From Oscillospiraceae bacterium (lineage in GTDB: Bacteria; Bacillota; Clostridia; Oscillospirales; Acutalibacteraceae), in assembly GCA_015066015.1 (NCBI GenBank), contig SVPE01000006.1, positions 62,001 to 126,000 on the forward strand: DNA of 64,000 nt. Direction: 5' to 3'. The notes beneath the pieces are model-generated. The model worked only from the letters and a program-made list of their open reading frames with translations. It did not search any database and had not been told where the DNA came from. How positions within the stretch are numbered: position 1 is the first letter of the stretch; each line of letters begins with the position of its first letter. This document shows, in pieces, positions 1-64,000 of the stretch. The position numbers were made by a program, and so were the translations under genes.

Positions 1-1821
1 GAATATGAAACTCTTGCAGACGGACGTGACAGATGCGTTTCTTGCGGAAGAACAGCTATTAAAACCGGCGAGGAATTCCGTAAGATATTCGAGGATGTCC
101 GCAGAAATATGGAATCCTTCTTCGGAATTCGAATCAATGTTGGTATCAGAGTTGAAATGGTCAATTCCAAGACTCTTCATAAGCGTCTCGGCAAGGCGTT
201 CATTCCTACTCCAAAAACCGACGGCAGAGTCCTCGGCGTAGCTATCAAGGATAAGAGCGGTTATACTCTTATGATTGAAAACGGCTCACCGAGAATGGCG
301 TCAATGCTTACAATGGCACATGAGCTTACTCATATCTGGCAGTATGTCAACTGGAATGACAAGGCTGTTAAAAAGAAGTACGGTAAGAATATGCGCCTTG
401 AAATTTATGAGGGTATGGCAAAATGGGTTGAGATACAGTATGCTTATCTCATCAACGAGCCTGCAGTAGCCAAGAGAGAAGAAATTCTAACTTCTTACAG
501 AGAGGATGAGTACGGATACGGCTTCCTTCGTTACCGTGCAAATTATCCCTTCTCAACAGGCACGGTTATAACAAAACCGACACCCTTTATGAATGTTGAA
601 ACACCGCTTGCTCCCGAGTACTGCGGAACAATAAGCGTGAAGCTTCCCGTGATTCCTACCGGTTATGTCGATCCGGACGGTGAGGGCGGTAACGGCGATG
701 ATACCGATCCTGCTCCTCAGCCTGAGCCTATACAGGGAACTATCGAGAGAAATCCTGATGATTATGCGAAATATGCATATAATCTTCTCAATGATGCGCA
801 GAAGCCGGTATATGATTTACTGTACGAAGCCATTATGAATATGAACACTGAGGTCAGCTCCTTCGAATATCCGATTGTTGACAGTGAGGTTCAGAAGATA
901 GTTGACTATGTTCAGAGAGATCATCCCGAGATGTTCTGGTTCCAGCACGGTGCTACATACTACTACGATAAGGAAACACGTATTGTAAGCCGCATCGAAC
1001 TGAGATACTGTATGTCAGCAGAGGAGCGCGAGCTTCGCGAAGACAAGATTGAGAAGGAAATCAGTCCTTTCCTTACTTCAATAAATAATTCTATGAGCGA
1101 TTATGAAGTAACGCTTCACTTGTATGAGAATATAATCAAGCTTGTGGATTATGACACAATAGGACTTGAACGTCAGAAGAAAACAACCGTAACTCCCGAT
1201 GTTCCCGATGATCTCAGATCAATTTACGGTGTGTTTGTAAACAAGAAGGCCGTCTGTGCAGGCTATGCTAAGGCAATGCAGTATTTGCTTAATCTTTGCG
1301 GCATAGAGTGTCTTTATGTTACAAGCGACACACATGCGTGGAATATTGTGAAACTTGAAGGCGATTATTATCATCTTGACGTCACATGGGGTGACGGCAC
1401 TGACACTAAAAAGGAAAAGGTGCAGAGCGATGCCGTTAACTATGATTGCTTCTGCCTGACAACAAAAGAAGTCCTTCAGCTTAAGTCTCACGTGCCCGAA
1501 AAGGATTTTGAAGTACCTGAATGTACGGCAACCAAGTGCAATTATCACAGAAGAAACGGACTTTATTTCGAAAACTATGATATTGATAAAATCAGAAATG
1601 TCATCACTGAAAAAGTGAAGCTCGGCAAAATTGATATCAGTATCAGGTTTGAAACAAATTCCGCCTTCCGTGAGGCAAAGAAAGAGCTTATCGACAAGAG
1701 TAAGCTCAGAGAGTTGATACAGTTTGCATCTCTTAAAGCTAAGGTTAAATTAGATTCAAGCTATATGTATTCTCTTAACGATGACAGAAAAGCAATTGCT
1801 TTTTATCTTAAAAAACACTGA
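1..1821 (+). CDS. LIM/DA1-like zinc metallopeptidase fused to transglutaminase-like domain (5' end outside window)
   Basis: Frame 1 is open from base 1 (EYETLADGRDRCVSCGRTAIKTGEEF...), so the listed Met109 start is internal. Contains a LIM-like CxxC tail, MAHELTHIWQ (HExxH) with downstream EGMAKWVE, then CAGYAKAMQYLLNLCGIEC...HAWNIVKLEGDYYHLDVTWGD (transglutaminase Cys/His/Asp pattern). Confidence 0.8.
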   Translation, partial: EYETLADGRDRCVSCGRTAIKTGEEFRKIFEDVRRNMESFFGIRINVGIRVEMVNSKTLHKRLGKAFIPTPKTDGRVLGVAIKDKSGYTLMIENGSPRMASMLTMAHELTHIWQYVNWNDKAVKKKYGKNMRLEIYEGMAKWVEIQYAYLINEPAVAKREEILTSYREDEYGYGFLRYRANYPFSTGTVITKPTPFMNVETPLAPEYCGTISVKLPVIPTGYVDPDGEGGNGDDTDPAPQPEPIQGTIERNPDDYAKYAYNLLNDAQKPVYDLLYEAIMNMNTEVSSFEYPIVDSEVQKIVDYVQRDHPEMFWFQHGATYYYDKETRIVSRIELRYCMSAEERELREDKIEKEISPFLTSINNSMSDYEVTLHLYENIIKLVDYDTIGLERQKKTTVTPDVPDDLRSIYGVFVNKKAVCAGYAKAMQYLLNLCGIECLYVTSDTHAWNIVKLEGDYYHLDVTWGDGTDTKKEKVQSDAVNYDCFCLTTKEVLQLKSHVPEKDFEVPECTATKCNYHRRNGLYFENYDIDKIRNVITEKVKLGKIDISIRFETNSAFREAKKELIDKSKLRELIQFASLKAKVKLDSSYMYSLNDDRKAIAFYLKKH

Positions 1822-1839
1822 GAAAAAGAGGTGTGATGT

Positions 1840-2088
1840 ATGAAAAAAATAATTGCAGTTATTCTTGTGGTCATTCTTGCAGGTGCAGTATTCGTGCTTT
1901 ATCCTAAGCTCGTTCACGAATGTGATGATTGCCACGAAACATTTTTCGGTACAGGTTATGTTCCTAATGCTATCCAGGAATGGGCATCGGAAACAGAAAT
2001 GATTATCTGCGAGAAATGTGCACTTGAGCAGCACGGATTTGCGCTGGCAACAGGCAAAACCCTTGAAGAGTTCAAGAGACCCTTCTAA
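1840..2088 (+). CDS. Small membrane-anchored protein with two CxxC knuckles
   Basis: N-terminal TM segment, then CDDC...CEKC; RBS-like aaagaggtg upstream; same strand as neighbours. Confidence 0.7.
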   Translation: MKKIIAVILVVILAGAVFVLYPKLVHECDDCHETFFGTGYVPNAIQEWASETEMIICEKCALEQHGFALATGKTLEEFKRPF

Positions 2089-2092
2089 AAAT

Positions 2093-2135
2093 AAAACGGC
2101 AATAATCCGGTGAAAATCGGATTATTGTCCGTTTT
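2093..2135 (+). terminator. Stem-loop terminator
   Basis: AAAACGGCAATAATCCG-gtgaaaat-CGGATTATTGTCCGTTTT. Confidence 0.7.
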
Positions 2136-2206
2136 GATTTGAAAGAGTATAAAAGTATTTTCAGAAAGGAGTATAACCGTGTTTTTTACGGTTATGACAA
2201 ATTAAA

Positions 2207-2671
2207 ATGGCAAAGAAAATAGTTTCAGTTTTACTTGTAGTATGTATGATGTTCTCACTTACAGCATGTAGCCTTATTGACAGCATGAAGGTTAAATCTC
2301 TTCTCGGAGATTTCCAGGAGGCTTGTAATCTCACCGACATCAACACAGCACTTACTTATATTGATCCCAACGTTGCAGATAAAATTAAGCTTGCAGCTGA
2401 TATCGTAGGTATGTTTACAAATAAAACCGATGAGGAATTATTCCTTGACCTTGCAGCTCTGCTTACAAGAGAATCCTTTAACGATGTAAACTTCTTTACA
2501 ACACTTAACATTGATGTTCAGGAAGTTATTGTTGCAGAAGACGGATCAAGTGCAATTGCCAAGACAATCGTTACATATGACCTGCTTGGCGAACAGAACA
2601 TTAAGGAAGCTGAATTCAGCTGCATTTATTATGCAGAGCAGTGGTATATTTCAAGCTTCACATTTGTATAA
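2207..2671 (+). CDS. Putative lipoprotein
   Basis: Signal peptide with lipobox MAKKIVSVLLVVCMMFSLTAC. Confidence 0.75.
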   Translation: MAKKIVSVLLVVCMMFSLTACSLIDSMKVKSLLGDFQEACNLTDINTALTYIDPNVADKIKLAADIVGMFTNKTDEELFLDLAALLTRESFNDVNFFTTLNIDVQEVIVAEDGSSAIAKTIVTYDLLGEQNIKEAEFSCIYYAEQWYISSFTFV

Positions 2672-2720
2672 TTGATTTTCAGTTTATTTGAATCCGGCCT
2701 GAGGGTCAGGCTGATTCCCG

Positions 2721-4550
2721 ATGGGAGTGATTAAAATGTGGGATATATGCTTGTTTATAGTTGCAGGACTGATTGCTACATCGTTGTTCCTTGCATTTCT
2801 GATGATGCTCTTCAGAAATAAAGCCCCCGAAATTTTTGATTCTGCAAAGATTCTTGTTGTGGGAGTGGTATCTTCTGCGGTGACATTATTTATACCGATT
2901 TATCATAATATATTTGTTGCCGAGAAATTATCGGAACCCGTAAAGGCGATTATGACCGCACTTGTATCGCTTCACAACACCATAAGACTTTTCGTTGTTG
3001 ACGGTGATTTTGATTTCATCACCGAAAACTTAAAGAGAAATGAAGTTGAAGGTATAACTTATACCGCTTACTGTGTGCTTTTTTCAATTCTTTTTGTTGT
3101 TGCACCTGCACTCACCTTTAGCTTTGTGCTCTCGTTTTTTAAGAATGTTTCGGCGTATGCAAAATACTACCTCAGCTTAAAAAGCGGTGTTTACATCTTT
3201 TCTGAGCTTAACGAAAATTCTCTCGCTCTTGCAAGAGACATCAGAAAAAATCACAAGAGAAACTCCCTGTTGGTATTTACCGATGTTTTTGACAATGATG
3301 ATGAAAAAAGCTATGAGCTTATTCATCATGCAAAGGTGCTTGGCGCGGTCTGCTTCAAGAAGGACATAACAACCATTAAATTCGGCAAGCTGAATCCGCT
3401 TGTGAAATTCAATTTCTTTATAATCGGTGAGGATTATAACGAAAACATAGGTCAGGCACTCAAACTCGGCGAAAAATACAAGTATAAAAAGAACACAAAT
3501 ATGTATGTCTGCTCAACGAAGGTAGAATCGGAGGCTTTGCTGTCAAATGTTCTTGTTTCCAAGGAAAACGAGAAGCGTAGAATCCATATGAAGATACGCA
3601 GAGTCAATGATGTGTATTCTCTTATTATGAGAACTCTTTATGAGACGGGTTATGAAAAGGTGTTTTCGACTGCTGTTGAGGATGAGAACGGCATAAAATG
3701 GATCAATGCCCTCGTAGTTGGTATGGGACAGCACGGCACAGAAATGACAAAGTCTCTTGCCTGGTTCTGTCAGATGGACGGATACCGTCTGCGTGTCAAC
3801 GCAATGGATATTGACAAAAAAGCTGAGTCAAAGTTTAAATCTCTTTGTCCGGAGCTTATGGATGATGATTATAACGATCACTTCGATGTGGACGGCGAAG
3901 CCGGATATAGCATAAAAGTTCATTCTGAGGTTGATGTTGACACAGAGGAGTTTGATAAATTTGTTTGCGGCTTGCCGCAGATAACTTATGTTTTTGTTGC
4001 TTTGGGTGACGACGAGAAAAATGTTGCAACAGCAATCAAACTTCGTTCGCTGTTTTTGCGTAAGGGCTATAAGCCTGCAATACAGACTATTGTGTACAAT
4101 ACCGAGAAGAAAAATTCACTTATAGGTATTAAGAATTACGGAAAACAGGAATACGAAATTGACTTTATCGGTGACATCAAATCGTCATATTCAGAAAAGG
4201 TGATTATGAATTCCGACATTGAAAATAAGGCACTTGCACGTCATCTGAACTGGGGTGATGAGGCAAGCTTCTGGCAGTATGATTATAACCGCAAGTCATC
4301 AATGGCGTCTGCGGTTCATCGTGAGATGAAAATCAAGTGTAAAATTCCCGGTATTGAAAAAGAGCCGAAGGAACGTGAAGAAGCTGAACTGTGGAATATC
4401 AGAAAGCTTGAGCATAACCGTTGGAATGCTTATATGCGTTCTGAGGGATATGTACACGGCAAAGAAAGAAACGACCTTGCAAAAGTGCATCATTTGTTGG
4501 TTCCTTTCGTAGAGCTTCCCTTGAAAGAACAGGTGAAGGATGACGATTAA
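2721..4550 (+). CDS. Membrane protein with TrkA-N/RCK-like Rossmann region and C-terminal RyR domain
   Basis: N-terminal TM helices; Rossmann-like INALVVGMGQHGTEM; C-terminal LWNIRKLEHNRWNAYMRSEGYVHGKERND resembles the RyR (ryanodine receptor repeat) domain. Confidence 0.75.
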   Translation: MGVIKMWDICLFIVAGLIATSLFLAFLMMLFRNKAPEIFDSAKILVVGVVSSAVTLFIPIYHNIFVAEKLSEPVKAIMTALVSLHNTIRLFVVDGDFDFITENLKRNEVEGITYTAYCVLFSILFVVAPALTFSFVLSFFKNVSAYAKYYLSLKSGVYIFSELNENSLALARDIRKNHKRNSLLVFTDVFDNDDEKSYELIHHAKVLGAVCFKKDITTIKFGKLNPLVKFNFFIIGEDYNENIGQALKLGEKYKYKKNTNMYVCSTKVESEALLSNVLVSKENEKRRIHMKIRRVNDVYSLIMRTLYETGYEKVFSTAVEDENGIKWINALVVGMGQHGTEMTKSLAWFCQMDGYRLRVNAMDIDKKAESKFKSLCPELMDDDYNDHFDVDGEAGYSIKVHSEVDVDTEEFDKFVCGLPQITYVFVALGDDEKNVATAIKLRSLFLRKGYKPAIQTIVYNTEKKNSLIGIKNYGKQEYEIDFIGDIKSSYSEKVIMNSDIENKALARHLNWGDEASFWQYDYNRKSSMASAVHREMKIKCKIPGIEKEPKEREEAELWNIRKLEHNRWNAYMRSEGYVHGKERNDLAKVHHLLVPFVELPLKEQVKDDD

Positions 4551-4617
4551 ACTTAAAACGGCGGTTTTCGTGAATCGAAGGCCGCCGGAGTTTTGATTTT
4601 AAATTCAGGGTGATTAT

Positions 4618-6606
4618 ATGAAGGATGTTTTTATCAGTTATAAAACTGAAGAATTTGACGAAGCCAATTGGGTAAAAACTACCCTTGAAACCAACGGTAT
4701 ATCCTGCTGGATGGCACCAATGTCTATTCCCGGCGGTTCAAGCTATGCTGTTGAAATACCTCAGGCTATCAGAGAGTGCAAGGTATTTGTTCTGATACTT
4801 TCTGAAAAGTCTCAGCTTTCAAAATGGGTTCCGAAGGAGCTGGATCAAGCTATAAATGAGGAGAAGCTTATTCTTCCTTTTATGCTCGAAAACTGTCCGC
4901 TGAAGGATGATTTCAACTTTTATCTTACAAATGTCCAGAGGTATGCGGCTTATGAGAGTAAGACCCTTGCTATGGATAAAATGATAAGGGAAATCAAGGC
5001 TCTGCTCGGTAAGAATGATGTGCCTGAAAACACTGCATCTGAAAAAAAGATTGCAGCTGAAGATGAAGACGATAAAAAAGATGATTCTGAAGCAAAGAGC
5101 AAACCTGAAGAAAATGTCAGACCGGAGACTGAAGTTGTTGCCAATCCTGTAACGGCAGAAAAGCCCGCTGTAAAGAAAGAGGCTAAAAAAAAGAAGATAG
5201 GAAATAAAGATAACTCAGCCACGGCAAAAAAGGTTGTTTTCTCTGTGATTGCAGTTCTGATTGCCGCTATAATGGCAGCGGTGTTTACCACTCCCGGTAA
5301 GATTATGATTGCAGATATTGAATTTTCCGAAGATCAGGAATATATAAGCATAAGAGAAAAGTCGATAACGGCTGAAGATATTGATGCTTTTGAGAAGTTT
5401 GAAACAATCTACTCACTCAGTTTCATTGACTGCACGCTTCCTGATGCTGACCTTACAGATCTGTTGAGTAAGATAAAATCTTCAATTACTATTGACAACT
5501 GTAAACTGACAGATGATACATTTAAATCAATAGATTTTGATCAGCTGACGGCAAGCTTACTGGATATAAGTAACAATCCCGGTATTACTGACCTTAGTGT
5601 TATTGCCGGTATGAGTGAAAGTCTGTCAACGCTCCGGATGAATAATTGTGCAGTCAGTGATATCAGTGTTCTTGGCGATTTCACAAAACTTATAAATCTG
5701 GAGGCTGAGGGCAATAAGATTACTGATGCGTCGGTTCTTTCTGCATGTAAGGAGCTCAGAACTATTAATCTTTCGGGAAATGAACTTTCGTCACTTTTTG
5801 AAATAGATGTTGACAGCTATTTCACAACGTTATATATAGATAATAATAAGTTTGAAAATCTTGACTTTCTTGAGAAGGCATTGAGGATTACTACGGTAAA
5901 TGCGAGCGGTAACAAGCTTGTTGATATCAGTGGACTTGAAAATGCAACTCAGCTTAAAACAGTAGATTTTAGCGGAAACAAGATAGAGGATATCTCGGTG
6001 CTCGGGAAGTCATCGGGAACACTTACCGATGTTAATATCAGCAACAATGCCGTTAAAACGCTCAAGCCCTTGGCAGAGTGTGTTAATCTTAAGCAGCTTT
6101 ATGCAGATAATAATAAGCTCACAGATATTTCTGAGGTAAGTAAGTTTACTCTTCTTGAAAAGTTTTCTGCTGCGGGTAATTCTCTTACAAGCATAAAGGC
6201 TCTTGAGAACTGCAAAAAGCTCAAGGAAGTAAACGTTGCTGATAATGAGATTACATCTATGGAGCCGCTTGTGTCTGTTGAAACATCATCAGGACTTAAG
6301 ATAAATGTTAGTAACAACAAGATAACTGCACTTGCTCTTCCAAAGGCAGAACGGTTCATTCTTCTTGATTTTCACGGTAACGATATTGAAACTTCGTTAG
6401 AGGAAGAAAGCTTCTCAGGTGATGAGATTGTATTTGATTACAGTGATAAGATTAATTTCGAGAATTTAAAAAGCAGAGTTAATTTCTACAACTATTACAT
6501 AATCGACTGTCCTCTTGATAAACGCGAGAATATTAAGAATGTGTCGGGCATCTATGCTCCTCATTTTGTGACTGAGCAGGAGTATCTTGAAAGTAAGAAT
6601 AAATAA
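4618..6606 (+). CDS. TIR domain - TM - leucine-rich repeat protein
   Basis: N-term KDVFISYKTEEFDEANWVKTTLETNGISCWMAPMSIPGGSSYAVEIPQAI...SKWVPKELDQAI is TIR; Lys-rich stretch then TM (VVFSVIAVLIAAIMAAVF); C-term repeated LRR units (LKTVDFSGNKIEDISVL etc.). Confidence 0.88.
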   Translation: MKDVFISYKTEEFDEANWVKTTLETNGISCWMAPMSIPGGSSYAVEIPQAIRECKVFVLILSEKSQLSKWVPKELDQAINEEKLILPFMLENCPLKDDFNFYLTNVQRYAAYESKTLAMDKMIREIKALLGKNDVPENTASEKKIAAEDEDDKKDDSEAKSKPEENVRPETEVVANPVTAEKPAVKKEAKKKKIGNKDNSATAKKVVFSVIAVLIAAIMAAVFTTPGKIMIADIEFSEDQEYISIREKSITAEDIDAFEKFETIYSLSFIDCTLPDADLTDLLSKIKSSITIDNCKLTDDTFKSIDFDQLTASLLDISNNPGITDLSVIAGMSESLSTLRMNNCAVSDISVLGDFTKLINLEAEGNKITDASVLSACKELRTINLSGNELSSLFEIDVDSYFTTLYIDNNKFENLDFLEKALRITTVNASGNKLVDISGLENATQLKTVDFSGNKIEDISVLGKSSGTLTDVNISNNAVKTLKPLAECVNLKQLYADNNKLTDISEVSKFTLLEKFSAAGNSLTSIKALENCKKLKEVNVADNEITSMEPLVSVETSSGLKINVSNNKITALALPKAERFILLDFHGNDIETSLEEESFSGDEIVFDYSDKINFENLKSRVNFYNYYIIDCPLDKRENIKNVSGIYAPHFVTEQEYLESKNK

Positions 6607-6619
6607 ATCACAAAAAAAT

Positions 6620-6678
6620 AATCATCCCGCAAAGGACGTGACCTCTTTTCTGAGTGTTGCTTTCTTTGCGGGATGATT
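6620..6678. terminator. Bidirectional terminator hairpin
   Basis: Perfect 15-bp stem AATCATCCCGCAAAG...CTTTGCGGGATGATT between convergent genes. Confidence 0.65.
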
Positions 6679-6695
6679 TAATGTAAAGTAAAGAA

Positions 6696-7445
6696 TCAGT
6701 GCCGGTAATTTCCGTGATGCTGATTTCCTGTTTGATTGTTGTGGGTGTTATTGCATAAGGTGGTTTCTTCAGACGTTGTTTCTTCCTTTGCGGGAATATC
6801 ACTACAGTGAAGTGATATTCTGTTGCGGAGCTCTTTCATTGTGAGATTTTTTGCCTCCTCAACGGTAAGCTCCGGCTCGTATTCCTTTAATGTGAGATAA
6901 GCCTGATATTTACCTGTGCTTATACCGTGACTGTGTGCTTCGGCAGAAATACTGCGATTTTCACCGTGACAGTGCACTTCGGTGTCGGAGTACTGCTGAC
7001 GGCGCATTTCCTCTGCAATTTTGTTGCCTTTTTCAATGTTTTTACAGCTTACGGTAAGGGTAGAGCTTTGATATTCTGCAGTATTTTCGAGGATTGTTGC
7101 TACCGCATCCTTGTAATTCATGTTTCTGAGAGCCAGACAACTGATTTCCTCTTCGTTTCCGAAACAGGTGACCTTTACCACCTTGTTGAAGGTGTTTATC
7201 CCAAGCTCAACAGAGGAGTCGTTTCCGTCGAGGCTGATGGCGTTGACGGGCAAACTGTAGATGAAAAATGACGAGGAAATAAGAATCACCATACACGCTG
7301 CTGTGAATGCAAAGGCCTTTTTTTTGAGGTTGATGTGAGGCTTTGTGGAGGAATTGCGCTTTTCGTAAAGGTAATATTTTGTTGATGTTTTAAGCTCTTG
7401 TTCTGCTTTTATTTCATTAAAGGCGGATTTTATTCTTTTATCCAT
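6696..7445 (-). CDS. Putative anti-sigma factor (membrane-anchored)
   Basis: Overlaps the ECF sigma gene stop; single TM after ~50 aa; cytosolic N-term. Start MDKRIKS chosen. Confidence 0.6.
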   Translation of the reverse strand: MDKRIKSAFNEIKAEQELKTSTKYYLYEKRNSSTKPHINLKKKAFAFTAACMVILISSSFFIYSLPVNAISLDGNDSSVELGINTFNKVVKVTCFGNEEEISCLALRNMNYKDAVATILENTAEYQSSTLTVSCKNIEKGNKIAEEMRRQQYSDTEVHCHGENRSISAEAHSHGISTGKYQAYLTLKEYEPELTVEEAKNLTMKELRNRISLHCSDIPAKEETTSEETTLCNNTHNNQTGNQHHGNYRH

Positions 7446-7920
7446 TGTAATCACCTGCCAATTCATCTTTCAGTAGTTTTCTCGCCCTTGCAAGGAGAGT
7501 ATAAACGGTGTTCTCGTTTTTGCCGAGAATTCCGCCGATTTCAGGTGCAGTATACCCCTCATAATAGTGAAGGTAAATCACCTGACGGTATTTTTCGGGC
7601 AGTGTAAGAATAACCCTGAGAATCTCTCCCGACTCTGTTGAGAGCTCGCTTTTATAGTCACTGATAATATCAAGAGGATCGGTTTTTGTGCGAAAAAAGC
7701 TTTTGAAAATGTCCTTGCAGGCGTTTATTGTAACGCGTATAAACCAGGATTTTTCGTGTTCCTCACTTTCAAAAGCCTTGGAGGACAGAACATATTTCAT
7801 AAATACGGTCTGAAACACATCTTCTGTGTCGGCATAGTTTTTTAGGTTTACCATGCATATGCGCCGTATCATATCTGAATATTTTTCTATGGCTGCATTT
7901 GTTTCCTCTTCGCTGCGCAT
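7438..7920 (-). CDS. ECF-type RNA polymerase sigma factor
   Basis: Sigma70 region 2 (YADTEDVFQTVFMKY) and region 4 (YRQVIYLHYYEGYTAPEIGGILGKNENTVYTLLARARKLL). Confidence 0.9.
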   Translation of the reverse strand: MRSEEETNAAIEKYSDMIRRICMVNLKNYADTEDVFQTVFMKYVLSSKAFESEEHEKSWFIRVTINACKDIFKSFFRTKTDPLDIISDYKSELSTESGEILRVILTLPEKYRQVIYLHYYEGYTAPEIGGILGKNENTVYTLLARARKLLKDELAGDYNG

Positions 7921-7943
7921 ATTCTGCCCTCCTTTTTTTCAGA

Positions 7944-8348
7944 TTATCTGTTTCTGCCGCAGTGGCGTCCTCTGCCTGAAGTGCCTCTGTTGTCGCAGAC
8001 ACCGTCATTATCTGCATCAACAAAGCCTGCGCCGTTGCCGTTTGCGTAAGAGCCTCTGTTGTCGCAGATGCCGTCATTATCAGTGTCAACAAAGCCAGCC
8101 CCGTTGCCGTTTGCGTTAGAGCCTCTGTTGTCGCAGATACCGTCATTATCAGCGTCAACAAAGCCTGCCCCGTTGCATTTCGCTAAGGAGCCTCTGTTAT
8201 CGCAGATGTCGTCTCTGTCGGCATCGACAAATCCTGCACAGTTTGCCCTGCATTCTGCAACCTGTCTTCTGCCGTAAGCGGATGCTGTAACTGCAACAAC
8301 CGAGACAAGTACAAGTGCGGTAATGATGATTGCGAGAAATTTTTTCAT
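7944..8348 (-). CDS. Secreted repeat protein with EF-hand/TSP3-like DxDxDG repeats
   Basis: Signal peptide MKKFLAIIITALVLVSVVAVTASA; four ~23-aa repeats GAGFVDADNDGICDNRGSxANGN; RBS ggaggtgaaacc. Confidence 0.75.
   Translation of the reverse strand: MKKFLAIIITALVLVSVVAVTASAYGRRQVAECRANCAGFVDADRDDICDNRGSLAKCNGAGFVDADNDGICDNRGSNANGNGAGFVDTDNDGICDNRGSYANGNGAGFVDADNDGVCDNRGTSGRGRHCGRNR
7983..8240 (-). repeat. 69-bp in-frame tandem repeat
   Basis: gcctctgtt landmarks at 7983, 8052, 8121 and 8190 (period 69 bp = 23 codons). Confidence 0.85.
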
Positions 8349-8516
8349 TGGTTTCACCTCCATTGTGCATTTTGGAATTCAGCAAATATTGAATTCACAA
8401 GTAATACGAATGAAAGTGATAAATCCTTTCAGATTATAGCAAAATATTTTAAAAAAATAAACTCCGCTATGCAAAATCGATTGCAAAACGGAGGAAAAAT
8501 GTTAAAGTTGTTGATT

Positions 8517-8813
8517 TTACTGATTTTCGGTTGTTGAATTGTCTGTTGAAACAACAGTGGAGCTTTCTGTTGTCATTGTTTCAAAAAGTCCCGTTGAACT
8601 GTCGTCCTTTGTTACATTTCCTTTTTCGGTAAGTTCTTCAGCCATATCGCTTGCAGCAGAGCTGATGTCATCCATAAGTGATGTGGCGCCGTCCTTCAGC
8701 GTGGTGAGTTCGTTTTTCATTTCGTCTTTAATGCCGCTGTTACCGCAGGCTGTAAAAATGAAAACAAAGCAAAGAATAACAAGAAGAATGACAACAGGGA
8801 ATATTTTTTTCAT
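8517..8813 (-). CDS. Small lipoprotein
   Basis: MKKIFPVVILLVILCFVFIFTAC lipobox; Ser/Thr-rich tail. Confidence 0.65.
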   Translation of the reverse strand: MKKIFPVVILLVILCFVFIFTACGNSGIKDEMKNELTTLKDGATSLMDDISSAASDMAEELTEKGNVTKDDSSTGLFETMTTESSTVVSTDNSTTENQ

Positions 8814-9009
8814 AAGGGAAAACTCCTTTTTTATTTTAATTTTTATAAATATTATGATCTGAGTGTGCCATTTTATTCGTAAAAACGAAAAAGCGTTAAT
8901 TATAAGTAAAAAAACAGATATTTCATTGACTTAAGGGGGACTTAATGTTAAAATAAACTGAATAATTATTTTTGCTTTGCTGATGCAAGGCGGAAAAGGA
9001 GAAATTTAT

Positions 9010-10428
9010 ATGAAACCGAACAAAAATCCCTTGTGGCAGACGAATTCCAGGGAGAGAATGAGCTATTATTCATATTTCTTCGGACAGAATATGATCTACA
9101 CTATGGTATCAAGCTTCCTGCCTACATTTGTAGCTTTTATGATTGACCCGATTACCTGCTCCATTGTTATGGGTGTTGTAAAGGTATGGGATGCAGTAAA
9201 TGATGCAATCTTCGGCGTTATTTTTGATAAGGTGAAATTCAAAAGCGGCAAGAAGTATATTCCCTGGCTGAAGGCCGCATGTATTCTTACCCCGCTTTCA
9301 ACCGTTGCACTTTTCCTGATTCCTACTGATTCCAAGGAATCGGTTCAGGTTTTATGGTTTGCACTTGCTTACATAGTTTGGGATACCGCCTATACTCTTT
9401 GTGACGTTCCTGCCTTCGGCCTTGTGACGGCAATGTCAAATAACATCGAAGAGAGAAACTCAATTCTTTCTGTAAAGGGTCTTACTGCAGGTGTCGGTGT
9501 TGCGCTTGCTTCCGTCATTGTTCCTGCCCTTGTAAGTGAAGATGTAGGTGTCAGCTACGGTGTTGCAAGTGTACTGATTGCTGTTGTTGCCGCAGCTACT
9601 ATGGCTCCGCTTCTTTTCATCGGTAAGGAAAGATTCAAATCTACAGATGAAGAGCAGTTTACCGTAAGAAGAATGATAAAATATGTTGTAAGCAATAAGT
9701 ATCTTCTTGTTTACTATCTCGGTTATATTTTCTTCTCAGGGGCACAGACCTATAATTCCATGCATCAGATTTTTGCATATTATATTTATAAAAACTCCCT
9801 CGCTTCGCTTATAACAGGTACGGTTGCTGCAGCTCCTCAGCTTGTAATGGCTCTGCTTGTTCCCAAAATCATCAGAAAATATGATAAAGCGTTTGTGTTC
9901 AAGGTTTCAGCTGTTGCAGCTCTGGTGCTTTCATTACCGATTCTCTTTACAAGAGAAAGCTTCGTGATGTTTACCGTCACCTATATGCTTCGTTCAATTC
10001 CTCTTGCTGTTATCGGCATCCTTGCCTTTACCTTTACTCCCGACTGTGCCGAATACGGTCAGTTCAAGACAGGAATTGAAGCTAAGGGTATCTCTTTTGC
10101 AATCCAGACCTTTGCAGTTAAGCTTGCTGCCGCTATTTCCGGCTCAACCTGGCTTGCTATCGTAGGCTTCTACGGCTTCAAGTCCTTCGACAATGCCGCA
10201 GATTTCGCCGCACTTGAAAAGATCAATGCAATAGCTCAGCAGCCAGCATCTGCATTTGACGGAATCTGGTTTGCATATAATATCTTCCCGATTTTCGGTC
10301 TTGCAATTGCGTGTGCTATCTGGTTCTTCTACCGCCTTAACGATAAGGATGTACAGCTTATGGCTGACTGCAACAGAGGGGCAATTACAAAAGAAGAAGC
10401 AGAAAGCAAGCTTTCAAGAAAATATTGA
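9010..10428 (+). CDS. GPH/MFS-family sugar transporter
   Basis: Multi-TM protein with typical SYYSYFFGQNMIYTMVSSFL...; RBS before Met at 9010. Confidence 0.75.
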   Translation: MKPNKNPLWQTNSRERMSYYSYFFGQNMIYTMVSSFLPTFVAFMIDPITCSIVMGVVKVWDAVNDAIFGVIFDKVKFKSGKKYIPWLKAACILTPLSTVALFLIPTDSKESVQVLWFALAYIVWDTAYTLCDVPAFGLVTAMSNNIEERNSILSVKGLTAGVGVALASVIVPALVSEDVGVSYGVASVLIAVVAAATMAPLLFIGKERFKSTDEEQFTVRRMIKYVVSNKYLLVYYLGYIFFSGAQTYNSMHQIFAYYIYKNSLASLITGTVAAAPQLVMALLVPKIIRKYDKAFVFKVSAVAALVLSLPILFTRESFVMFTVTYMLRSIPLAVIGILAFTFTPDCAEYGQFKTGIEAKGISFAIQTFAVKLAAAISGSTWLAIVGFYGFKSFDNAADFAALEKINAIAQQPASAFDGIWFAYNIFPIFGLAIACAIWFFYRLNDKDVQLMADCNRGAITKEEAESKLSRKY

Positions 10429-10478
10429 TTATAAACGGTCAATAATGAAAAAAGTAATAAATTAAAGGAGAACCTATT

Positions 10479-12263
10479 ATGGAACCTATCAAAGTAGATT
10501 TCACCGGAAACGGCGGAAACGAAAAGGGTAAGGGTAAGAATGCTTACCTCGTACCTAAGAAAGCCGGATTAAAGCTTATAATAAGTCTTATAGGCACAGT
10601 AATCGGAGGCGCAATTGCATATTACTTTATGCTTCCTCCTCTTAACTTCAAAAGCACAGATACCTATATTTTCCTCGGAACGGTGCTGGCTATCTTTGTT
10701 GCGCTCCTTTTTGTCACAAGCGGCGCACACATAAGACCTGAGTATACACCTTATGTAAGAAAAAAGGCGATTGTTCCCATTATTATTGCGGGAGTTCTTG
10801 TCGTTGTTGTTGGTATCGGTATGCTTGTTTCTTCTGTTTTCTTCAGAGCAAAGACCTACAGTAAAATCATCAACGTAGACGAAACAAAAAGCTTTGCAAG
10901 TGACATAGCAGAGGCAGATTTTTCAAGCGTTCCCGTTCTCGACAACGCGTCGGCAAAGGCTCTTGCAAACCGTACTCTCGGTGACCTTGCTTCAATCGGT
11001 AAGGTTTCACAGTTCGAGATCTCAACAGCCTTCACACAGATTAACTATAAAAATAACCCCGTTAAGCTTACAACTCTCGCATACGGTGACGTTTTCAAGT
11101 GGCTTAAGAATACCTCTGCAGGTCTTCCCGGCTACGTTGTTGTAAATATGGTTACGCAGAAGGCTGAGCTTGTAACTCTTCCTGAAGGTGAATATATCAG
11201 ATATGCAACAACGGAGCATTTCGGAAAATATCTGATGCGTCACGTGCGTTTCAGCTATCCTACTTATATTTTCGATACACCGAGATTCGAAATTGATGAG
11301 GAAGGCAGACCCTTCTGGCTTTGCACCGTGCTTGATAAGACAATCGGCCTTTTCGGCGGTACAGATGTAAAGGGTGTTGTTATTGTTGATGCCATCACCG
11401 GCGAAATGGTTGAATATTCCGTAGATGAGGTGAAAAACAGCAAGGAGCTTCAGTGGATCGACGGTATTTATTCCGATGCACTACTTGTTGAGCAGTTCAA
11501 CTACTACGGACAGTATCAAAAGGGCTTTATCAACTCTATTCTCGGTCAGGAAGGCGTTAAAATTGCAACAGAGGGTACAAACTATATTGCAAAGGATGAC
11601 GACGTCTATGCATACACAGGCGTTACATCTGCAGGTAATGACCAGGCTATTATCGGTTTTGTTCTTATGAATATGAGAACAAAGGAAGCAAACTTCTATG
11701 ATGTTTCGGGTGCTAAGGAGTACTCAGCTATGGCATCTGCCCAGGGTGAGGTTCAGGACTATAAGTATCAGGCAGCCTTCCCGATTCTTCTTAACATCAG
11801 CGGTCAACCCACATACTTTATGTCTCTTAAGGACAGTGACAGTCTTGTAAAGCGCTATGCAATGGTTAACGTACAGAATTACCAGGTTGTTTCAACCGGA
11901 GCAACAATTGCTGAATGCACAAAGGATTATGTAGATACTCTTAAAATGAACAACATCAAGATTGATGTTGATATCGACGAAATCGAAAACGCTACAAACA
12001 GTACAGATGATAAGCCCGAAAACGAGGAGACGAATCTCCTTATTCAGGAGGGTATGGTAGACGACATTCGCACTGCAGTTATTGGCGGTGACAGTGTTTA
12101 CTACATCAGCCTCTCTGACGATATGGGATACTTCTCAATAAAGGCAATCGATGAAGAAAGTGTCGTTATACTCAATATGGGCGATATTGTAAAGGTATTC
12201 TACGAGGAAAAAGTTGAAGGCGGTATCTCTCAGGCAAAGGGAATAGAAAAAGTTACTGAGTAA
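10479..12263 (+). CDS. Conserved membrane protein, unknown function
   Basis: Three N-terminal TM segments and a large C-terminal extracytoplasmic region; aaaggag RBS. Confidence 0.65.
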   Translation: MEPIKVDFTGNGGNEKGKGKNAYLVPKKAGLKLIISLIGTVIGGAIAYYFMLPPLNFKSTDTYIFLGTVLAIFVALLFVTSGAHIRPEYTPYVRKKAIVPIIIAGVLVVVVGIGMLVSSVFFRAKTYSKIINVDETKSFASDIAEADFSSVPVLDNASAKALANRTLGDLASIGKVSQFEISTAFTQINYKNNPVKLTTLAYGDVFKWLKNTSAGLPGYVVVNMVTQKAELVTLPEGEYIRYATTEHFGKYLMRHVRFSYPTYIFDTPRFEIDEEGRPFWLCTVLDKTIGLFGGTDVKGVVIVDAITGEMVEYSVDEVKNSKELQWIDGIYSDALLVEQFNYYGQYQKGFINSILGQEGVKIATEGTNYIAKDDDVYAYTGVTSAGNDQAIIGFVLMNMRTKEANFYDVSGAKEYSAMASAQGEVQDYKYQAAFPILLNISGQPTYFMSLKDSDSLVKRYAMVNVQNYQVVSTGATIAECTKDYVDTLKMNNIKIDVDIDEIENATNSTDDKPENEETNLLIQEGMVDDIRTAVIGGDSVYYISLSDDMGYFSIKAIDEESVVILNMGDIVKVFYEEKVEGGISQAKGIEKVTE

Positions 12264-12322
12264 AATCGCAGCAGAATGTTCAACACTGCAAAAGGGTAAA
12301 AATACAGAAAGGGTGATAATTC

Positions 12323-12712
12323 ATGGCAGCAAACAAGGTGAGAATGACAATTATGGGAGCAGATTATTCTGTAATAGCAGAAGATGATGCTCAGTATGTT
12401 CAGCTTCTCGGAAAAGAGCTTGACTCAAAAATGGACGGTATCATCAAGGCAAATAAGCGTCTTTCAGTAACTCAGGCGGCAGTGCTTGCTGCATTGGATT
12501 ACGCCGATGAAAGCAAAAAAGCAACCGCAACTGCTGACAGACTCCGTGAGCAGATCAAGGATTACCTTGATGATGCTTCTGCGGCAAAGAGTAAGGCAGA
12601 CATTTCCAGACACGAGGCTGAAAAGTACAGGAAAGAGGTTGAAAATCTCAGAACAGAAAATGAAAGACTGAAAAGAGAGCTTTCGGCTGTGCTTGACAGA
12701 ATCGGTAGCTGA
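12323..12712 (+). CDS. zapA: Cell division protein ZapA
   Basis: NKVRMTIMGADYSVIAEDDAQYVQLLGKELDSKM followed by coiled coil. Confidence 0.8.
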   Translation: MAANKVRMTIMGADYSVIAEDDAQYVQLLGKELDSKMDGIIKANKRLSVTQAAVLAALDYADESKKATATADRLREQIKDYLDDASAAKSKADISRHEAEKYRKEVENLRTENERLKRELSAVLDRIGS

Positions 12713-12713
12713 A

Positions 12714-14816
12714 ATGGAAAACAAAATAGAAATACTGGCTCCGGCAGGCTCTTTTGAGTCGGTGATTGCCGCTGTGCGTTGCAAGGCGGATGCGGTTTAT
12801 ATGGGAGCCAAGAACTTCAATGCAAGAATAAAGGCTGACAATTTCAACGGCGATATGTTAAAAAGCGCCGTTGAGCTTTGTCACAGCCACGGTATGAAGG
12901 TTCATATCACAATGAACACACTTATAAGCGACGGTGAAATATCCGCCGCTTTAGCTACTTTGAAGGAGATTTGTTCCGTCGGTGCAGATGCCGTTATTCT
13001 GCAGGATATCGGTTTCGCTTCACTTGTAAGGGAGCTTGCACCGGAGCTTTCACGTCACGCTTCAACACAGATGTCGGTGCAGACAGTGTCGGGTGTCAGG
13101 CTGCTTGAAGAAATGGGATTTGACAGAGTCGTGCTTCCGCGCGAAATGAATAAAGCGGAAATCAAGCGAGTATGTGACAGTACCGACGTTGAGATAGAAA
13201 TTTTTGTTCACGGTGCTCACTGTATGTCTGTTTCGGGACAGTGCTATATGAGCAGCATGTTCGGCGGACGAAGCGGTAACAGAGGCTTGTGCGCCCAACC
13301 GTGCAGACTTCCGTTTACGGCAGAAGGCGGTACGGGTTACGATTTAAGTCTGAAGGATTTATCTCTTGTAGGCAAGATGGACGAGATTGAAAAGCTTGGT
13401 GTCGCATCACTTAAAATTGAGGGCAGAATGAAACGGCCTGAATATGTTGCGGCGGCAGTCACAGCCGTAAGACAATGCCGTGACGGTGAAAACGATGGTG
13501 AGATTCTGAAAAAGCTGAGAGGTGTATTTTCACGCTCGGGCTTTACTGACGGATATTACGAAAATAAACTCGGCAGAGATATGTTCGGAACACGTCAGAA
13601 GGAGGATGTTACCTCTGCTACAAACGAGTTTCTCAAGGAGCTTGCAAGACTTTACGAAAAAGAGCAGCCACGTTTTGCAGTGGACTTTTTACTGACTGTC
13701 GAAGAAGGAGAAAAGGTCGGTCTGACGGCAAGCAGTGAAGGCTATAAAGTTTTTGTCAGTGAAGATGTTTATCCTGAAAAGGCACTGAATAAGCCGCTTA
13801 CGAAAGAAGGCCTCACTGAAAGAATTTCGAAATGTGGTGGTACACAGTTTTATGCCGCTAAGGTTAAAGTTGTGCTTGGAGATGGGCTGATTGTGCCGGC
13901 AAGCGTAATAAACAATCTCCGAAGAACTGCTCTGGAAGAGCTTGGAAATCGAATGAAATCTGTAAAGGTAAACAGCTTTACAGATTCGGTGTTTGATGAA
14001 AGAAAAGGTAATTTGAAATATGACGGAAAGGAAATATCACTTTCCGCCAGAAGAGTCACAAATAAGCCGAAATTCAACATAAGAGTAGCTTCTGTCAGCA
14101 GAATTCCCGACAATCTGGAAAATGTGGAAAACTTATACATACCTTTGAAAACTGCGGAAAACTCGGTGGAAAAGGTTAAAAACCTCCCTGTTTCTGTGGG
14201 AATTGAGGTTCCAAGAGGAATTTTCGGTGCAGAAGAGCTTGTGGAAAAAAGGCTTTTGATGTTTAAAAATCTCGGAATTAATATTGCATACTGCGGCACC
14301 CTTGATGCCGTGGCAATCGCAAAAAAACTTGGTTTTGAGATTCATTGTGGGTTTTCTCTGAATGTTTTCAATAGTTTTTCAGCGAGGGAACTAGAGAAGC
14401 TTGATGTAAAGGTTTTAACCTTGTCGCCTGAACTTTCGCTGACACATATTGAAAAAATACGTTCTGAGGCAAAAAGGGGCATAATTGCCTACGGTCATCT
14501 ACCCTTGATGCTGACGAGAAACTGTCCGCTGAAAAATTCCAGGGATTGTGAGGAGTGTAAAGGCGGAGGATATCTCACGGACAGGATGAATAAGAAATTT
14601 CCTGTTATGTGCAATTTAGGTTGCAGCGAGGTTCTGAACAGTCATCCGATTTATATGGCGGACAGATTGGACGAAATCAGAAATGTTGACTTTCTCACGT
14701 TGTATTTCACAAAGGAAAAGAAAGAAATTGCCGAAGCAATTCTTGATGCTTACCGTAAGGGGAAAGCAGTAAAGGGAGACTATACAAGAGGTCTTTATTA
14801 CCGCGGAGTTGAATGA
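12714..14816 (+). CDS. U32 family peptidase
   Basis: MENKIEILAPAGSFESVIAAVRCKADAVYMGAKNFNAR; HGAHCMSVSGQCYMSS; translationally coupled to zapA. Confidence 0.9.
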   Translation: MENKIEILAPAGSFESVIAAVRCKADAVYMGAKNFNARIKADNFNGDMLKSAVELCHSHGMKVHITMNTLISDGEISAALATLKEICSVGADAVILQDIGFASLVRELAPELSRHASTQMSVQTVSGVRLLEEMGFDRVVLPREMNKAEIKRVCDSTDVEIEIFVHGAHCMSVSGQCYMSSMFGGRSGNRGLCAQPCRLPFTAEGGTGYDLSLKDLSLVGKMDEIEKLGVASLKIEGRMKRPEYVAAAVTAVRQCRDGENDGEILKKLRGVFSRSGFTDGYYENKLGRDMFGTRQKEDVTSATNEFLKELARLYEKEQPRFAVDFLLTVEEGEKVGLTASSEGYKVFVSEDVYPEKALNKPLTKEGLTERISKCGGTQFYAAKVKVVLGDGLIVPASVINNLRRTALEELGNRMKSVKVNSFTDSVFDERKGNLKYDGKEISLSARRVTNKPKFNIRVASVSRIPDNLENVENLYIPLKTAENSVEKVKNLPVSVGIEVPRGIFGAEELVEKRLLMFKNLGINIAYCGTLDAVAIAKKLGFEIHCGFSLNVFNSFSARELEKLDVKVLTLSPELSLTHIEKIRSEAKRGIIAYGHLPLMLTRNCPLKNSRDCEECKGGGYLTDRMNKKFPVMCNLGCSEVLNSHPIYMADRLDEIRNVDFLTLYFTKEKKEIAEAILDAYRKGKAVKGDYTRGLYYRGVE

Positions 14817-14880
14817 CGATACGGCTTGAAATACCCAGTGATGCAAGATATAAAATTTTAAAAGCAGAGGAGAAAACAAA

Positions 14881-15378
14881 ATGGCAAAGAGACAGGATTA
14901 TTTATCGTGGGACGAATACTTTATGGGCATCGCAGTGCTTTCCTCCTACAGAAGCAAGGATCCCAGCACACAGGTGGGAGCCTGTATCGTTAACGAAAAA
15001 AACAGAATTATGTCAATGGGATATAACGGCTTCCCGGCAGGTTGTGATGATGACGAGTTTCCCTGGGATAGAGAGGGCGATGCGTATAACACAAAGTACG
15101 CCTATGTCTGCCACGCAGAGCTAAACGCAATTCTTAATAGCCGCGGTGCAAACCTTGAGGGCTGCCGAATTTATGTTGCTCTTTTCCCTTGCAACGAATG
15201 TGCAAAGGCCATCATTCAAAGTGGCATAAAAGAGGTTGTTTATCTTTCAGATAAGTATGCTGATTCACCTGGTGTGCGTGCATCAAAGAGAATGTTCACT
15301 GCGGCAGGCGTAAAGCTGACAATGCTTAAGCCGAAGCGTGAGAGCATTACGCTGAGTCTCGACCCCGGCAAGGTGTGA
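14881..15378 (+). CDS. dCMP deaminase
   Basis: STQVGACIVNEKNRIMSMGYNG...CHAELNAILN...LFPCNECAKAIIQSGI zinc deaminase motifs. Confidence 0.92.
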   Translation: MAKRQDYLSWDEYFMGIAVLSSYRSKDPSTQVGACIVNEKNRIMSMGYNGFPAGCDDDEFPWDREGDAYNTKYAYVCHAELNAILNSRGANLEGCRIYVALFPCNECAKAIIQSGIKEVVYLSDKYADSPGVRASKRMFTAAGVKLTMLKPKRESITLSLDPGKV

Positions 15379-15518
15379 TTTTAAGTAGTCAGTAGTTAGT
15401 AGTCAGGATGCGGATAACCGTGTTTCTGACTACTGCTTTTTTGACTAAAGCTCTGAAAAGAAAAAATTGCCTTTCATTTAATCGTCCGAAAAGCACAAAA
15501 TAATTAAGGGTGAAACAA

Positions 15519-15674
15519 ATGAAAGACAACAGCAAAGATCCGTATAATTTTGAAAAGATTGACGGCTTTATCCGTGAGTACAATATGAAGACAAACGGTA
15601 AAAATCAGCCGGGCGGTAAGATTTATCAGAAAAGACAAAATAACGGCAAAGTACAAAACGAAGGTCGCGAATAA
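15519..15674 (+). CDS. 51-aa small basic protein (not in supplied ORF track)
   Basis: ATG with upstream aagggtg; MKDNSKDPYNFEKIDGFIREYNMKTNGKNQPGGKIYQKRQNNGKVQNEGRE; stop overlaps a terminator hairpin. Confidence 0.5.
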   Translation: MKDNSKDPYNFEKIDGFIREYNMKTNGKNQPGGKIYQKRQNNGKVQNEGRE

Positions 15675-15690
15675 AATCGCGACCTTTTAA
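15661..15690 (+). terminator. Stem-loop terminator
   Basis: AAGGTCGCGA-ataaaa-TCGCGACCTTTT. Confidence 0.7.
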
Positions 15691-15705
15691 GCTTATTTAT
15701 TCAGC

Positions 15706-16434
15706 TTAATCGATATACAAATCTCTTATGCCCTCAAGACTGCGGATTGCTGAAATTGTAAGACTGAGACTCTCCTCATCACGCGGAAAGACAACTGCTT
15801 TCATCACAACAGAGTCACTCTTTCTCTTTGTGGGAGAGGAGTCGGCATAGAGCACCTCGAGGGTGTGAAGGTTTCCGCCGTAGCGCTTTACAATTATACC
15901 GATTTCTGCGGCCTGACGTGACATGTTTTCAGCTTCGATATAAAGATTTTTTGAAGGGTTGCTTTTTGCGACAAATCGTTTAAAGGTATTGAGTGTAAGA
16001 TATATAACAAGGGTTGTGACAACAGCACCTACATAGTATCCGGCACCTACGGCAAGACCTATACATGAAACTGCCCAGAGAGAAGCTGCCGTTGTAAGAC
16101 CTTTTACGGAAAAGCCTTCACGAAGAATCGTACCTGCACCGAGAAAACCGATACCACTTATTACCTGAGCACCGAGTCTTGTCGGGTCAAAATTGGCAAG
16201 TCCTTCATATTCGTGAAAAACGTATTCCGATGTCATCATAACCAGCGCAGAGCCGACTGCAACAAGAATATGTGTTCTGAAGCCGGCAGGTCTGTGAGAA
16301 TGCTCTCTTTCATAACCGATTACACCGCTGAGGAAAATAGCAAAAAGCATTTTAACTACGGCACCAACTGCATATCCGACCTGGGGGAGCTCTATAAAGT
16401 TTTTTACAGCTGCCATAACATCCACTACAGTCAT
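15706..16434 (-). CDS. MgtC/SapB family protein
   Basis: GYEREHSHRPAGFRTHILVAVGSALVMMTSEY...DPTRLGAQVISGIGFLGAGTI. Confidence 0.9.
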   Translation of the reverse strand: MTVVDVMAAVKNFIELPQVGYAVGAVVKMLFAIFLSGVIGYEREHSHRPAGFRTHILVAVGSALVMMTSEYVFHEYEGLANFDPTRLGAQVISGIGFLGAGTILREGFSVKGLTTAASLWAVSCIGLAVGAGYYVGAVVTTLVIYLTLNTFKRFVAKSNPSKNLYIEAENMSRQAAEIGIIVKRYGGNLHTLEVLYADSSPTKRKSDSVVMKAVVFPRDEESLSLTISAIRSLEGIRDLYID

Positions 16435-16646
16435 CCCCTTTGTAAATCTTTAAAAGTAAATCACACCGAACACTGAGGCTCGGTGGATTGTATCTTTTAT
16501 TTATTATAGCACTTAAAAAATCAAAAATCAACTATCAATAATTAACAAACGGCAAGTATGTAATAAAACAGTTGAAAACTTTTATATTTTATGATAAAAT
16601 ATAAAATTGTACAATCATGTAATAAGAATTTTATGAGGTGAAATAA

Positions 16647-19403
16647 ATGGGTTTACTTAAAATGCTCTTTGGAGACTATTCTTCAAAAGAAATAAAAAGA
16701 ATTACACCTACCGTAAATAAGGTGCTCGCACTTGAAGATGAATATGCCGGACTTTCAGACTCTGAGCTCAAGGCGAAAACTACAGAATTTAAAAACAGAC
16801 TCGCTGAGGGTGAAAGTCTTGATGATATTCTTATAGAGGCCTTTGCTACCTGTCGTGAGGCATCCAGGCGTGTGCTCGGTATGAAGCACTTTCCTGTACA
16901 GATTATGGGCGGTATTGTATTGCATCAGGGCAGAATTGCTGAAATGAAGACAGGTGAAGGTAAAACTCTTGTTGCTACTCTTCCTGCATATCTTAATGCT
17001 CTTTCGGGTAAGGGTGTACACATCGTTACAGTTAACGACTATCTTGCACGCCGAGACAGTGAGTGGATGGGTAAGGTTTACCGCTTTCTCGGCCTTTCTG
17101 TAGGTCTTATCGTAAACGGTCTCGAAACTGCAGAGCGACGTAAGGCATATGCCGCGGACATCACCTACGGTACAAATAACGAAATGGGCTTTGACTATCT
17201 TCGTGACAATATGGTGCTTTACCTTGACCAGAAGGTGCAGAGAGGTCACAATTACGCCATTGTCGACGAGGTTGACTCAATTCTTATCGACGAAGCAAGA
17301 ACACCGCTTATCATTTCAGGTATGGGCGGAAAATCATCAGAGCTTTATTCTGTCGCCAACAGCTTTGTAAACACTCTCAAGTGCTTGAAGATTGCCGAAA
17401 CCAACTCGAAGATGAACCTTGAGGATATGGCAGCCGAAAGCGGTGCGGACTATATCGTTGACGAAAAAGCAAAAACCTGTAACCTTACAAAAAGCGGTAT
17501 TCAGAAGGCAGAGCGTTTCTTCAATGTAGAAAACCTCTCAGATCCTGAAAACCTCACCTTGTCCCATCACCTTAACATTGCAATCAAGGCACACGGCGTT
17601 ATGACAAGGGATATCGACTATGTTGTAAAAGACGGTCAGGTGCTTATCGTTGATGAATTCACAGGACGTATTATGCTCGGCAGACGCTACAACGACGGTC
17701 TTCATCAGGCTATCGAGGCTAAGGAAAACGTAAAGGTTGCTCGCGAAAACAAAACCCTTGCAACGATTACCTTCCAGAATTATTTCCGCCTTTATGACAA
17801 GCTTTCCGGTATGACCGGTACGGCTATGACCGAGGTAAATGAATTCCGTGAGATTTACTCCCTTGATGCCGTTGAAATTCCTACAAACAAGCCGTTGCTT
17901 CGCAAGGATAACAATGACGTTATCTATCAGACCGAGCAGTTTAAGTTCAATGCTATTATTGAAGAGATTCTTCGCTGCCACGAAAAGGGTCAGCCCGTAC
18001 TTGTCGGTACAATCTCCATTGAAAAGAGTGAAAAGCTCTCTGCTGCACTTAAAAGGCGCGGTATAAAGCATAACGTTCTCAATGCCAAATTTCACGATAA
18101 GGAAGCTGAAATTGTTGCTCAGGCAGGTAAACTCGGTGCAGTTACCATTGCCACTAATATGGCAGGCCGAGGAACTGATATTATGCTTGGCGGTAACGCG
18201 GAATTCCTTGCTAAAAGCCAGATGAGAAAAATGGAATATTCCGAAGAGCTCATCAGCGAAGCTACTGCCTTCGGTGACACTGATAATGAAGATATAATCG
18301 AGGCAAGGGAAACATTCAAGCGCCTTGAAAGACAGTTTAAAGAGGAGATTGCTGATGAGGCTGAAAAGGTGCGTCAGGCAGGCGGTCTTTATATCATAGG
18401 TACAGAGCGTCACGATTCAAGACGAATCGACAATCAGCTACGAGGCCGTAGCGGACGTCAGGGTGACCCCGGTGAAAGCCGTTTCTTCCTTTCAATGCAG
18501 GATGATCTTCTTCGACTTTTCGGTGGTGACCGAATGGTTGCAATTATGAACAGTATGCCCGTAGATAAGGATACTCCCATCGAGGTCGGTATGCTTACAA
18601 AGCAGGTTGAGTCTGCGCAGCGAAAGGTCGAAGGCAACAACTTTGCCGCCCGTCGTCATGTTATTTCCTTCGACGACGTTATGAACCGTCAGAGAGAGAT
18701 TATTTACACTCAGCGTGACCAGGTTCTCAAGGGCGAGGATATGAAGCCTGTAATCACAAAGATGATTGACGAATCTATCGGTGACACCGTTGAATTTTTC
18801 TGTCCTGCAAATGTACCTTCAAGTGAATGGCATTTTGCTTCACTTAAGGAAAAGTATATGGGTTGGCTTACAACTGAGGATGACTTTACCGAGGACAGAA
18901 AGTACAAGCCTGAAGAAATCTATGATCTTCTCACCGAGCGTGCACATAATCTCCACGAGGAGAGAGAAGAACTCTACGGTGAGGAAATGATGCGTAACAT
19001 TGAAAGAGAAATGCTTCTTCGTAATGTTGATATGAAGTGGATGGACTATATCGATGCTATGGATGAGCTTAAACGCAGTGTAGGGCTTCTTGCTTACGGA
19101 CAGAAGGATCCTGTTGTGGCATTCAGAGAACTCAGTTATGACATGTTCGATGAAATGACTACCTCCATCCGCGAGGATACAGTAAAGACTGTTCTTGCTG
19201 TACGCTTCAAGACGGATGAAGAAATCAAGCGTGAAGCTGTTGCTAAGGTTACAAGCACATCGACCGGTGGTGACGGCAGTGAAAAGGCAAAACCAAAGCG
19301 TAACGAAGGCAAAAAGGTCGGCGTTAATGATCCCTGCCCCTGCGGAAGCGGCAAGAAATATAAGAAGTGCTGCGGACGTCCCGGCGCATCATCTGAAGGA
19401 TGA
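16647..19403 (+). CDS. secA: Protein translocase subunit SecA
   Basis: Walker A GEGKT, DEAD-like [21 protein letters not shown]-terminal SEC-C motif [13 protein letters not shown]. Confidence 0.97.
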
Positions 19404-19466
19404 TGCAGCTCAGTTACTTCTGTTTGCAACAGGCGTAATAGAAGTAATTGTTTTGTAAAAAGAAAA

Positions 19467-19508
19467 ATCCTGCAGTTCATCAGCTGCAGGATATCTTTTT
19501 TGTTTTTT
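19467..19508 (+). terminator. secA terminator
   Basis: ATCCTGCAG-ttcatcag-CTGCAGGAT followed by T-rich run. Confidence 0.7.
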
Positions 19509-19619
19509 TTATTCATCGGGTTCGATTTCGTCTGCTCTTCCGAGGAAAAGAAGAATGTACTTTCTGATGGTGTCAAACACCATTGTAATGATGTCGAGAA
19601 CTTTCTGCATATTATCCAT
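19509..19619 (-). CDS. 36-aa microprotein (amphipathic helix plus acidic tail)
   Basis: MDNMQKVLDIITMVFDTIRKYILLFLGRADEIEPDE; upstream aaaggag RBS; not in ORF track. Confidence 0.55.
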   Translation of the reverse strand: MDNMQKVLDIITMVFDTIRKYILLFLGRADEIEPDE

Positions 19620-19813
19620 ATTCAAATTACTCCTTTTGTAAAGTTTACAACATTATAATATCATTAAAAAACTTCAGTGTCAATAGAGCTCTGAAATTTA
19701 AAATATTCTAAAAATTCAAAATATTACATATATTTTTATGAAGTCTCTCGCGAATATTGCCTTTTTTTGTTTTTAGTGGTAAAATAATAGAAATAAAAAA
19801 GGAGGGAAATATC

Positions 19814-20734
19814 ATGGTAAAGACTACTCTTGTTGTTATGGCTGCCGGAATGGGAAGCAGATACGGTGGACTCAAGCAGATTGACCCTGTAGGGCCTAAC
19901 GGTGAAATTATACTGGACTATTCTGTTTTTGATGCTGTTCAGGCAGGCTTTGACAGGGTGATTTTTGTGATAAAGCATGAAATTGAAGAGGATTTTAAGA
20001 AGATAACAGACAGAAGATATGACGGCAAAATAGAGGTTGATTATGCTTTTCAGGATATGGCTGATCTTCCTGATGGCTTTACAGTTCCTGAGGGCAGAGT
20101 GAAGCCCTGGGGTACGGGACAGGCTGTACTTGCCTGCAGAAACCTTATTGACGGACCATTTGCCGTTATCAATGCTGATGACTATTACGGAAAGCAGACC
20201 TTCAGACTCATTCATGAAGAGCTTATTAAGAAAGCAGAGGATAACGGAAAGTATAATTTCTGTATGGTGGGCTTCAGAATTGAAAACACACTTACGGAAA
20301 ACGGTACTGTTGCAAGAGGTGTTTGTCAGACAAACGAGGCAAGTATGCTTACAGATATCGTAGAAAGAACAAAGATTGCAATGAACGGTGACCGTATTCA
20401 GTTTACTGAGAATGAAGGCGCAAGCTGGACAGACATCCCTGAAGGTACAGTGGTTTCTATGAACTGTTGGGGCTTTACCCCTGATATGATGGAGGAGCTC
20501 AAAAAAAGATTCCCTGATTTCCTTGAAAAGGGGATAAAGGAAAACCCTCTTAAATGTGAGTATTTTCTGCCTTTTGTTGTAGATGAGCTTCTCAAGGAGA
20601 ATAAAGCTCAGGTCAAGGTGCTTGAGACAAGCGAAAAGTGGTATGGTGTAACCTATAAGGAAGACAGAAAATTTGTTACAGATGCGCTTGGACAGAAGGT
20701 TACAGCCGGGATTTATCCGGAAAAGCTTTGGTAA
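19814..20734 (+). CDS. Sugar nucleotidyltransferase-like protein
   Basis: VVMAAGMGSRYGGLKQIDPVGPNGEIILDYSVFDA. Confidence 0.8.
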   Translation: MVKTTLVVMAAGMGSRYGGLKQIDPVGPNGEIILDYSVFDAVQAGFDRVIFVIKHEIEEDFKKITDRRYDGKIEVDYAFQDMADLPDGFTVPEGRVKPWGTGQAVLACRNLIDGPFAVINADDYYGKQTFRLIHEELIKKAEDNGKYNFCMVGFRIENTLTENGTVARGVCQTNEASMLTDIVERTKIAMNGDRIQFTENEGASWTDIPEGTVVSMNCWGFTPDMMEELKKRFPDFLEKGIKENPLKCEYFLPFVVDELLKENKAQVKVLETSEKWYGVTYKEDRKFVTDALGQKVTAGIYPEKLW

Positions 20735-20751
20735 GTTTTTGTGATATTTTG

Positions 20752-20777
20752 AAGGAAGGCAGAGCCTTCCTTTTTTC
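20752..20777 (+). terminator. Stem-loop terminator
   Basis: GGAAGGC-aga-GCCTTCCTTTTTT. Confidence 0.7.
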
Positions 20778-20953
20778 TTGGGTGGAACGCGTAGAATGTG
20801 CGTTGGCCTCTCAGCGTCTTGTTGTAGCCCGGCAGAACATAACTTTCTTTGTTTTTAATGATTATTTTCGCTTTCAAGGTTGAATTTAACGGCATAATGA
20901 TGTAAAATAATAAACAGTATAAAATTAAACTTAAAATATTGGAGGTAAAAACC

Positions 20954-21526
20954 ATGGCAAAACCCGTATTAGTAGAAACATCAGCAAGACACGTTCATGT
21001 AAGCAGAAGAGTGCTTGATATCCTTTTCGGTGAAGGCTACGAGCTTACAAAGAAAAAGGATCTTTCACAGCCCGGTCAGTACGCTTGTGAAGAAAGAGTT
21101 CAGGTTATCGGACCTAAAGGCAGCTTCCCCGGCGTTTCAATTCTCGGACCTGTACGCCCTGAAACTCAGGTTGAGCTTTCTGCAGGTGATGCACGTTCAA
21201 TCGGCGTAAAGGCTCCCATCCGTGAATCAGGCGATCTTGAAGGCAGCGGCGGCTGCAAGCTTGTAGGCCCCAAGGGTGAGGTTGAACTTAATGACGGTGT
21301 TATCGTTGCAAAGAGACACATCCATATGACTCCCGAAGATGCTGCAAAGTATGATCTTCAGGACAAGCAGATTGTAAATGTTAAGATTGATACAGACGGT
21401 CGTTCACTCGTTTTCGGTGATGTTATCGTAAGAGTAAGTCCCTCATATGCACTCGCTATGCACATTGACACAGATGAATGCAATGCTGCAAGCTGCGTTC
21501 CCGGACTTGAGGGTGACATCCTTTAA
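20954..21526 (+). CDS. pduL: Phosphate propanoyltransferase
   Basis: VETSARHVHVS...GPKGSFPGVSILGPVRPETQVELSAGDA...VIVAKRHIHMTPEDA. Confidence 0.92.
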   Translation: MAKPVLVETSARHVHVSRRVLDILFGEGYELTKKKDLSQPGQYACEERVQVIGPKGSFPGVSILGPVRPETQVELSAGDARSIGVKAPIRESGDLEGSGGCKLVGPKGEVELNDGVIVAKRHIHMTPEDAAKYDLQDKQIVNVKIDTDGRSLVFGDVIVRVSPSYALAMHIDTDECNAASCVPGLEGDIL

Positions 21527-21563
21527 TTCATTTTATTGTGAAATATTTAACTGAAAGGAGCGA

Positions 21564-22157
21564 GTGACTGTGGTAAACAGCTTTTTTGCGATGCATTCAA
21601 GAATGAAACACATCAATCGATGGGCGCTTATGCGGAACACTGCAAGTGAAAATATAAGCGAGCACAGTAATGATGTTGCTGCAATTGCTCATGCTCTTGC
21701 AGTTATTAAGAATCTGCGCTTTGGTGGAAAGGTGAATGCAGAAAGAGCCGCTTTTCTCGGACTTTATCATGATATGCCTGAGATTATTACCGGAGATATG
21801 CCGACTCCTGTCAAGTATCACAGTAAGCAGATGCACGAAGAGTTTCTTAAGGTCGAAAAGGTAGCTTGTGATAAGCTTTTGTCGATGCTTCCTGAAGATA
21901 TGCGTGAATACTACAGCAGTGCATTCTTTATGTGTGAAGAAGATGAATATCTTTGGAAAATCGTTAAGGCGGCGGATAAAATCTCTGCGCTTATAAAATG
22001 CATTGAGGAAAAAAATGCCGGCAACCGCGAGTTTGAAAAAGCTCTACTCAGCACAGAAAAAGCCATAAGAGAGATGAAGCTTCCCGAGGCAGAGGTTTTC
22101 CTTGAGGAGTTCATACCGGCGTTTCATCTCAGCCTTGACGAGCAGACGGAAAATTAA
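21564..22157 (+). CDS. HD-domain phosphohydrolase (YfbR-like 5'-deoxynucleotidase)
   Basis: GTG start; RMKHINRWALMRNTASENISEHSNDVAAIAHAL...LYHDMPEIITGDMPTPVKY. Confidence 0.88.
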   Translation: MTVVNSFFAMHSRMKHINRWALMRNTASENISEHSNDVAAIAHALAVIKNLRFGGKVNAERAAFLGLYHDMPEIITGDMPTPVKYHSKQMHEEFLKVEKVACDKLLSMLPEDMREYYSSAFFMCEEDEYLWKIVKAADKISALIKCIEEKNAGNREFEKALLSTEKAIREMKLPEAEVFLEEFIPAFHLSLDEQTEN

Positions 22158-22168
22158 AAGTAATATAC

Positions 22169-22199
22169 AAAACCCACGGTGATTATACCGTGGGTTTTT
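22169..22199. terminator. Stem-loop terminator
   Basis: AAAACCCACGGT...ACCGTGGGTTTTT. Confidence 0.75.
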
Positions 22200-22264
22200 A
22201 TGTTGTTTGCTTGTCAGAAATTGCTTGTGTTTTATTTCTTCTTAGTCGAATTTGGTTGAACTGA

Positions 22265-22396
22265 TTATGCAGGTGCATCTGTGGGTTCTTCTGTTTCTCC
22301 TTCTTCTTCCTTTGAACCGAAGAGGTCACCGAAAGTATCAAAAATGAAGGTGAAAATAGCAGTGAGAAGATTAATAACTTCGCCTAATGTCATCAT
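22265..22396 (-). CDS. 43-aa microprotein (amphipathic helix plus acidic tail)
   Basis: MMTLGEVINLLTAIFTFIFDTFGDLFGSKEEEGETEEPTDAPA; gaaaggaga RBS upstream; not in ORF track. Confidence 0.55.
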   Translation of the reverse strand: MMTLGEVINLLTAIFTFIFDTFGDLFGSKEEEGETEEPTDAPA

Positions 22397-22462
22397 AATG
22401 AGTTTCTCCTTTCAGAATTATTTTTCTTATTTTATCATATTGTTAATCAAAAATCAATATTT

Positions 22463-23947
22463 TTATGCAGAGACCTTTGCAGCTGCTTCTCTCTTTTCGG
22501 AAAGAGCTCTTTCAACCTCTGCCATATGTTGGGCGTCGTCATTGTCAAGGAAGAGGATAACGATAAGATAAAATACCGAACCGATAGCCGGACCGAGAAT
22601 GAAGTGGTGCCAACGGTACTTAAGGAAACGGGGAGCTGTCTGAACACCGATTTTTGTCATTCCGTCGGGAACAGGAGCCTTTTCGTCAAAGCCGAGGAAA
22701 GCAAGAACTATACCCTTGATGAAGTTGGGAATTGCACCTGTAACCTTTGAAACAAAATTCTGCATTGAGAAGGTGATGCCCTCGGTACGCTTACCTGTTT
22801 TAAGTTCAACCTCGTCAATGGAGTTTGTAAGCAGTGAACGGTGGGCAATATCTTTCATATTGGTGAAAATCTGCGCTGTGCCGAGAAGTGCCATTACAAC
22901 TGCAAGGTAACCGATGTTGAGGAAGCGGTCGTTTGCGCCGATGAAGAAAGCAGCAATACGGGCAACTATTGTTATTGCTTCCGAGAATACGAGGAGCTTC
23001 TTGTTACCGCCGAGCTTGTTGATGAGCTTGACTGCAAAGAACATTGCAAAGGCACCGGGAATACCCATGATGAATCCGTATACAACCTGTGCGGTACCTC
23101 CGGAAATTTCAGCACCGAAAACATTATAGGAAATTCCTTTTGTTTCGAAGAAGTATTCCCAGGGAAGAGCGATAGAAAAACTCTGAACAATTCTGGCAAG
23201 GCAGACAATAATAAGGGTTTTGTTGTGCCTTAAATCCATTATATCCTTGAAAATGCTGGTTTTCTTTTCTTCGATAGGCTCAACCTTTTCCTTCATTCGG
23301 TAGGCGAGCATAGCAATAATCATACCGCCGAGACCGAAAACGATAGCACCGTACAAGTAAGACGTTTTTTCAGTCATAATACTTCTTTTTACGACAAAAT
23401 CCTTGAAGGTGGGGAAAAGACTTGCGATTGTGCCGCCGAAGCCTGCGGCGATTGAGATCCACTGAATAACTCGTTTTCGTTCGTTGGAGTCAGGACTAGA
23501 CATCGCGGCGATACCCCAGATTGAGATGTCCTGAAGTGAGTAGAAAACATCAAAAAGAATATAAAGAATCAGAACAAAAGCGATGGTCTGACTCTGGTTG
23601 AAGCCGAAGTCGGCAAACATCAGAACAACAAGAATACCTATTATAAGCGGAGTCCATAAAAGGAATGGGCGCATTTTCTGACCGGGCTTGTGTTTTCTTC
23701 GGTCGATAAGTCCGCCGATAAGAGGGTCGTTGATTGCGTCCCAAAGAGTGCTTACACCGGTGATAACACCTGTCTTTTCAGCAGGAATTTCAAGTACGGT
23801 GTTAAGAAAGACAAAAAGTCTGTTTGAAACAAAGTTGTAGGTCATATTCTGACCGGTAAGACCTGCAGAGTAAGACAGCAGTCGGTCGTTAGCTACCTTT
23901 GTATCCGATTCTTCGCGTGAGAACATAAAAAGAGGATTGAATTTCAT
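22463..23947 (-). CDS. GPH/MFS-family transporter
   Basis: TGQNMTYNFVSNRLFVFLNTVL...GVSTLWDAINDPLIGGLIDRRKHKPGQKMRPFLLW. Confidence 0.8.
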   Translation of the reverse strand: MKFNPLFMFSREESDTKVANDRLLSYSAGLTGQNMTYNFVSNRLFVFLNTVLEIPAEKTGVITGVSTLWDAINDPLIGGLIDRRKHKPGQKMRPFLLWTPLIIGILVVLMFADFGFNQSQTIAFVLILYILFDVFYSLQDISIWGIAAMSSPDSNERKRVIQWISIAAGFGGTIASLFPTFKDFVVKRSIMTEKTSYLYGAIVFGLGGMIIAMLAYRMKEKVEPIEEKKTSIFKDIMDLRHNKTLIIVCLARIVQSFSIALPWEYFFETKGISYNVFGAEISGGTAQVVYGFIMGIPGAFAMFFAVKLINKLGGNKKLLVFSEAITIVARIAAFFIGANDRFLNIGYLAVVMALLGTAQIFTNMKDIAHRSLLTNSIDEVELKTGKRTEGITFSMQNFVSKVTGAIPNFIKGIVLAFLGFDEKAPVPDGMTKIGVQTAPRFLKYRWHHFILGPAIGSVFYLIVILFLDNDDAQHMAEVERALSEKREAAAKVSA

Positions 23948-24083
23948 TGTAATTCTCCTTCTCAGTATTGATAAATATAATTATATTACATAAATATACA
24001 AATGGCAATAAGTGTATATAAACTTTGGAGGTTTTGTCAAAGCTGAGGGATGATAATTGGAGTTATTGACAAAAGCAGCAAAC

Positions 24084-24122
24084 GCAAAAGTACCGACGCC
24101 CTGAGGCATCGGTACTTTTGCA
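24084..24122. terminator. Stem-loop terminator
   Basis: GCAAAAGTACCGA...TCGGTACTTTTGC. Confidence 0.6.
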
Positions 24123-24368
24123 GTAATTTGAATGAGGTAACTATGAAAATGAAAACATCGAATTGAATAAAAAGGGAACAAAAATCTCTTTTGTGTATAT
24201 TTATACTATCACTTCATTAAAAAATAATCAATAACTGTTTAATAATGTTTACATTCAGTTAATAAAAATCTGGATAAGCATTTTGTTATTCCCTAAAATC
24301 TGCCGTTTTTTTTGGGACTTGCCATATATAATCTCCAGGTAGAGTTTTTACTGAAAGGATGAGTTGAG

Positions 24369-26687
24369 ATGACGGAAACAAAGGAAACGGAAAAGCTTGA
24401 GAATTATCTCGAAGACAAAAATAAAAGCTCGGATACGGAAAGACTCAAAAAGATTGCCGTAAACCTGGCGGTGGCTTTTGTTGCTTTTTGCTTCAGTCAG
24501 GGAAATATGCTTTCGGTTATGTCGCCCTTTGCTCATGCGTTTCTCGGTGCGGTGCCTTACAGGTGGTGTGTGAGTGCTTTTGTCGGATCAGTTACAGGTT
24601 ATCTGTCGGCTTTCTCAGGAACTTTTACTGTAAGAAGTTTTATATGTCTTCTCTTTATTTGTCTTTCCAGGCTTCTTATACATAAGAGACTGCCGGATTA
24701 TGACGGAGGAAAGGTAGAAAGATTTATCGTTTTTTTCAGCGTTACGTCCGGTGCTGTTCTTCAATCGGTGTTTACAGGGTATAGCTTAAAGTTGTTGATT
24801 CTGGCAATAACAGAGGGTGGCCTTGCATTTTGCGGGACTTACTTTTTTTCACGGAGTTTACGTACGCCTATTGCCCGCATTGGAATTTCAGGGCTTACTA
24901 CCGGTGACAGACTGAGTCTCGGAATAAGCGTATGTGCATTTGTGGCGTGCTTTTCAGGGATCAGTGTTGAGGGGTTCTCACCGGCGAGACTGTTGTGCTG
25001 CTTTGTTCTGTGTGTAGCTTCATATTGTAAGGGTGTATCTGCGGGAAGCGTGCTTGGCAACTGTTTTGGTGTATCTTTGTGTTTTTCTGCATCAGGAAGT
25101 TATGTGTTCCCTGCTTTTGCTGTCAGCGGCCTTATCAGCGGGGTTTTTTCTCCGGTGGGACAGATTGCTGTAGGAATTTCTCAGTGTCTGAGTTTTTGTG
25201 TCGTATGTGTTTTGTCGGCTCAGGGTGAAAATTTTCTTCTTCCCATTATGGAGTGCGGAGTTGCGGCGGCTGCATTTATGATAATTTCGCCGGTGCATCT
25301 TACAGGTATCGCTGAATTCGCAAGAAAAAACGGTGTTGTAAGAGACGAAGACGTTAACCTTCAGGTTTCGGCGCTTCTGAAAAAGGCATCCGGAAATGTT
25401 TACTCCTTTTGTAAAACTGTCGATGAGGTCAGCACAAGACTTGACCGTGTGATAAATCCTGAGGTGAACAAGCTTTTTTTTGATATACAACAGAATGTAT
25501 GTGATGGCTGCAGCAGAAAAAGTATGTGTTGGAACAGCGGATTTGATTCTACTGCAGGAGATATTCTTGCAATAATGGGCATAGAGAGAAGAGGCAAAGG
25601 AAAACTTAAGCTTGAAAAAGAGTGTATGAGGCTCCACGAATTGAAGCGTCAGTTATCTCACAGTAAGGCGCAGTACAGTCTTAGTATGATCGCAAAAATG
25701 AAAAGTCGGGAAATGCGTTGTATTCTCACGGAACAGTTTTCCGGTATGGGAGATTTTCTGGGTGAACTTTCGGAAAAAATTGCAAAAAGCCGTACTGCAG
25801 ATCCGGCAAAATCAACGGCATTGAGAGCCATAGTGATAGATAAGGGCGTTTACATTGATTCGCTCAGCTGCTTCGATGAATATGACGGTAGAGTCTGCAT
25901 AGAGATAAACTGTTTTGAAAGGCCTTTTGAGACAGATTACAAAAGGATAAAAGGTGTTCTTGAGGAAGCAACATCCAGGAGCTTCGATGAGCCTGAGATA
26001 AGCGTTACGGAGCTTGGTACACTTATAAGATTTGAGGAGAAAGCCGTCTTTACAATTATAGTAGGGTCAGCGCAGAGACCCATTGCGCGCGATGCTCCTT
26101 GTGGAGACAGTGTGGCTTTCTGCAAGCGGAATGAGGCAAGCAGGGTTGTGCTTCTGAGCGACGGAATGGGTACAGGTAGCTCTGCGGCACTTGACAGTAA
26201 AATGGCCGTAAGTCTGACAGAAAAGCTTCTCAGTGCAGGCTTTTCCTTTGAAAGCAGTGTAAAAATAGTCAATTCCTCGCTGATTATGAAGTCTACCGAT
26301 GAGTCAATGGCAACTATGGATGGTCTGAATATCAATCTTTTTACAGGCGAAGCAGAGTTTTATAAGGCAGGTGCAGCAATAAGCTTTGTAAGAAGCGACA
26401 GAGATGTTTTTATTGTGGAGGAAAGCTCCCTTCCGCTTGGAATTTTAAGGCAGGTGCGGTATAGCAAGTCTGTTTATAAGCTGCAGAACGGTGATATTGT
26501 GCTCATGGTGAGTGACGGAATTACCGCTGAGGACTGCGGTTGGATAAACGACGAGCTTCTTTCCTGGAGCACGAATAATATGGACGACCTTGCCTGCCAC
26601 ATTGTGGAGCTTGCGGCACTCAGGCAGGACAGATACACCGGCGACGACCTTACTGCCGTTGCGGTGAAGCTGGTGAAGAACCGGTGA
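24369..26687 (+). CDS. spoIIE: Stage II sporulation protein E (PP2C-type phosphatase)
   Basis: Polytopic N-term; C-term GDSVAFCKRNEASRVVLLSDGMGTGSSAALDSKMAVSLTEKLL...GDIVLMVSDGITAED. Confidence 0.9.
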   Translation: MTETKETEKLENYLEDKNKSSDTERLKKIAVNLAVAFVAFCFSQGNMLSVMSPFAHAFLGAVPYRWCVSAFVGSVTGYLSAFSGTFTVRSFICLLFICLSRLLIHKRLPDYDGGKVERFIVFFSVTSGAVLQSVFTGYSLKLLILAITEGGLAFCGTYFFSRSLRTPIARIGISGLTTGDRLSLGISVCAFVACFSGISVEGFSPARLLCCFVLCVASYCKGVSAGSVLGNCFGVSLCFSASGSYVFPAFAVSGLISGVFSPVGQIAVGISQCLSFCVVCVLSAQGENFLLPIMECGVAAAAFMIISPVHLTGIAEFARKNGVVRDEDVNLQVSALLKKASGNVYSFCKTVDEVSTRLDRVINPEVNKLFFDIQQNVCDGCSRKSMCWNSGFDSTAGDILAIMGIERRGKGKLKLEKECMRLHELKRQLSHSKAQYSLSMIAKMKSREMRCILTEQFSGMGDFLGELSEKIAKSRTADPAKSTALRAIVIDKGVYIDSLSCFDEYDGRVCIEINCFERPFETDYKRIKGVLEEATSRSFDEPEISVTELGTLIRFEEKAVFTIIVGSAQRPIARDAPCGDSVAFCKRNEASRVVLLSDGMGTGSSAALDSKMAVSLTEKLLSAGFSFESSVKIVNSSLIMKSTDESMATMDGLNINLFTGEAEFYKAGAAISFVRSDRDVFIVEESSLPLGILRQVRYSKSVYKLQNGDIVLMVSDGITAEDCGWINDELLSWSTNNMDDLACHIVELAALRQDRYTGDDLTAVAVKLVKNR

Positions 26688-26757
26688 GAAAAATCGAGTA
26701 GGAGGAAGAAAATCCCTACTACTCGATTTTGTGGCGCTCTCTCCGTGCTGAGGACAT

Positions 26758-26783
26758 AAAAAAGGGAGGCAATCTGCCTCCCT
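26758..26783 (-). terminator. Terminator for the downstream minus-strand gene
   Basis: GGGAGGCA-atc-TGCCTCCC with T-run on the minus strand. Confidence 0.6.
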
Positions 26784-26819
26784 CAACTGTTATTCACTTA
26801 ACCTTGCGGACTGCGGATT

Positions 26820-28505
26820 TCACACAAGTCCCCAGGTCTTACCGTTCTTGATGTCGAAGTTCATGCTTCTTGCAACACCGTCCTCAGTAAAGTCGAGTTT
26901 AATGATTGACGGAGTGACATATTCTGCAAAGGTTACCTCGTACTTCTTTTCTGTGAAGAATTCCTTCATGAGAGTGAGTGACTTGTAATCATAAGCGCCT
27001 GCATTGTCTGAAACGAATAGAACATTACCGCAGATAGCGTTGATCTTGCCGAGAAGGTATTTCTGCTCGTCGGTGAACTTGAGGTTGTTCTTGCGAAGGA
27101 AGAGTACGTCGGGGTCGTTGCAGAAAGCTCTGCCGTCGAGATGGCGGCGGAAAACAGTGTTGTTGATTGCGCCCTGAGCTGAGGGGACCTCGTTGTTGAG
27201 GCCGAGCATATTTACAATGTTACCCTCGAACATCTTGTTTACATCACAGCTGATTCGGCATGCGTCGAAAATACCCATGCATGCGCCGAGAGGCACACCG
27301 CAGCCGAGAATGAACTTGTCGCCACAAGCCTCGCGAAGAAGGTCAACACCGTCGCACATGATTTCTCCTCGGGTTTTACCGTATCTGGGAGTGATGCACT
27401 GTGTGAAGAGGAAGTCGAGCTTTACAAGGTCAAAGCCCCAGTCGTTGAGGATAACGTCAAAGAAGTGCTTGATGTATTCTCTTGCACCTTCGTGGTAGAT
27501 GTCAAGAGCGTAAGCACCGCCCCAACCGATATGGCGAAGGAGGGTTTTGCCTGTCTTTTCGTCTTTGATAAGCCATTCGGGATGATCCTTTGCAACCTGA
27601 CTTGTAATCTGTGCGCAGAAGGGAGCAAGCCAGATACCTGCAAGATAGCCCTTTGCATGAATCTTCTGAGCAAGATTCTTGAGACCGTGGGGAAATTTTT
27701 TCTTGTCAACACTCAGCCAGTCGCCGGTTGCTGTCTGGAAACCGTCGTCAAGCTGGAAAATATCAACACATTCCTTTGCTCTGTCCATACCGTCGAGGTC
27801 GCGAAGGCAGATTTCTTCATTGATTCTTGAGAAGTAATTGTACCATGAAGTGTAGCCTGCAAGATGCTTGATACGGGGTTCTTTTATTCCCATAAAGTCG
27901 AAGAAGTACTCATCGAAAGCCTTTTCGTACTCGTTTTCGATTATAGCAATGTCAAACATCTCATATTCCTGACCGGCAGAAAGTCTGAGTCCCTCAACGT
28001 CTTTTCTTACTGTGAAAAGATTCTTTTCCATATCGCACTCGAAAACGGTAAAGCCTTTTCTTTCACTTCTTGAGCCGTAAAGAGTGATTTTGCTGAAGTC
28101 TCCCTTATTGCGGATATATGTATAGGTGTATGAACGGAAGCAGTTTCTTTTTCCGTATTTTACATAAGACTTGAAGTTGTAATCAGCAAACTCGCCTGCA
28201 GCAAATTCAGCAAAGCCACCGAGAACTCTTGCCGCGGGAATGATATCCTTTGTGTTGTCTCCTTTGCCGAGCTCCTTCGATGTTGACCATGACTGATAGC
28301 CGTTGGCAAAGAAGAGGGATTCGTCAGTAAATTCCATAGCTTTTGTCACTGAAAAGCTTTCCATTACCATGTCGGTTTTTGCTGTAAGAACACCCTTGAT
28401 AAACTTACCGTCGTCTTTAAGGTCAAAGCTGAAGTGAGCGTTGTCAAAATCTCTGTGGCTGATATTTGCGCTGTTTACCTTGATTTTAGAAGCTAAAGTA
28501 TACAT
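26820..28505 (-). CDS. GH36/GH27-like alpha-galactosidase (melibiase)
   Basis: VDIFQLDDGFQTATGDWLSVDKKKFPHGLKNLAQKIHAKGYLAGIWLAPFCA...DLVKLDFLF. Confidence 0.88.
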   Translation of the reverse strand: MYTLASKIKVNSANISHRDFDNAHFSFDLKDDGKFIKGVLTAKTDMVMESFSVTKAMEFTDESLFFANGYQSWSTSKELGKGDNTKDIIPAARVLGGFAEFAAGEFADYNFKSYVKYGKRNCFRSYTYTYIRNKGDFSKITLYGSRSERKGFTVFECDMEKNLFTVRKDVEGLRLSAGQEYEMFDIAIIENEYEKAFDEYFFDFMGIKEPRIKHLAGYTSWYNYFSRINEEICLRDLDGMDRAKECVDIFQLDDGFQTATGDWLSVDKKKFPHGLKNLAQKIHAKGYLAGIWLAPFCAQITSQVAKDHPEWLIKDEKTGKTLLRHIGWGGAYALDIYHEGAREYIKHFFDVILNDWGFDLVKLDFLFTQCITPRYGKTRGEIMCDGVDLLREACGDKFILGCGVPLGACMGIFDACRISCDVNKMFEGNIVNMLGLNNEVPSAQGAINNTVFRRHLDGRAFCNDPDVLFLRKNNLKFTDEQKYLLGKINAICGNVLFVSDNAGAYDYKSLTLMKEFFTEKKYEVTFAEYVTPSIIKLDFTEDGVARSMNFDIKNGKTWGLV

Positions 28506-28587
28506 AGGTTACTCTCCTTTATTTTAATACCATTACATTATATATATTATTCATTACATAGTCAAGGGTGAAAAAATTAATATTAAA

Positions 28588-28620
28588 AAAAGAAGCCGGA
28601 CGTATCGGCCGGCTTCTTGC
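28588..28620 (-). terminator. Stem-loop terminator
   Basis: GAAGCCGG...CCGGCTTC with T-run on the minus strand. Confidence 0.6.
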
Positions 28621-28630
28621 TTGGTAAAAA

Positions 28631-29197
28631 TTACAACTCTGTCTGTTTTACAACAGGGTCAGTTCTTATAAACGGATCGTAAGGGTCAGCAACTCCGCCC
28701 TTCATACGGATGAAAAATCTTGTAAGTCCGGGGAACAGGAGAAACGGAATGTCACTGTCTGAGCCTGCATTCCATGCCGAAAGAGCAAAGTAGTTGCAGT
28801 TGAAAATAGGATCCCACCAGTTGCTGTAGTTTTTGATTTTTCCGGATACCTTGGAAAGTTCATCAGAATCAAGCTTTGTTGAAAGTCCGGTAAGCTGACT
28901 GTAGTGACGAAGCTCTGTTTCGAGGTTGTAGTATACTCCGCCGCCACGGGGACCTTCTGTTCCGAAAAGTCCGACAGAAACATCTCCGCCGGGAGCAACA
29001 TTGTACTTGCCGATTGTTATTGTCTCGTCTGAAAGGTTTTCAAAGTAAAGGAAAACATGGCCTATGCCGGTTTTGTCACTGATTTCTGAACAGATCCACA
29101 TTCTTGCCACATCGGTACTGTCTGCTGCAGAAACTGAAAATGACATCATTGTGAAAACGGTAAGAATTGCAAGGATAATTGCTATTATTTTTTTCAT
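28631..29197 (-). CDS. Secreted protein, possibly permuted NlpC/papain-like
   Basis: Signal peptide MKKIIAIILAILTVFTMMSFSVSAA; IGHVFLYFEN (His) precedes NCNYFALSAWN (Cys). Confidence 0.55.
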   Translation of the reverse strand: MKKIIAIILAILTVFTMMSFSVSAADSTDVARMWICSEISDKTGIGHVFLYFENLSDETITIGKYNVAPGGDVSVGLFGTEGPRGGGVYYNLETELRHYSQLTGLSTKLDSDELSKVSGKIKNYSNWWDPIFNCNYFALSAWNAGSDSDIPFLLFPGLTRFFIRMKGGVADPYDPFIRTDPVVKQTEL

Positions 29198-29280
29198 GAT
29201 GACACACTTCTTTCAATTTTATTTATTTATATAATACTGCGAATTTGTTAAAAAAGTGTTATAGAAATTATTAATATAAT

Positions 29281-30642
29281 TTAATTGGACGTTTTATGTG
29301 TAATTTTTGTTACAAGAGTCCAGAGTGGTAACAGATAAAGAAAACAGGCTGCAAAGAGGCTTTTTGTTGGGGCACCGGCTGATGCCAGCGGAACGGCACC
29401 GGCAATTGACCAGGGGATAAGAGGTGCAATTACAACAACTGAATTTTCAAGGTCAATGGCGCGAATCTTCTTATTATCCGTCAGCTTGTCACAGAGATTT
29501 TCTGTGAGAATTATTGCAAGAGTCTGGTTGCAGGAAATCATTGATGTTATGACTGAAACGATAATCATTACAGTGAAGCTGTTGGTTTTTTCTGCAAGCT
29601 GTATGAGCTTTTCTTTGAGAGTAACCAGCATACCGGTTTCGTTGAAAATTCCCGAATACGCCGAGGAAATGCACACAATGAGAAGCACCCTTACCATTGA
29701 AACTATTCCGCCTCCGTCAAGCATCTGTGAAAGATCGGAATCAGTCGCTTTGTAACCGTTTATTGCGCACTCAATAAGAGCAAGAAACTCTGTTTTCTGG
29801 ATAAAAATGCTTACAAAAAAAGCAGATATTATGCTTATCAGCATTGAAATTTTTGTTTTTACCCTGAAAAGAGAAAGAATGATGATTACCGCCGCAGGAA
29901 TGAGCGCCGAAGGTGTTATGGTGAATTCCTTGGAGAAAAGTGCGGCAACATCTGTTGTGCTCGGCTTGCACTCGGAAAACAAGCCTGAAACGAAGTAAAC
30001 GGCACAGGTGATTGCAAAGGGGACAGCCGCCGAAGTGAACATCCGCTTTATGTTTTCGTAAATGCTTGTACCTGTAAGCTCACTTACAAGAAGAGCGCTT
30101 GTAGAAACGGGTGAGCAACGGTCTCCGAAAAGCACTCCCGAAAGCATTGCACCGCCGGAAAGCACGGGGTTTGCACCCATCGCCGCGCCCATTGTCATAC
30201 AGATTACACCCATTGTTGCCGCCGAGCCGAAGGATGTGCCTATAAGAAAGGATACAAGACAGCAAAGAAGAAAGGTCATCAGTATAAATGATTTTGGATT
30301 TATGAATCCGACAGTGTAAGAAATAATAGCGGGAATTGTGCCGCAGTCACGCCATAAGGCGGTAAGTATGCCTATAAGAAAGAAGACAACAAGTATATTC
30401 TTAGAGGTCTTGGCTCCGTCAATAATCATTTTTACGATTTCTTTAAGGTTGTAGCCCTTCAGCTTCGCATAGACTGAAAAGATAAAAAGCCCGACGGTAA
30501 GAGCAAGGACAATAGAAAGGTCGAAGGCGATAAACACCGTCAGTATAACGGCGAACAAAGAGAGAAAAAGCGTTTCCATAAACAAAAAGGTCCTCATATA
30601 ATGGATTTGACAAATTATACCACTATATGAGAACATTTGCAA
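29281..30642 (-). CDS. NhaC-like Na+/H+ antiporter (true start possibly ~30579)
   Basis: Polytopic; LIGTSFGSAATMGVICMTMGAAMGANPVLSGGAMLSGVLFGDRCSPVSTSALL. Confidence 0.85.
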   Translation of the reverse strand: MQMFSYSGIICQIHYMRTFLFMETLFLSLFAVILTVFIAFDLSIVLALTVGLFIFSVYAKLKGYNLKEIVKMIIDGAKTSKNILVVFFLIGILTALWRDCGTIPAIISYTVGFINPKSFILMTFLLCCLVSFLIGTSFGSAATMGVICMTMGAAMGANPVLSGGAMLSGVLFGDRCSPVSTSALLVSELTGTSIYENIKRMFTSAAVPFAITCAVYFVSGLFSECKPSTTDVAALFSKEFTITPSALIPAAVIIILSLFRVKTKISMLISIISAFFVSIFIQKTEFLALIECAINGYKATDSDLSQMLDGGGIVSMVRVLLIVCISSAYSGIFNETGMLVTLKEKLIQLAEKTNSFTVMIIVSVITSMISCNQTLAIILTENLCDKLTDNKKIRAIDLENSVVVIAPLIPWSIAGAVPLASAGAPTKSLFAACFLYLLPLWTLVTKITHKTSN

Positions 30643-31140
30643 TTAATTTTCGACAAGTAAATTTTTTAAGTTCTGTTTTGCCTTTTGTATCCGTGTTCTT
30701 ACAGCCGAAGCGGAGATTCCCAGAACAGAGCCTATTTCCTTGCTCGTCAGATATTCTGCCATAGAAAGAAGCTGTTTCTCCTCTTCACTGAGTCGGGAAA
30801 AAGCCTTCTGTATTGCTATGCTTTCGTCCATACTGATTTCGGTAGTAATGTCTGCCTGACCCAGACTTTCGTATCTGAAGTTCATACTGTGCAGCTGAAC
30901 GTAACGAAGATGATCGTTTTTTACATTCTTTGCTATTGCAAAGAGCCAGGCTTTGTTCTGACTTATGTTGCTGTCGGCATAAGCGGATATGTACCGCCAG
31001 GCGTTCAGATATGTCTGCTGACACAAATCCTCGGCGGTCTGCCCGTCAAACTGATGGCGGAAATATGCATAAATCCTTCGGTAATATTTGCTCCACAGCT
31101 CGTCGAATAACATATACGCAGAGGCGTTCATTGTTACCAC
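30643..31140 (-). CDS. RNA polymerase sigma-70 family (ECF) factor
   Basis: YRRIYAYFRHQFDGQTAEDLCQQTYLNAWRYI; LTSKEIGSVLGISASAVRTRIQKAKQNLKNLL. Confidence 0.88.
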   Translation of the reverse strand: MVTMNASAYMLFDELWSKYYRRIYAYFRHQFDGQTAEDLCQQTYLNAWRYISAYADSNISQNKAWLFAIAKNVKNDHLRYVQLHSMNFRYESLGQADITTEISMDESIAIQKAFSRLSEEEKQLLSMAEYLTSKEIGSVLGISASAVRTRIQKAKQNLKNLLVEN

Positions 31141-31949
31141 CTGAATTTTCTTTTGTACTTCTTTTTTGCTTGTTCGAGCGTCATTACATTGGCTACATCA
31201 ACGCTGTTTGCGTGAATATACCCGTGAAGCTCTTCGTTTGCACAGATTAAAGCACACGCAATAAACTGAAGTTTTTTATTTTTCAGCATAACATCGGTTA
31301 CTGAATTGTCGATTATGACTCTTGCACAGCTGACAAGTGCTGTTTTTTCTCCGATATTGTCAAGGAAGTTTTTATCAACCTTGATTTCCGATTTGTTGTT
31401 AATGATTTTAACAACAGTATCAATTTCGAGCATTGATCCGTTGTGCTCAAGAATTTCAACAAAGGCATCCTTCGATTTTATAAGGCAACCGTTTACAATA
31501 AGTCTGATTTTCATGCTTTCGGGGATATCCTTGATAACGGTCAGACCGTTGCAGATAATCAGACTGTTTTCGGTCACGTCGCTTTTTGTAATGATAGAGC
31601 TGCCGTTGTGGATACAGGCGCCGGACGGTATTACCATTTCGTTTGCAATCATAGACTTTTTTATTCCTGCATAAACCTCTGCAAATTCGGGACTCATATT
31701 TTCGGGCAGGATTACATTCGCTACTCTGCTTATGGATTTGATTTTTTTCAGAGCTTCAGGTGTGAATTGCCTGAGATCCAGGTTTGCTTGATTTCTTATT
31801 CTTGCCATATTGCTTCCTTCTTTCTTTTTAATTTTTCCGGTTTTGCAGATAAATGCGGATATGGGCATCTCGCTATAGTATGCAAGTACATCGTTAAAAT
31901 CCATACCGCCGCTTTTTAGCTCAGATAATCCGCCGTAAAGCTTTGACAT
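31134..31949 (-). CDS. Uncharacterised protein overlapping the sigma gene (start 31949 or ~31808)
   Basis: 7-bp overlap with sigma gene; C-terminal half is beta-rich with repeated IVNG/IHNG/ICNG turns. Confidence 0.6.
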   Translation of the reverse strand: MSKLYGGLSELKSGGMDFNDVLAYYSEMPISAFICKTGKIKKKEGSNMARIRNQANLDLRQFTPEALKKIKSISRVANVILPENMSPEFAEVYAGIKKSMIANEMVIPSGACIHNGSSIITKSDVTENSLIICNGLTVIKDIPESMKIRLIVNGCLIKSKDAFVEILEHNGSMLEIDTVVKIINNKSEIKVDKNFLDNIGEKTALVSCARVIIDNSVTDVMLKNKKLQFIACALICANEELHGYIHANSVDVANVMTLEQAKKKYKRKFRW

Positions 31950-32038
31950 AATATTTTTTCACTTTCTGTTTTACTAAAACCGGTTTCATTAAGTAAGACG
32001 AAGAAAAGTGCACAAGTGTCTGCGAAAAAAAGAATTTT

Positions 32039-32767
32039 TTACAAATTACAGTAATATTTTATCGCCGTACTTACAAATTCGGCCGTACCGTCAGCGTTTT
32101 TGTCAATATTTGCTTTGAACCGCTCGTCGAGTACATACATCTGACCGAGACCTGAGAGAATTTCTCTTGTGCAGGTGTAGAAGTTGTCTGTGATGAACTC
32201 CTGAAGTTTTTTTACAAGTGCCTGCACCTCTTGGGTTTCGGGTGAAGCACCGCTTTTCATAATTTCGGCAAAGTTGCTGAAAATCAGATTCATTTCGTTT
32301 GTCGCCGAATCAAAGTCGTTTTTTGTGTGTCTTTTGCTCTTTTCTGTGTATTCCTTGTAGGCGGCGGTGGCTCCCCATCTTTCTTTTGCTTCACGTTTAT
32401 AATTTTCGAAAGTGCTATTATCAAAAGTATTCATAATGTTTCTTCCTTTCTTTGCATCGTCGATTGCTGAAATAAGTCTTTCAAGCCGTTCTTTTTTGAG
32501 AACGAGAAGCTTTTTCTGCTCGTCGAGGGCGTTGTTTTTGTCGTAATCGGGAGATGATATAATTTCAAAAATGCTTTTCAAAGGAAAATCAAGCTCACGG
32601 TAAAAGAGAATTTCCTGCATGCGAAGAAGTGAATCTTCATCATAAAAACGGTATCCGGTGAATTTGTCGGTTTCCGACGGACTGAGTAAACCTATTTCAT
32701 CGTAATAATGCAGAGTGCGCACACTGACTCCCGTAAGAGCGGCAAATTCTTTGATTCGCATTTTCAT
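32039..32767 (-). CDS. MerR-family regulator with TipAS effector domain
   Basis: MRIKEFAALTGVSVRTLHYYDEIGLLSPSE; C-terminal TipAS-like helical domain. Confidence 0.88.
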   Translation of the reverse strand: MKMRIKEFAALTGVSVRTLHYYDEIGLLSPSETDKFTGYRFYDEDSLLRMQEILFYRELDFPLKSIFEIISSPDYDKNNALDEQKKLLVLKKERLERLISAIDDAKKGRNIMNTFDNSTFENYKREAKERWGATAAYKEYTEKSKRHTKNDFDSATNEMNLIFSNFAEIMKSGASPETQEVQALVKKLQEFITDNFYTCTREILSGLGQMYVLDERFKANIDKNADGTAEFVSTAIKYYCNL

Positions 32768-32785
32768 TTTTATCACCTCAAAAGT

Positions 32786-32816
32786 AGTGTACACCATAAC
32801 GTAGCGTAAGAGTCAA
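32786..32816 (-). promoter_or_regulatory. MerR-type promoter with 19-bp spacer
   Basis: Minus strand TTGACT-19 nt (CTTACGCTACGTTATGGTG)-TACACT. Confidence 0.65.
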
Positions 32817-32835
32817 TACTTTTTTTGAAAGATTT

Positions 32836-33507
32836 TTACCATATAAAAGGAATGAGTCGGTATTTTACCTTCTGTTTGTACTCTTTGTAGCCGTCAAGCT
32901 CTTTTTCTAAAAATTCCTCTTCGTGCTTTATCCTCTTTGCTATTATAAAAGGATAGATAAGAAAGATAAGTAAAGCGTAAGCGGAGCCTAAAACGAGTGG
33001 CATAGTAAGAAATAAAAGCAAGGTCGCGCTGTACATCGGGTGTCTCACAATGCCGTAAAGTCCGGTGTCCACTACTTTCTGATTTTCCTGTACCTCTATT
33101 GTACGGGAAAGATATGTGTTTTCTCGCATAACCTCTGCATAAAGGGCGTAGGATATGAGAAAAAGCACTGTTGCGGCAATTACAACTGCATCGGGAAGCT
33201 TGTGCCAGGAAAAACGGAAGTTAAGACCTGCAACAATAAAACCGCAAAGAAACATAAGTCCGCTGAGCTTTACGACTAAATCCTGTTCCTTTTGTTCTTC
33301 CTTTGCATTGAGTCGGCTTTTTAAAAGAGCGGGATTCTTGATCATCATAACAATTCCTGCAAGGAACATCGGAATAAAGAGAAGTGCTATAAAAATCCAA
33401 CCGTTGATATAGCTGAAACTGCCGGCAGGGAGAAACACGAGAATCCCGACAAGAATCAGTCCTGCGAAAAATTTTATTATAGCTGAAAGAAATAATTTTT
33501 TGGTCAA
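32836..33507 (-). CDS. Isoprenylcysteine carboxyl methyltransferase-like membrane protein
   Basis: Polytopic; VDTGLYGIVRHPMYSATLLLFLTMPLVLGS...RIKHEEEFLEKELDGYKEYKQKVKYRLIPFIW. Confidence 0.85.
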   Translation of the reverse strand: MTKKLFLSAIIKFFAGLILVGILVFLPAGSFSYINGWIFIALLFIPMFLAGIVMMIKNPALLKSRLNAKEEQKEQDLVVKLSGLMFLCGFIVAGLNFRFSWHKLPDAVVIAATVLFLISYALYAEVMRENTYLSRTIEVQENQKVVDTGLYGIVRHPMYSATLLLFLTMPLVLGSAYALLIFLIYPFIIAKRIKHEEEFLEKELDGYKEYKQKVKYRLIPFIW

Positions 33508-33601
33508 TGCTGTCGTCTCCTTTGTTCAGAGTGTGGTTTCTGTATAAGATGGTATAGCAGACAAAAATCAAGCCGGGCAGGAGAGCTGAAGTCTGAGTAT
33601 T

Positions 33602-34126
33602 TTATGATGTTGCATCTTGCTTTTTTTTATTATTAGCAGCGTGAAAAGCATCCCAGGATGCACTCACTTCTTTGGGGTCACGGATAGTAATTAATTCACC
33701 TTTTTCGTTTAAAGTGTAAATATTTTTAAAACAATCAGGCATAGCGTTGTATTGCTCTTCCAGTTGTTTATTGAAGGCGTGAAAACACTCATAATCATAT
33801 TCGTTTATCAGATAAGGCATCAGAAATACAGAACGCATGCTTTCATATTCAGAATAGTCATAAGGTGTATGTGAAGGTCTTCTTTTTAACAGATCCAACA
33901 TTTTAGTCATTAAAACATCTACTTCTTTTTCATCTGCGTAGGCTGAGTATCCTCTTACGGCACTTAATTTCATATCAAGATATCGCTCTTTTTTAAATGA
34001 TTTAAAGAAAAACTCTTTTGCATCAGAAGGTAAATTAAGTAACAGGTATTTTAATATTTGATTTCTTTTGAATATATCTTTAGTAATGAAATATTCTTCC
34101 ATTAACTCCTTTGTTGGTTTTTCCAT
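33602..34126 (-). CDS. Hypothetical helical (HEAT-like) protein
   Basis: Start MEKPTKELMEEYFITKD chosen; no recognised family. Confidence 0.5.
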   Translation of the reverse strand: MEKPTKELMEEYFITKDIFKRNQILKYLLLNLPSDAKEFFFKSFKKERYLDMKLSAVRGYSAYADEKEVDVLMTKMLDLLKRRPSHTPYDYSEYESMRSVFLMPYLINEYDYECFHAFNKQLEEQYNAMPDCFKNIYTLNEKGELITIRDPKEVSASWDAFHAANNKKKQDATS

Positions 34127-34250
34127 TTTATCATCCCTGAATGTTTTGTATAAATAAATTATATCACAGTAATATTTGTTTTTCAATGTTTTAATCGCTC
34201 ACCGCGGGGCGTCACCTTTCTTGAAAGAAAGGTGGTCCAAAGAACTTTTG

Positions 34251-34299
34251 CACCTTAACAAAAGAGCAGACCTTTCAGCCTGCTCTTTTGTTAAGGTGT
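34251..34299. terminator. Long stem-loop (19 bp)
   Basis: CACCTTAACAAAAGAGCAG...CTGCTCTTTTGTTAAGGTG. Confidence 0.6.
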
Positions 34300-34316
34300 A
34301 AACTTAACCGTTACAT

Positions 34317-34696
34317 CAGCGCGTTCCTGTGCGCTTTAATTTTCAGGCTTAATAGAAGTGTACAGGATGGTGTTTTCTTCGAACGAAGGTGTATGAAAAT
34401 ACTCCGAGAGAGAAAAAACACCAAGAGCCCGAAGAAAAAGAGCAAACCTGAAGGTCTGCTCTTTCTTTTATTCAAGCCGTTAATTAACTTGCTTATCAGC
34501 GCGTTCCTGTGCGCTTTAATTTTCAGGCTTAATAGAAGCGTACAGGATGGTGTTTTCTTCGAACGAAGGTGTATAAAAATACTCCGAGAGAGAAAAAACA
34601 CCAAGAGCCCGAAGAAAAAGAGCAAACCCGAAGGTCTGCTCTTTCTTTTATTCAAGCCGTTAATTAACTTGCTTATCAGCGCGTTCCTGTGCGCTT
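34317..34696 (-). repeat. 180-bp tandem repeat, 2 copies plus 20-bp partial; diverged relative of the core element at 44.5/57.5 kb
   Basis: cagcgcgttcctgtgcgct at 34317, 34497 and 34677 (period 180 bp); reverse strand has CTCTCGGAGTA...TACACCTTCG as in the core. Confidence 0.85.
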
Positions 34697-34706
34697 ATCT
34701 TAAGCC

Positions 34707-37700
34707 TTATTCTGCGTCGGGAGCGTAGAGATCCTTAAGCTTAAGAAGATGAGCGTATCTTGCCTTAGCAACGTCTTCACTCTTCTGGAAGAGTGCGTCT
34801 GCTCTGTCGGGGAATTCACGCATAAGTCTTGTGTAACGTGCTTCGTTCTTGATGAATGCCTGATACTCAGCGTTGGGCTCCTTACTGTCAAGTGTGAAGG
34901 GATTCTTTCCTTCTGCCTTGAGAGCAGGATTGAAGCGGAAGAGATTCCAGTAACCGCATTCAACAGCCTTCTTCATTTCAGCCTGGCAGTTAACCATACC
35001 GCCCTTGATTGAGTGCATTTCGCAGGGTGAGTAGCCGATGATGAGTGAGGGACCGTTGTAAGCTTCTGCTTCCTGGATTGCCTTGAGTGTCTGAGCCATG
35101 TTAGCACCCATAGCGATCTGTGCAACGTAAACATAGCCGTAGCTCATAGCGATTTCAGCAAGGCTCTTCTTGTTGATTTCCTTACCTGCAGCTGCGAACT
35201 GTGCAACCTGACCGATGTTGGAAGCCTTTGAAGCCTGACCGCCGGTGTTGGAGTAAACTTCTGTATCGAATACCATTACGTTTACATTCTTACCTGAAGC
35301 AAGAACGTGGTCAAGACCGCCGTAACCGATATCGTATGCCCAGCCGTCACCACCGAAGATCCATACGGATTTCTTTGAAAGGTATTCGCTGTTGTTGAGA
35401 ACATCCTTGCAAAGGTCGCAGTTTGCGCCTGCTGCTTCGATAGCTGCAACAAGAGCCTTTGAAGCCTTAGCGTTCTTTTCACCGTCGTCAAGAGTTGCGA
35501 GGTATTCTTCACCTGCAGCCTTAACGTCTGCTGCACAAGCATCGGAAGCGATCATGCCCTTAACGTCGTCGATAAGTCTTGATCTGATAGCATCCTGGCC
35601 GTAGTACATACCGAGACCGTGCTCAGCGTTGTCTTCGAAGAGTGAGTTTGCCCATGCAGGACCGTGGCCGTCCTTATTAACGGTGTAGGGTGATGTAGCT
35701 GCGGGGCCGCCCCAGATTGATGAACAGCCTGTAGCGTTGGAGATGTACATTCTGTCACCGAAGAGCTGAGTGATAAGACGTGCATATGATGTTTCAGCAC
35801 AACCTGCGCATGAGCCTGAGAACTCAAGAAGCGGCTTCTTGTACTGACTGGAAACAACGTTGAGAACCTTTGTTGTTTCTTCCTTTTCTGTTACGTTTGC
35901 TACGCAGTAATCGAATACTTCCTGCTCTGCAAGCTGAGATTCCTTGGAAACCATCTTGAGAGACTTTGTGGGACATACGCCGATACATACGCCGCAACCC
36001 ATACAGTCCATAGGTGAAACAGCAAGAGTGTAGGTGTAGTTTGTCTTTACAACGGGCTTTTCAGCCTTCTTCATCTGTGCGGGAGCTGCTGCAACCTCTT
36101 CTTCGTTCATAGCGAAGGGACGGATTGTAGCGTGAGGACAAACGTAAGCACACTGGTTACATTTTGCACAGGTTGTGGGATCCCATTCGGGAACGAGAAC
36201 AGCAACGCCTCTCTTTTCGTGAGCTGATGCGCCGTGCTCGAAGGTACCGTCAGCGTGATCAACGAATGCTGAAACGGGAAGTGAGCTGCCTTCCATAAGA
36301 CCAACGGGCTTAAGGATTGTGTCAACCATCTTAACGAGCTTTTCTGCGCCCTCTGATTTAGCAGCTGTTGCGCAGTCTTCTGCGTTTGCCCATGCAGCGG
36401 GAACTTCAACCTTGTGGAATGCAGTTGCACCGGCATCGATAGCGTTGTGGTTAGCATCAACAATATCCTGACCCTTCTTCGAGTAGGACTTTGTTGCAGC
36501 GTCCTTCATATACTGAATTGCTTCGTCTGAAGGCATAACGTTTGCAAGAGCAAAGAAAGCGGACTGGAGAATTGTGTTTGTTCTCTTGCCCATGCCAACC
36601 TTAACAGCAAGGTCAATAGCGTTAACTGTGTAAAGCTGGATGTTGTTCTTTGCGATATATCTCTTTGCATCTGCAGCAAGGTGCTTGTCGAGTTCTTCGT
36701 CTGACCACTGGCAGTTGATGAGGAATACACCGCCGGGTTTAACGTCGTTGACCATCTTGAAGCCCTTGTCGATGTATGAGGGGTTGTGGCATGCAACAAA
36801 GTCAGCCTTGTTGATATAGTAGGGGCTCTTGATAGGCTTGTCACCGAAACGAAGGTGAGAAATTGTGATACCGCCGGTCTTCTTTGAGTCATACTGGAAG
36901 TAAGCCTGAACGTACTTGTCTGTATGGTCACCGATGATCTTGATGGAGTTCTTGTTAGCACCAACAGTACCGTCACCGCCGAGGCCCCAGAACTTGCATT
37001 CGATTGTACCTTCAGCAGCCGTGTTGGGAGCAACCTCTTCTTCAAGTGAAAGATTTGTTACGTCGTCAACAATGCCGAGAGTGAACTGAGCCTTAGGAGC
37101 ATCCTTTTTGAGCTCGTTGAATACAGCAAAGATGCTTGAGGGAGGTGTATCCTTTGAACCGAGACCGTAACGGCCGCCGATTACCTTGATGTCAGCTCTG
37201 CCGTTTGTAGCAAGAGCGGTAACAACGTCAAGATAGAGAGGCTCGCCAAGTGAGCCGGGTTCCTTTGTTCTGTCGAGAACTGCGATTTTCTTAACGGTTT
37301 CGGGAATAGCAGCAAGAAGATGCTTTGCTGAGAAGGGTCTGTAAAGACGAACCTTTACAAGACCAACCTTTTCGCCTGCTGCTGTGAGGTAGTCGATAAC
37401 TTCCTCAGCAACGTCGTTGATTGAACCCATAGCGATGATGATCTTTTCAGCATCGGGAGCACCGTAGTAGTTGAAGAGCTGATAGTTAGTGCCGATCTTG
37501 GCATTAACCTTGTTCATATATTCTTCAACGATTTCGGGAACTGCATCGTAGTACTTGTTACATGCTTCTCTGTTCTGGAAGAAGATGTCGTCGTTTTCGT
37601 GTGAACCGCGCATTACGGGGCGCTCGGGATTGAGAGCTCTCTTACGGAAAGCTTCAACAGCGTCCATATCGCACATTTCCTTAAGGTCGTCGAAATCCCA

Positions 37701-38255
37701 TACTTCAATTTTCTGAAGTTCGTGAGATGTACGGAAACCGTCAAAGAAGTTGAGGAAGGGAACACGGCTCTTGATTGATGCAAGGTGAGCAACAGCACCG
37801 ATGTCCATAACTTCCTGAGTATTTGTTTCAGCGAGCATTGCGAAGCCTGTCTGACGGCAAGCGTAAACGTCGGAATGATCGCCGAAGATGTTAAGAGCGT
37901 GTGATGCTACACAACGTGCGGAAACATGGAAAACGCAGGGGAGAAGCTCACCGGCAATTTTGTACATGTTGGGGATCATAAGAAGAAGACCCTGTGAAGC
38001 TGTGTAGGTTGTTGTGAGTGCGCCTGCGCCGAGTGATCCGTGAACGGTACCGGCAGCACCTGCTTCTGACTGCATTTCAACAACATTTACTTTTGTGCCG
38101 AAAATGTTCTTGAGGCCCTGAGCTGACCACTGATCAACATAGTCTGCCATAGGGCTTGAAGGGGTGATGGGATAAATACCGGCTACTTCTGTAAACGCGT
38201 ATGAAACGTGAGCAGCGGCATTGTTACCGTCCATGGTTTTCATTTTTCTGGCCAT
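34707..38255 (-). CDS. nifJ: Pyruvate:ferredoxin (flavodoxin) oxidoreductase
   Basis: MDGNNAAAHVSYAFTEVAGIYPITPSSPMADYVD; two 4Fe-4S motifs; TPP domain FGGDGWAYDIGYGGLDHVLASGKNVNV. Confidence 0.97.
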   Translation of the reverse strand: MARKMKTMDGNNAAAHVSYAFTEVAGIYPITPSSPMADYVDQWSAQGLKNIFGTKVNVVEMQSEAGAAGTVHGSLGAGALTTTYTASQGLLLMIPNMYKIAGELLPCVFHVSARCVASHALNIFGDHSDVYACRQTGFAMLAETNTQEVMDIGAVAHLASIKSRVPFLNFFDGFRTSHELQKIEVWDFDDLKEMCDMDAVEAFRKRALNPERPVMRGSHENDDIFFQNREACNKYYDAVPEIVEEYMNKVNAKIGTNYQLFNYYGAPDAEKIIIAMGSINDVAEEVIDYLTAAGEKVGLVKVRLYRPFSAKHLLAAIPETVKKIAVLDRTKEPGSLGEPLYLDVVTALATNGRADIKVIGGRYGLGSKDTPPSSIFAVFNELKKDAPKAQFTLGIVDDVTNLSLEEEVAPNTAAEGTIECKFWGLGGDGTVGANKNSIKIIGDHTDKYVQAYFQYDSKKTGGITISHLRFGDKPIKSPYYINKADFVACHNPSYIDKGFKMVNDVKPGGVFLINCQWSDEELDKHLAADAKRYIAKNNIQLYTVNAIDLAVKVGMGKRTNTILQSAFFALANVMPSDEAIQYMKDAATKSYSKKGQDIVDANHNAIDAGATAFHKVEVPAAWANAEDCATAAKSEGAEKLVKMVDTILKPVGLMEGSSLPVSAFVDHADGTFEHGASAHEKRGVAVLVPEWDPTTCAKCNQCAYVCPHATIRPFAMNEEEVAAAPAQMKKAEKPVVKTNYTYTLAVSPMDCMGCGVCIGVCPTKSLKMVSKESQLAEQEVFDYCVANVTEKEETTKVLNVVSSQYKKPLLEFSGSCAGCAETSYARLITQLFGDRMYISNATGCSSIWGGPAATSPYTVNKDGHGPAWANSLFEDNAEHGLGMYYGQDAIRSRLIDDVKGMIASDACAADVKAAGEEYLATLDDGEKNAKASKALVAAIEAAGANCDLCKDVLNNSEYLSKKSVWIFGGDGWAYDIGYGGLDHVLASGKNVNVMVFDTEVYSNTGGQASKASNIGQVAQFAAAGKEINKKSLAEIAMSYGYVYVAQIAMGANMAQTLKAIQEAEAYNGPSLIIGYSPCEMHSIKGGMVNCQAEMKKAVECGYWNLFRFNPALKAEGKNPFTLDSKEPNAEYQAFIKNEARYTRLMREFPDRADALFQKSEDVAKARYAHLLKLKDLYAPDAE

Positions 38256-38537
38256 TGGATTTTGTCCTCCTTGTATTTCTTAAATAATTAGCAATGAATT
38301 ACCACATAGTATTCTATCACTTTCTTTTCAAGATGTAAATAGATAACAGATAAAAAATTTTACCTTTCAAGTCAAAAAATTGTAATTCTCCTCCTCTGAA
38401 CAACCGACGTCGTATTGTTCGCTTTTTTGTTAATTCTTTCGCAAAAATTTGTTAATTCTTTCGCAAAAAAAAGAGAAAAAAGCAATATTATTTTATAAAT
38501 AAGAATATTATTATAGGTACGTACGGAGGAACCTTCA

Positions 38538-40088
38538 ATGAAAAGAATTTTAAGCATTCTCTTAACCTTAATTCTGGTGTTTTCTCTTTCTGTTCCGGCG
38601 TTTGCGGCAGAAGATAACGAGCACCCCACAATCTATGTTACCGGCGCACAGACAAACGATATCTATAGTGCCGACGGTGAGCTTGTATCTGATTTTGACA
38701 TCGATCTTGAAGCCGTACTCGAAGAAAAGGGTATGGGACTTCTCAAGGAATTTGCTCTCGGTATGCTTACAGACGATTATAAACAGTGGGCAAGCGACTT
38801 CCACGACGTTGTTGTGGATATCTACGGCAACTCCGCACTCGACAAAAACGGCGAGTCATCAAACGGCTCACATCCCGCAAAGCACTCCTCAACTGTTGAC
38901 GTTGAAGAAAAAACAGAGGGCTACAAAATGTGGGACTACCGCTTCTGGTACGACTGGCGTCTTGATCCCCTTGTAACCGGTAATGAGCTCAGAGTTTACA
39001 TTGACAGAGTTCTTGAAGCAACCGGCGAAACCAAGGTGAATCTTGCAGGCCGCTGCTACGGTGCAAACGTTATTGCCGCTTACGTTGCAACAAACAAAGA
39101 ACACGCAGAGGCATATGTTGACGACATTTCCTACTATGCACCCTCCATCGACGGTATCGACTTTATGACAGCTCTTTTCACCGGCGATATTTATCTTGAC
39201 CCCGATGCAGTAAACAACTTTGCCGATTGGTACATCGAAAACGAAAATCTTATTGAAGACGATGCTCTTGCAGCTCTCATTATGACCCTTATTGAGCTTT
39301 TCAATCAGGTTGAGGTACTCGGCTTTACTGCAGATGCCATTGACCTTCTTGTTGACCGCATCAAAACAGACCTTCTACCGCCCATCCTCAGAGACACCTT
39401 CGCCTCCTGGCCTTCATACTGGGCTATGGTAACTCAGGGTAATCTCGAAAAGGCTATCAGCTTCATTTTCGGCGGTGTTGAGGAAGAATACAGCAGCTTC
39501 ATCACAAAGGTACGCACATATTACGATACAGTACAGAAGGACCATAATGCTACCGTTCTCGAAATGAGAGAAAGAGGCGTACGCTACAACATTTTCGCAA
39601 AGTACAACTTCCCCGACTATCCCCTTTACGAGGGTGCCGCAGTGCAGGGCGACGGTGATACGTCTATCCCCCGTCAGACCTTCGGCGCAACCGCAGCAGA
39701 TTACGGCAAGGTACTCAGCAAGAACTACATCGACTCAATATCCGCAGAAAACCTGAAGTATCTCTCTCCCGACCACAAAATCGATGCATCCACCTGTCTT
39801 CTTCCCGAGAATACCTGGTTTATCAAAAATCTTCACCACGATCATTGGGGCTCAATTGAGGACGTAAGCCTTGTAATTATGAATAACGATTACAACGTTT
39901 CCGATCAGGACGTATTCCCCCAGTATATGGACAACAATAACAATATGGCAGAGGTAACCCCCGATGAGGATTACGATAAGCCTGCCGAAAACAAGCTTGT
40001 CAGTCTTTTCCGTTTCATATCCGCTCTGCTAAACTTCTTCACAAAGCTCCTGAACGGCGAGCTTTCCTTCGACGGATCTTTTGACTAA
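38538..40088 (+). CDS. Secreted alpha/beta-hydrolase-like protein (paralog of 58065-59726)
   Basis: Signal peptide; nucleophile-elbow-like VNLAGRCYGANVIAAYVA; shared C-term RFISALLNFFTKLLNGELSFD. Confidence 0.7.
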   Translation: MKRILSILLTLILVFSLSVPAFAAEDNEHPTIYVTGAQTNDIYSADGELVSDFDIDLEAVLEEKGMGLLKEFALGMLTDDYKQWASDFHDVVVDIYGNSALDKNGESSNGSHPAKHSSTVDVEEKTEGYKMWDYRFWYDWRLDPLVTGNELRVYIDRVLEATGETKVNLAGRCYGANVIAAYVATNKEHAEAYVDDISYYAPSIDGIDFMTALFTGDIYLDPDAVNNFADWYIENENLIEDDALAALIMTLIELFNQVEVLGFTADAIDLLVDRIKTDLLPPILRDTFASWPSYWAMVTQGNLEKAISFIFGGVEEEYSSFITKVRTYYDTVQKDHNATVLEMRERGVRYNIFAKYNFPDYPLYEGAAVQGDGDTSIPRQTFGATAADYGKVLSKNYIDSISAENLKYLSPDHKIDASTCLLPENTWFIKNLHHDHWGSIEDVSLVIMNNDYNVSDQDVFPQYMDNNNNMAEVTPDEDYDKPAENKLVSLFRFISALLNFFTKLLNGELSFDGSFD

Positions 40089-40107
40089 AGCTATATCCAA
40101 CCGTTAT

Positions 40108-40150
40108 CAGCCGGATACCCGAAAGGTATCCGGCTGAATGCACTTTTTTA
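40108..40150 (+). terminator. Stem-loop terminator
   Basis: CAGCCGGATACC-cgaa-GGTATCCGGCTG then T-run. Confidence 0.7.
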
Positions 40151-40257
40151 TGCACAGCACAACTTATCGTTGATATTTTTATCATATTTGTATATTGATT
40201 TTATTTCTCCGTTGTGCTAAAGTATAGTTATGCAAATTTTATAAAGGAGAGAAAAAT

Positions 40258-41475
40258 ATGAATCTTCAGAAAATCATTGACAAAAAAGATCAGGCTGCGC
40301 AGTATATGATTGACGAAATTACTCATATCTGCAATAAGTTTGAAAAAAGAGGCCCCGGTGATATCGGTGAAAAGCAGGCTTGCGAATATGCTGCCGAGCA
40401 GATGAAGGAATACGGCTGTGACCGTGTTTTTGTTGAAAGCTTTAAGGAAAATCCAAACTCCTTTATGGGTTGGATTTACTTCACCATTACTTTCTGTCTC
40501 ATTGCTTTTGTAGCATACTTCTTTGTTCCCGTGCTTTCAATCGTGCTCATAGCATTGGGTCTTATTCTTTGTGTTCTTCAGTTCGGTCTTTATAAGAAGG
40601 TTGTTGACAAGTTCTTCAAAGAGAAAACAGGTCACAATGTTTCAGGCTTTAAAAAGCCTACAGGCGAAGTAAAGCGCAGAATTATCTTCAACGGTCACCC
40701 CGACGCTGCATGGGAATGGCCCTTCAAGTATAAGTTTACATACCTCGGCTTCGATATTCATATGCTCGTTGGCTTTGCAGGCGCTTTCTACACACTTATC
40801 ATTTCCATTTTAAAGGTTGCCGGTGTTCTTGACGAAGGTATTGCAAAAACACTTGGTCTCATAGCTCTTGTATTTGTACCCTTCTGGATCGGTCTTTACT
40901 TTATGTGGAATGAAAAGAGAATTGTTGACGGTGCAAACGACAACCTCACAGGCTGCTACATGGGTATGGCTATTCTCAAAATGCTCAAGGATGAAGGCAT
41001 CGAGTTTGAAAACACAGAAGTAGGCGTTGTTTTCTCAGGCTCAGAGGAAGCAGGTCTTCGCGGTGCAAAGGCATGGGCTGCAGCTCATAAGGGCGAATTT
41101 GACGATGTTCCCACATTCATTTATTCATATGATACAATTGCACAGAATGAACAGCTTATGGTAAACTACCGCGACCTTAATGCAACAGTTAAGGTTGATA
41201 AGGATGTATCCGACCTCTTTATGGAAGCTTGCGAAGAGCTTAAGATTCCCGTTAAGAAGGGCTTTGTTCCTCCTCTCGGCGGTGCTACTGACTCTGCTGC
41301 TTTTGCTCAGGGCGGTTTCCGCGCAACGGGTATCACTGCTCTTAACCATGCACTTCCCGATTTCTATCACACAAGACTTGATACTCCCGATGCACTCAAC
41401 AAGAGCTGTCTTGCAGATTGCTTCGCAGCAAGTGTTAAGGTGCTTGAGATGTTTGATAACGGTGCAAAGCAGTAA
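40258..41475 (+). CDS. M28-family peptidase-like membrane protein
   Basis: NGHPDAAWEW...VDGANDNLTGCYMGMAILKML...SGSEEAGLRGAKAW; TM segments inserted. Confidence 0.8.
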   Translation: MNLQKIIDKKDQAAQYMIDEITHICNKFEKRGPGDIGEKQACEYAAEQMKEYGCDRVFVESFKENPNSFMGWIYFTITFCLIAFVAYFFVPVLSIVLIALGLILCVLQFGLYKKVVDKFFKEKTGHNVSGFKKPTGEVKRRIIFNGHPDAAWEWPFKYKFTYLGFDIHMLVGFAGAFYTLIISILKVAGVLDEGIAKTLGLIALVFVPFWIGLYFMWNEKRIVDGANDNLTGCYMGMAILKMLKDEGIEFENTEVGVVFSGSEEAGLRGAKAWAAAHKGEFDDVPTFIYSYDTIAQNEQLMVNYRDLNATVKVDKDVSDLFMEACEELKIPVKKGFVPPLGGATDSAAFAQGGFRATGITALNHALPDFYHTRLDTPDALNKSCLADCFAASVKVLEMFDNGAKQ

Positions 41476-41586
41476 TTTTTAACAATTCACACCGTCGGGT
41501 AGGATATCCGGCGGTGCGTTTTTTTGTTGACATAGCAGGTTGAATAGGTTATAATCTTGAGCGGAAAATGAAACGAGGTGTTAACC

Positions 41587-42261
41587 GTGAGAATGAGAAA
41601 AAAGAAGTATCTGGATGAACGTCTTGATGCGGTGAAATCCTATATACTTGATACTGACCGTGAGGAACGTGATTTCGAAAAATCGGTGCAGATAAAGGAA
41701 TACTTTAATTTTGAAGAAATTTTCGGAAACTGCAATCCCGTGCAGCTCGAAATCGGTTGCGGTAAAGGACAATTTGTATGCGAAATGGCGAAAAGATGTC
41801 CCAATGTGAATTTTATTGCCGTTGAAAAAGAAAGAAATGTTATTGTTGCCGCCGTTGAGAAAATTGAAAAAGCGGGACTTACAAATGTACGCTTCATATC
41901 AGGCTGTGCAGAATATCTTCCGAGATTTATTCCCGAGCACAGTATAGAGCGCATATATCTCAATTTCTCCTGCCCTTATCCCAAGGAAAAATACAGAAAG
42001 CACCGTCTTACACACAGATTTTTCCTTAGTATTTACAAAGGTCTCCTCACTGAAGAGGGTGATATTCACCAGAAGACAGATAACATGCACTTTTTTGAGT
42101 TTTCGCTTCAGGAGCTCAGTGCGGAGGGCTTCAGACTTGAGAATGTTTCACTTGATTTGCACAACAGTAGCTTTGAGGGTAATATTATTACCGAATATGA
42201 AAAGAGATTTTCAGATTTAGGTCAGCCGATTTACAGGCTTGAGGCAAAGGTGAATAAGTAA
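41587..42261 (+). CDS. trmB: tRNA (guanine-N7-)-methyltransferase
   Basis: VQLEIGCGKGQFVCEMAKRCPNVNFIAVEKERNVIVAAVEKI...YLNFSCPYPKEKYRKHRLTHRFFLSIY; GTG start. Confidence 0.93.
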   Translation: MRMRKKKYLDERLDAVKSYILDTDREERDFEKSVQIKEYFNFEEIFGNCNPVQLEIGCGKGQFVCEMAKRCPNVNFIAVEKERNVIVAAVEKIEKAGLTNVRFISGCAEYLPRFIPEHSIERIYLNFSCPYPKEKYRKHRLTHRFFLSIYKGLLTEEGDIHQKTDNMHFFEFSLQELSAEGFRLENVSLDLHNSSFEGNIITEYEKRFSDLGQPIYRLEAKVNK

Positions 42262-42272
42262 AAATATCAGCA

Positions 42273-42322
42273 AAAAGACAAGGATACGGCTCGATTCGGA
42301 GAGTCGCCCTTGTCTTTTTTGT
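42273..42322. terminator. Bidirectional terminator
   Basis: AAAAAGACAAGG...CCTTGTCTTTTTT between convergent genes. Confidence 0.65.
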
Positions 42323-42336
42323 GTAGTGTAAATTGT

Positions 42337-44088
42337 TCAGCCTTCGGTAAACGTGCCTGATATCTGAATGAATTCAAAAGTATCTTCGTAGTAATCGTAA
42401 TCATACATTCTGAAAATGTTGAGACACTCTTTTGAAAAAGTCTCGTTATCCTTTACGTATTCCCAAAACAGGAAATCCGTAACGCTTGAGGTGGTGAGGA
42501 GGTTTTTTGCCGGGCTCATCTGAAGCTTACCCTCAAGGCTGTAGTTTGATGAATATAAAATCAATGAGCCAATCCAATATTTTGCCTCAAAGGCTGTATC
42601 AGAATCGGGAGCGGCAGCGACTACTTTATGAAGATTCATTATGGCGTGGTACTTGTCGGTATCATTGTGTATTGTTAGCACATCAAGCTCTGTGTGACGT
42701 CCTTCAAGGTAAGAGTTTGTATTGTAGGAAGCAATCATAGCACTGTCGCCGAAAAGACAGTAGAGACTCAATACCGCGCAGGAAAGACTTACGATTATTT
42801 TCATATACGGGAAGTTGTCTTTGTAAAGCTTTATGAAAATACAGACGAGCGTAGCAAGAATAATAAAGTCGATTACACAAACAAGAATTCGCAGATGGGT
42901 AAGACCCATTTCTGTGATATAAAGTGCCATTTTTGAGACAGCGGTTATCACAAGTAGAGTTGTGAAAAAACATAGAAAGGTGAAAATAGCTTTGAAGAAT
43001 TTTGAAATTCTGCCGTCAGTTCTTCTTTTCACAAAGAGCACTCCTACAGTGATGAGGCTGAGGTTTATAAAGGCAATTATGCTCATTTCAAAAAAGCCTT
43101 GTCGTGCATATTCTGAAAGGCTCATATCAATTGCAAAAGGAATTTTGCCTGAAAAAGCACCGAACAGATAAGAAAGCTGAGTAAAAAGATAGACCGTATA
43201 GAGAAGACATACGGAAAGATAAAAACCGGCTGCTATGTTTGCAGGTACAGATTTTATAAAAGGCGGTTCTTTATGAAGGTAATCACTTTTCGCATTTTTT
43301 TGTATACCGTGACGTAAGCAGAAAGCAGCAGAAAAAAACGCAGGTGCAAAAATAAGTGTTATAGTGCCGGCCCAGAAAGAGAAAAACCAGAACTCGAAAT
43401 TATAGTCCAACAGGTGAATCAGTTTATCGAATATTTCAGAGAGTTTATCGGAAAAAGCCGAGGTGAAAGCATCGAATGCGGTATCACCTGACACAAGAAG
43501 ACTGAAAAGAATCAGAATAACCGGCATGGCAAGGATAACACCAAGGACAATTCCGTTAATTTTTTTGTTTGTTCTGATGCGTACAGATTTAAAAATGCTT
43601 TTTAGTGGTAAAAACAGGTGCTTCAAAGGAATAACGAAAATGTCTCTTGCCTCTTCCAGCAGATAACGGTAGCTTTCTCTTTTTGTTTTCAGAATATCGG
43701 TTTTGCTTATACAAAGAGCACCGATAAGATACACAAGAAGAGGTAAAGCAAAAAAATGGTTGCTATTACTGAAAAAATACGGAAGTATAACAGCTACACC
43801 GCAAAAGGTAAAAAACAAGGTTGTCGGGTTGAAGTGTTTGTTTTTGCTTTTTACATAAAAAAATGAAAGTGAAAATATCGCAAATAAGGCGATTGCCTTA
43901 ACGTAGCCTATGAGATATGCACCATAATCTACGCTTAAAAGCGAAAAGAAAGAGAACAGAAAAATTCCCCCGAAAACAACAAGGGCGGCTATTACGTCTT
44001 TGAAAGTCGCTTTCGGAACTGTCGGTTTAGCGGATACGGTTGTACTTTCAGAAGTAAACAGATTATGTTGATTGTAGTTCATTGTCAT
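42337..44088 (-). CDS. DUF4153/DUF4173-like polytopic membrane protein
   Basis: ~12 predicted TM segments; family-like LLSVDYGAYLIGY and internal layout; inference by eye. Confidence 0.6.
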   Translation of the reverse strand: MTMNYNQHNLFTSESTTVSAKPTVPKATFKDVIAALVVFGGIFLFSFFSLLSVDYGAYLIGYVKAIALFAIFSLSFFYVKSKNKHFNPTTLFFTFCGVAVILPYFFSNSNHFFALPLLVYLIGALCISKTDILKTKRESYRYLLEEARDIFVIPLKHLFLPLKSIFKSVRIRTNKKINGIVLGVILAMPVILILFSLLVSGDTAFDAFTSAFSDKLSEIFDKLIHLLDYNFEFWFFSFWAGTITLIFAPAFFSAAFCLRHGIQKNAKSDYLHKEPPFIKSVPANIAAGFYLSVCLLYTVYLFTQLSYLFGAFSGKIPFAIDMSLSEYARQGFFEMSIIAFINLSLITVGVLFVKRRTDGRISKFFKAIFTFLCFFTTLLVITAVSKMALYITEMGLTHLRILVCVIDFIILATLVCIFIKLYKDNFPYMKIIVSLSCAVLSLYCLFGDSAMIASYNTNSYLEGRHTELDVLTIHNDTDKYHAIMNLHKVVAAAPDSDTAFEAKYWIGSLILYSSNYSLEGKLQMSPAKNLLTTSSVTDFLFWEYVKDNETFSKECLNIFRMYDYDYYEDTFEFIQISGTFTEG

Positions 44089-44207
44089 TCCTCCTTAATG
44101 CTGATTTCAACAATAAAATAACACATAAATTATTGTTTGTCAATAAAAAAACAATAAAAAACATAAAAAATATATCGTAATCCGTAATTGTATGCGGATG
44201 TGGGACA

Positions 44208-44319
44208 GGGGAGGAACAACGCGCGAAAGCGCGTTTACCCTAAGAAAAATCGGTTTCGGGAAAGGGAAAACGATTTTTCTTAGGGTATTTGACCCTCAAA
44301 AGGGTCAAAGTTCCTCCCC
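44208..44319. other. Structured four-way-junction element, copy 1
   Basis: Closing stem GGGGAGGAAC/GTTCCTCCCC (44208-44217/44310-44319); arms 44220-44233 (CGCGC-GAAA-GCGCG), 44238-44285 (15-bp stem), 44288-44309 (9-bp stem). Confidence 0.8.
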
Positions 44320-44401
44320 GGTAAATCCGACTTGCGGGTATCGCCTGTTTTGTCGCTTCGCTTCAAATGAGCCGGGCAGCGTAGCTGCCCGGCATAAACA
44401 A

Positions 44402-44696
44402 AAACCGCGGAATAAATCCGCGGTTTCAGACTGTCGATAAAGTCACAAGAACAACAATGCACAGAAACACTTAAAGAACGTCGATAAAAAATTAAAAACA
44501 AAAACTACAAAGAAAAATGGTCAGGACATCGAATCCCGACCATTTTTGCATTGTTTTGCCATTTTTTCGCCCTCTCGGAGTACCACTGTACGCCTTCGGG
44601 GCGAATAAAAAGGCATCTTGCACCTTTCTCAACAGTCCGACAGCTTGTCGAAAATACTTTTCGACAAGCTGAAACCGCGGAATAAATCCGCGGTTT
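44402..44696 (+). mobile_element. MITE-like structured element, copy A, with 25-bp palindromic flanking duplications
   Basis: aaaccgcggaataaatccgcggttt at 44402-44426 and 44672-44696; interior 44427-44671 begins CAGACTGTCGA and ends TCGACAAGCTG (imperfect TIR). Confidence 0.7.
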
Positions 44697-44720
44697 ACAT
44701 TTTTGAATATTGAGTCCGAA

Positions 44721-45143
44721 TCAGCCGCAAAGCTCCTTGAGAAATTCGATTTCTTCGGTGCTGATGTTGCCGTCGACGGCGAAAATCATAGCAAGCATAA
44801 ATGCGAAATTATCCATTTCGTCACTTGTCATACAAAGCGCGATTTCACGAAGCTCTTTTACGATTTTTTTGTCGCCTTTTACGATTTTGACAAAGCCTCG
44901 GAAGTCTTTTTCTCTGATGCCTACAACGTCATTCATAAGCTGGAACTCAATGTCGGAAAGGTCGTCATCTACGGAAGCAGTGTAGGCTGCAAGGCCTACA
45001 AGCATAATCGGTGCTGCGTCACTGTCTGAATACTTTGCAACGCTTTCGAGTACATCGTCAACAATTTCTCTTCCTTTCGCTACGATTTCCTCATAGCTCA
45101 TTTTCTGAACCTTGCTTAATAAATTACTCCAGTCTCTCATCAT
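44721..45143 (-). CDS. TerB-like small helical protein
   Basis: ALCMTSDEMDNFAFMLAMIFAVDGNISTEEIEFLKEL; acidic helical repeats. Confidence 0.55.
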   Translation of the reverse strand: MMRDWSNLLSKVQKMSYEEIVAKGREIVDDVLESVAKYSDSDAAPIMLVGLAAYTASVDDDLSDIEFQLMNDVVGIREKDFRGFVKIVKGDKKIVKELREIALCMTSDEMDNFAFMLAMIFAVDGNISTEEIEFLKELCG

Positions 45144-45167
45144 ATTTCTCCTGACTTTATTTTCGTT

Positions 45168-46649
45168 TTATTTTACAAAAAGGTTTGATTTTTCATATTC
45201 GGGCTCGCAGGTAAGCTGGAGACCGAGCTTGTTGAACATAATCGAATCTACGCTTGAGGGAATAACTGATATGTGTGCCTGACAACCGCGAAGCTCCGGT
45301 AAGCATGCAAGAGCTTTGGCAGCATCTTCATCGGTTGCTGCGCTTACTGAAAGTGCAACAAGCACCTCGTCAACATGAAGTCGAGGATTTTTGCTTCCGA
45401 GATAATTTACTTTGAGACCCTGCACAGGCTCAATGAGATATTCGGGTAGAAGCAGAAGCTTGTCGTCAAGACCTGCAAGGTGCTTGAGTGCGTTGAGCAC
45501 TGCAGCTGAGGCTGCGCCGAGAAGATCTTTCGTTTTACCGATGACTATTGTTCCGTCGGAAAGTTCGATTGCTGCAGCGGGCTTGGAGGTGCTTTCGGCT
45601 ACCTTGTTGGCTTCTTTTGCAACAATTCTATCCTCTATGCCAATGTTTGCCTTGTTCATAAGAAGAAGGATTTTATCTTTTTCTTTACTGTGACCTGCAC
45701 CTGAACGGGCATCACAAAGGCAGGTGTAGTATCTGCGAAGGATTTCCTGTTTTGCGGCATCGCAAACGATATTGTCGTCTGTTATGCAGTTGCCAACCAT
45801 ATTGACTCCCATATCTGTGGGTGATTTGTAGGCAGAAAAGCCGTAAATTTTAGTGAAAATGGCCTGAAGCACAGGAAAAATTTCAACATCGCGGTTGTAG
45901 TTGACTGTTGCCTTTCCATAGGCTTCAAGGTGGAAGGGGTCAATCATATTCATATCGTTGAGGTCGGCAGTTGCTGCCTCGTAAGCAAGATTGACCGGGT
46001 GATTGAGTGGGAGATTCCATATAGGGAAGGTTTCGAATTTAGCATAGCCTGCTTCGATGCCTCTTAAATGCTCGTGGTAGAGCTGAGAGAGACAAACAGC
46101 CATTTTTCCGCTTCCGGGACCGGGCGCGGTGACAACGACGATTTTTCTCTGTGTTTCTACAAATTCATCCTTACCGTATCCGTTTTTTGAAACAATGAGG
46201 GGTACATCTGAAGGATAACCCGGGATAAGGTAATGTGTGAATACCTTTATGCCAAGATTCTGCAGCTTTTCTTTGAAAAGGTCGGCGGCTCTCTGTCCGT
46301 CGTATTGTGTTATTACGACACTGCCGACAAAAAGACCTACATTTCTGAACAGGTCAAAGAGTCTGAGAACTTCTTTATCGTATGAAATATTAAGGTCACG
46401 GCGAAGCTTTTTCTGCTCGATTGCTTTTGCGCTTATGGCGATTACAATTTCTGCCTCGTCCTTTAGCTCAAGGAGCATCTGAAGCTTACTGTCGGGTTTG
46501 AAACCGGGAAGTACTCTTGCGGCGTGGTTGTCGTCAAATAGCTTTCCGCCGAACTCCAGATAGAGCTTTCCGCCAAACTGTGATAGCCTTTTTCTGATAT
46601 GTTCGGACTGTGTCCTTATATATTTGTCATTATCAAAACCAATTCTCAT
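45168..46649 (-). CDS. DUF1846 family protein
   Basis: MRIGFDNDKYIRTQSEHIRKRLSQFGGKLYLEFGGKLFDDNHAARVLPGF. Confidence 0.88.
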   Translation of the reverse strand: MRIGFDNDKYIRTQSEHIRKRLSQFGGKLYLEFGGKLFDDNHAARVLPGFKPDSKLQMLLELKDEAEIVIAISAKAIEQKKLRRDLNISYDKEVLRLFDLFRNVGLFVGSVVITQYDGQRAADLFKEKLQNLGIKVFTHYLIPGYPSDVPLIVSKNGYGKDEFVETQRKIVVVTAPGPGSGKMAVCLSQLYHEHLRGIEAGYAKFETFPIWNLPLNHPVNLAYEAATADLNDMNMIDPFHLEAYGKATVNYNRDVEIFPVLQAIFTKIYGFSAYKSPTDMGVNMVGNCITDDNIVCDAAKQEILRRYYTCLCDARSGAGHSKEKDKILLLMNKANIGIEDRIVAKEANKVAESTSKPAAAIELSDGTIVIGKTKDLLGAASAAVLNALKHLAGLDDKLLLLPEYLIEPVQGLKVNYLGSKNPRLHVDEVLVALSVSAATDEDAAKALACLPELRGCQAHISVIPSSVDSIMFNKLGLQLTCEPEYEKSNLFVK

Positions 46650-46908
46650 TTTAATCCCTCGTTTTGTGCGATAAAATTGTTTCAAAAAACCACACAAAAT
46701 AATATACCATAAAAAATTTTATTTTTCAACTTGAAAAACTATCTTTATTATAGAAAATACTGTATAATAATTGTGCATGATTGTTAAAAAGAAAAAGGCA
46801 GAAGTTGCTGAAAGCACAGAAAAGCGAATCCGTAATTTGCGGTTAACGGAGAATTCTTATTAATAAACACGGAAAAGGCGTAGATTGTCGGTAGGGAGGA
46901 TGACTTTC

Positions 46909-47385
46909 ATGAAGAATAAGTATGAAAGACTTTATAAAAAGGCGAAAAATATAATGGAGGACAAAACTCCGCTGAAAAAGGATTGCGGACTACTGTGTGA
47001 CAAAGCATGTTGTAAGGGTGACAGAGAAACGGGTATGCTTCTTTTTCCTTATGAGCAAACCACACTTGATGTAATTGAAAAAGACGGTGTGCGTCTTTGT
47101 GTTTGTGACGGTAAATGTGAGCGCAGCAGCAGGCCGCTCTCGTGTATGATTTTTCCGTTCTTTCCGTATGTAACGCAGGAAGGGAGAATAAGAGTAATTC
47201 CTGATATAAGAGGCGGCTCTATATGTCCTGTTGTAAGAAATTTTGCTGATGTAAGGCTCGACCGGCGGTTTTTGAGGCGGGTAAAAAAGATAGGCAGACT
47301 TCTTTCGGAGGATGAAGAATGCAGAGTCTTTCTTGAAGGAATCAGCAGGGAAATGGATGTTTATTTTTCTTTGTTGGATAAATAA
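46909..47385 (+). CDS. Cys-rich YkgJ-like protein
   Basis: CGLLCDKACCKG...CVCDGKCERSSRPLSCMIFPFFP. Confidence 0.6.
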   Translation: MKNKYERLYKKAKNIMEDKTPLKKDCGLLCDKACCKGDRETGMLLFPYEQTTLDVIEKDGVRLCVCDGKCERSSRPLSCMIFPFFPYVTQEGRIRVIPDIRGGSICPVVRNFADVRLDRRFLRRVKKIGRLLSEDEECRVFLEGISREMDVYFSLLDK

Positions 47386-47492
47386 CATCTGTGCAACACA
47401 TTGTTGCGCGGCTTTTCGGGTGAAATTGCTTTATTTATTACGTATATAATGATAGAATTAAGCTACACCAAAGGAAAGGACGGTGAGATTTT

Positions 47493-49034
47493 ATGAGTAA
47501 AATTTCACGGAATATCAGGAAATTCAGAAACGCTTCGGGAATGACTCAGGAGGAGCTTGCGGTTAAAATCCACGTAACAAGGCAGACTGTTTCAAGTTGG
47601 GAGACAGACCGCACTCAGCCGGACCTGCAGCTTCTTCAGAGCATTGCGGAAATTTTCGGAGTGGAGCCTGAAGAGATAATCTACGGCAAAAAAAGAAACA
47701 CCGCAGAAGAAAAAGAAAAGCAGCTTTTCGGCAATACCCTTGTTACGGTGCTGTCTGTTTTAGGCTGTCTTCTTATCGGTATTGGTGTAGTAATGATTTT
47801 TATAAAGTGGTGGGAGGATTTCCCGGATTTACTCAAGCTTCTCACTTGTTTTATTCCCGCACTTGCAGGTCAGGCCTTCGGTGTATATACCTATATAAAG
47901 AAAAAAGAAAGCCGCGCCTGGTGTGAGGGCGCCTGTGTACTGTGGATGCTGGGTGTGGGTGTGACTACGGCTATTGTGACGGGCTTTGTGTCATATCAGT
48001 TTGTGAAAACGGAGCTTATTTTCATTTTTCTTGCGGCTACGTATTTTTTACTTATGCTGATTTTTGACACTGTTTCACCCTTGCCGGTTGTGCATACTTT
48101 AAGTATTATCTGGCTGGAAAATGTAATTGCAGATATGAGGATATATCATCTTGATCTCGATGCAACGGTAAGCGCTACTCAGATACTCCGCTACAGTGTG
48201 GCGGTGATTGTGGAAGCTTTGTTTATCGGTTGTGTAGTCTATGTGTCAAAAAAGTTTTGTACGAAAGAGCAGAACATTATCCGTTTCACCTTCATCGAAT
48301 GGATAAACTTTGCGGCGGTGACAGCTTTTATTTGTCTGGCACTTGAAAGAACAGACATAGACGAGGGATTTATTTCTCTTGCTTTTACTGCGGCGATAGC
48401 TTTCTTTGCTGTAGGTCATAAGCAAAAAGATATAGTTTCGCCCTACAGAGTTCTGGGTCTTCCCGTTACAGCGGGGGCACTGTGCTTCTTTTCCATTGTA
48501 TCCGCGGTTGTCGATGCGGGAACGGGCAAGTGGGTGAGCATACTTGTTCTTATAATAGGTGTGTTGCCGGTGTTTCTGTTTGTTTGCGGTAAGACGAAGC
48601 CTGAAAGTCAATATCTCAGACTTTACGGGATTCTTGCCACGGTTGCACTTTTCATTTTCAATATGCTTTTTGTTATGCTCGCTTTCAGGAGCCCCGACTA
48701 CTATAAGATTGAACACCTCGGAAGCTTCAAGGTGTATGACTTTTTCTTCGGTGCACTTATGAATTTAAGCTTCCCTGTATGCCTTGCGGCGCTCATTATG
48801 CTTATAATTTACGGCGCAAAGGAAAGAAAGCTTCTCTATCTCAACCTTGGCTTTGTTCTTTCCTGTGCTTCGGTAATTGCGAAGCTTTATCTGCTTGACC
48901 TCGGACTTGTTCTGACGGGAATAATGCTCATTGCCTGCGGCGTGGCACTTCTCTTTGTGAATCTTAGATTTTCCCGTATCCGCGAAAAAGAAAAGCTTGT
49001 TTCTCTGGAAGAGGGAGAGGAGGATTTGCAATGA
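47493..49034 (+). CDS. XRE-family HTH regulator fused to DUF2157-like membrane domain
   Basis: SGMTQEELAVKIHVTRQTVSSWETDRTQPDLQLLQSIAEIFGV followed by >10 TM helices. Confidence 0.8.
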   Translation: MSKISRNIRKFRNASGMTQEELAVKIHVTRQTVSSWETDRTQPDLQLLQSIAEIFGVEPEEIIYGKKRNTAEEKEKQLFGNTLVTVLSVLGCLLIGIGVVMIFIKWWEDFPDLLKLLTCFIPALAGQAFGVYTYIKKKESRAWCEGACVLWMLGVGVTTAIVTGFVSYQFVKTELIFIFLAATYFLLMLIFDTVSPLPVVHTLSIIWLENVIADMRIYHLDLDATVSATQILRYSVAVIVEALFIGCVVYVSKKFCTKEQNIIRFTFIEWINFAAVTAFICLALERTDIDEGFISLAFTAAIAFFAVGHKQKDIVSPYRVLGLPVTAGALCFFSIVSAVVDAGTGKWVSILVLIIGVLPVFLFVCGKTKPESQYLRLYGILATVALFIFNMLFVMLAFRSPDYYKIEHLGSFKVYDFFFGALMNLSFPVCLAALIMLIIYGAKERKLLYLNLGFVLSCASVIAKLYLLDLGLVLTGIMLIACGVALLFVNLRFSRIREKEKLVSLEEGEEDLQ

Positions 49035-49672
49035 AGAAGAAAACAGTTGTAATTCTGCTTGCTGTAATTGCTGTGCTTCAGCTTCTCTTTCCGTTGAGCT
49101 TTATGGCATACGAAAAGATTGCTATGAACGCCGTTGTTGAAAAGGGTGCAAGCTATACTCTTGAGTATTCAAAGTTCAATCATTTATATAAGGAAAGTGT
49201 ACACCTTAACACCGACGACCTTTATACTGTGGGCTATACAATGGATATAGAGCAGCTTAAAGGATACACGAACTTTATTCCGGCTGACACTCTTTCGGTT
49301 TACCGTAAGGTTGTTATCAGGGAAAATGAAAACGGAATATATGAATTTTACGATGCGGAAACCTGTGACAGCTCTCTTATAGAAAAGGATAATTGGTTCA
49401 ACGTACAATCAACCTTTTTTATAAAGTTTGAGCAGTACGATTTTGTAAATGAAAGCATTGGCCTCAGAGAACTTGTTGAGCTTGCAAATTATGTAAGCGA
49501 TGAGTATGTAGACGAATCCTTTGATGTTGATGGCTTTCTGGCGGAGGACGGCTATTACGGCGGCTTTTATATGGTGCCCTTTGAGGGTAAAATCACGCTT
49601 AAGGTGTATAACGGCTTCGCAAAAATCACCGAGCTTTATCTCGGAGATGAGCTTATACTCACATTAAAATAA
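49031..49672 (+). CDS. GDYXXLXY-type membrane-anchored protein
   Basis: 4-bp overlap with previous gene; N-term TM; C-term KITLKVYNGFAKITELYLGDELIL. Confidence 0.6.
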   Translation: MKKKTVVILLAVIAVLQLLFPLSFMAYEKIAMNAVVEKGASYTLEYSKFNHLYKESVHLNTDDLYTVGYTMDIEQLKGYTNFIPADTLSVYRKVVIRENENGIYEFYDAETCDSSLIEKDNWFNVQSTFFIKFEQYDFVNESIGLRELVELANYVSDEYVDESFDVDGFLAEDGYYGGFYMVPFEGKITLKVYNGFAKITELYLGDELILTLK

Positions 49673-49755
49673 TTCTGTAATTATTACAAAAGCTTAATAT
49701 TTATTTATTTTTTAAGTACACTCAGCTATAATGGAAGCATAAAGGAGGGCCGGGA

Positions 49756-50331
49756 ATGAATACAGATATCAAAAAAAAGCACACCAAGCTTATTCTATCG
49801 GTTTTCATTTGTCTTTCCTCAATCTGTTTTTTCTTGCTTGTTTACATAAGCTCACCACTTCATCCAAGAAACATTTCATATGAAACCGTTGCCAAAAGAG
49901 GAGATGAATTTGTAATCAGGCTCGACGGTATTTCATCATATGATGAAAAGGGCTTCACTGTGTCCACCGAGAACTTTTATTTTCCTGACGGAAAAGTCAG
50001 TGTTTTTGTCGGTGAAGACGGATTTGCTTATACGGATTACGACAAAAAGGGTGAGGTCAGCTTTAACGGGAAATACAGTTCACCATTCATTTATTATGAC
50101 GGCTACAGTTTTTGCGGTGAGGAGTACAAAACAAAGGAAGAGCTTGAGGCTTTTTTTGAATTGCCTGATCCGATATATAATTTTGACATTAACAATCTTT
50201 CCACTTACATTCAGAATATAATCCACTATGAAAAGCAGTTTGTCGGAAAAGCCACCGTGAAAATTTACCGTGGAAAATGTGTCATAACAGAAGTTTATAT
50301 CGGGGAAGAAAAGGTTCTTAAACTAAAATAA
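49756..50331 (+). CDS. Paralog of the preceding membrane-anchored protein
   Basis: C-term KATVKIYRGKCVITEVYIGEEKVLKLK aligns with the previous protein's C-term. Confidence 0.6.
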   Translation: MNTDIKKKHTKLILSVFICLSSICFFLLVYISSPLHPRNISYETVAKRGDEFVIRLDGISSYDEKGFTVSTENFYFPDGKVSVFVGEDGFAYTDYDKKGEVSFNGKYSSPFIYYDGYSFCGEEYKTKEELEAFFELPDPIYNFDINNLSTYIQNIIHYEKQFVGKATVKIYRGKCVITEVYIGEEKVLKLK

Positions 50332-50355
50332 TATTATAGCGAGGCGTATTTTAAC

Positions 50356-51567
50356 ATGCAACCACATTATGGTGCCTTGGGCTTTCTTGAAGCTCAAGGC
50401 GAAAATGACATTCTTTTTGAGCTTGTTTTCGGGTTTATCGGAGTTTTTGTCGGATGGCTCATTGTAACGACTATAAAAAAACCGCAAACAAAAAATGAAA
50501 TTAATTTCTCTGTAAGTCTTTCAATGTGCATTTCAGGTACACTTGTTATTCTCAAGGAGATAGCTGAATTCTTTATTGATTTTTTCACCGGCTCAAACCT
50601 GCTGAAGGCTGACTTTGTTGAAGACGATCACTGGCTTTACCGCCTTTTGGGTTTCGGAATGTCACCTTATGAGCAGCGTCCGCTTCTGGACACGGACGAG
50701 GATATGCTATTGTCGCTTCTGTCTACATTGCTTACGACAGCTATGCTTTATCTTTATCTCAGGCTCAAAAATAAAGCTCTTTACATAAAAGCCGAAGCAA
50801 CAAAAGTGCCTTTTATACTGAAAGAAAAAATCAGAGACAAAATAGCTCTCGAAAAGGAAAAGCTCAGAAACGACTGTTCTGTTGCCGACACACTTTTGTG
50901 GTGGTGCACAAGAGCATTGATGGCATATGCTTTTGTTGTAATGGAAAACCGTGCAGAGGCTAATCTGCTTCTTGCGAACTTTGTCGGAACCTTTGCAATA
51001 ACCATCATTCACTTTATCTTTCCTTCAGAAAGCTTCTTTTCGAAAATAAGCTACCGCACACAAAGCCTTATCACCGTGATCGTTTTTCTCGGCTCTTATT
51101 GCGGAAACTACGTTATGATGTATAACATCCTTCCGAGATTTGATCTTTTTCTTCACTTTATCTCCGGTACTTTATGTGTCCTTGGCGGATATTACATCAC
51201 GCTTACTCTTATCAGAGCGGAAAGTAAAAGAAATGTCCTTCTCATAAGTCTTTTTGCCTTTTGCTTTTCCTGCCTTGTGATGCCCGCGTGGGAAATCAGT
51301 GAATTTATCGGTGATTTCATCTGGGGTACATCAAATCAGGGCTTCTACTGGGGACCTGCCGACAGCAGCTTTTTCTTCGTTCTTTTCGGAAGAGGTGCTT
51401 ACAACACGGCTCTTTACCCGTTGTTTGATACATTCTATGATGTTCTTCTCGCATTTTCAACCACTATTCCCACTGCTGTTGTTCTTTACATATATCTTTC
51501 TGTACGGCTTTATAAGAAAAAGATTAATGAGAATCAACCGGCAAAAAAATCCCTTACAGTAGGTTGA
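50356..51567 (+). CDS. Polytopic membrane protein
   Basis: Repeated TM segments in two similar halves; RBS-like gaggcg upstream. Confidence 0.65.
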   Translation: MQPHYGALGFLEAQGENDILFELVFGFIGVFVGWLIVTTIKKPQTKNEINFSVSLSMCISGTLVILKEIAEFFIDFFTGSNLLKADFVEDDHWLYRLLGFGMSPYEQRPLLDTDEDMLLSLLSTLLTTAMLYLYLRLKNKALYIKAEATKVPFILKEKIRDKIALEKEKLRNDCSVADTLLWWCTRALMAYAFVVMENRAEANLLLANFVGTFAITIIHFIFPSESFFSKISYRTQSLITVIVFLGSYCGNYVMMYNILPRFDLFLHFISGTLCVLGGYYITLTLIRAESKRNVLLISLFAFCFSCLVMPAWEISEFIGDFIWGTSNQGFYWGPADSSFFFVLFGRGAYNTALYPLFDTFYDVLLAFSTTIPTAVVLYIYLSVRLYKKKINENQPAKKSLTVG

Positions 51568-51607
51568 CAATTTTTGGCGATTATGTTAAAATAATTAAAG
51601 GTATATA

Positions 51608-51729
51608 AAAGGGGAGTAGCTCTCAGTTGCAAATCAACATCATGCCTTAACGGCTGGTTTGCAAGCCTTATTCAGGTAGCAAGACCTTTAGCGAAGTTCA
51701 AAATCAGCTTCGTTAAAGGTCTTTTTTGA
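51608..51729 (+). ncRNA. yybP-ykoY (Mn2+) riboswitch with terminator expression platform
   Basis: AAAAGGGGAGTAGCT...GGTAGCAAGACCTTT pairing elements, followed by AGACCTTTAGCGAAG...CTTCGTTAAAGGTCTTTTTT terminator. Confidence 0.75.
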
Positions 51730-51782
51730 TATATTACAAAAAAATAAACAGATAATAATATCAAAACGAAAGGAAGACCCAT

Positions 51783-54476
51783 ATGAAACATTATTTACAC
51801 TCGGTTGATGAAGTTTTCACTCATGTTAACTCATCATCTGAAGGCCTTACCGAAGCAGAAGCTCAGGCAAGACTTGAAAAGAACGGGAAGAACAAGCTTG
51901 CAGAAGCTAAAAAGGATTCTCTCGTGAAAAAGTTCTTTGATCAGATGAAGGACCCGATGATCATAATCCTTATTGTTGCTGCAGCCATCTCTGCCATAAC
52001 AGAGTATATTGAAGCTTCTTCGGCAGGACATAGCTTTTTCCCGACAGATACACTTATTATTCTTGCAGTTGTTATTATAAATGCAGTTCTCGGTGTCATG
52101 CAGGAAAGTAAAGCAGAAAAGGCGGTTGAAGCTCTGCAGAAAATGTCAGCCGCAACTACCAAGACTCTTCGTGACGGCAAAATTGTAACTGTCAAGAGTG
52201 AAGATCTTGTTGTGGGTGATGTTATTCTTCTTGATGCAGGTGATGCAATCCCCGCCGACTGCCGTATTTTCGAATGTGCAAGCATGAAAATTGAGGAGGC
52301 TGCCCTCACAGGTGAATCTGTTCCCGTAACAAAGCTTGTCAATGCTCTTATGGGCAAGAAGGAAGAAAACGAGGTAGCTCTCGGTGACCGTAAGAATATG
52401 GCATATATGGGCTCGACTCTTGTTTACGGCCGCGGTAAGGCTGTTGTTGTTGCAACAGGTATGGAAACAGAAATGGGTAAGATTGCCAATGCTATCTCAC
52501 TTGCAGAGGAAGGCAAGACTCCCCTTGAAATTAAGCTCGAGCAGCTTTCAAAGATTCTTACAAAGCTCGTTCTCGGTGTTTGTGTAGTTATCTTCGGCTA
52601 TAATATCGCTATGTACTTTATCGGCGGATCGGAAGGTCTGTTCTATGAGGTGGCGCTTGACTCATTCATCACAGCTATTGCTCTTGCAGTTGCTGCTATC
52701 CCCGAAGGTCTTGTTGCAGTTATGACCATTGTTCTTTCAATTGGTGTTACCAATATGTCAAAGAAGAATGCGATTATACGTAAAATGAATGCGGTTGAGA
52801 CTCTCGGCTGTACTCAGATTATCTGTTCAGATAAGACCGGTACTCTTACTCAGAACGTAATGACAGTTGTTGATCATTATGCTCCCGATGAAAATCAGCT
52901 TGCAACCGCTATGGCTCTTTGCACAAATGCTGAGGTTGCAGAGGACGGAAAGGGCACAGGTGAGCCTGACGAGGTTGCTCTTATCAACTATGCAAAGTCA
53001 ATTTCTCTTCTTAAGTCTGAACTTATTAAAAAGTATCCCAGAATCGGTGAGGTACCCTTTGATTCAGGCAGAAAGATGATGTCAACAGTTCATAGCTTTG
53101 AAGGTGCATTCATTCAGTTTACAAAGGGTGCTCCTGACGAAATTCTCAAGAAGTGTACTCATATAGATATCAACGGCGAAGTCTTTGAAATGAACGACGA
53201 ATACCGTACTCAGATTTCTGATGAAAACACAAGAATGGGTAACAAGGCACTTCGTGTATTCGCTGTTGCATATAAAAAATATGATACAGCTCCTACTGTA
53301 TTTGAATCAGAAGTACTTGAAAACGGAATGACATTTATCGGTCTTACCGGTATGATCGACCCGGTACGTCCTGAAGTTAAGGACGCCATCATTGAATGCC
53401 GCGGCGCAGGTATCACACCTATTATGATTACAGGTGACCATATCAACACCGCAAAGGCTATTGCGCGTGAGCTTGGTATTCTTACTGACGACAGTCAGGC
53501 TATGATGGGCGCAGATATTGATAAGTACTCTGATGAAGAGTTTGAAAAGGTTGTTGAAAACGTATTCGTTTACGCACGTGTTCAGCCTGAGCATAAGACA
53601 AGAATAGTCAATGCATGGAAAAACAAGGGCTATGTAACCGCTATGACCGGTGACGGTGTTAACGATGCACCCTCAATCAAGAGTGCAGACATCGGTGTAG
53701 GTATGGGCATCACAGGTACCGACGTTACAAAGAACGTTGCAGATATGGTTCTCACAGACGATAACTTTGCAACAATCGTTGGTGCAGTTTCAGAGGGCAG
53801 AAGAATTTATGACAACATCAGAAAAGCCATTCAGTTCCTTCTCGGATCAAACCTTTCAGAGGTTGTCTCAATCTTTTTTGCAACAATTATGGGCTTTACC
53901 ATTCTTGAAGCTCCTCACCTTCTTTTCATTAACCTTGTAACAGACAGTATTCCTGCTCTTGCACTCGGACTTGAAAAGCCTGAGGCAAACATCATGAGAA
54001 GAAAACCCAGAAGCAAGACAGACGGTATTTTCGCAGGCGGTCTCGGCTTTGACTGTGCTTATCAGGGCTTACTTGTAAGTATCCTTACGGTCGCAGCCTT
54101 CTATATCGGCGAATGGCTTGAAACCGGTCACCTTATTTTCAGAAACATTCCCGACAGCTCAGAGGGTATGACAATGGCATTCTTCACAATGGCTATGTGT
54201 GAAATCTTCCACTCCTTCAACATGCGCTCACAGAGAGGTTCATCAGTTGCTATGGTCTTCAAGGGCCACCACAACATTGCTCTTTACGGCGCTATGATCG
54301 GTTCATTCCTTCTTACAACTGCAGTTGTTGAGATTGACTTCCTTTCAAATCTCTTCGGCTTTGCACATCTTGATCTCAAGGCATATCTTATCTCTCTCGG
54401 TCTTTCAGTTCTTATTATTCCCATTGTTGAAGTTATCAAGGCTATTCAGAGAGCTATGTCAAAGAAAAAGGCATAA
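51783..54476 (+). CDS. Cation-translocating P-type ATPase (Ca/Mn type)
   Basis: CSDKTGTLTQN, TGDGVNDAPSIKSADIGVGMGITGTDVTK, PEGL motif. Confidence 0.93.
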   Translation: MKHYLHSVDEVFTHVNSSSEGLTEAEAQARLEKNGKNKLAEAKKDSLVKKFFDQMKDPMIIILIVAAAISAITEYIEASSAGHSFFPTDTLIILAVVIINAVLGVMQESKAEKAVEALQKMSAATTKTLRDGKIVTVKSEDLVVGDVILLDAGDAIPADCRIFECASMKIEEAALTGESVPVTKLVNALMGKKEENEVALGDRKNMAYMGSTLVYGRGKAVVVATGMETEMGKIANAISLAEEGKTPLEIKLEQLSKILTKLVLGVCVVIFGYNIAMYFIGGSEGLFYEVALDSFITAIALAVAAIPEGLVAVMTIVLSIGVTNMSKKNAIIRKMNAVETLGCTQIICSDKTGTLTQNVMTVVDHYAPDENQLATAMALCTNAEVAEDGKGTGEPDEVALINYAKSISLLKSELIKKYPRIGEVPFDSGRKMMSTVHSFEGAFIQFTKGAPDEILKKCTHIDINGEVFEMNDEYRTQISDENTRMGNKALRVFAVAYKKYDTAPTVFESEVLENGMTFIGLTGMIDPVRPEVKDAIIECRGAGITPIMITGDHINTAKAIARELGILTDDSQAMMGADIDKYSDEEFEKVVENVFVYARVQPEHKTRIVNAWKNKGYVTAMTGDGVNDAPSIKSADIGVGMGITGTDVTKNVADMVLTDDNFATIVGAVSEGRRIYDNIRKAIQFLLGSNLSEVVSIFFATIMGFTILEAPHLLFINLVTDSIPALALGLEKPEANIMRRKPRSKTDGIFAGGLGFDCAYQGLLVSILTVAAFYIGEWLETGHLIFRNIPDSSEGMTMAFFTMAMCEIFHSFNMRSQRGSSVAMVFKGHHNIALYGAMIGSFLLTTAVVEIDFLSNLFGFAHLDLKAYLISLGLSVLIIPIVEVIKAIQRAMSKKKA

Positions 54477-54670
54477 ATTAAATTGTATCAGTCGGGGCAC
54501 AGTGAGCTGTTGCCCCGATTTTTTTATGTCTTGTATATACAACAGGACTCAATTTAAATAAAATTAAAAGAAAATGCCTTGACGGTATCGGCTATATACT
54601 GTATTATATTGGTAGCGGCAAAATGGAAAAATATTGCTGAAAATCTACAGAGCAAAAGGAGCGCTTTTTT

Positions 54671-57319
54671 ATGAAAAGAACCCTGGCTATTATTCTTTCA
54701 CTTACCCTTCTTCTGGGTATGTGTATACCTGTTCTTGCAACAGACGGAAATGTTGCTGAAACAACAGATTCGTCTGCAATGTTCAGACTTATTGTTCCTG
54801 AGAACTGGGAACTTGAAATCGGTGATAGCAGAACCGTAGACTATGCTTTCGGCGGCACCGAAAACCGTGCTCTTACCTGGAGTGCAGACCCTGCGGATAT
54901 TGCAAAGGTGGATCTTTGGGGCAGAGTAACTGCTCTTAAGGAAGGTACTGCAGTTATTACCGCACAGAACAGTGACGGACTTACTGACAGTGTTGAGCTT
55001 AAGGTTGTAAAAGAAAGCACAAAGCTCAGGCAGGAGCTTAAGAAGGTTGACTTTACAGGTGAAGCAGCCACGGAAGGTACAAACCTTCAGAAGCTTGTAA
55101 CACGTTACGAGCCTGACAGTAAGGATGTACCTGCTGATGTTAAGGATACATCAAAATATGCCCAAGCTCAGAAAGCGGTCACTGCAGACGGCGCAACCTG
55201 GGAAATTACTGCTTACGGTGTGCTTCGTACCGATGAGAATGCTGAAAACAAAAGAGACATTGAGCAGCGCTTTATGGGCGACAGATACTTCTATGCAAAT
55301 GATACAACTGACGGTAAGGTTCTCGCAATCTTCCCTGACGGCAAAAACGGTATCTGGACAGTAATGGAAGAAGGCTATAGCCATATTGATATGGTTGAAA
55401 TGAACGGTACAGACAAGGCTGCAACAATGAGCGATACCACCCAGGCTCATGTTGCAAGACGCGGTATGGTTTCAAATGCTTATCTTATTGACGGCGAATG
55501 GATTCCTGAGGAAAGTGATAACGACGGACTCTGGACCTCAATGTACGGCGGCGGTGAGCTTATGCGTTATGCCGTTTTAAAGAACGATCCAAATGCAACA
55601 GCCGAAGAAATTGCAGCAGCAAAGAAGACTGCAACTCTTTCTGTAGAGGCAGTGCTTCTTCTTACATACATCTCGATGCGTGAGGGCACAGTAGAGTCCT
55701 ATTACCGTGCACAGAGAAACGGCAGCGCAACCGATTACGAAAAAGGTAAGTACTACACCAACGAGGCTATGCTTAGCGGCGGTGACACTTCCCAAAATAT
55801 ACCCTACGAAAGCCCTGCAGACGCTTTCAACGAAATGTATAGCTCATATATGAGACTTGCAAAGAGATCCTATGTTCAGGATTATCCCGAAAACGCAAAC
55901 CTTGCAATTTTTAATCCCGAGGGCTGGGCAGATCCTAACACAACAGAAGGCGACTATGCAAAGCGCACAAGACTTCTCGAAGGCTTCTGGGCAAGAACAT
56001 ATTCTTTCAAGAGTGAAAAAGAGGCAGGTCACAGTGACTATGACGGATATGCTTATTGGTCGCATAACGGTGACGGTACAGCGACAGGTATGTCCACAAA
56101 GACCTACGGTGACGGCAGTGACTTCCTTCTTCACAATGAAAACTACCGTGGTCTTGAGGTGAATGCTACAGGTTCAATTCCCGAAAGACTCTGGAATGAT
56201 CTCATTGGTGCAGATTACAAAATTTCCGATATCGTTTATAAAGGCGACACAAGCTCCGACGAAATTATTGGTCACCTCTTCCTTTATAAGCTTGCATACG
56301 ACATCCTTGCACCCGAGGATCCCGAACTAAAGGCAATGCTCGAGGAAACAATGGAGAAGTTTGCTCAGCATCTGTCTGATAACTCATATTGTATGGTTGA
56401 CGGCTCAGGTCAGCCTACAACATGGGCAAAGTTCTCAAGAACCTATTTCCACAACGGTCAGGTTCTTGGCGGCGCACCTCTTAATGCGCTTGTTATGCTT
56501 ACAGGCTTCAAGGTTGCAGCTTACATCACAGGTAATCAGAAATGGGAAGACGAATACAGAATGGCAGCTCTTGAGGAAGGTTATGAATTTGCCGAAATCA
56601 TGACTCAGGAAAGTGAAAGATACAACATGTGTATCCTTGAGGTTGTAAACGGCGTTTCACCTGTTCTCGGGTTTATTCTCCGTCCTCTTGTAGGTACAAA
56701 TATCTTCAAGTCAATTTATCGTCTTATTCTCAATTACTCCGACGAGGAAATGGCGATGCTCGGTTTCTATACTCTTTTCCAGCTTGAGGATGATGAAGAG
56801 CTTCTCACTTACTACAGAGCAGCTCTTGAGGACTGGTGGTATTCAATGAGCACAAGTGAAAATGCTCTCTGGTACTACATTTATCAGCTTGCTTATCCCG
56901 ATGAAGTCAAGACTGACTATTACGGAAACAGTGTTATTGACACTGCATCATGGGTGCTTGATCGTCATCCTATTGATCTTCGCCGTCTTGGTGCAAGCAA
57001 TTCCAAGCGTGACGATATTTACGAGCTTGATCTTGATGATGTAGGTATCGGTGAAACAGAAGAGCTTTCATTCGATGCAAACGGATATGTTCCTCCCTTC
57101 TGGAATTCCGACAATAACACTCTCAAGATGATTGGTATTGTTCTCGGTCTTGGTAAGCTTGACTGGGCAGTTGCTCCTGCTGACGAAAGAGCACTTCATA
57201 AATACAACGGCTCGACCTATGTAATGGACGGTGCTTACAATCCCGGAGAAATGGAAGGTTCAACGACCTACTCACTTCCCTACTGGATGGGTAGATACCA
57301 TAATATGTTGGTTGAGTGA
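54671..57319 (+). CDS. Large secreted protein with N-terminal Ig-like (BIG2) domain
   Basis: Signal peptide; ALTWSADPADIAKVDLWGRVTALKEGTAVITAQNSDGLTDSVELKVV. Confidence 0.75.
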   Translation: MKRTLAIILSLTLLLGMCIPVLATDGNVAETTDSSAMFRLIVPENWELEIGDSRTVDYAFGGTENRALTWSADPADIAKVDLWGRVTALKEGTAVITAQNSDGLTDSVELKVVKESTKLRQELKKVDFTGEAATEGTNLQKLVTRYEPDSKDVPADVKDTSKYAQAQKAVTADGATWEITAYGVLRTDENAENKRDIEQRFMGDRYFYANDTTDGKVLAIFPDGKNGIWTVMEEGYSHIDMVEMNGTDKAATMSDTTQAHVARRGMVSNAYLIDGEWIPEESDNDGLWTSMYGGGELMRYAVLKNDPNATAEEIAAAKKTATLSVEAVLLLTYISMREGTVESYYRAQRNGSATDYEKGKYYTNEAMLSGGDTSQNIPYESPADAFNEMYSSYMRLAKRSYVQDYPENANLAIFNPEGWADPNTTEGDYAKRTRLLEGFWARTYSFKSEKEAGHSDYDGYAYWSHNGDGTATGMSTKTYGDGSDFLLHNENYRGLEVNATGSIPERLWNDLIGADYKISDIVYKGDTSSDEIIGHLFLYKLAYDILAPEDPELKAMLEETMEKFAQHLSDNSYCMVDGSGQPTTWAKFSRTYFHNGQVLGGAPLNALVMLTGFKVAAYITGNQKWEDEYRMAALEEGYEFAEIMTQESERYNMCILEVVNGVSPVLGFILRPLVGTNIFKSIYRLILNYSDEEMAMLGFYTLFQLEDDEELLTYYRAALEDWWYSMSTSENALWYYIYQLAYPDEVKTDYYGNSVIDTASWVLDRHPIDLRRLGASNSKRDDIYELDLDDVGIGETEELSFDANGYVPPFWNSDNNTLKMIGIVLGLGKLDWAVAPADERALHKYNGSTYVMDGAYNPGEMEGSTTYSLPYWMGRYHNMLVE

Positions 57320-57336
57320 TTAAAGTAAAAAGGTAA

Positions 57337-57634
57337 AGGCGCGGATTTTATATCCGCGCCTCAGACTGTCGATAAAGCCGCAAGAACATATATGCGGAAT
57401 AATATATATACATATAAATTAAAGCAAAGATAATAACAATATTGCCAACAAAATCCGGAGGAACATCGAATTCCCCCGGATTTTCGCATATATTTGCCAT
57501 TTTTTCGCCCTCTCGGAGTACCACTGTACGCCTTCGGGGCGAAGAAAAAGGCATCTTGCACCTTTCTCAACAGTCCGACAGCTTGTCGAAAATACTTTTC
57601 GACAAGCTGAGGCGCGGATTTTATATCCGCGCCT
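57337..57634 (+). mobile_element. MITE-like structured element, copy B, with 25-bp palindromic flanking duplications
   Basis: aggcgcggattttatatccgcgcct at 57337-57361 and 57610-57634; interior 57362-57609 shares a 116-nt block (57494-57609) with 44556-44671, one mismatch. Confidence 0.75.
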
Positions 57635-57669
57635 GTTTTTGCCCTTGAATGTGGGGAGTAAAAAATTAT

Positions 57670-57819
57670 GCGGTGAGACTCAACGCGTACGCGTTGTCGA
57701 AAAGAGCATGATAAAGTTGCTTAAAGAGAAAGAGTATAGGTTGTTGGTGTTCGCTGAAGACAGATGTGTGGGTGTTCTTTTCGCCCCGGCTTTCTGTGGA
57801 AAGCCGGGGGTCTCACCGC
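57670..57819. other. Structured four-way-junction element, copy 2
   Basis: Closing stem GCGGTGAGAC/GTCTCACCGC (57670-57679/57810-57819); arms 57681-57696, 57698-57783 (CGAAAAGAGCA/TGTTCTTTTCG), 57784-57809 (CCCCGGCTTTC/GAAAGCCGGGG). Confidence 0.8.
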
Positions 57820-57928
57820 TGCCCGTGATCAGTATAGAAAACAGGCACGGTGTTCGCTAAGCTCTCATAAGGCAGCTTTTATTTTTTTCTACGAAACTGC
57901 GAAAAATTGCATGTGTAGGAAAAGGCAA

Positions 57929-57967
57929 AAACCACCGATAACGCTGTCGCGTATCGGTGGTTTTTAA
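57929..57967. terminator. Bidirectional terminator
   Basis: AAAACCACCGATA...TATCGGTGGTTTTT. Confidence 0.65.
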
Positions 57968-58064
57968 CTCATTATTGTGCCGCAAGTTCACATCATAAAG
58001 AAAAACTTTTTTATGGGAGATCGGCATTCTCTGTGTCCTGTTTGAAAGGATTATGTTATTGTGT

Positions 58065-59726
58065 TTATTTGTTATTAAAGTCGAATGAAAGCTCTCCGTT
58101 GATAAGGGCGGTCAGAATTGAGATTAAAAGGGTGATAAATCTTATAAGAACAACATAGGGGTTGTTAGTCCATACCTTGTCGGTTTCGTCATCGGGGGTA
58201 ACTTCTGTGAACTTGCCGTTTTCATATTCGTGGAACTGAGGATATCTCTCGTCACTGTGAACGGTAAGAGTACCGTCGGAAAGGAAAAATTCTGTTACGA
58301 TGGGGTCAATCTGAGTAAGATCCATATGTCTGAGATTCTTTGAGAACCAGGTTGTTTCGGGGAAAAGACAGGTGCCTGCATAAACTTTGTTGTCGGGAGA
58401 AAGGTATCTTTCGTCATAATCCTCGAGGGCTCTGATTTCATCAAGCTCTTTATTTGTAAAGGTTTCGCCGATAACCGTACCCTTTGCACCGAGTGAAAGC
58501 TCGGTAACGGTGCCTCTTGCATCGCCGGTGATGTCACTGCCTTCAAAGAAGGGGAAGGAGATGGATCCGTATTTAGCAAGAATAGCGGTCTTCATGCCGA
58601 AGTTTTCTTCACATCTTTTGAGAAGGGAAGCATAGCGAGGCTTGCCGGTCTCTTCTTCTATTTCACCGATAAGCTCGTGATAGTTGTCGATTTTTGTGAT
58701 AAAGTTTGCGTATTTTCCTTCGGGTTCAGTCGTTCCGAAAACGGTAAGCTTTGCCTTGTCGTAGTACTTATCACCGATCATACTCCAGTATGAGGGGAAT
58801 GTACCGTAGGAAACAAGTGCAAGACCGGGAACAACTTCGTCAGCAATTTCTTCGTAGATTTCCTGTATTTTATCAAGTCCCCAACCGAGAACCTTTGCTT
58901 GATTCAGAACTGAAATAAGAACAACTGCTGTTGTTTCAAGAAGGGGATCATCGAAAATATCATTGTCGTTAAGGTACAATGAAACGTATCGGTCGATCAT
59001 ATCGCTGTCAAAAGTAATAGAGCCGGACATAAGAGCCCCGACAACTATATAGCCGTCAAGAGGAGTAGTGTTAAGAGCGAGATTGTTTACTCTGAAGGGA
59101 GCATCATAAAAGCCCTTTTCACTTTTTGCAATATAAGCCATAGCTACATTTGAGCCGTAGCAGCGTGCGTGAATGTTGACCTTTTCAACGCCTTCCTTTT
59201 TGCAGACATATTCAACGAACTGATGAAGCTCATCTGCTATTTCGTAAGGAGAATAACGCCAGTCATAGCGGAAATAGTAGTAGTTGAGTCCGCCTGCGCC
59301 CTTGGAGGGCTTCTGAACGGAATAATCCCAGTCAATTCTGCCGTCGGGGTCAATGCCGTCTTCATTAAGCACGGCATCCTGGTAAACGGGGACGAAGGTG
59401 TCGATAAGAGCCTGAGTGTATTCGCTGTAATCTCCTGAGATAACTGCGGGAAGCAGCTCGCTGATAACCGGCTCTATCTGAGTGAGAATATATTCCTCTC
59501 TTGTCATACCGAGCGGAGTGTTTACGTTGTCAATCTGAATCTTTTTGCCGTTTTCGTCAAGAAGGAAGTTTCCTTCTGCATCGGTTTTGTAAACAGGAGA
59601 GTTCTGCTTGCCGACGATGTAGATTACGGGAAGATTTTTTTCTGATTCAACTCCGATTGCAGCTGCGGGAAGAGCGTAGCCTGTAAGCATAATCAGAGAT
59701 AAAACCAAAGCAATTAGTTTTTTCAT
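58065..59726 (-). CDS. Secreted alpha/beta-hydrolase-like protein (paralog of 38538-40088)
   Basis: Signal peptide; VNIHARCYGSNVAMAYIA; YLSPDNKVYAGTCLFPETTWFSKNLRH; C-term RFITLLISILTALINGELSFD. Confidence 0.7.
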   Translation of the reverse strand: MKKLIALVLSLIMLTGYALPAAAIGVESEKNLPVIYIVGKQNSPVYKTDAEGNFLLDENGKKIQIDNVNTPLGMTREEYILTQIEPVISELLPAVISGDYSEYTQALIDTFVPVYQDAVLNEDGIDPDGRIDWDYSVQKPSKGAGGLNYYYFRYDWRYSPYEIADELHQFVEYVCKKEGVEKVNIHARCYGSNVAMAYIAKSEKGFYDAPFRVNNLALNTTPLDGYIVVGALMSGSITFDSDMIDRYVSLYLNDNDIFDDPLLETTAVVLISVLNQAKVLGWGLDKIQEIYEEIADEVVPGLALVSYGTFPSYWSMIGDKYYDKAKLTVFGTTEPEGKYANFITKIDNYHELIGEIEEETGKPRYASLLKRCEENFGMKTAILAKYGSISFPFFEGSDITGDARGTVTELSLGAKGTVIGETFTNKELDEIRALEDYDERYLSPDNKVYAGTCLFPETTWFSKNLRHMDLTQIDPIVTEFFLSDGTLTVHSDERYPQFHEYENGKFTEVTPDDETDKVWTNNPYVVLIRFITLLISILTALINGELSFDFNNK

Positions 59727-59830
59727 AGGACATACCTCCATATTATATTATTGCTTATATTATACACCTGACCAAAGCGCTTTTCAACTGTTTTTTAAAA
59801 AAATGTTAACTAATTATTACGTCACATTAA

Positions 59831-59880
59831 AAACGAACAGATGCTTTATCCGTAGGGCGTGAAAGCATCTGTTCGTTAAA
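59831..59880. terminator. Terminator hairpin downstream of trpS
   Basis: AACGAACAGATGCTTT...AAAGCATCTGTTCGTT. Confidence 0.65.
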
Positions 59881-59888
59881 ACGGTGAT

Positions 59889-64000: not shown

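Follow-up and report, generated by a model that had tools for sequence, protein, structure and literature searches.

Short elements of putative IS1182 type between duplicated hairpins in an Oscillospiraceae genome

The window, a stretch of 64,000 nucleotides from the draft genome of an Oscillospiraceae bacterium, contains two short elements, copy A and copy B, each enclosed by two identical palindromes (Table 1). With its flanks, copy A spans 44402-44696 and copy B 57337-57634; the palindromes of copy A both read AAACCGCGGAATAAATCCGCGGTTT, and those of copy B both read AGGCGCGGATTTTATATCCGCGCCT. The interior of copy A begins with CAGACTGTCGA and has inverted CAGCTTGTCGA at its end. The first-pass annotation of this DNA had described exactly this arrangement for copy A, namely a 245-nt interior with inverted ends between two identical 25-bp palindromes, and had correctly given copy B the same layout with a different palindrome, identical on its two sides. 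The conserved fold, the 31-bp terminal palindrome and the inner inverted end that pairs with the left end are additions of the present analysis. The word CAGNNTGTCGA occurs six times in the window against 0.53 expected, a count reached in none of 100 shuffles. Another inverted-repeat element (44205-44320, ends GGGGAGGAAC / GTTCCTCCCC) adjoins copy A, and a similar sequence flanks copy L023. The window also has tandem repeats of 69 nt at 7980-8243 and of 180 nt at 34284-34643.

Table 1. Positions in the window of the two elements, their flanking palindromes and the parts of copy A
Feature	Position	Strand	Remarks
Copy A, left target palindrome	44402..44426		25-bp target duplication; identical to 44672-44696
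MITE copy A	44427..44671	+	245 nt; without significant coding capacity
Copy A, left terminal inverted repeat CAGACTGTCGATAAAG	44427..44442	+	matches IS1182-type ends CAGNCTGTCGAAAAAG
Copy A, P3 hairpin of the conserved fold	44513..44547		loop ATCGAA on the + strand; compensatory changes
Copy A, P4 long hairpin	44558..44614		conserved apex motif CTCGGAGTACCNNNGTACGCCTTCGG at 44574-44599
Copy A, inner inverted copy of left end	44624..44639	-	pairs with left end, closing stem P1
Copy A, P5, terminal 31-bp palindrome	44641..44671		outer arm is the right terminal inverted repeat
Copy A, right target palindrome	44672..44696		identical to 44402-44426
Copy B, left target palindrome	57337..57361		identical to 57610-57634
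MITE copy B	57362..57609	+	248 nt
Copy B, right target palindrome	57610..57634		identical to 57337-57361

With the interior of copy A as query, BLAST found about 30 copies, complete or partial, in the genome of the window (G000, a 2.38-Mb draft of 42 contigs, 91% complete), the best of them at 97-100% identity, and matched the same family in 23 of 34 genomes of the same genus. Plasmid and phage collections gave no match to the element. Copies of a single unit are 243-259 nt long, and the elements are MITEs in being short, multi-copy and devoid of a transposase gene. Flanks were analysed for copies of ten genomes or species, among which 52 copies were complete with both flanks. Hairpins with a score of at least 7 abutted both junctions in 41 of the 52, compared with 0.065% of 20,000 random positions, and direct repeats across the element were present in 42, compared with 0.145%. 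These target duplications were 9-30 bp long, with a median of 25. Beyond a hairpin, a T-rich tract followed in 30 of the 41 cases, and both orientations of the element relative to the terminator were about equally frequent (23 versus 18), indicating that the targets are mostly intrinsic terminators. These counts support the earlier proposal of insertion at terminator-like hairpins with duplication of the whole palindrome, and the further copies with matched palindromes that it anticipated were found by the dozen.

The palindrome is nearly always on both sides, as would also be seen if it were a part of the element or if the two sides had been made alike by gene conversion. However, its sequence is unique to each locus, and mismatched pairs of left and right flanks gave a repeat in only 1 of 2704 cases. 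Thus, the palindrome is a target duplication and not an element part. The corresponding locus of G002, the nearest species in which the neighbouring gene was found (87% protein identity), also argues against the alternative, which we regard as scarcely credible. Both flanks of copy A are syntenic there (80% and 60% DNA identity), and the gap between them holds one terminator-like hairpin and no element. The empty site that the first-pass annotation expected in relatives was therefore found in layout, but its hairpin differs in sequence, so that the locus gives support without being a strict empty site.

Some copies depart from this simple model. Hairpins differed or had strongly diverged between the two sides in six of 42 copies, and L201 and L079 have short non-palindromic duplications of 11 and 9 bp; both observations count against it. 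The two target hairpins of L167 differ by a compensatory change of a stem pair from GC to AT, which suggests that the duplicated hairpin is under selection or was repaired as a hairpin. In three of 42 pairs (L008, L024 and L164), the loop on one side is the reverse complement of that on the other; though few, these cases would fit a hairpin closed and then reopened during the reaction. For L199 and L200 of G024, the hairpin to the right of L200 nearly matches the one to the left of L199, which points to recombination between copies of the element or to mis-assembly.

Fragments of PF13751 have the end CAGACTGTCGAAAAACCGTG adjoining hairpins in G004 and G024, and the ends CAGACTGYYGACAAACC in G007 and G033, and it was these fragments with matching ends that led to the partner IS. 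In the same genus, IS ends CAGACTGTCGAAAAACCGTG abut hairpins in L143 and L140. Full-length relatives were recovered when proteins were searched across 301 genomes of the same family. Full-length IS1182 transposons with CAGNCTGTCGAAAAA-type ends lie between identical palindromes in 11 copies from five related genomes (L396, L431, L405, L398, L417 and, in G136, six out of seven near-identical copies). Their ends are CAGCCTGTCGAAAAAG, CAGTCTGTCGAAAAAG or CAGACTGCTGACAAAG, and examples of the palindromes on both sides are AGCCGACTGAGCAATACGCTCACTCGGCT in L396 and AAAGGGACAGCAAACGCTGTCCCTTT in L429. Four of these transposases score 396-417 bits against NCBIfam NF033551 (IS1182; cut-off 270) and also match PF13751 and PF05598. 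The MITE and the autonomous IS1182 element have in common both their terminal repeats (CAGACTGTCGATAAAG versus CAGNCTGTCGAAAAAG) and the duplication of whole palindromes.

A partner with CAGNNTGTCGA ends, which had been predicted from the window, is thus present in related genomes, but the window's own genome has decayed ends only: a 93-bp IS end, 96% identical to that of G004, and a solo end at C32:13846. An intact transposase of the PF13751, PF01609, PF00665 or IS30 type was not found in this 91%-complete draft. The absent partner lowers but does not exclude membership of the MITE in the IS1182 group, as the partner need not persist. In addition, several IS ends in other genomes lie at contig edges, as expected for multi-copy repeats lost from drafts, which makes absence of a transposase weak evidence.

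Among other candidate mobilisers, PF13936 (IS30), PF01609 (IS4/IS5), PF00665 (rve), PF00078 (reverse transcriptase) and PF01797 (Y1/HUH) were rejected, as they are not consistently present in carrier genomes. The IS30 type deserves separate mention, since IS1630 of Mycoplasma fermentans duplicates inverted repeats of variable sequence, the same target behaviour, as reported in a work that PMC3317919 and PMC7648426 cite by title. Nevertheless, G000 and G023 have neither an IS30-like HTH_38 above cut-off nor an rve domain, and the rve loci checked lack the CAGNCTGTCGA-type ends that IS1182 transposons carry, making mobilisation of this type highly improbable.

Very probably, neither copy A nor copy B is autonomous: as MITEs, both would be mobilised in trans by a DDE transposase of the IS1182 family, which would join them to the feet of a hairpin that is then duplicated by gap repair. 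The sequences themselves show the layout, the copy number, a palindrome duplication particular to each locus, and IS1182 transposons with like ends and like duplications, whereas mobilisation in trans, recognition of a cruciform, the order of strand joining and the argument from host fitness are our inferences. The transposase would recognise ends of about 16 bp (CAGNCTGTCGANAAAG) and pick its target by shape, as an inverted repeat from which a hairpin or cruciform can extrude, in most cases an intrinsic terminator. The element ends would be joined to opposite strands at either foot of the hairpin. This would leave two single-stranded gaps, each one hairpin long, and their repair would produce a complete hairpin on either side. 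The terminator would survive and leave the host gene unharmed, which may be why many copies accumulate. The elements fit the duplication of a whole stem-loop that PMC5678879 presents as an alternative outcome (pathway b).

Not all forms of the element follow from this mechanism. L180, L179/L374 and L208 end in the apex of P4 yet keep the palindromic duplication, which is 4-9 bp longer upstream of the hairpin. Such truncated copies are not predicted by a simple two-ended reaction and count against our preferred reading. In other copies, P5 and most of the right hairpin are missing, probably because a deletion spanned two neighbouring hairpins. Tandem dimers have the order unit-unit-P5 with a period of about 213, and the inner inverted left end forms the boundary of their units. 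The truncated and tandem forms could stem from one-ended transposition and repair by microhomology, or from deletions that came later. Separately, in L181, L178, L206 and L375, other small elements with inverted repeats (ends AAGCAGAATAACAC and CAAGCTGACAA) interrupt this MITE exactly at the P4 apex, so the P4 hairpin is in turn a target for them.

RNAalifold gave one fold for ten diverse copies, consisting of P1 (the left end with its inner inverted copy), P3, P4 and the terminal palindrome P5, and 24 of its 65 pairs showed changes on both sides that preserve pairing. P2, a further long-range stem, was seen when copies were folded individually. P1 and P5 must be partly palindromic as terminal repeats, whereas P3 and P4 need not be. 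No Rfam family exceeded its gathering score over the element, and the weak matches, with scores far under the gathering scores, were set aside as chance. Asymmetry of wobble pairs was likewise discarded as proof of an RNA strand, because the initial counts of 49 versus 3 were a scoring artefact; unbiased scoring gave 25 versus 11 and 12 versus 11 with duplicates removed. As this asymmetry is not robust, functions of the fold as RNA or as single-stranded DNA are not told apart.

A rival reading is a SINE-like retroposon. Here, reverse transcription of the element's minus-strand RNA at a nick next to the hairpin would fix the left junction, leave the right one variable and produce 5'-truncated copies that have target duplications. 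In its favour, one and the same end, the presumed 5' end of that RNA, is missing from all the truncated copies that have kept a longer duplication, and a strongly conserved fold is in keeping with such an origin. However, reverse transcriptase (PF00078) is absent from the copy-rich drafts G000, G016, G023 and G024, which are incomplete; the ends match IS1182 terminal repeats, and IS1182 transposons make the same duplications; and the wobble asymmetry that favoured one strand is gone under unbiased scoring. Hence, a retroposon is very unlikely, and we retain mobilisation by an IS1182 transposase.

The apex motif of P4, CTCGSNGTACCNNNGTACNSCTTCGG, was found in at least 113 contig stretches, mainly from MAGs of Clostridia and Oscillospiraceae, and the matches listed include Bifidobacterium leontopitheci and one IMG/VR contig. 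Many of these loci have a similar layout with other ends such as GGGGCTGTAAAAAAAG, identical to those of L135, an IS1182-type element of G022. Hairpin duplication is absent from the group with GGGGCTGTAAAAAAAG ends, and no recurrent partner genes lay beside the P4 motif in 80 loci, only host genes. Members of the GGGGCTGTAAAAAAAG group (L252-L365; e.g. L268, L321 and L324) carry a terminator-like terminal palindrome built from their own ends. A multi-copy repeat of about 200 bp with ends GGGYTGTTGCATTAAG and a P4-like hairpin is also present at G000:C41:43722, C23:18690, C33:121336 and other places (L063-L065). Our guess is that it is most likely the MITE itself that benefits from the fold, which could form a structured end recognised while single-stranded or act as a small RNA. 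Tentatively, and as a possibility rather than an expectation, the end-closed stem, the P2/P3 branch and P4 with its conserved apex may constitute an undescribed module of structured RNA or single-stranded DNA, recurring under different terminal repeats in many species of Clostridia and in Bifidobacterium. Mobility or tolerance by the host might depend on such a module, which could for instance serve as a structured substrate when the element transposes at hairpins.

Judged from sequence comparison, the elements appear well supported as a real and mobile MITE family that is of IS1182 type and duplicates hairpins on insertion. Its many locus-specific examples show IS1182-type elements to be capable of duplicating their hairpin target in full. 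Duplication of the terminator may let an element settle next to a gene whose termination stays intact, and the elements supply many natural hairpins before and after insertion for testing how a transposase reads the shape of DNA. That elements whose ends are unrelated have a covarying fold in common points to a functional module absent from Rfam, and we see this fold as the most promising remaining question.

Among the closest known systems are IS1272 and its composite TnSha1, of the IS1182 family. The passages concerned in PMC5678879 and PMC4923244 describe an IS1182 transposase, ends of about 16 bp and hairpin targets, often terminators, without sequence specificity, all as in our elements; the tandem duplication of the left end in IS1272L is a further likeness. 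In these accounts IS1272 and TnSha1 insert into hairpins and delete or replace them without duplication, whereas here the hairpin is kept and duplicated whole. What PMC5678879 documents for IS1272 is the targeting of stem-loops, with deletion of the hairpin in the cases described, and whole-stem-loop duplication is proposed there for IS1272 relatives as one predicted outcome. Duplications of 16-26 bp are reported for IS1630 (PMC3317919), but this IS has a transposase of the IS30 family, and the passages on it in PMC3317919 and PMC7648426 mention no MITE that has a conserved fold. MITEs of bacteria, among them BOX, RUP and SPRITE of pneumococci, are likewise short, non-coding, multi-copy, intergenic and structured, as outlined in the review PMC10969869; the present elements differ in that both the target and the duplication are a hairpin and that a core fold is common to elements with different ends. 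PATEs of haloarchaea resemble them as small, palindrome-associated mobile repeats without a transposase, but, as characterised in the relevant part of PMC3119063, PATEs have neither terminal inverted repeats nor target duplication.

Follow-up and report, generated by a model that had tools for sequence, protein, structure and literature searches.

A dispersed, probably mobile DNA element that appears to be defined by a four-way-junction shape more than by its sequence

The stretch of Oscillospiraceae DNA analyzed here (64,000 nucleotides, called the window) carries three copies of an element in which a closing stem encloses three abutting hairpins. On balance we favor, without holding it firmly, the interpretation that the element is a dispersed intergenic non-coding DNA sequence, most probably non-autonomous and mobile, that is conserved as a foldable strand. 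As part of that interpretation, and with the same reserve, the ability of one strand to fold into a four-way junction seems to be conserved far more than the letters are. The results below demonstrate multicopy dispersal, a conserved junction, paired Watson-Crick change without a preference for G-T, loops present in both orientations, one empty site, and sequences specific to species within a single genus. No description of such an element was found in the open-access literature that was searched, and it is likely that the element is an undescribed and unusual type of mobile DNA, for which shape is the defining feature and sequence is less so.

The copy under study, copy 2, is a complete four-way-junction element of 150 nt at positions 57670 to 57819 of the plus strand. 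Its closing stem of 10 bp is formed by GCGGTGAGAC (57670-57679) pairing with GTCTCACCGC (57810-57819). Arm 1, CAACGCGTACGCGTTG (57681-57696), is a 7-bp hairpin read as CAACGCG-TA-CGCGTTG and is the counterpart of the GCAACGCC arms of other copies. Arm 2 (57698-57783) has an 8-bp stem, CGAAAAGA (57698-57705) with TCTTTTCG (57776-57783), that encloses about 70 nt and reaches 11 bp once one G-T pair is admitted, and arm 3 (57784-57809) is the 11-bp hairpin CCCCGGCTTTC-TGTG-GAAAGCCGGGG; all parts are given on the plus strand. Gaps at the junction are 0 to 1 nt, as arm 2, arm 3, and the closing stem are contiguous and arm 1 is bordered by a single T on each side. The initial annotation of 57670-57819 had reported these coordinates, the 10-bp closing stem, the three arms, and the absence of a spacer between arm 2, arm 3, and the closing stem, all of which held; it had put the distal region of arm 2 at about 64 nt, compared with the roughly 70 nt enclosed by the 8-bp stem here. 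The predicted fold of the minus strand was exactly the junction (z −7.1). For the plus strand folded as RNA (z −6.4), a rival pairing between arm 1 and arm 2 was slightly better, with the closing stem and arm 3 retained. A search for tRNA and tmRNA gave nothing. A match to a known Rfam family had been named as a possible refutation; the search was run and gave no match at the gathering score anywhere in the 64-kb window, and the sub-threshold matches around copy 2 at loose thresholds were weak, partial, or off the element. A short reading frame of 73 amino acids crosses copy 2, and a coding role for it was set aside because copies do not share a conserved arm-2 interior.

Junctions were located by scanning for three abutting hairpins enclosed by a stem of 8 or more base pairs. 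The scan of the window returned three junctions (44208-44319, 57670-57819, and 61052-61207), compared with one in total when the full window was dinucleotide-shuffled 40 times. Copy 1 (44208-44319, plus strand, 112 nt) belongs to subfamily A and was also matched by model R1 with 122 bits. Copy 3 (61052-61207, minus strand, 156 nt) belongs to subfamily B, is absent from its site in two relatives, and lies between divergent genes for a class I tRNA synthetase (W/Y) and IMP dehydrogenase, upstream of the latter. Within the genome, BLAST and covariance models of both subfamilies identified at least 74 loci, 68 of which (68/74) parsed as near-exact junctions. BLAST with copies 1 and 3 added 10 loci in the genome, all of them exact junctions as well. 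BLAST with copy 2 across 39 genomes returned no match besides itself, and it took copies 1 and 3 and the covariance models to reach the family.

Subfamily A copies are about 110 to 120 nt long and subfamily B copies about 150 to 165 nt. When a model was built from 11 other B copies with copy 2 left out, copy 2 was recovered at 57668-57821 (59.8 bits, E 2.5e-16). Copy 2 was also recovered by the subfamily A model, which did not include it (46.1 bits, E 2.2e-8). These E values are rough, and the genomes are draft assemblies. We place copy 2 in subfamily B, as a divergent member. The earlier claim that copy 2 has the same four-way architecture as copy 1 held in the junction scan; the claim that the two are unrelated in sequence failed in part, given the matches to both models built without copy 2. 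The further suggestion of structural selection or of a structure-defined mobile family was supported by the 74 loci in this genome and by other junctions in at least 10 sister species; a lack of additional copies in relatives, the other outcome named as a refutation, did not occur. Within a subfamily the closing stem and arms retain some sequence conservation, and the letters are not wholly free. At two loci (L059 and L061), A-type and B-type arms are mixed within one copy. A third subfamily in this genome could be represented by L117 17636-17730 and L060 1501-1594, two highly compact junctions that span only about 95 nt and whose arms nearly all have 3-nt loops.

The copies are essentially all intergenic and occur in both orientations. 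Convergent neighbors are the commonest class (20 of the 43 simply classified copies) and outnumber divergent neighbors; other copies have divergent or tandem neighbors. Two relatives (G014 and G042) with the divergent gene pair that borders copy 3 are missing about 200 bp there, copy 3 included, indicating an insertion polymorphism. The edges of this empty site could not be fixed to the base, and the evidence comes from one site only. The neighbor of copy 2 belongs to a multicopy protein family without synteny, and no empty site was established for copy 2. Flanking direct repeats at the 74 loci showed no surplus over shuffles that would indicate target-site duplication, nor were general outer inverted repeats found there beyond shuffles. 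An autonomous version, in the form of an enlarged junction carrying a gene inside arm 2, was not found in the 1.36 Mb sampled, which does not cover the whole genome. Mobility was not observed; it is an inference from dispersal and from a single empty site. As a separate observation, the most alike subfamily A copies (L033, L037, L062, L063, L074, and L080) have a common flank, CGCAATTGTGAATT upstream and TTCACCCC plus TTTATAATCAACC downstream, that includes short repeats of the AATTCTGCATTCTGCA type. Because these copies have further flank in common, a longer composite unit may have spread recently.

Scans for the architecture found junctions with unrelated arms in at least 10 sister species (G003, G004, G008, G010, G013, G016, G017, G018, G021, and G039). 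In four species one such junction family was multicopy; its arms 1 and 3 hardly varied, and its middle arm was free in sequence but paired. G-rich closing stems were alike across different species. No junction was returned from 443 kb of DNA sampled in other genera of this order, and none from shuffles. Sequence searches for A or B copies in the 33 other genomes of the genus found none, except for one structural match. A model search of 347 genomes across the order returned the genome itself and G061, the latter match being a contig-end palindrome; this is a weak negative, as only 10 candidates per genome were scored. Exact-pattern scans of genome collections gave two matches, neither at a junction, and those of viral collections gave none. 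Sampling was partial: outside the window, about 0.2 Mb of this genome was covered, and each other genome contributed some 5 to 300 kb. We conclude that, within this partial sampling, junction sequences are species specific within one genus.

An alignment of 55 subfamily A copies gave 2342 Watson-Crick, 33 G-T, and 116 other cells. The 116 other cells lay mostly in poorly aligned end columns, and dropping four such columns left 42 pair positions. Three or four Watson-Crick types occurred at 27 of the 42 positions and at least two types at 40 of them, and paired changes were seen in all four helices of both subfamilies. Changes on both sides of a stem made up 49% of the differences between the closest copies and rose to about 90% between distant copies; therefore, single mutations arise first and are matched later. 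An A-C pair is the mirror of G-T on the other strand. Selection on an RNA should favor G-U; selection on a DNA structure should not. Among the 2281 cells of the 42 well-aligned positions, 26 were G-T, 17 were A-C, and 19 were other mismatches; 18 copies of a sister-species subfamily added 3 G-T and 4 A-C. Pooled, G-T and A-C cells numbered 29 and 21 (p 0.32), and the G-U preference expected of a structured RNA was not seen. G-T made up 1.1 to 1.3% of cells. Because G-T is not favored over A-C, pairing looks to be maintained at the DNA level, and we infer from sequence alone, without RNA data, that the paired molecule is likely DNA and not RNA.

Arm-2 loops of 5 to 20 nt were found in both orientations across copies. 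Copy 1 and L043, for instance, carry GGGAAAGG, which appears as CCTTTCCC in L038, and L034, L062, and L063 carry CCGCCCAC, which appears as GTGGGCGG in L080. Reverse-complement loop pairs, allowing one base of difference, numbered eight, versus a mean of 0.34 and a maximum of 4 in shuffles, none of 1000 of which was as high; controls with reversed or complemented loops gave no exact match. The 55- to 70-nt interior of arm 2 in subfamily B was on average not alignable between copies above control. Template switching between inverted repeats makes arms alike and inverts the loop (PMC8604942, PMC8794818), and it can create perfect stems in a single event (PMC8794818). The inverted loops are likely the footprint of copying or inversion between the arms of inverted repeats, although they do not discriminate template switching from recombination between arms. 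Because loops occur in both orientations, perfect pairing may owe more to copying between arms than to selection alone; that it is kept largely in this way remains a possibility. These results refine the initial reading in two respects: DNA rather than RNA is the probable paired molecule, and arm-to-arm copying may maintain the pairing.

In the mechanism that we propose, machinery that handles a folded single strand or a cruciform would move or copy the element, so that only foldable copies would spread. Between moves, a mutation in a stem would be copied onto the opposite arm by template switching or by recombination between the inverted arms. Such copying would restore pairing, would at times invert an arm, and would allow fast sequence drift. 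No transposase or other enzyme was linked to the element, and the mobilizing enzyme is unidentified. A bolder reading, which we regard as less likely than not, is that the elements form a genus-wide class of mobile DNA recognized by junction shape and not by sequence, that each species evolves an unrelated-looking version, and that mobilization itself inverts the arms and recopies them against each other. Covariation is usually read as proof of a functional RNA; here it is strong in a dispersed DNA element with inverted loops and without a G-U signature. The element thus appears to be a clean natural case of pairing maintained at the DNA level and a warning for RNA discovery. If the junction is required for its movement, there should be an unknown enzyme able to recognize a four-way DNA junction.

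Several known systems resemble the element in part. REP sequences and REPINs are likewise short, dispersed, intergenic, palindromic, non-autonomous DNAs that fold as single strands (PMC3116915, PMC3733652). REPs, however, are defined by sequence (a GTAG or CGTC tag; PMC3116915, PMC3733652), whereas the sequence of the element here is free; a REPIN consists of two inverted copies of one palindrome, whereas three different arms lie within a closing stem here; and this genome yielded no intact Y1 transposase of the kind in REPIN/RAYT systems. Another comparison is with bacterial MITEs and small mobile repeats of the ERIC, RUP, RU-1, and bcr types (in part, PMC2229807). They too are about 100 to 200 bp long and intergenic, with inverted ends and tens of copies, and the closing stem, which measures 8 to 12 bp in those copies that were listed from this genome, provides the terminal inverted repeat of a MITE. 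Copies of MITEs, however, share sequence and often have a target duplication, neither of which holds across the present family, and paired arms fill the interior of the present element. Like this element, integron attC sites are folded single strands of variable sequence, recognized mainly by shape. An attC site is a single imperfect hairpin with recombination motifs and adjoining gene cassettes, whereas the element is a four-way junction near which no cassettes or such motifs were noticed, albeit without a systematic search. Finally, hairpins corrected by template switching show the same compensatory changes and loop inversion from arm-to-arm copying, but they are isolated hairpins in rRNA genes or coding DNA and not dispersed multi-arm elements (PMC8794818, PMC8604942).

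One alternative is that the element is a structured non-coding or cis-regulatory RNA under selection for RNA folding. In its favor are the paired changes in all four helices of both subfamilies, the plus-strand RNA fold of copy 2 (z −6.4), and the excess of convergent over divergent placement. Against it, G-T occupies only 1.1 to 1.3% of cells with no excess over A-C, the plus strand of copy 2 favors an alternative pairing over the junction, copies also lie between divergent genes and in both orientations, arm sequences in sister species are unrelated, and Rfam gave no match. We consider an RNA unlikely. Another alternative, equally unlikely in our view, is that nested inverted repeats arise, spread, and stay perfect by template switching as functionless palindromes, with neither selection nor an enzyme. 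The loop inversions and the gradual completion of double changes fit such palindromes, as do perfect stems obtainable in one template-switch event (PMC8794818). Mutation alone, however, does not explain the constant order of one closing stem and three abutting arms in dozens of copies and several species, the likeness of G-rich closing stems across species, the restriction, in our sample, to one genus, or the existence of dozens of dispersed copies. An individual palindrome could be kept perfect by mutation alone, but the four-helix order across copies and species hardly could.

A third alternative, which we consider very unlikely, is that these are REP- or REPIN-like elements mobilized by a Y1 (RAYT) transposase. 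The element is indeed intergenic, lacks target duplication, and forms single-strand hairpins. However, the only Y1 match in this genome (G000) was a fragment and none was found in junction-rich G010 or in G017, all of them drafts, leaving a Y1 transposase unsupported as the mobilizer. Moreover, arms 1 and 3 are unlike each other in the listed copies, which does not meet the REPIN arrangement of two inverted REP copies (PMC3116915), and a fixed REP tetranucleotide was not noticed. A role as bidirectional terminators, or as conserved gene-end hairpins of another kind, is suggested by the 20 of 43 simply classified copies between convergent genes but is likewise very improbable, as other copies lie between divergent or tandem genes (copy 3, for example, upstream of IMP dehydrogenase) and termination does not require a multi-arm junction.

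Other repeated sequences were observed in the window. A minus-strand gene at 58065-59741 encodes a 558-amino-acid protein without a Pfam match; it is part of a large multicopy family, with 16 matches in this genome and matches in every one of the 34 genomes sampled from the genus. At 44402-44696 and 57339-57633 lies a second repeated element, about 250 to 270 bp long with the core CTCTCGGAGTACCACTGTACGCCTTCGGGGCGAA, and copies of the core were also present in sister genomes G017 and G014. The same terminator-like hairpin lies on both sides of the element but differs between the two sites, as if the element had duplicated the hairpin it entered, which is one possibility. In its inner hairpin the loop is kept and the stem changes in pairs. 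Lastly, a tandem direct repeat at 34247-34700, with a unit of about 180 bp and strong hairpins, contains a shorter relative of the CTCTCGGAGTACCACTGTACGCCTTCGGGGCGAA core (CTCTCGGAGTA..TACACCTTCG) on the minus strand.
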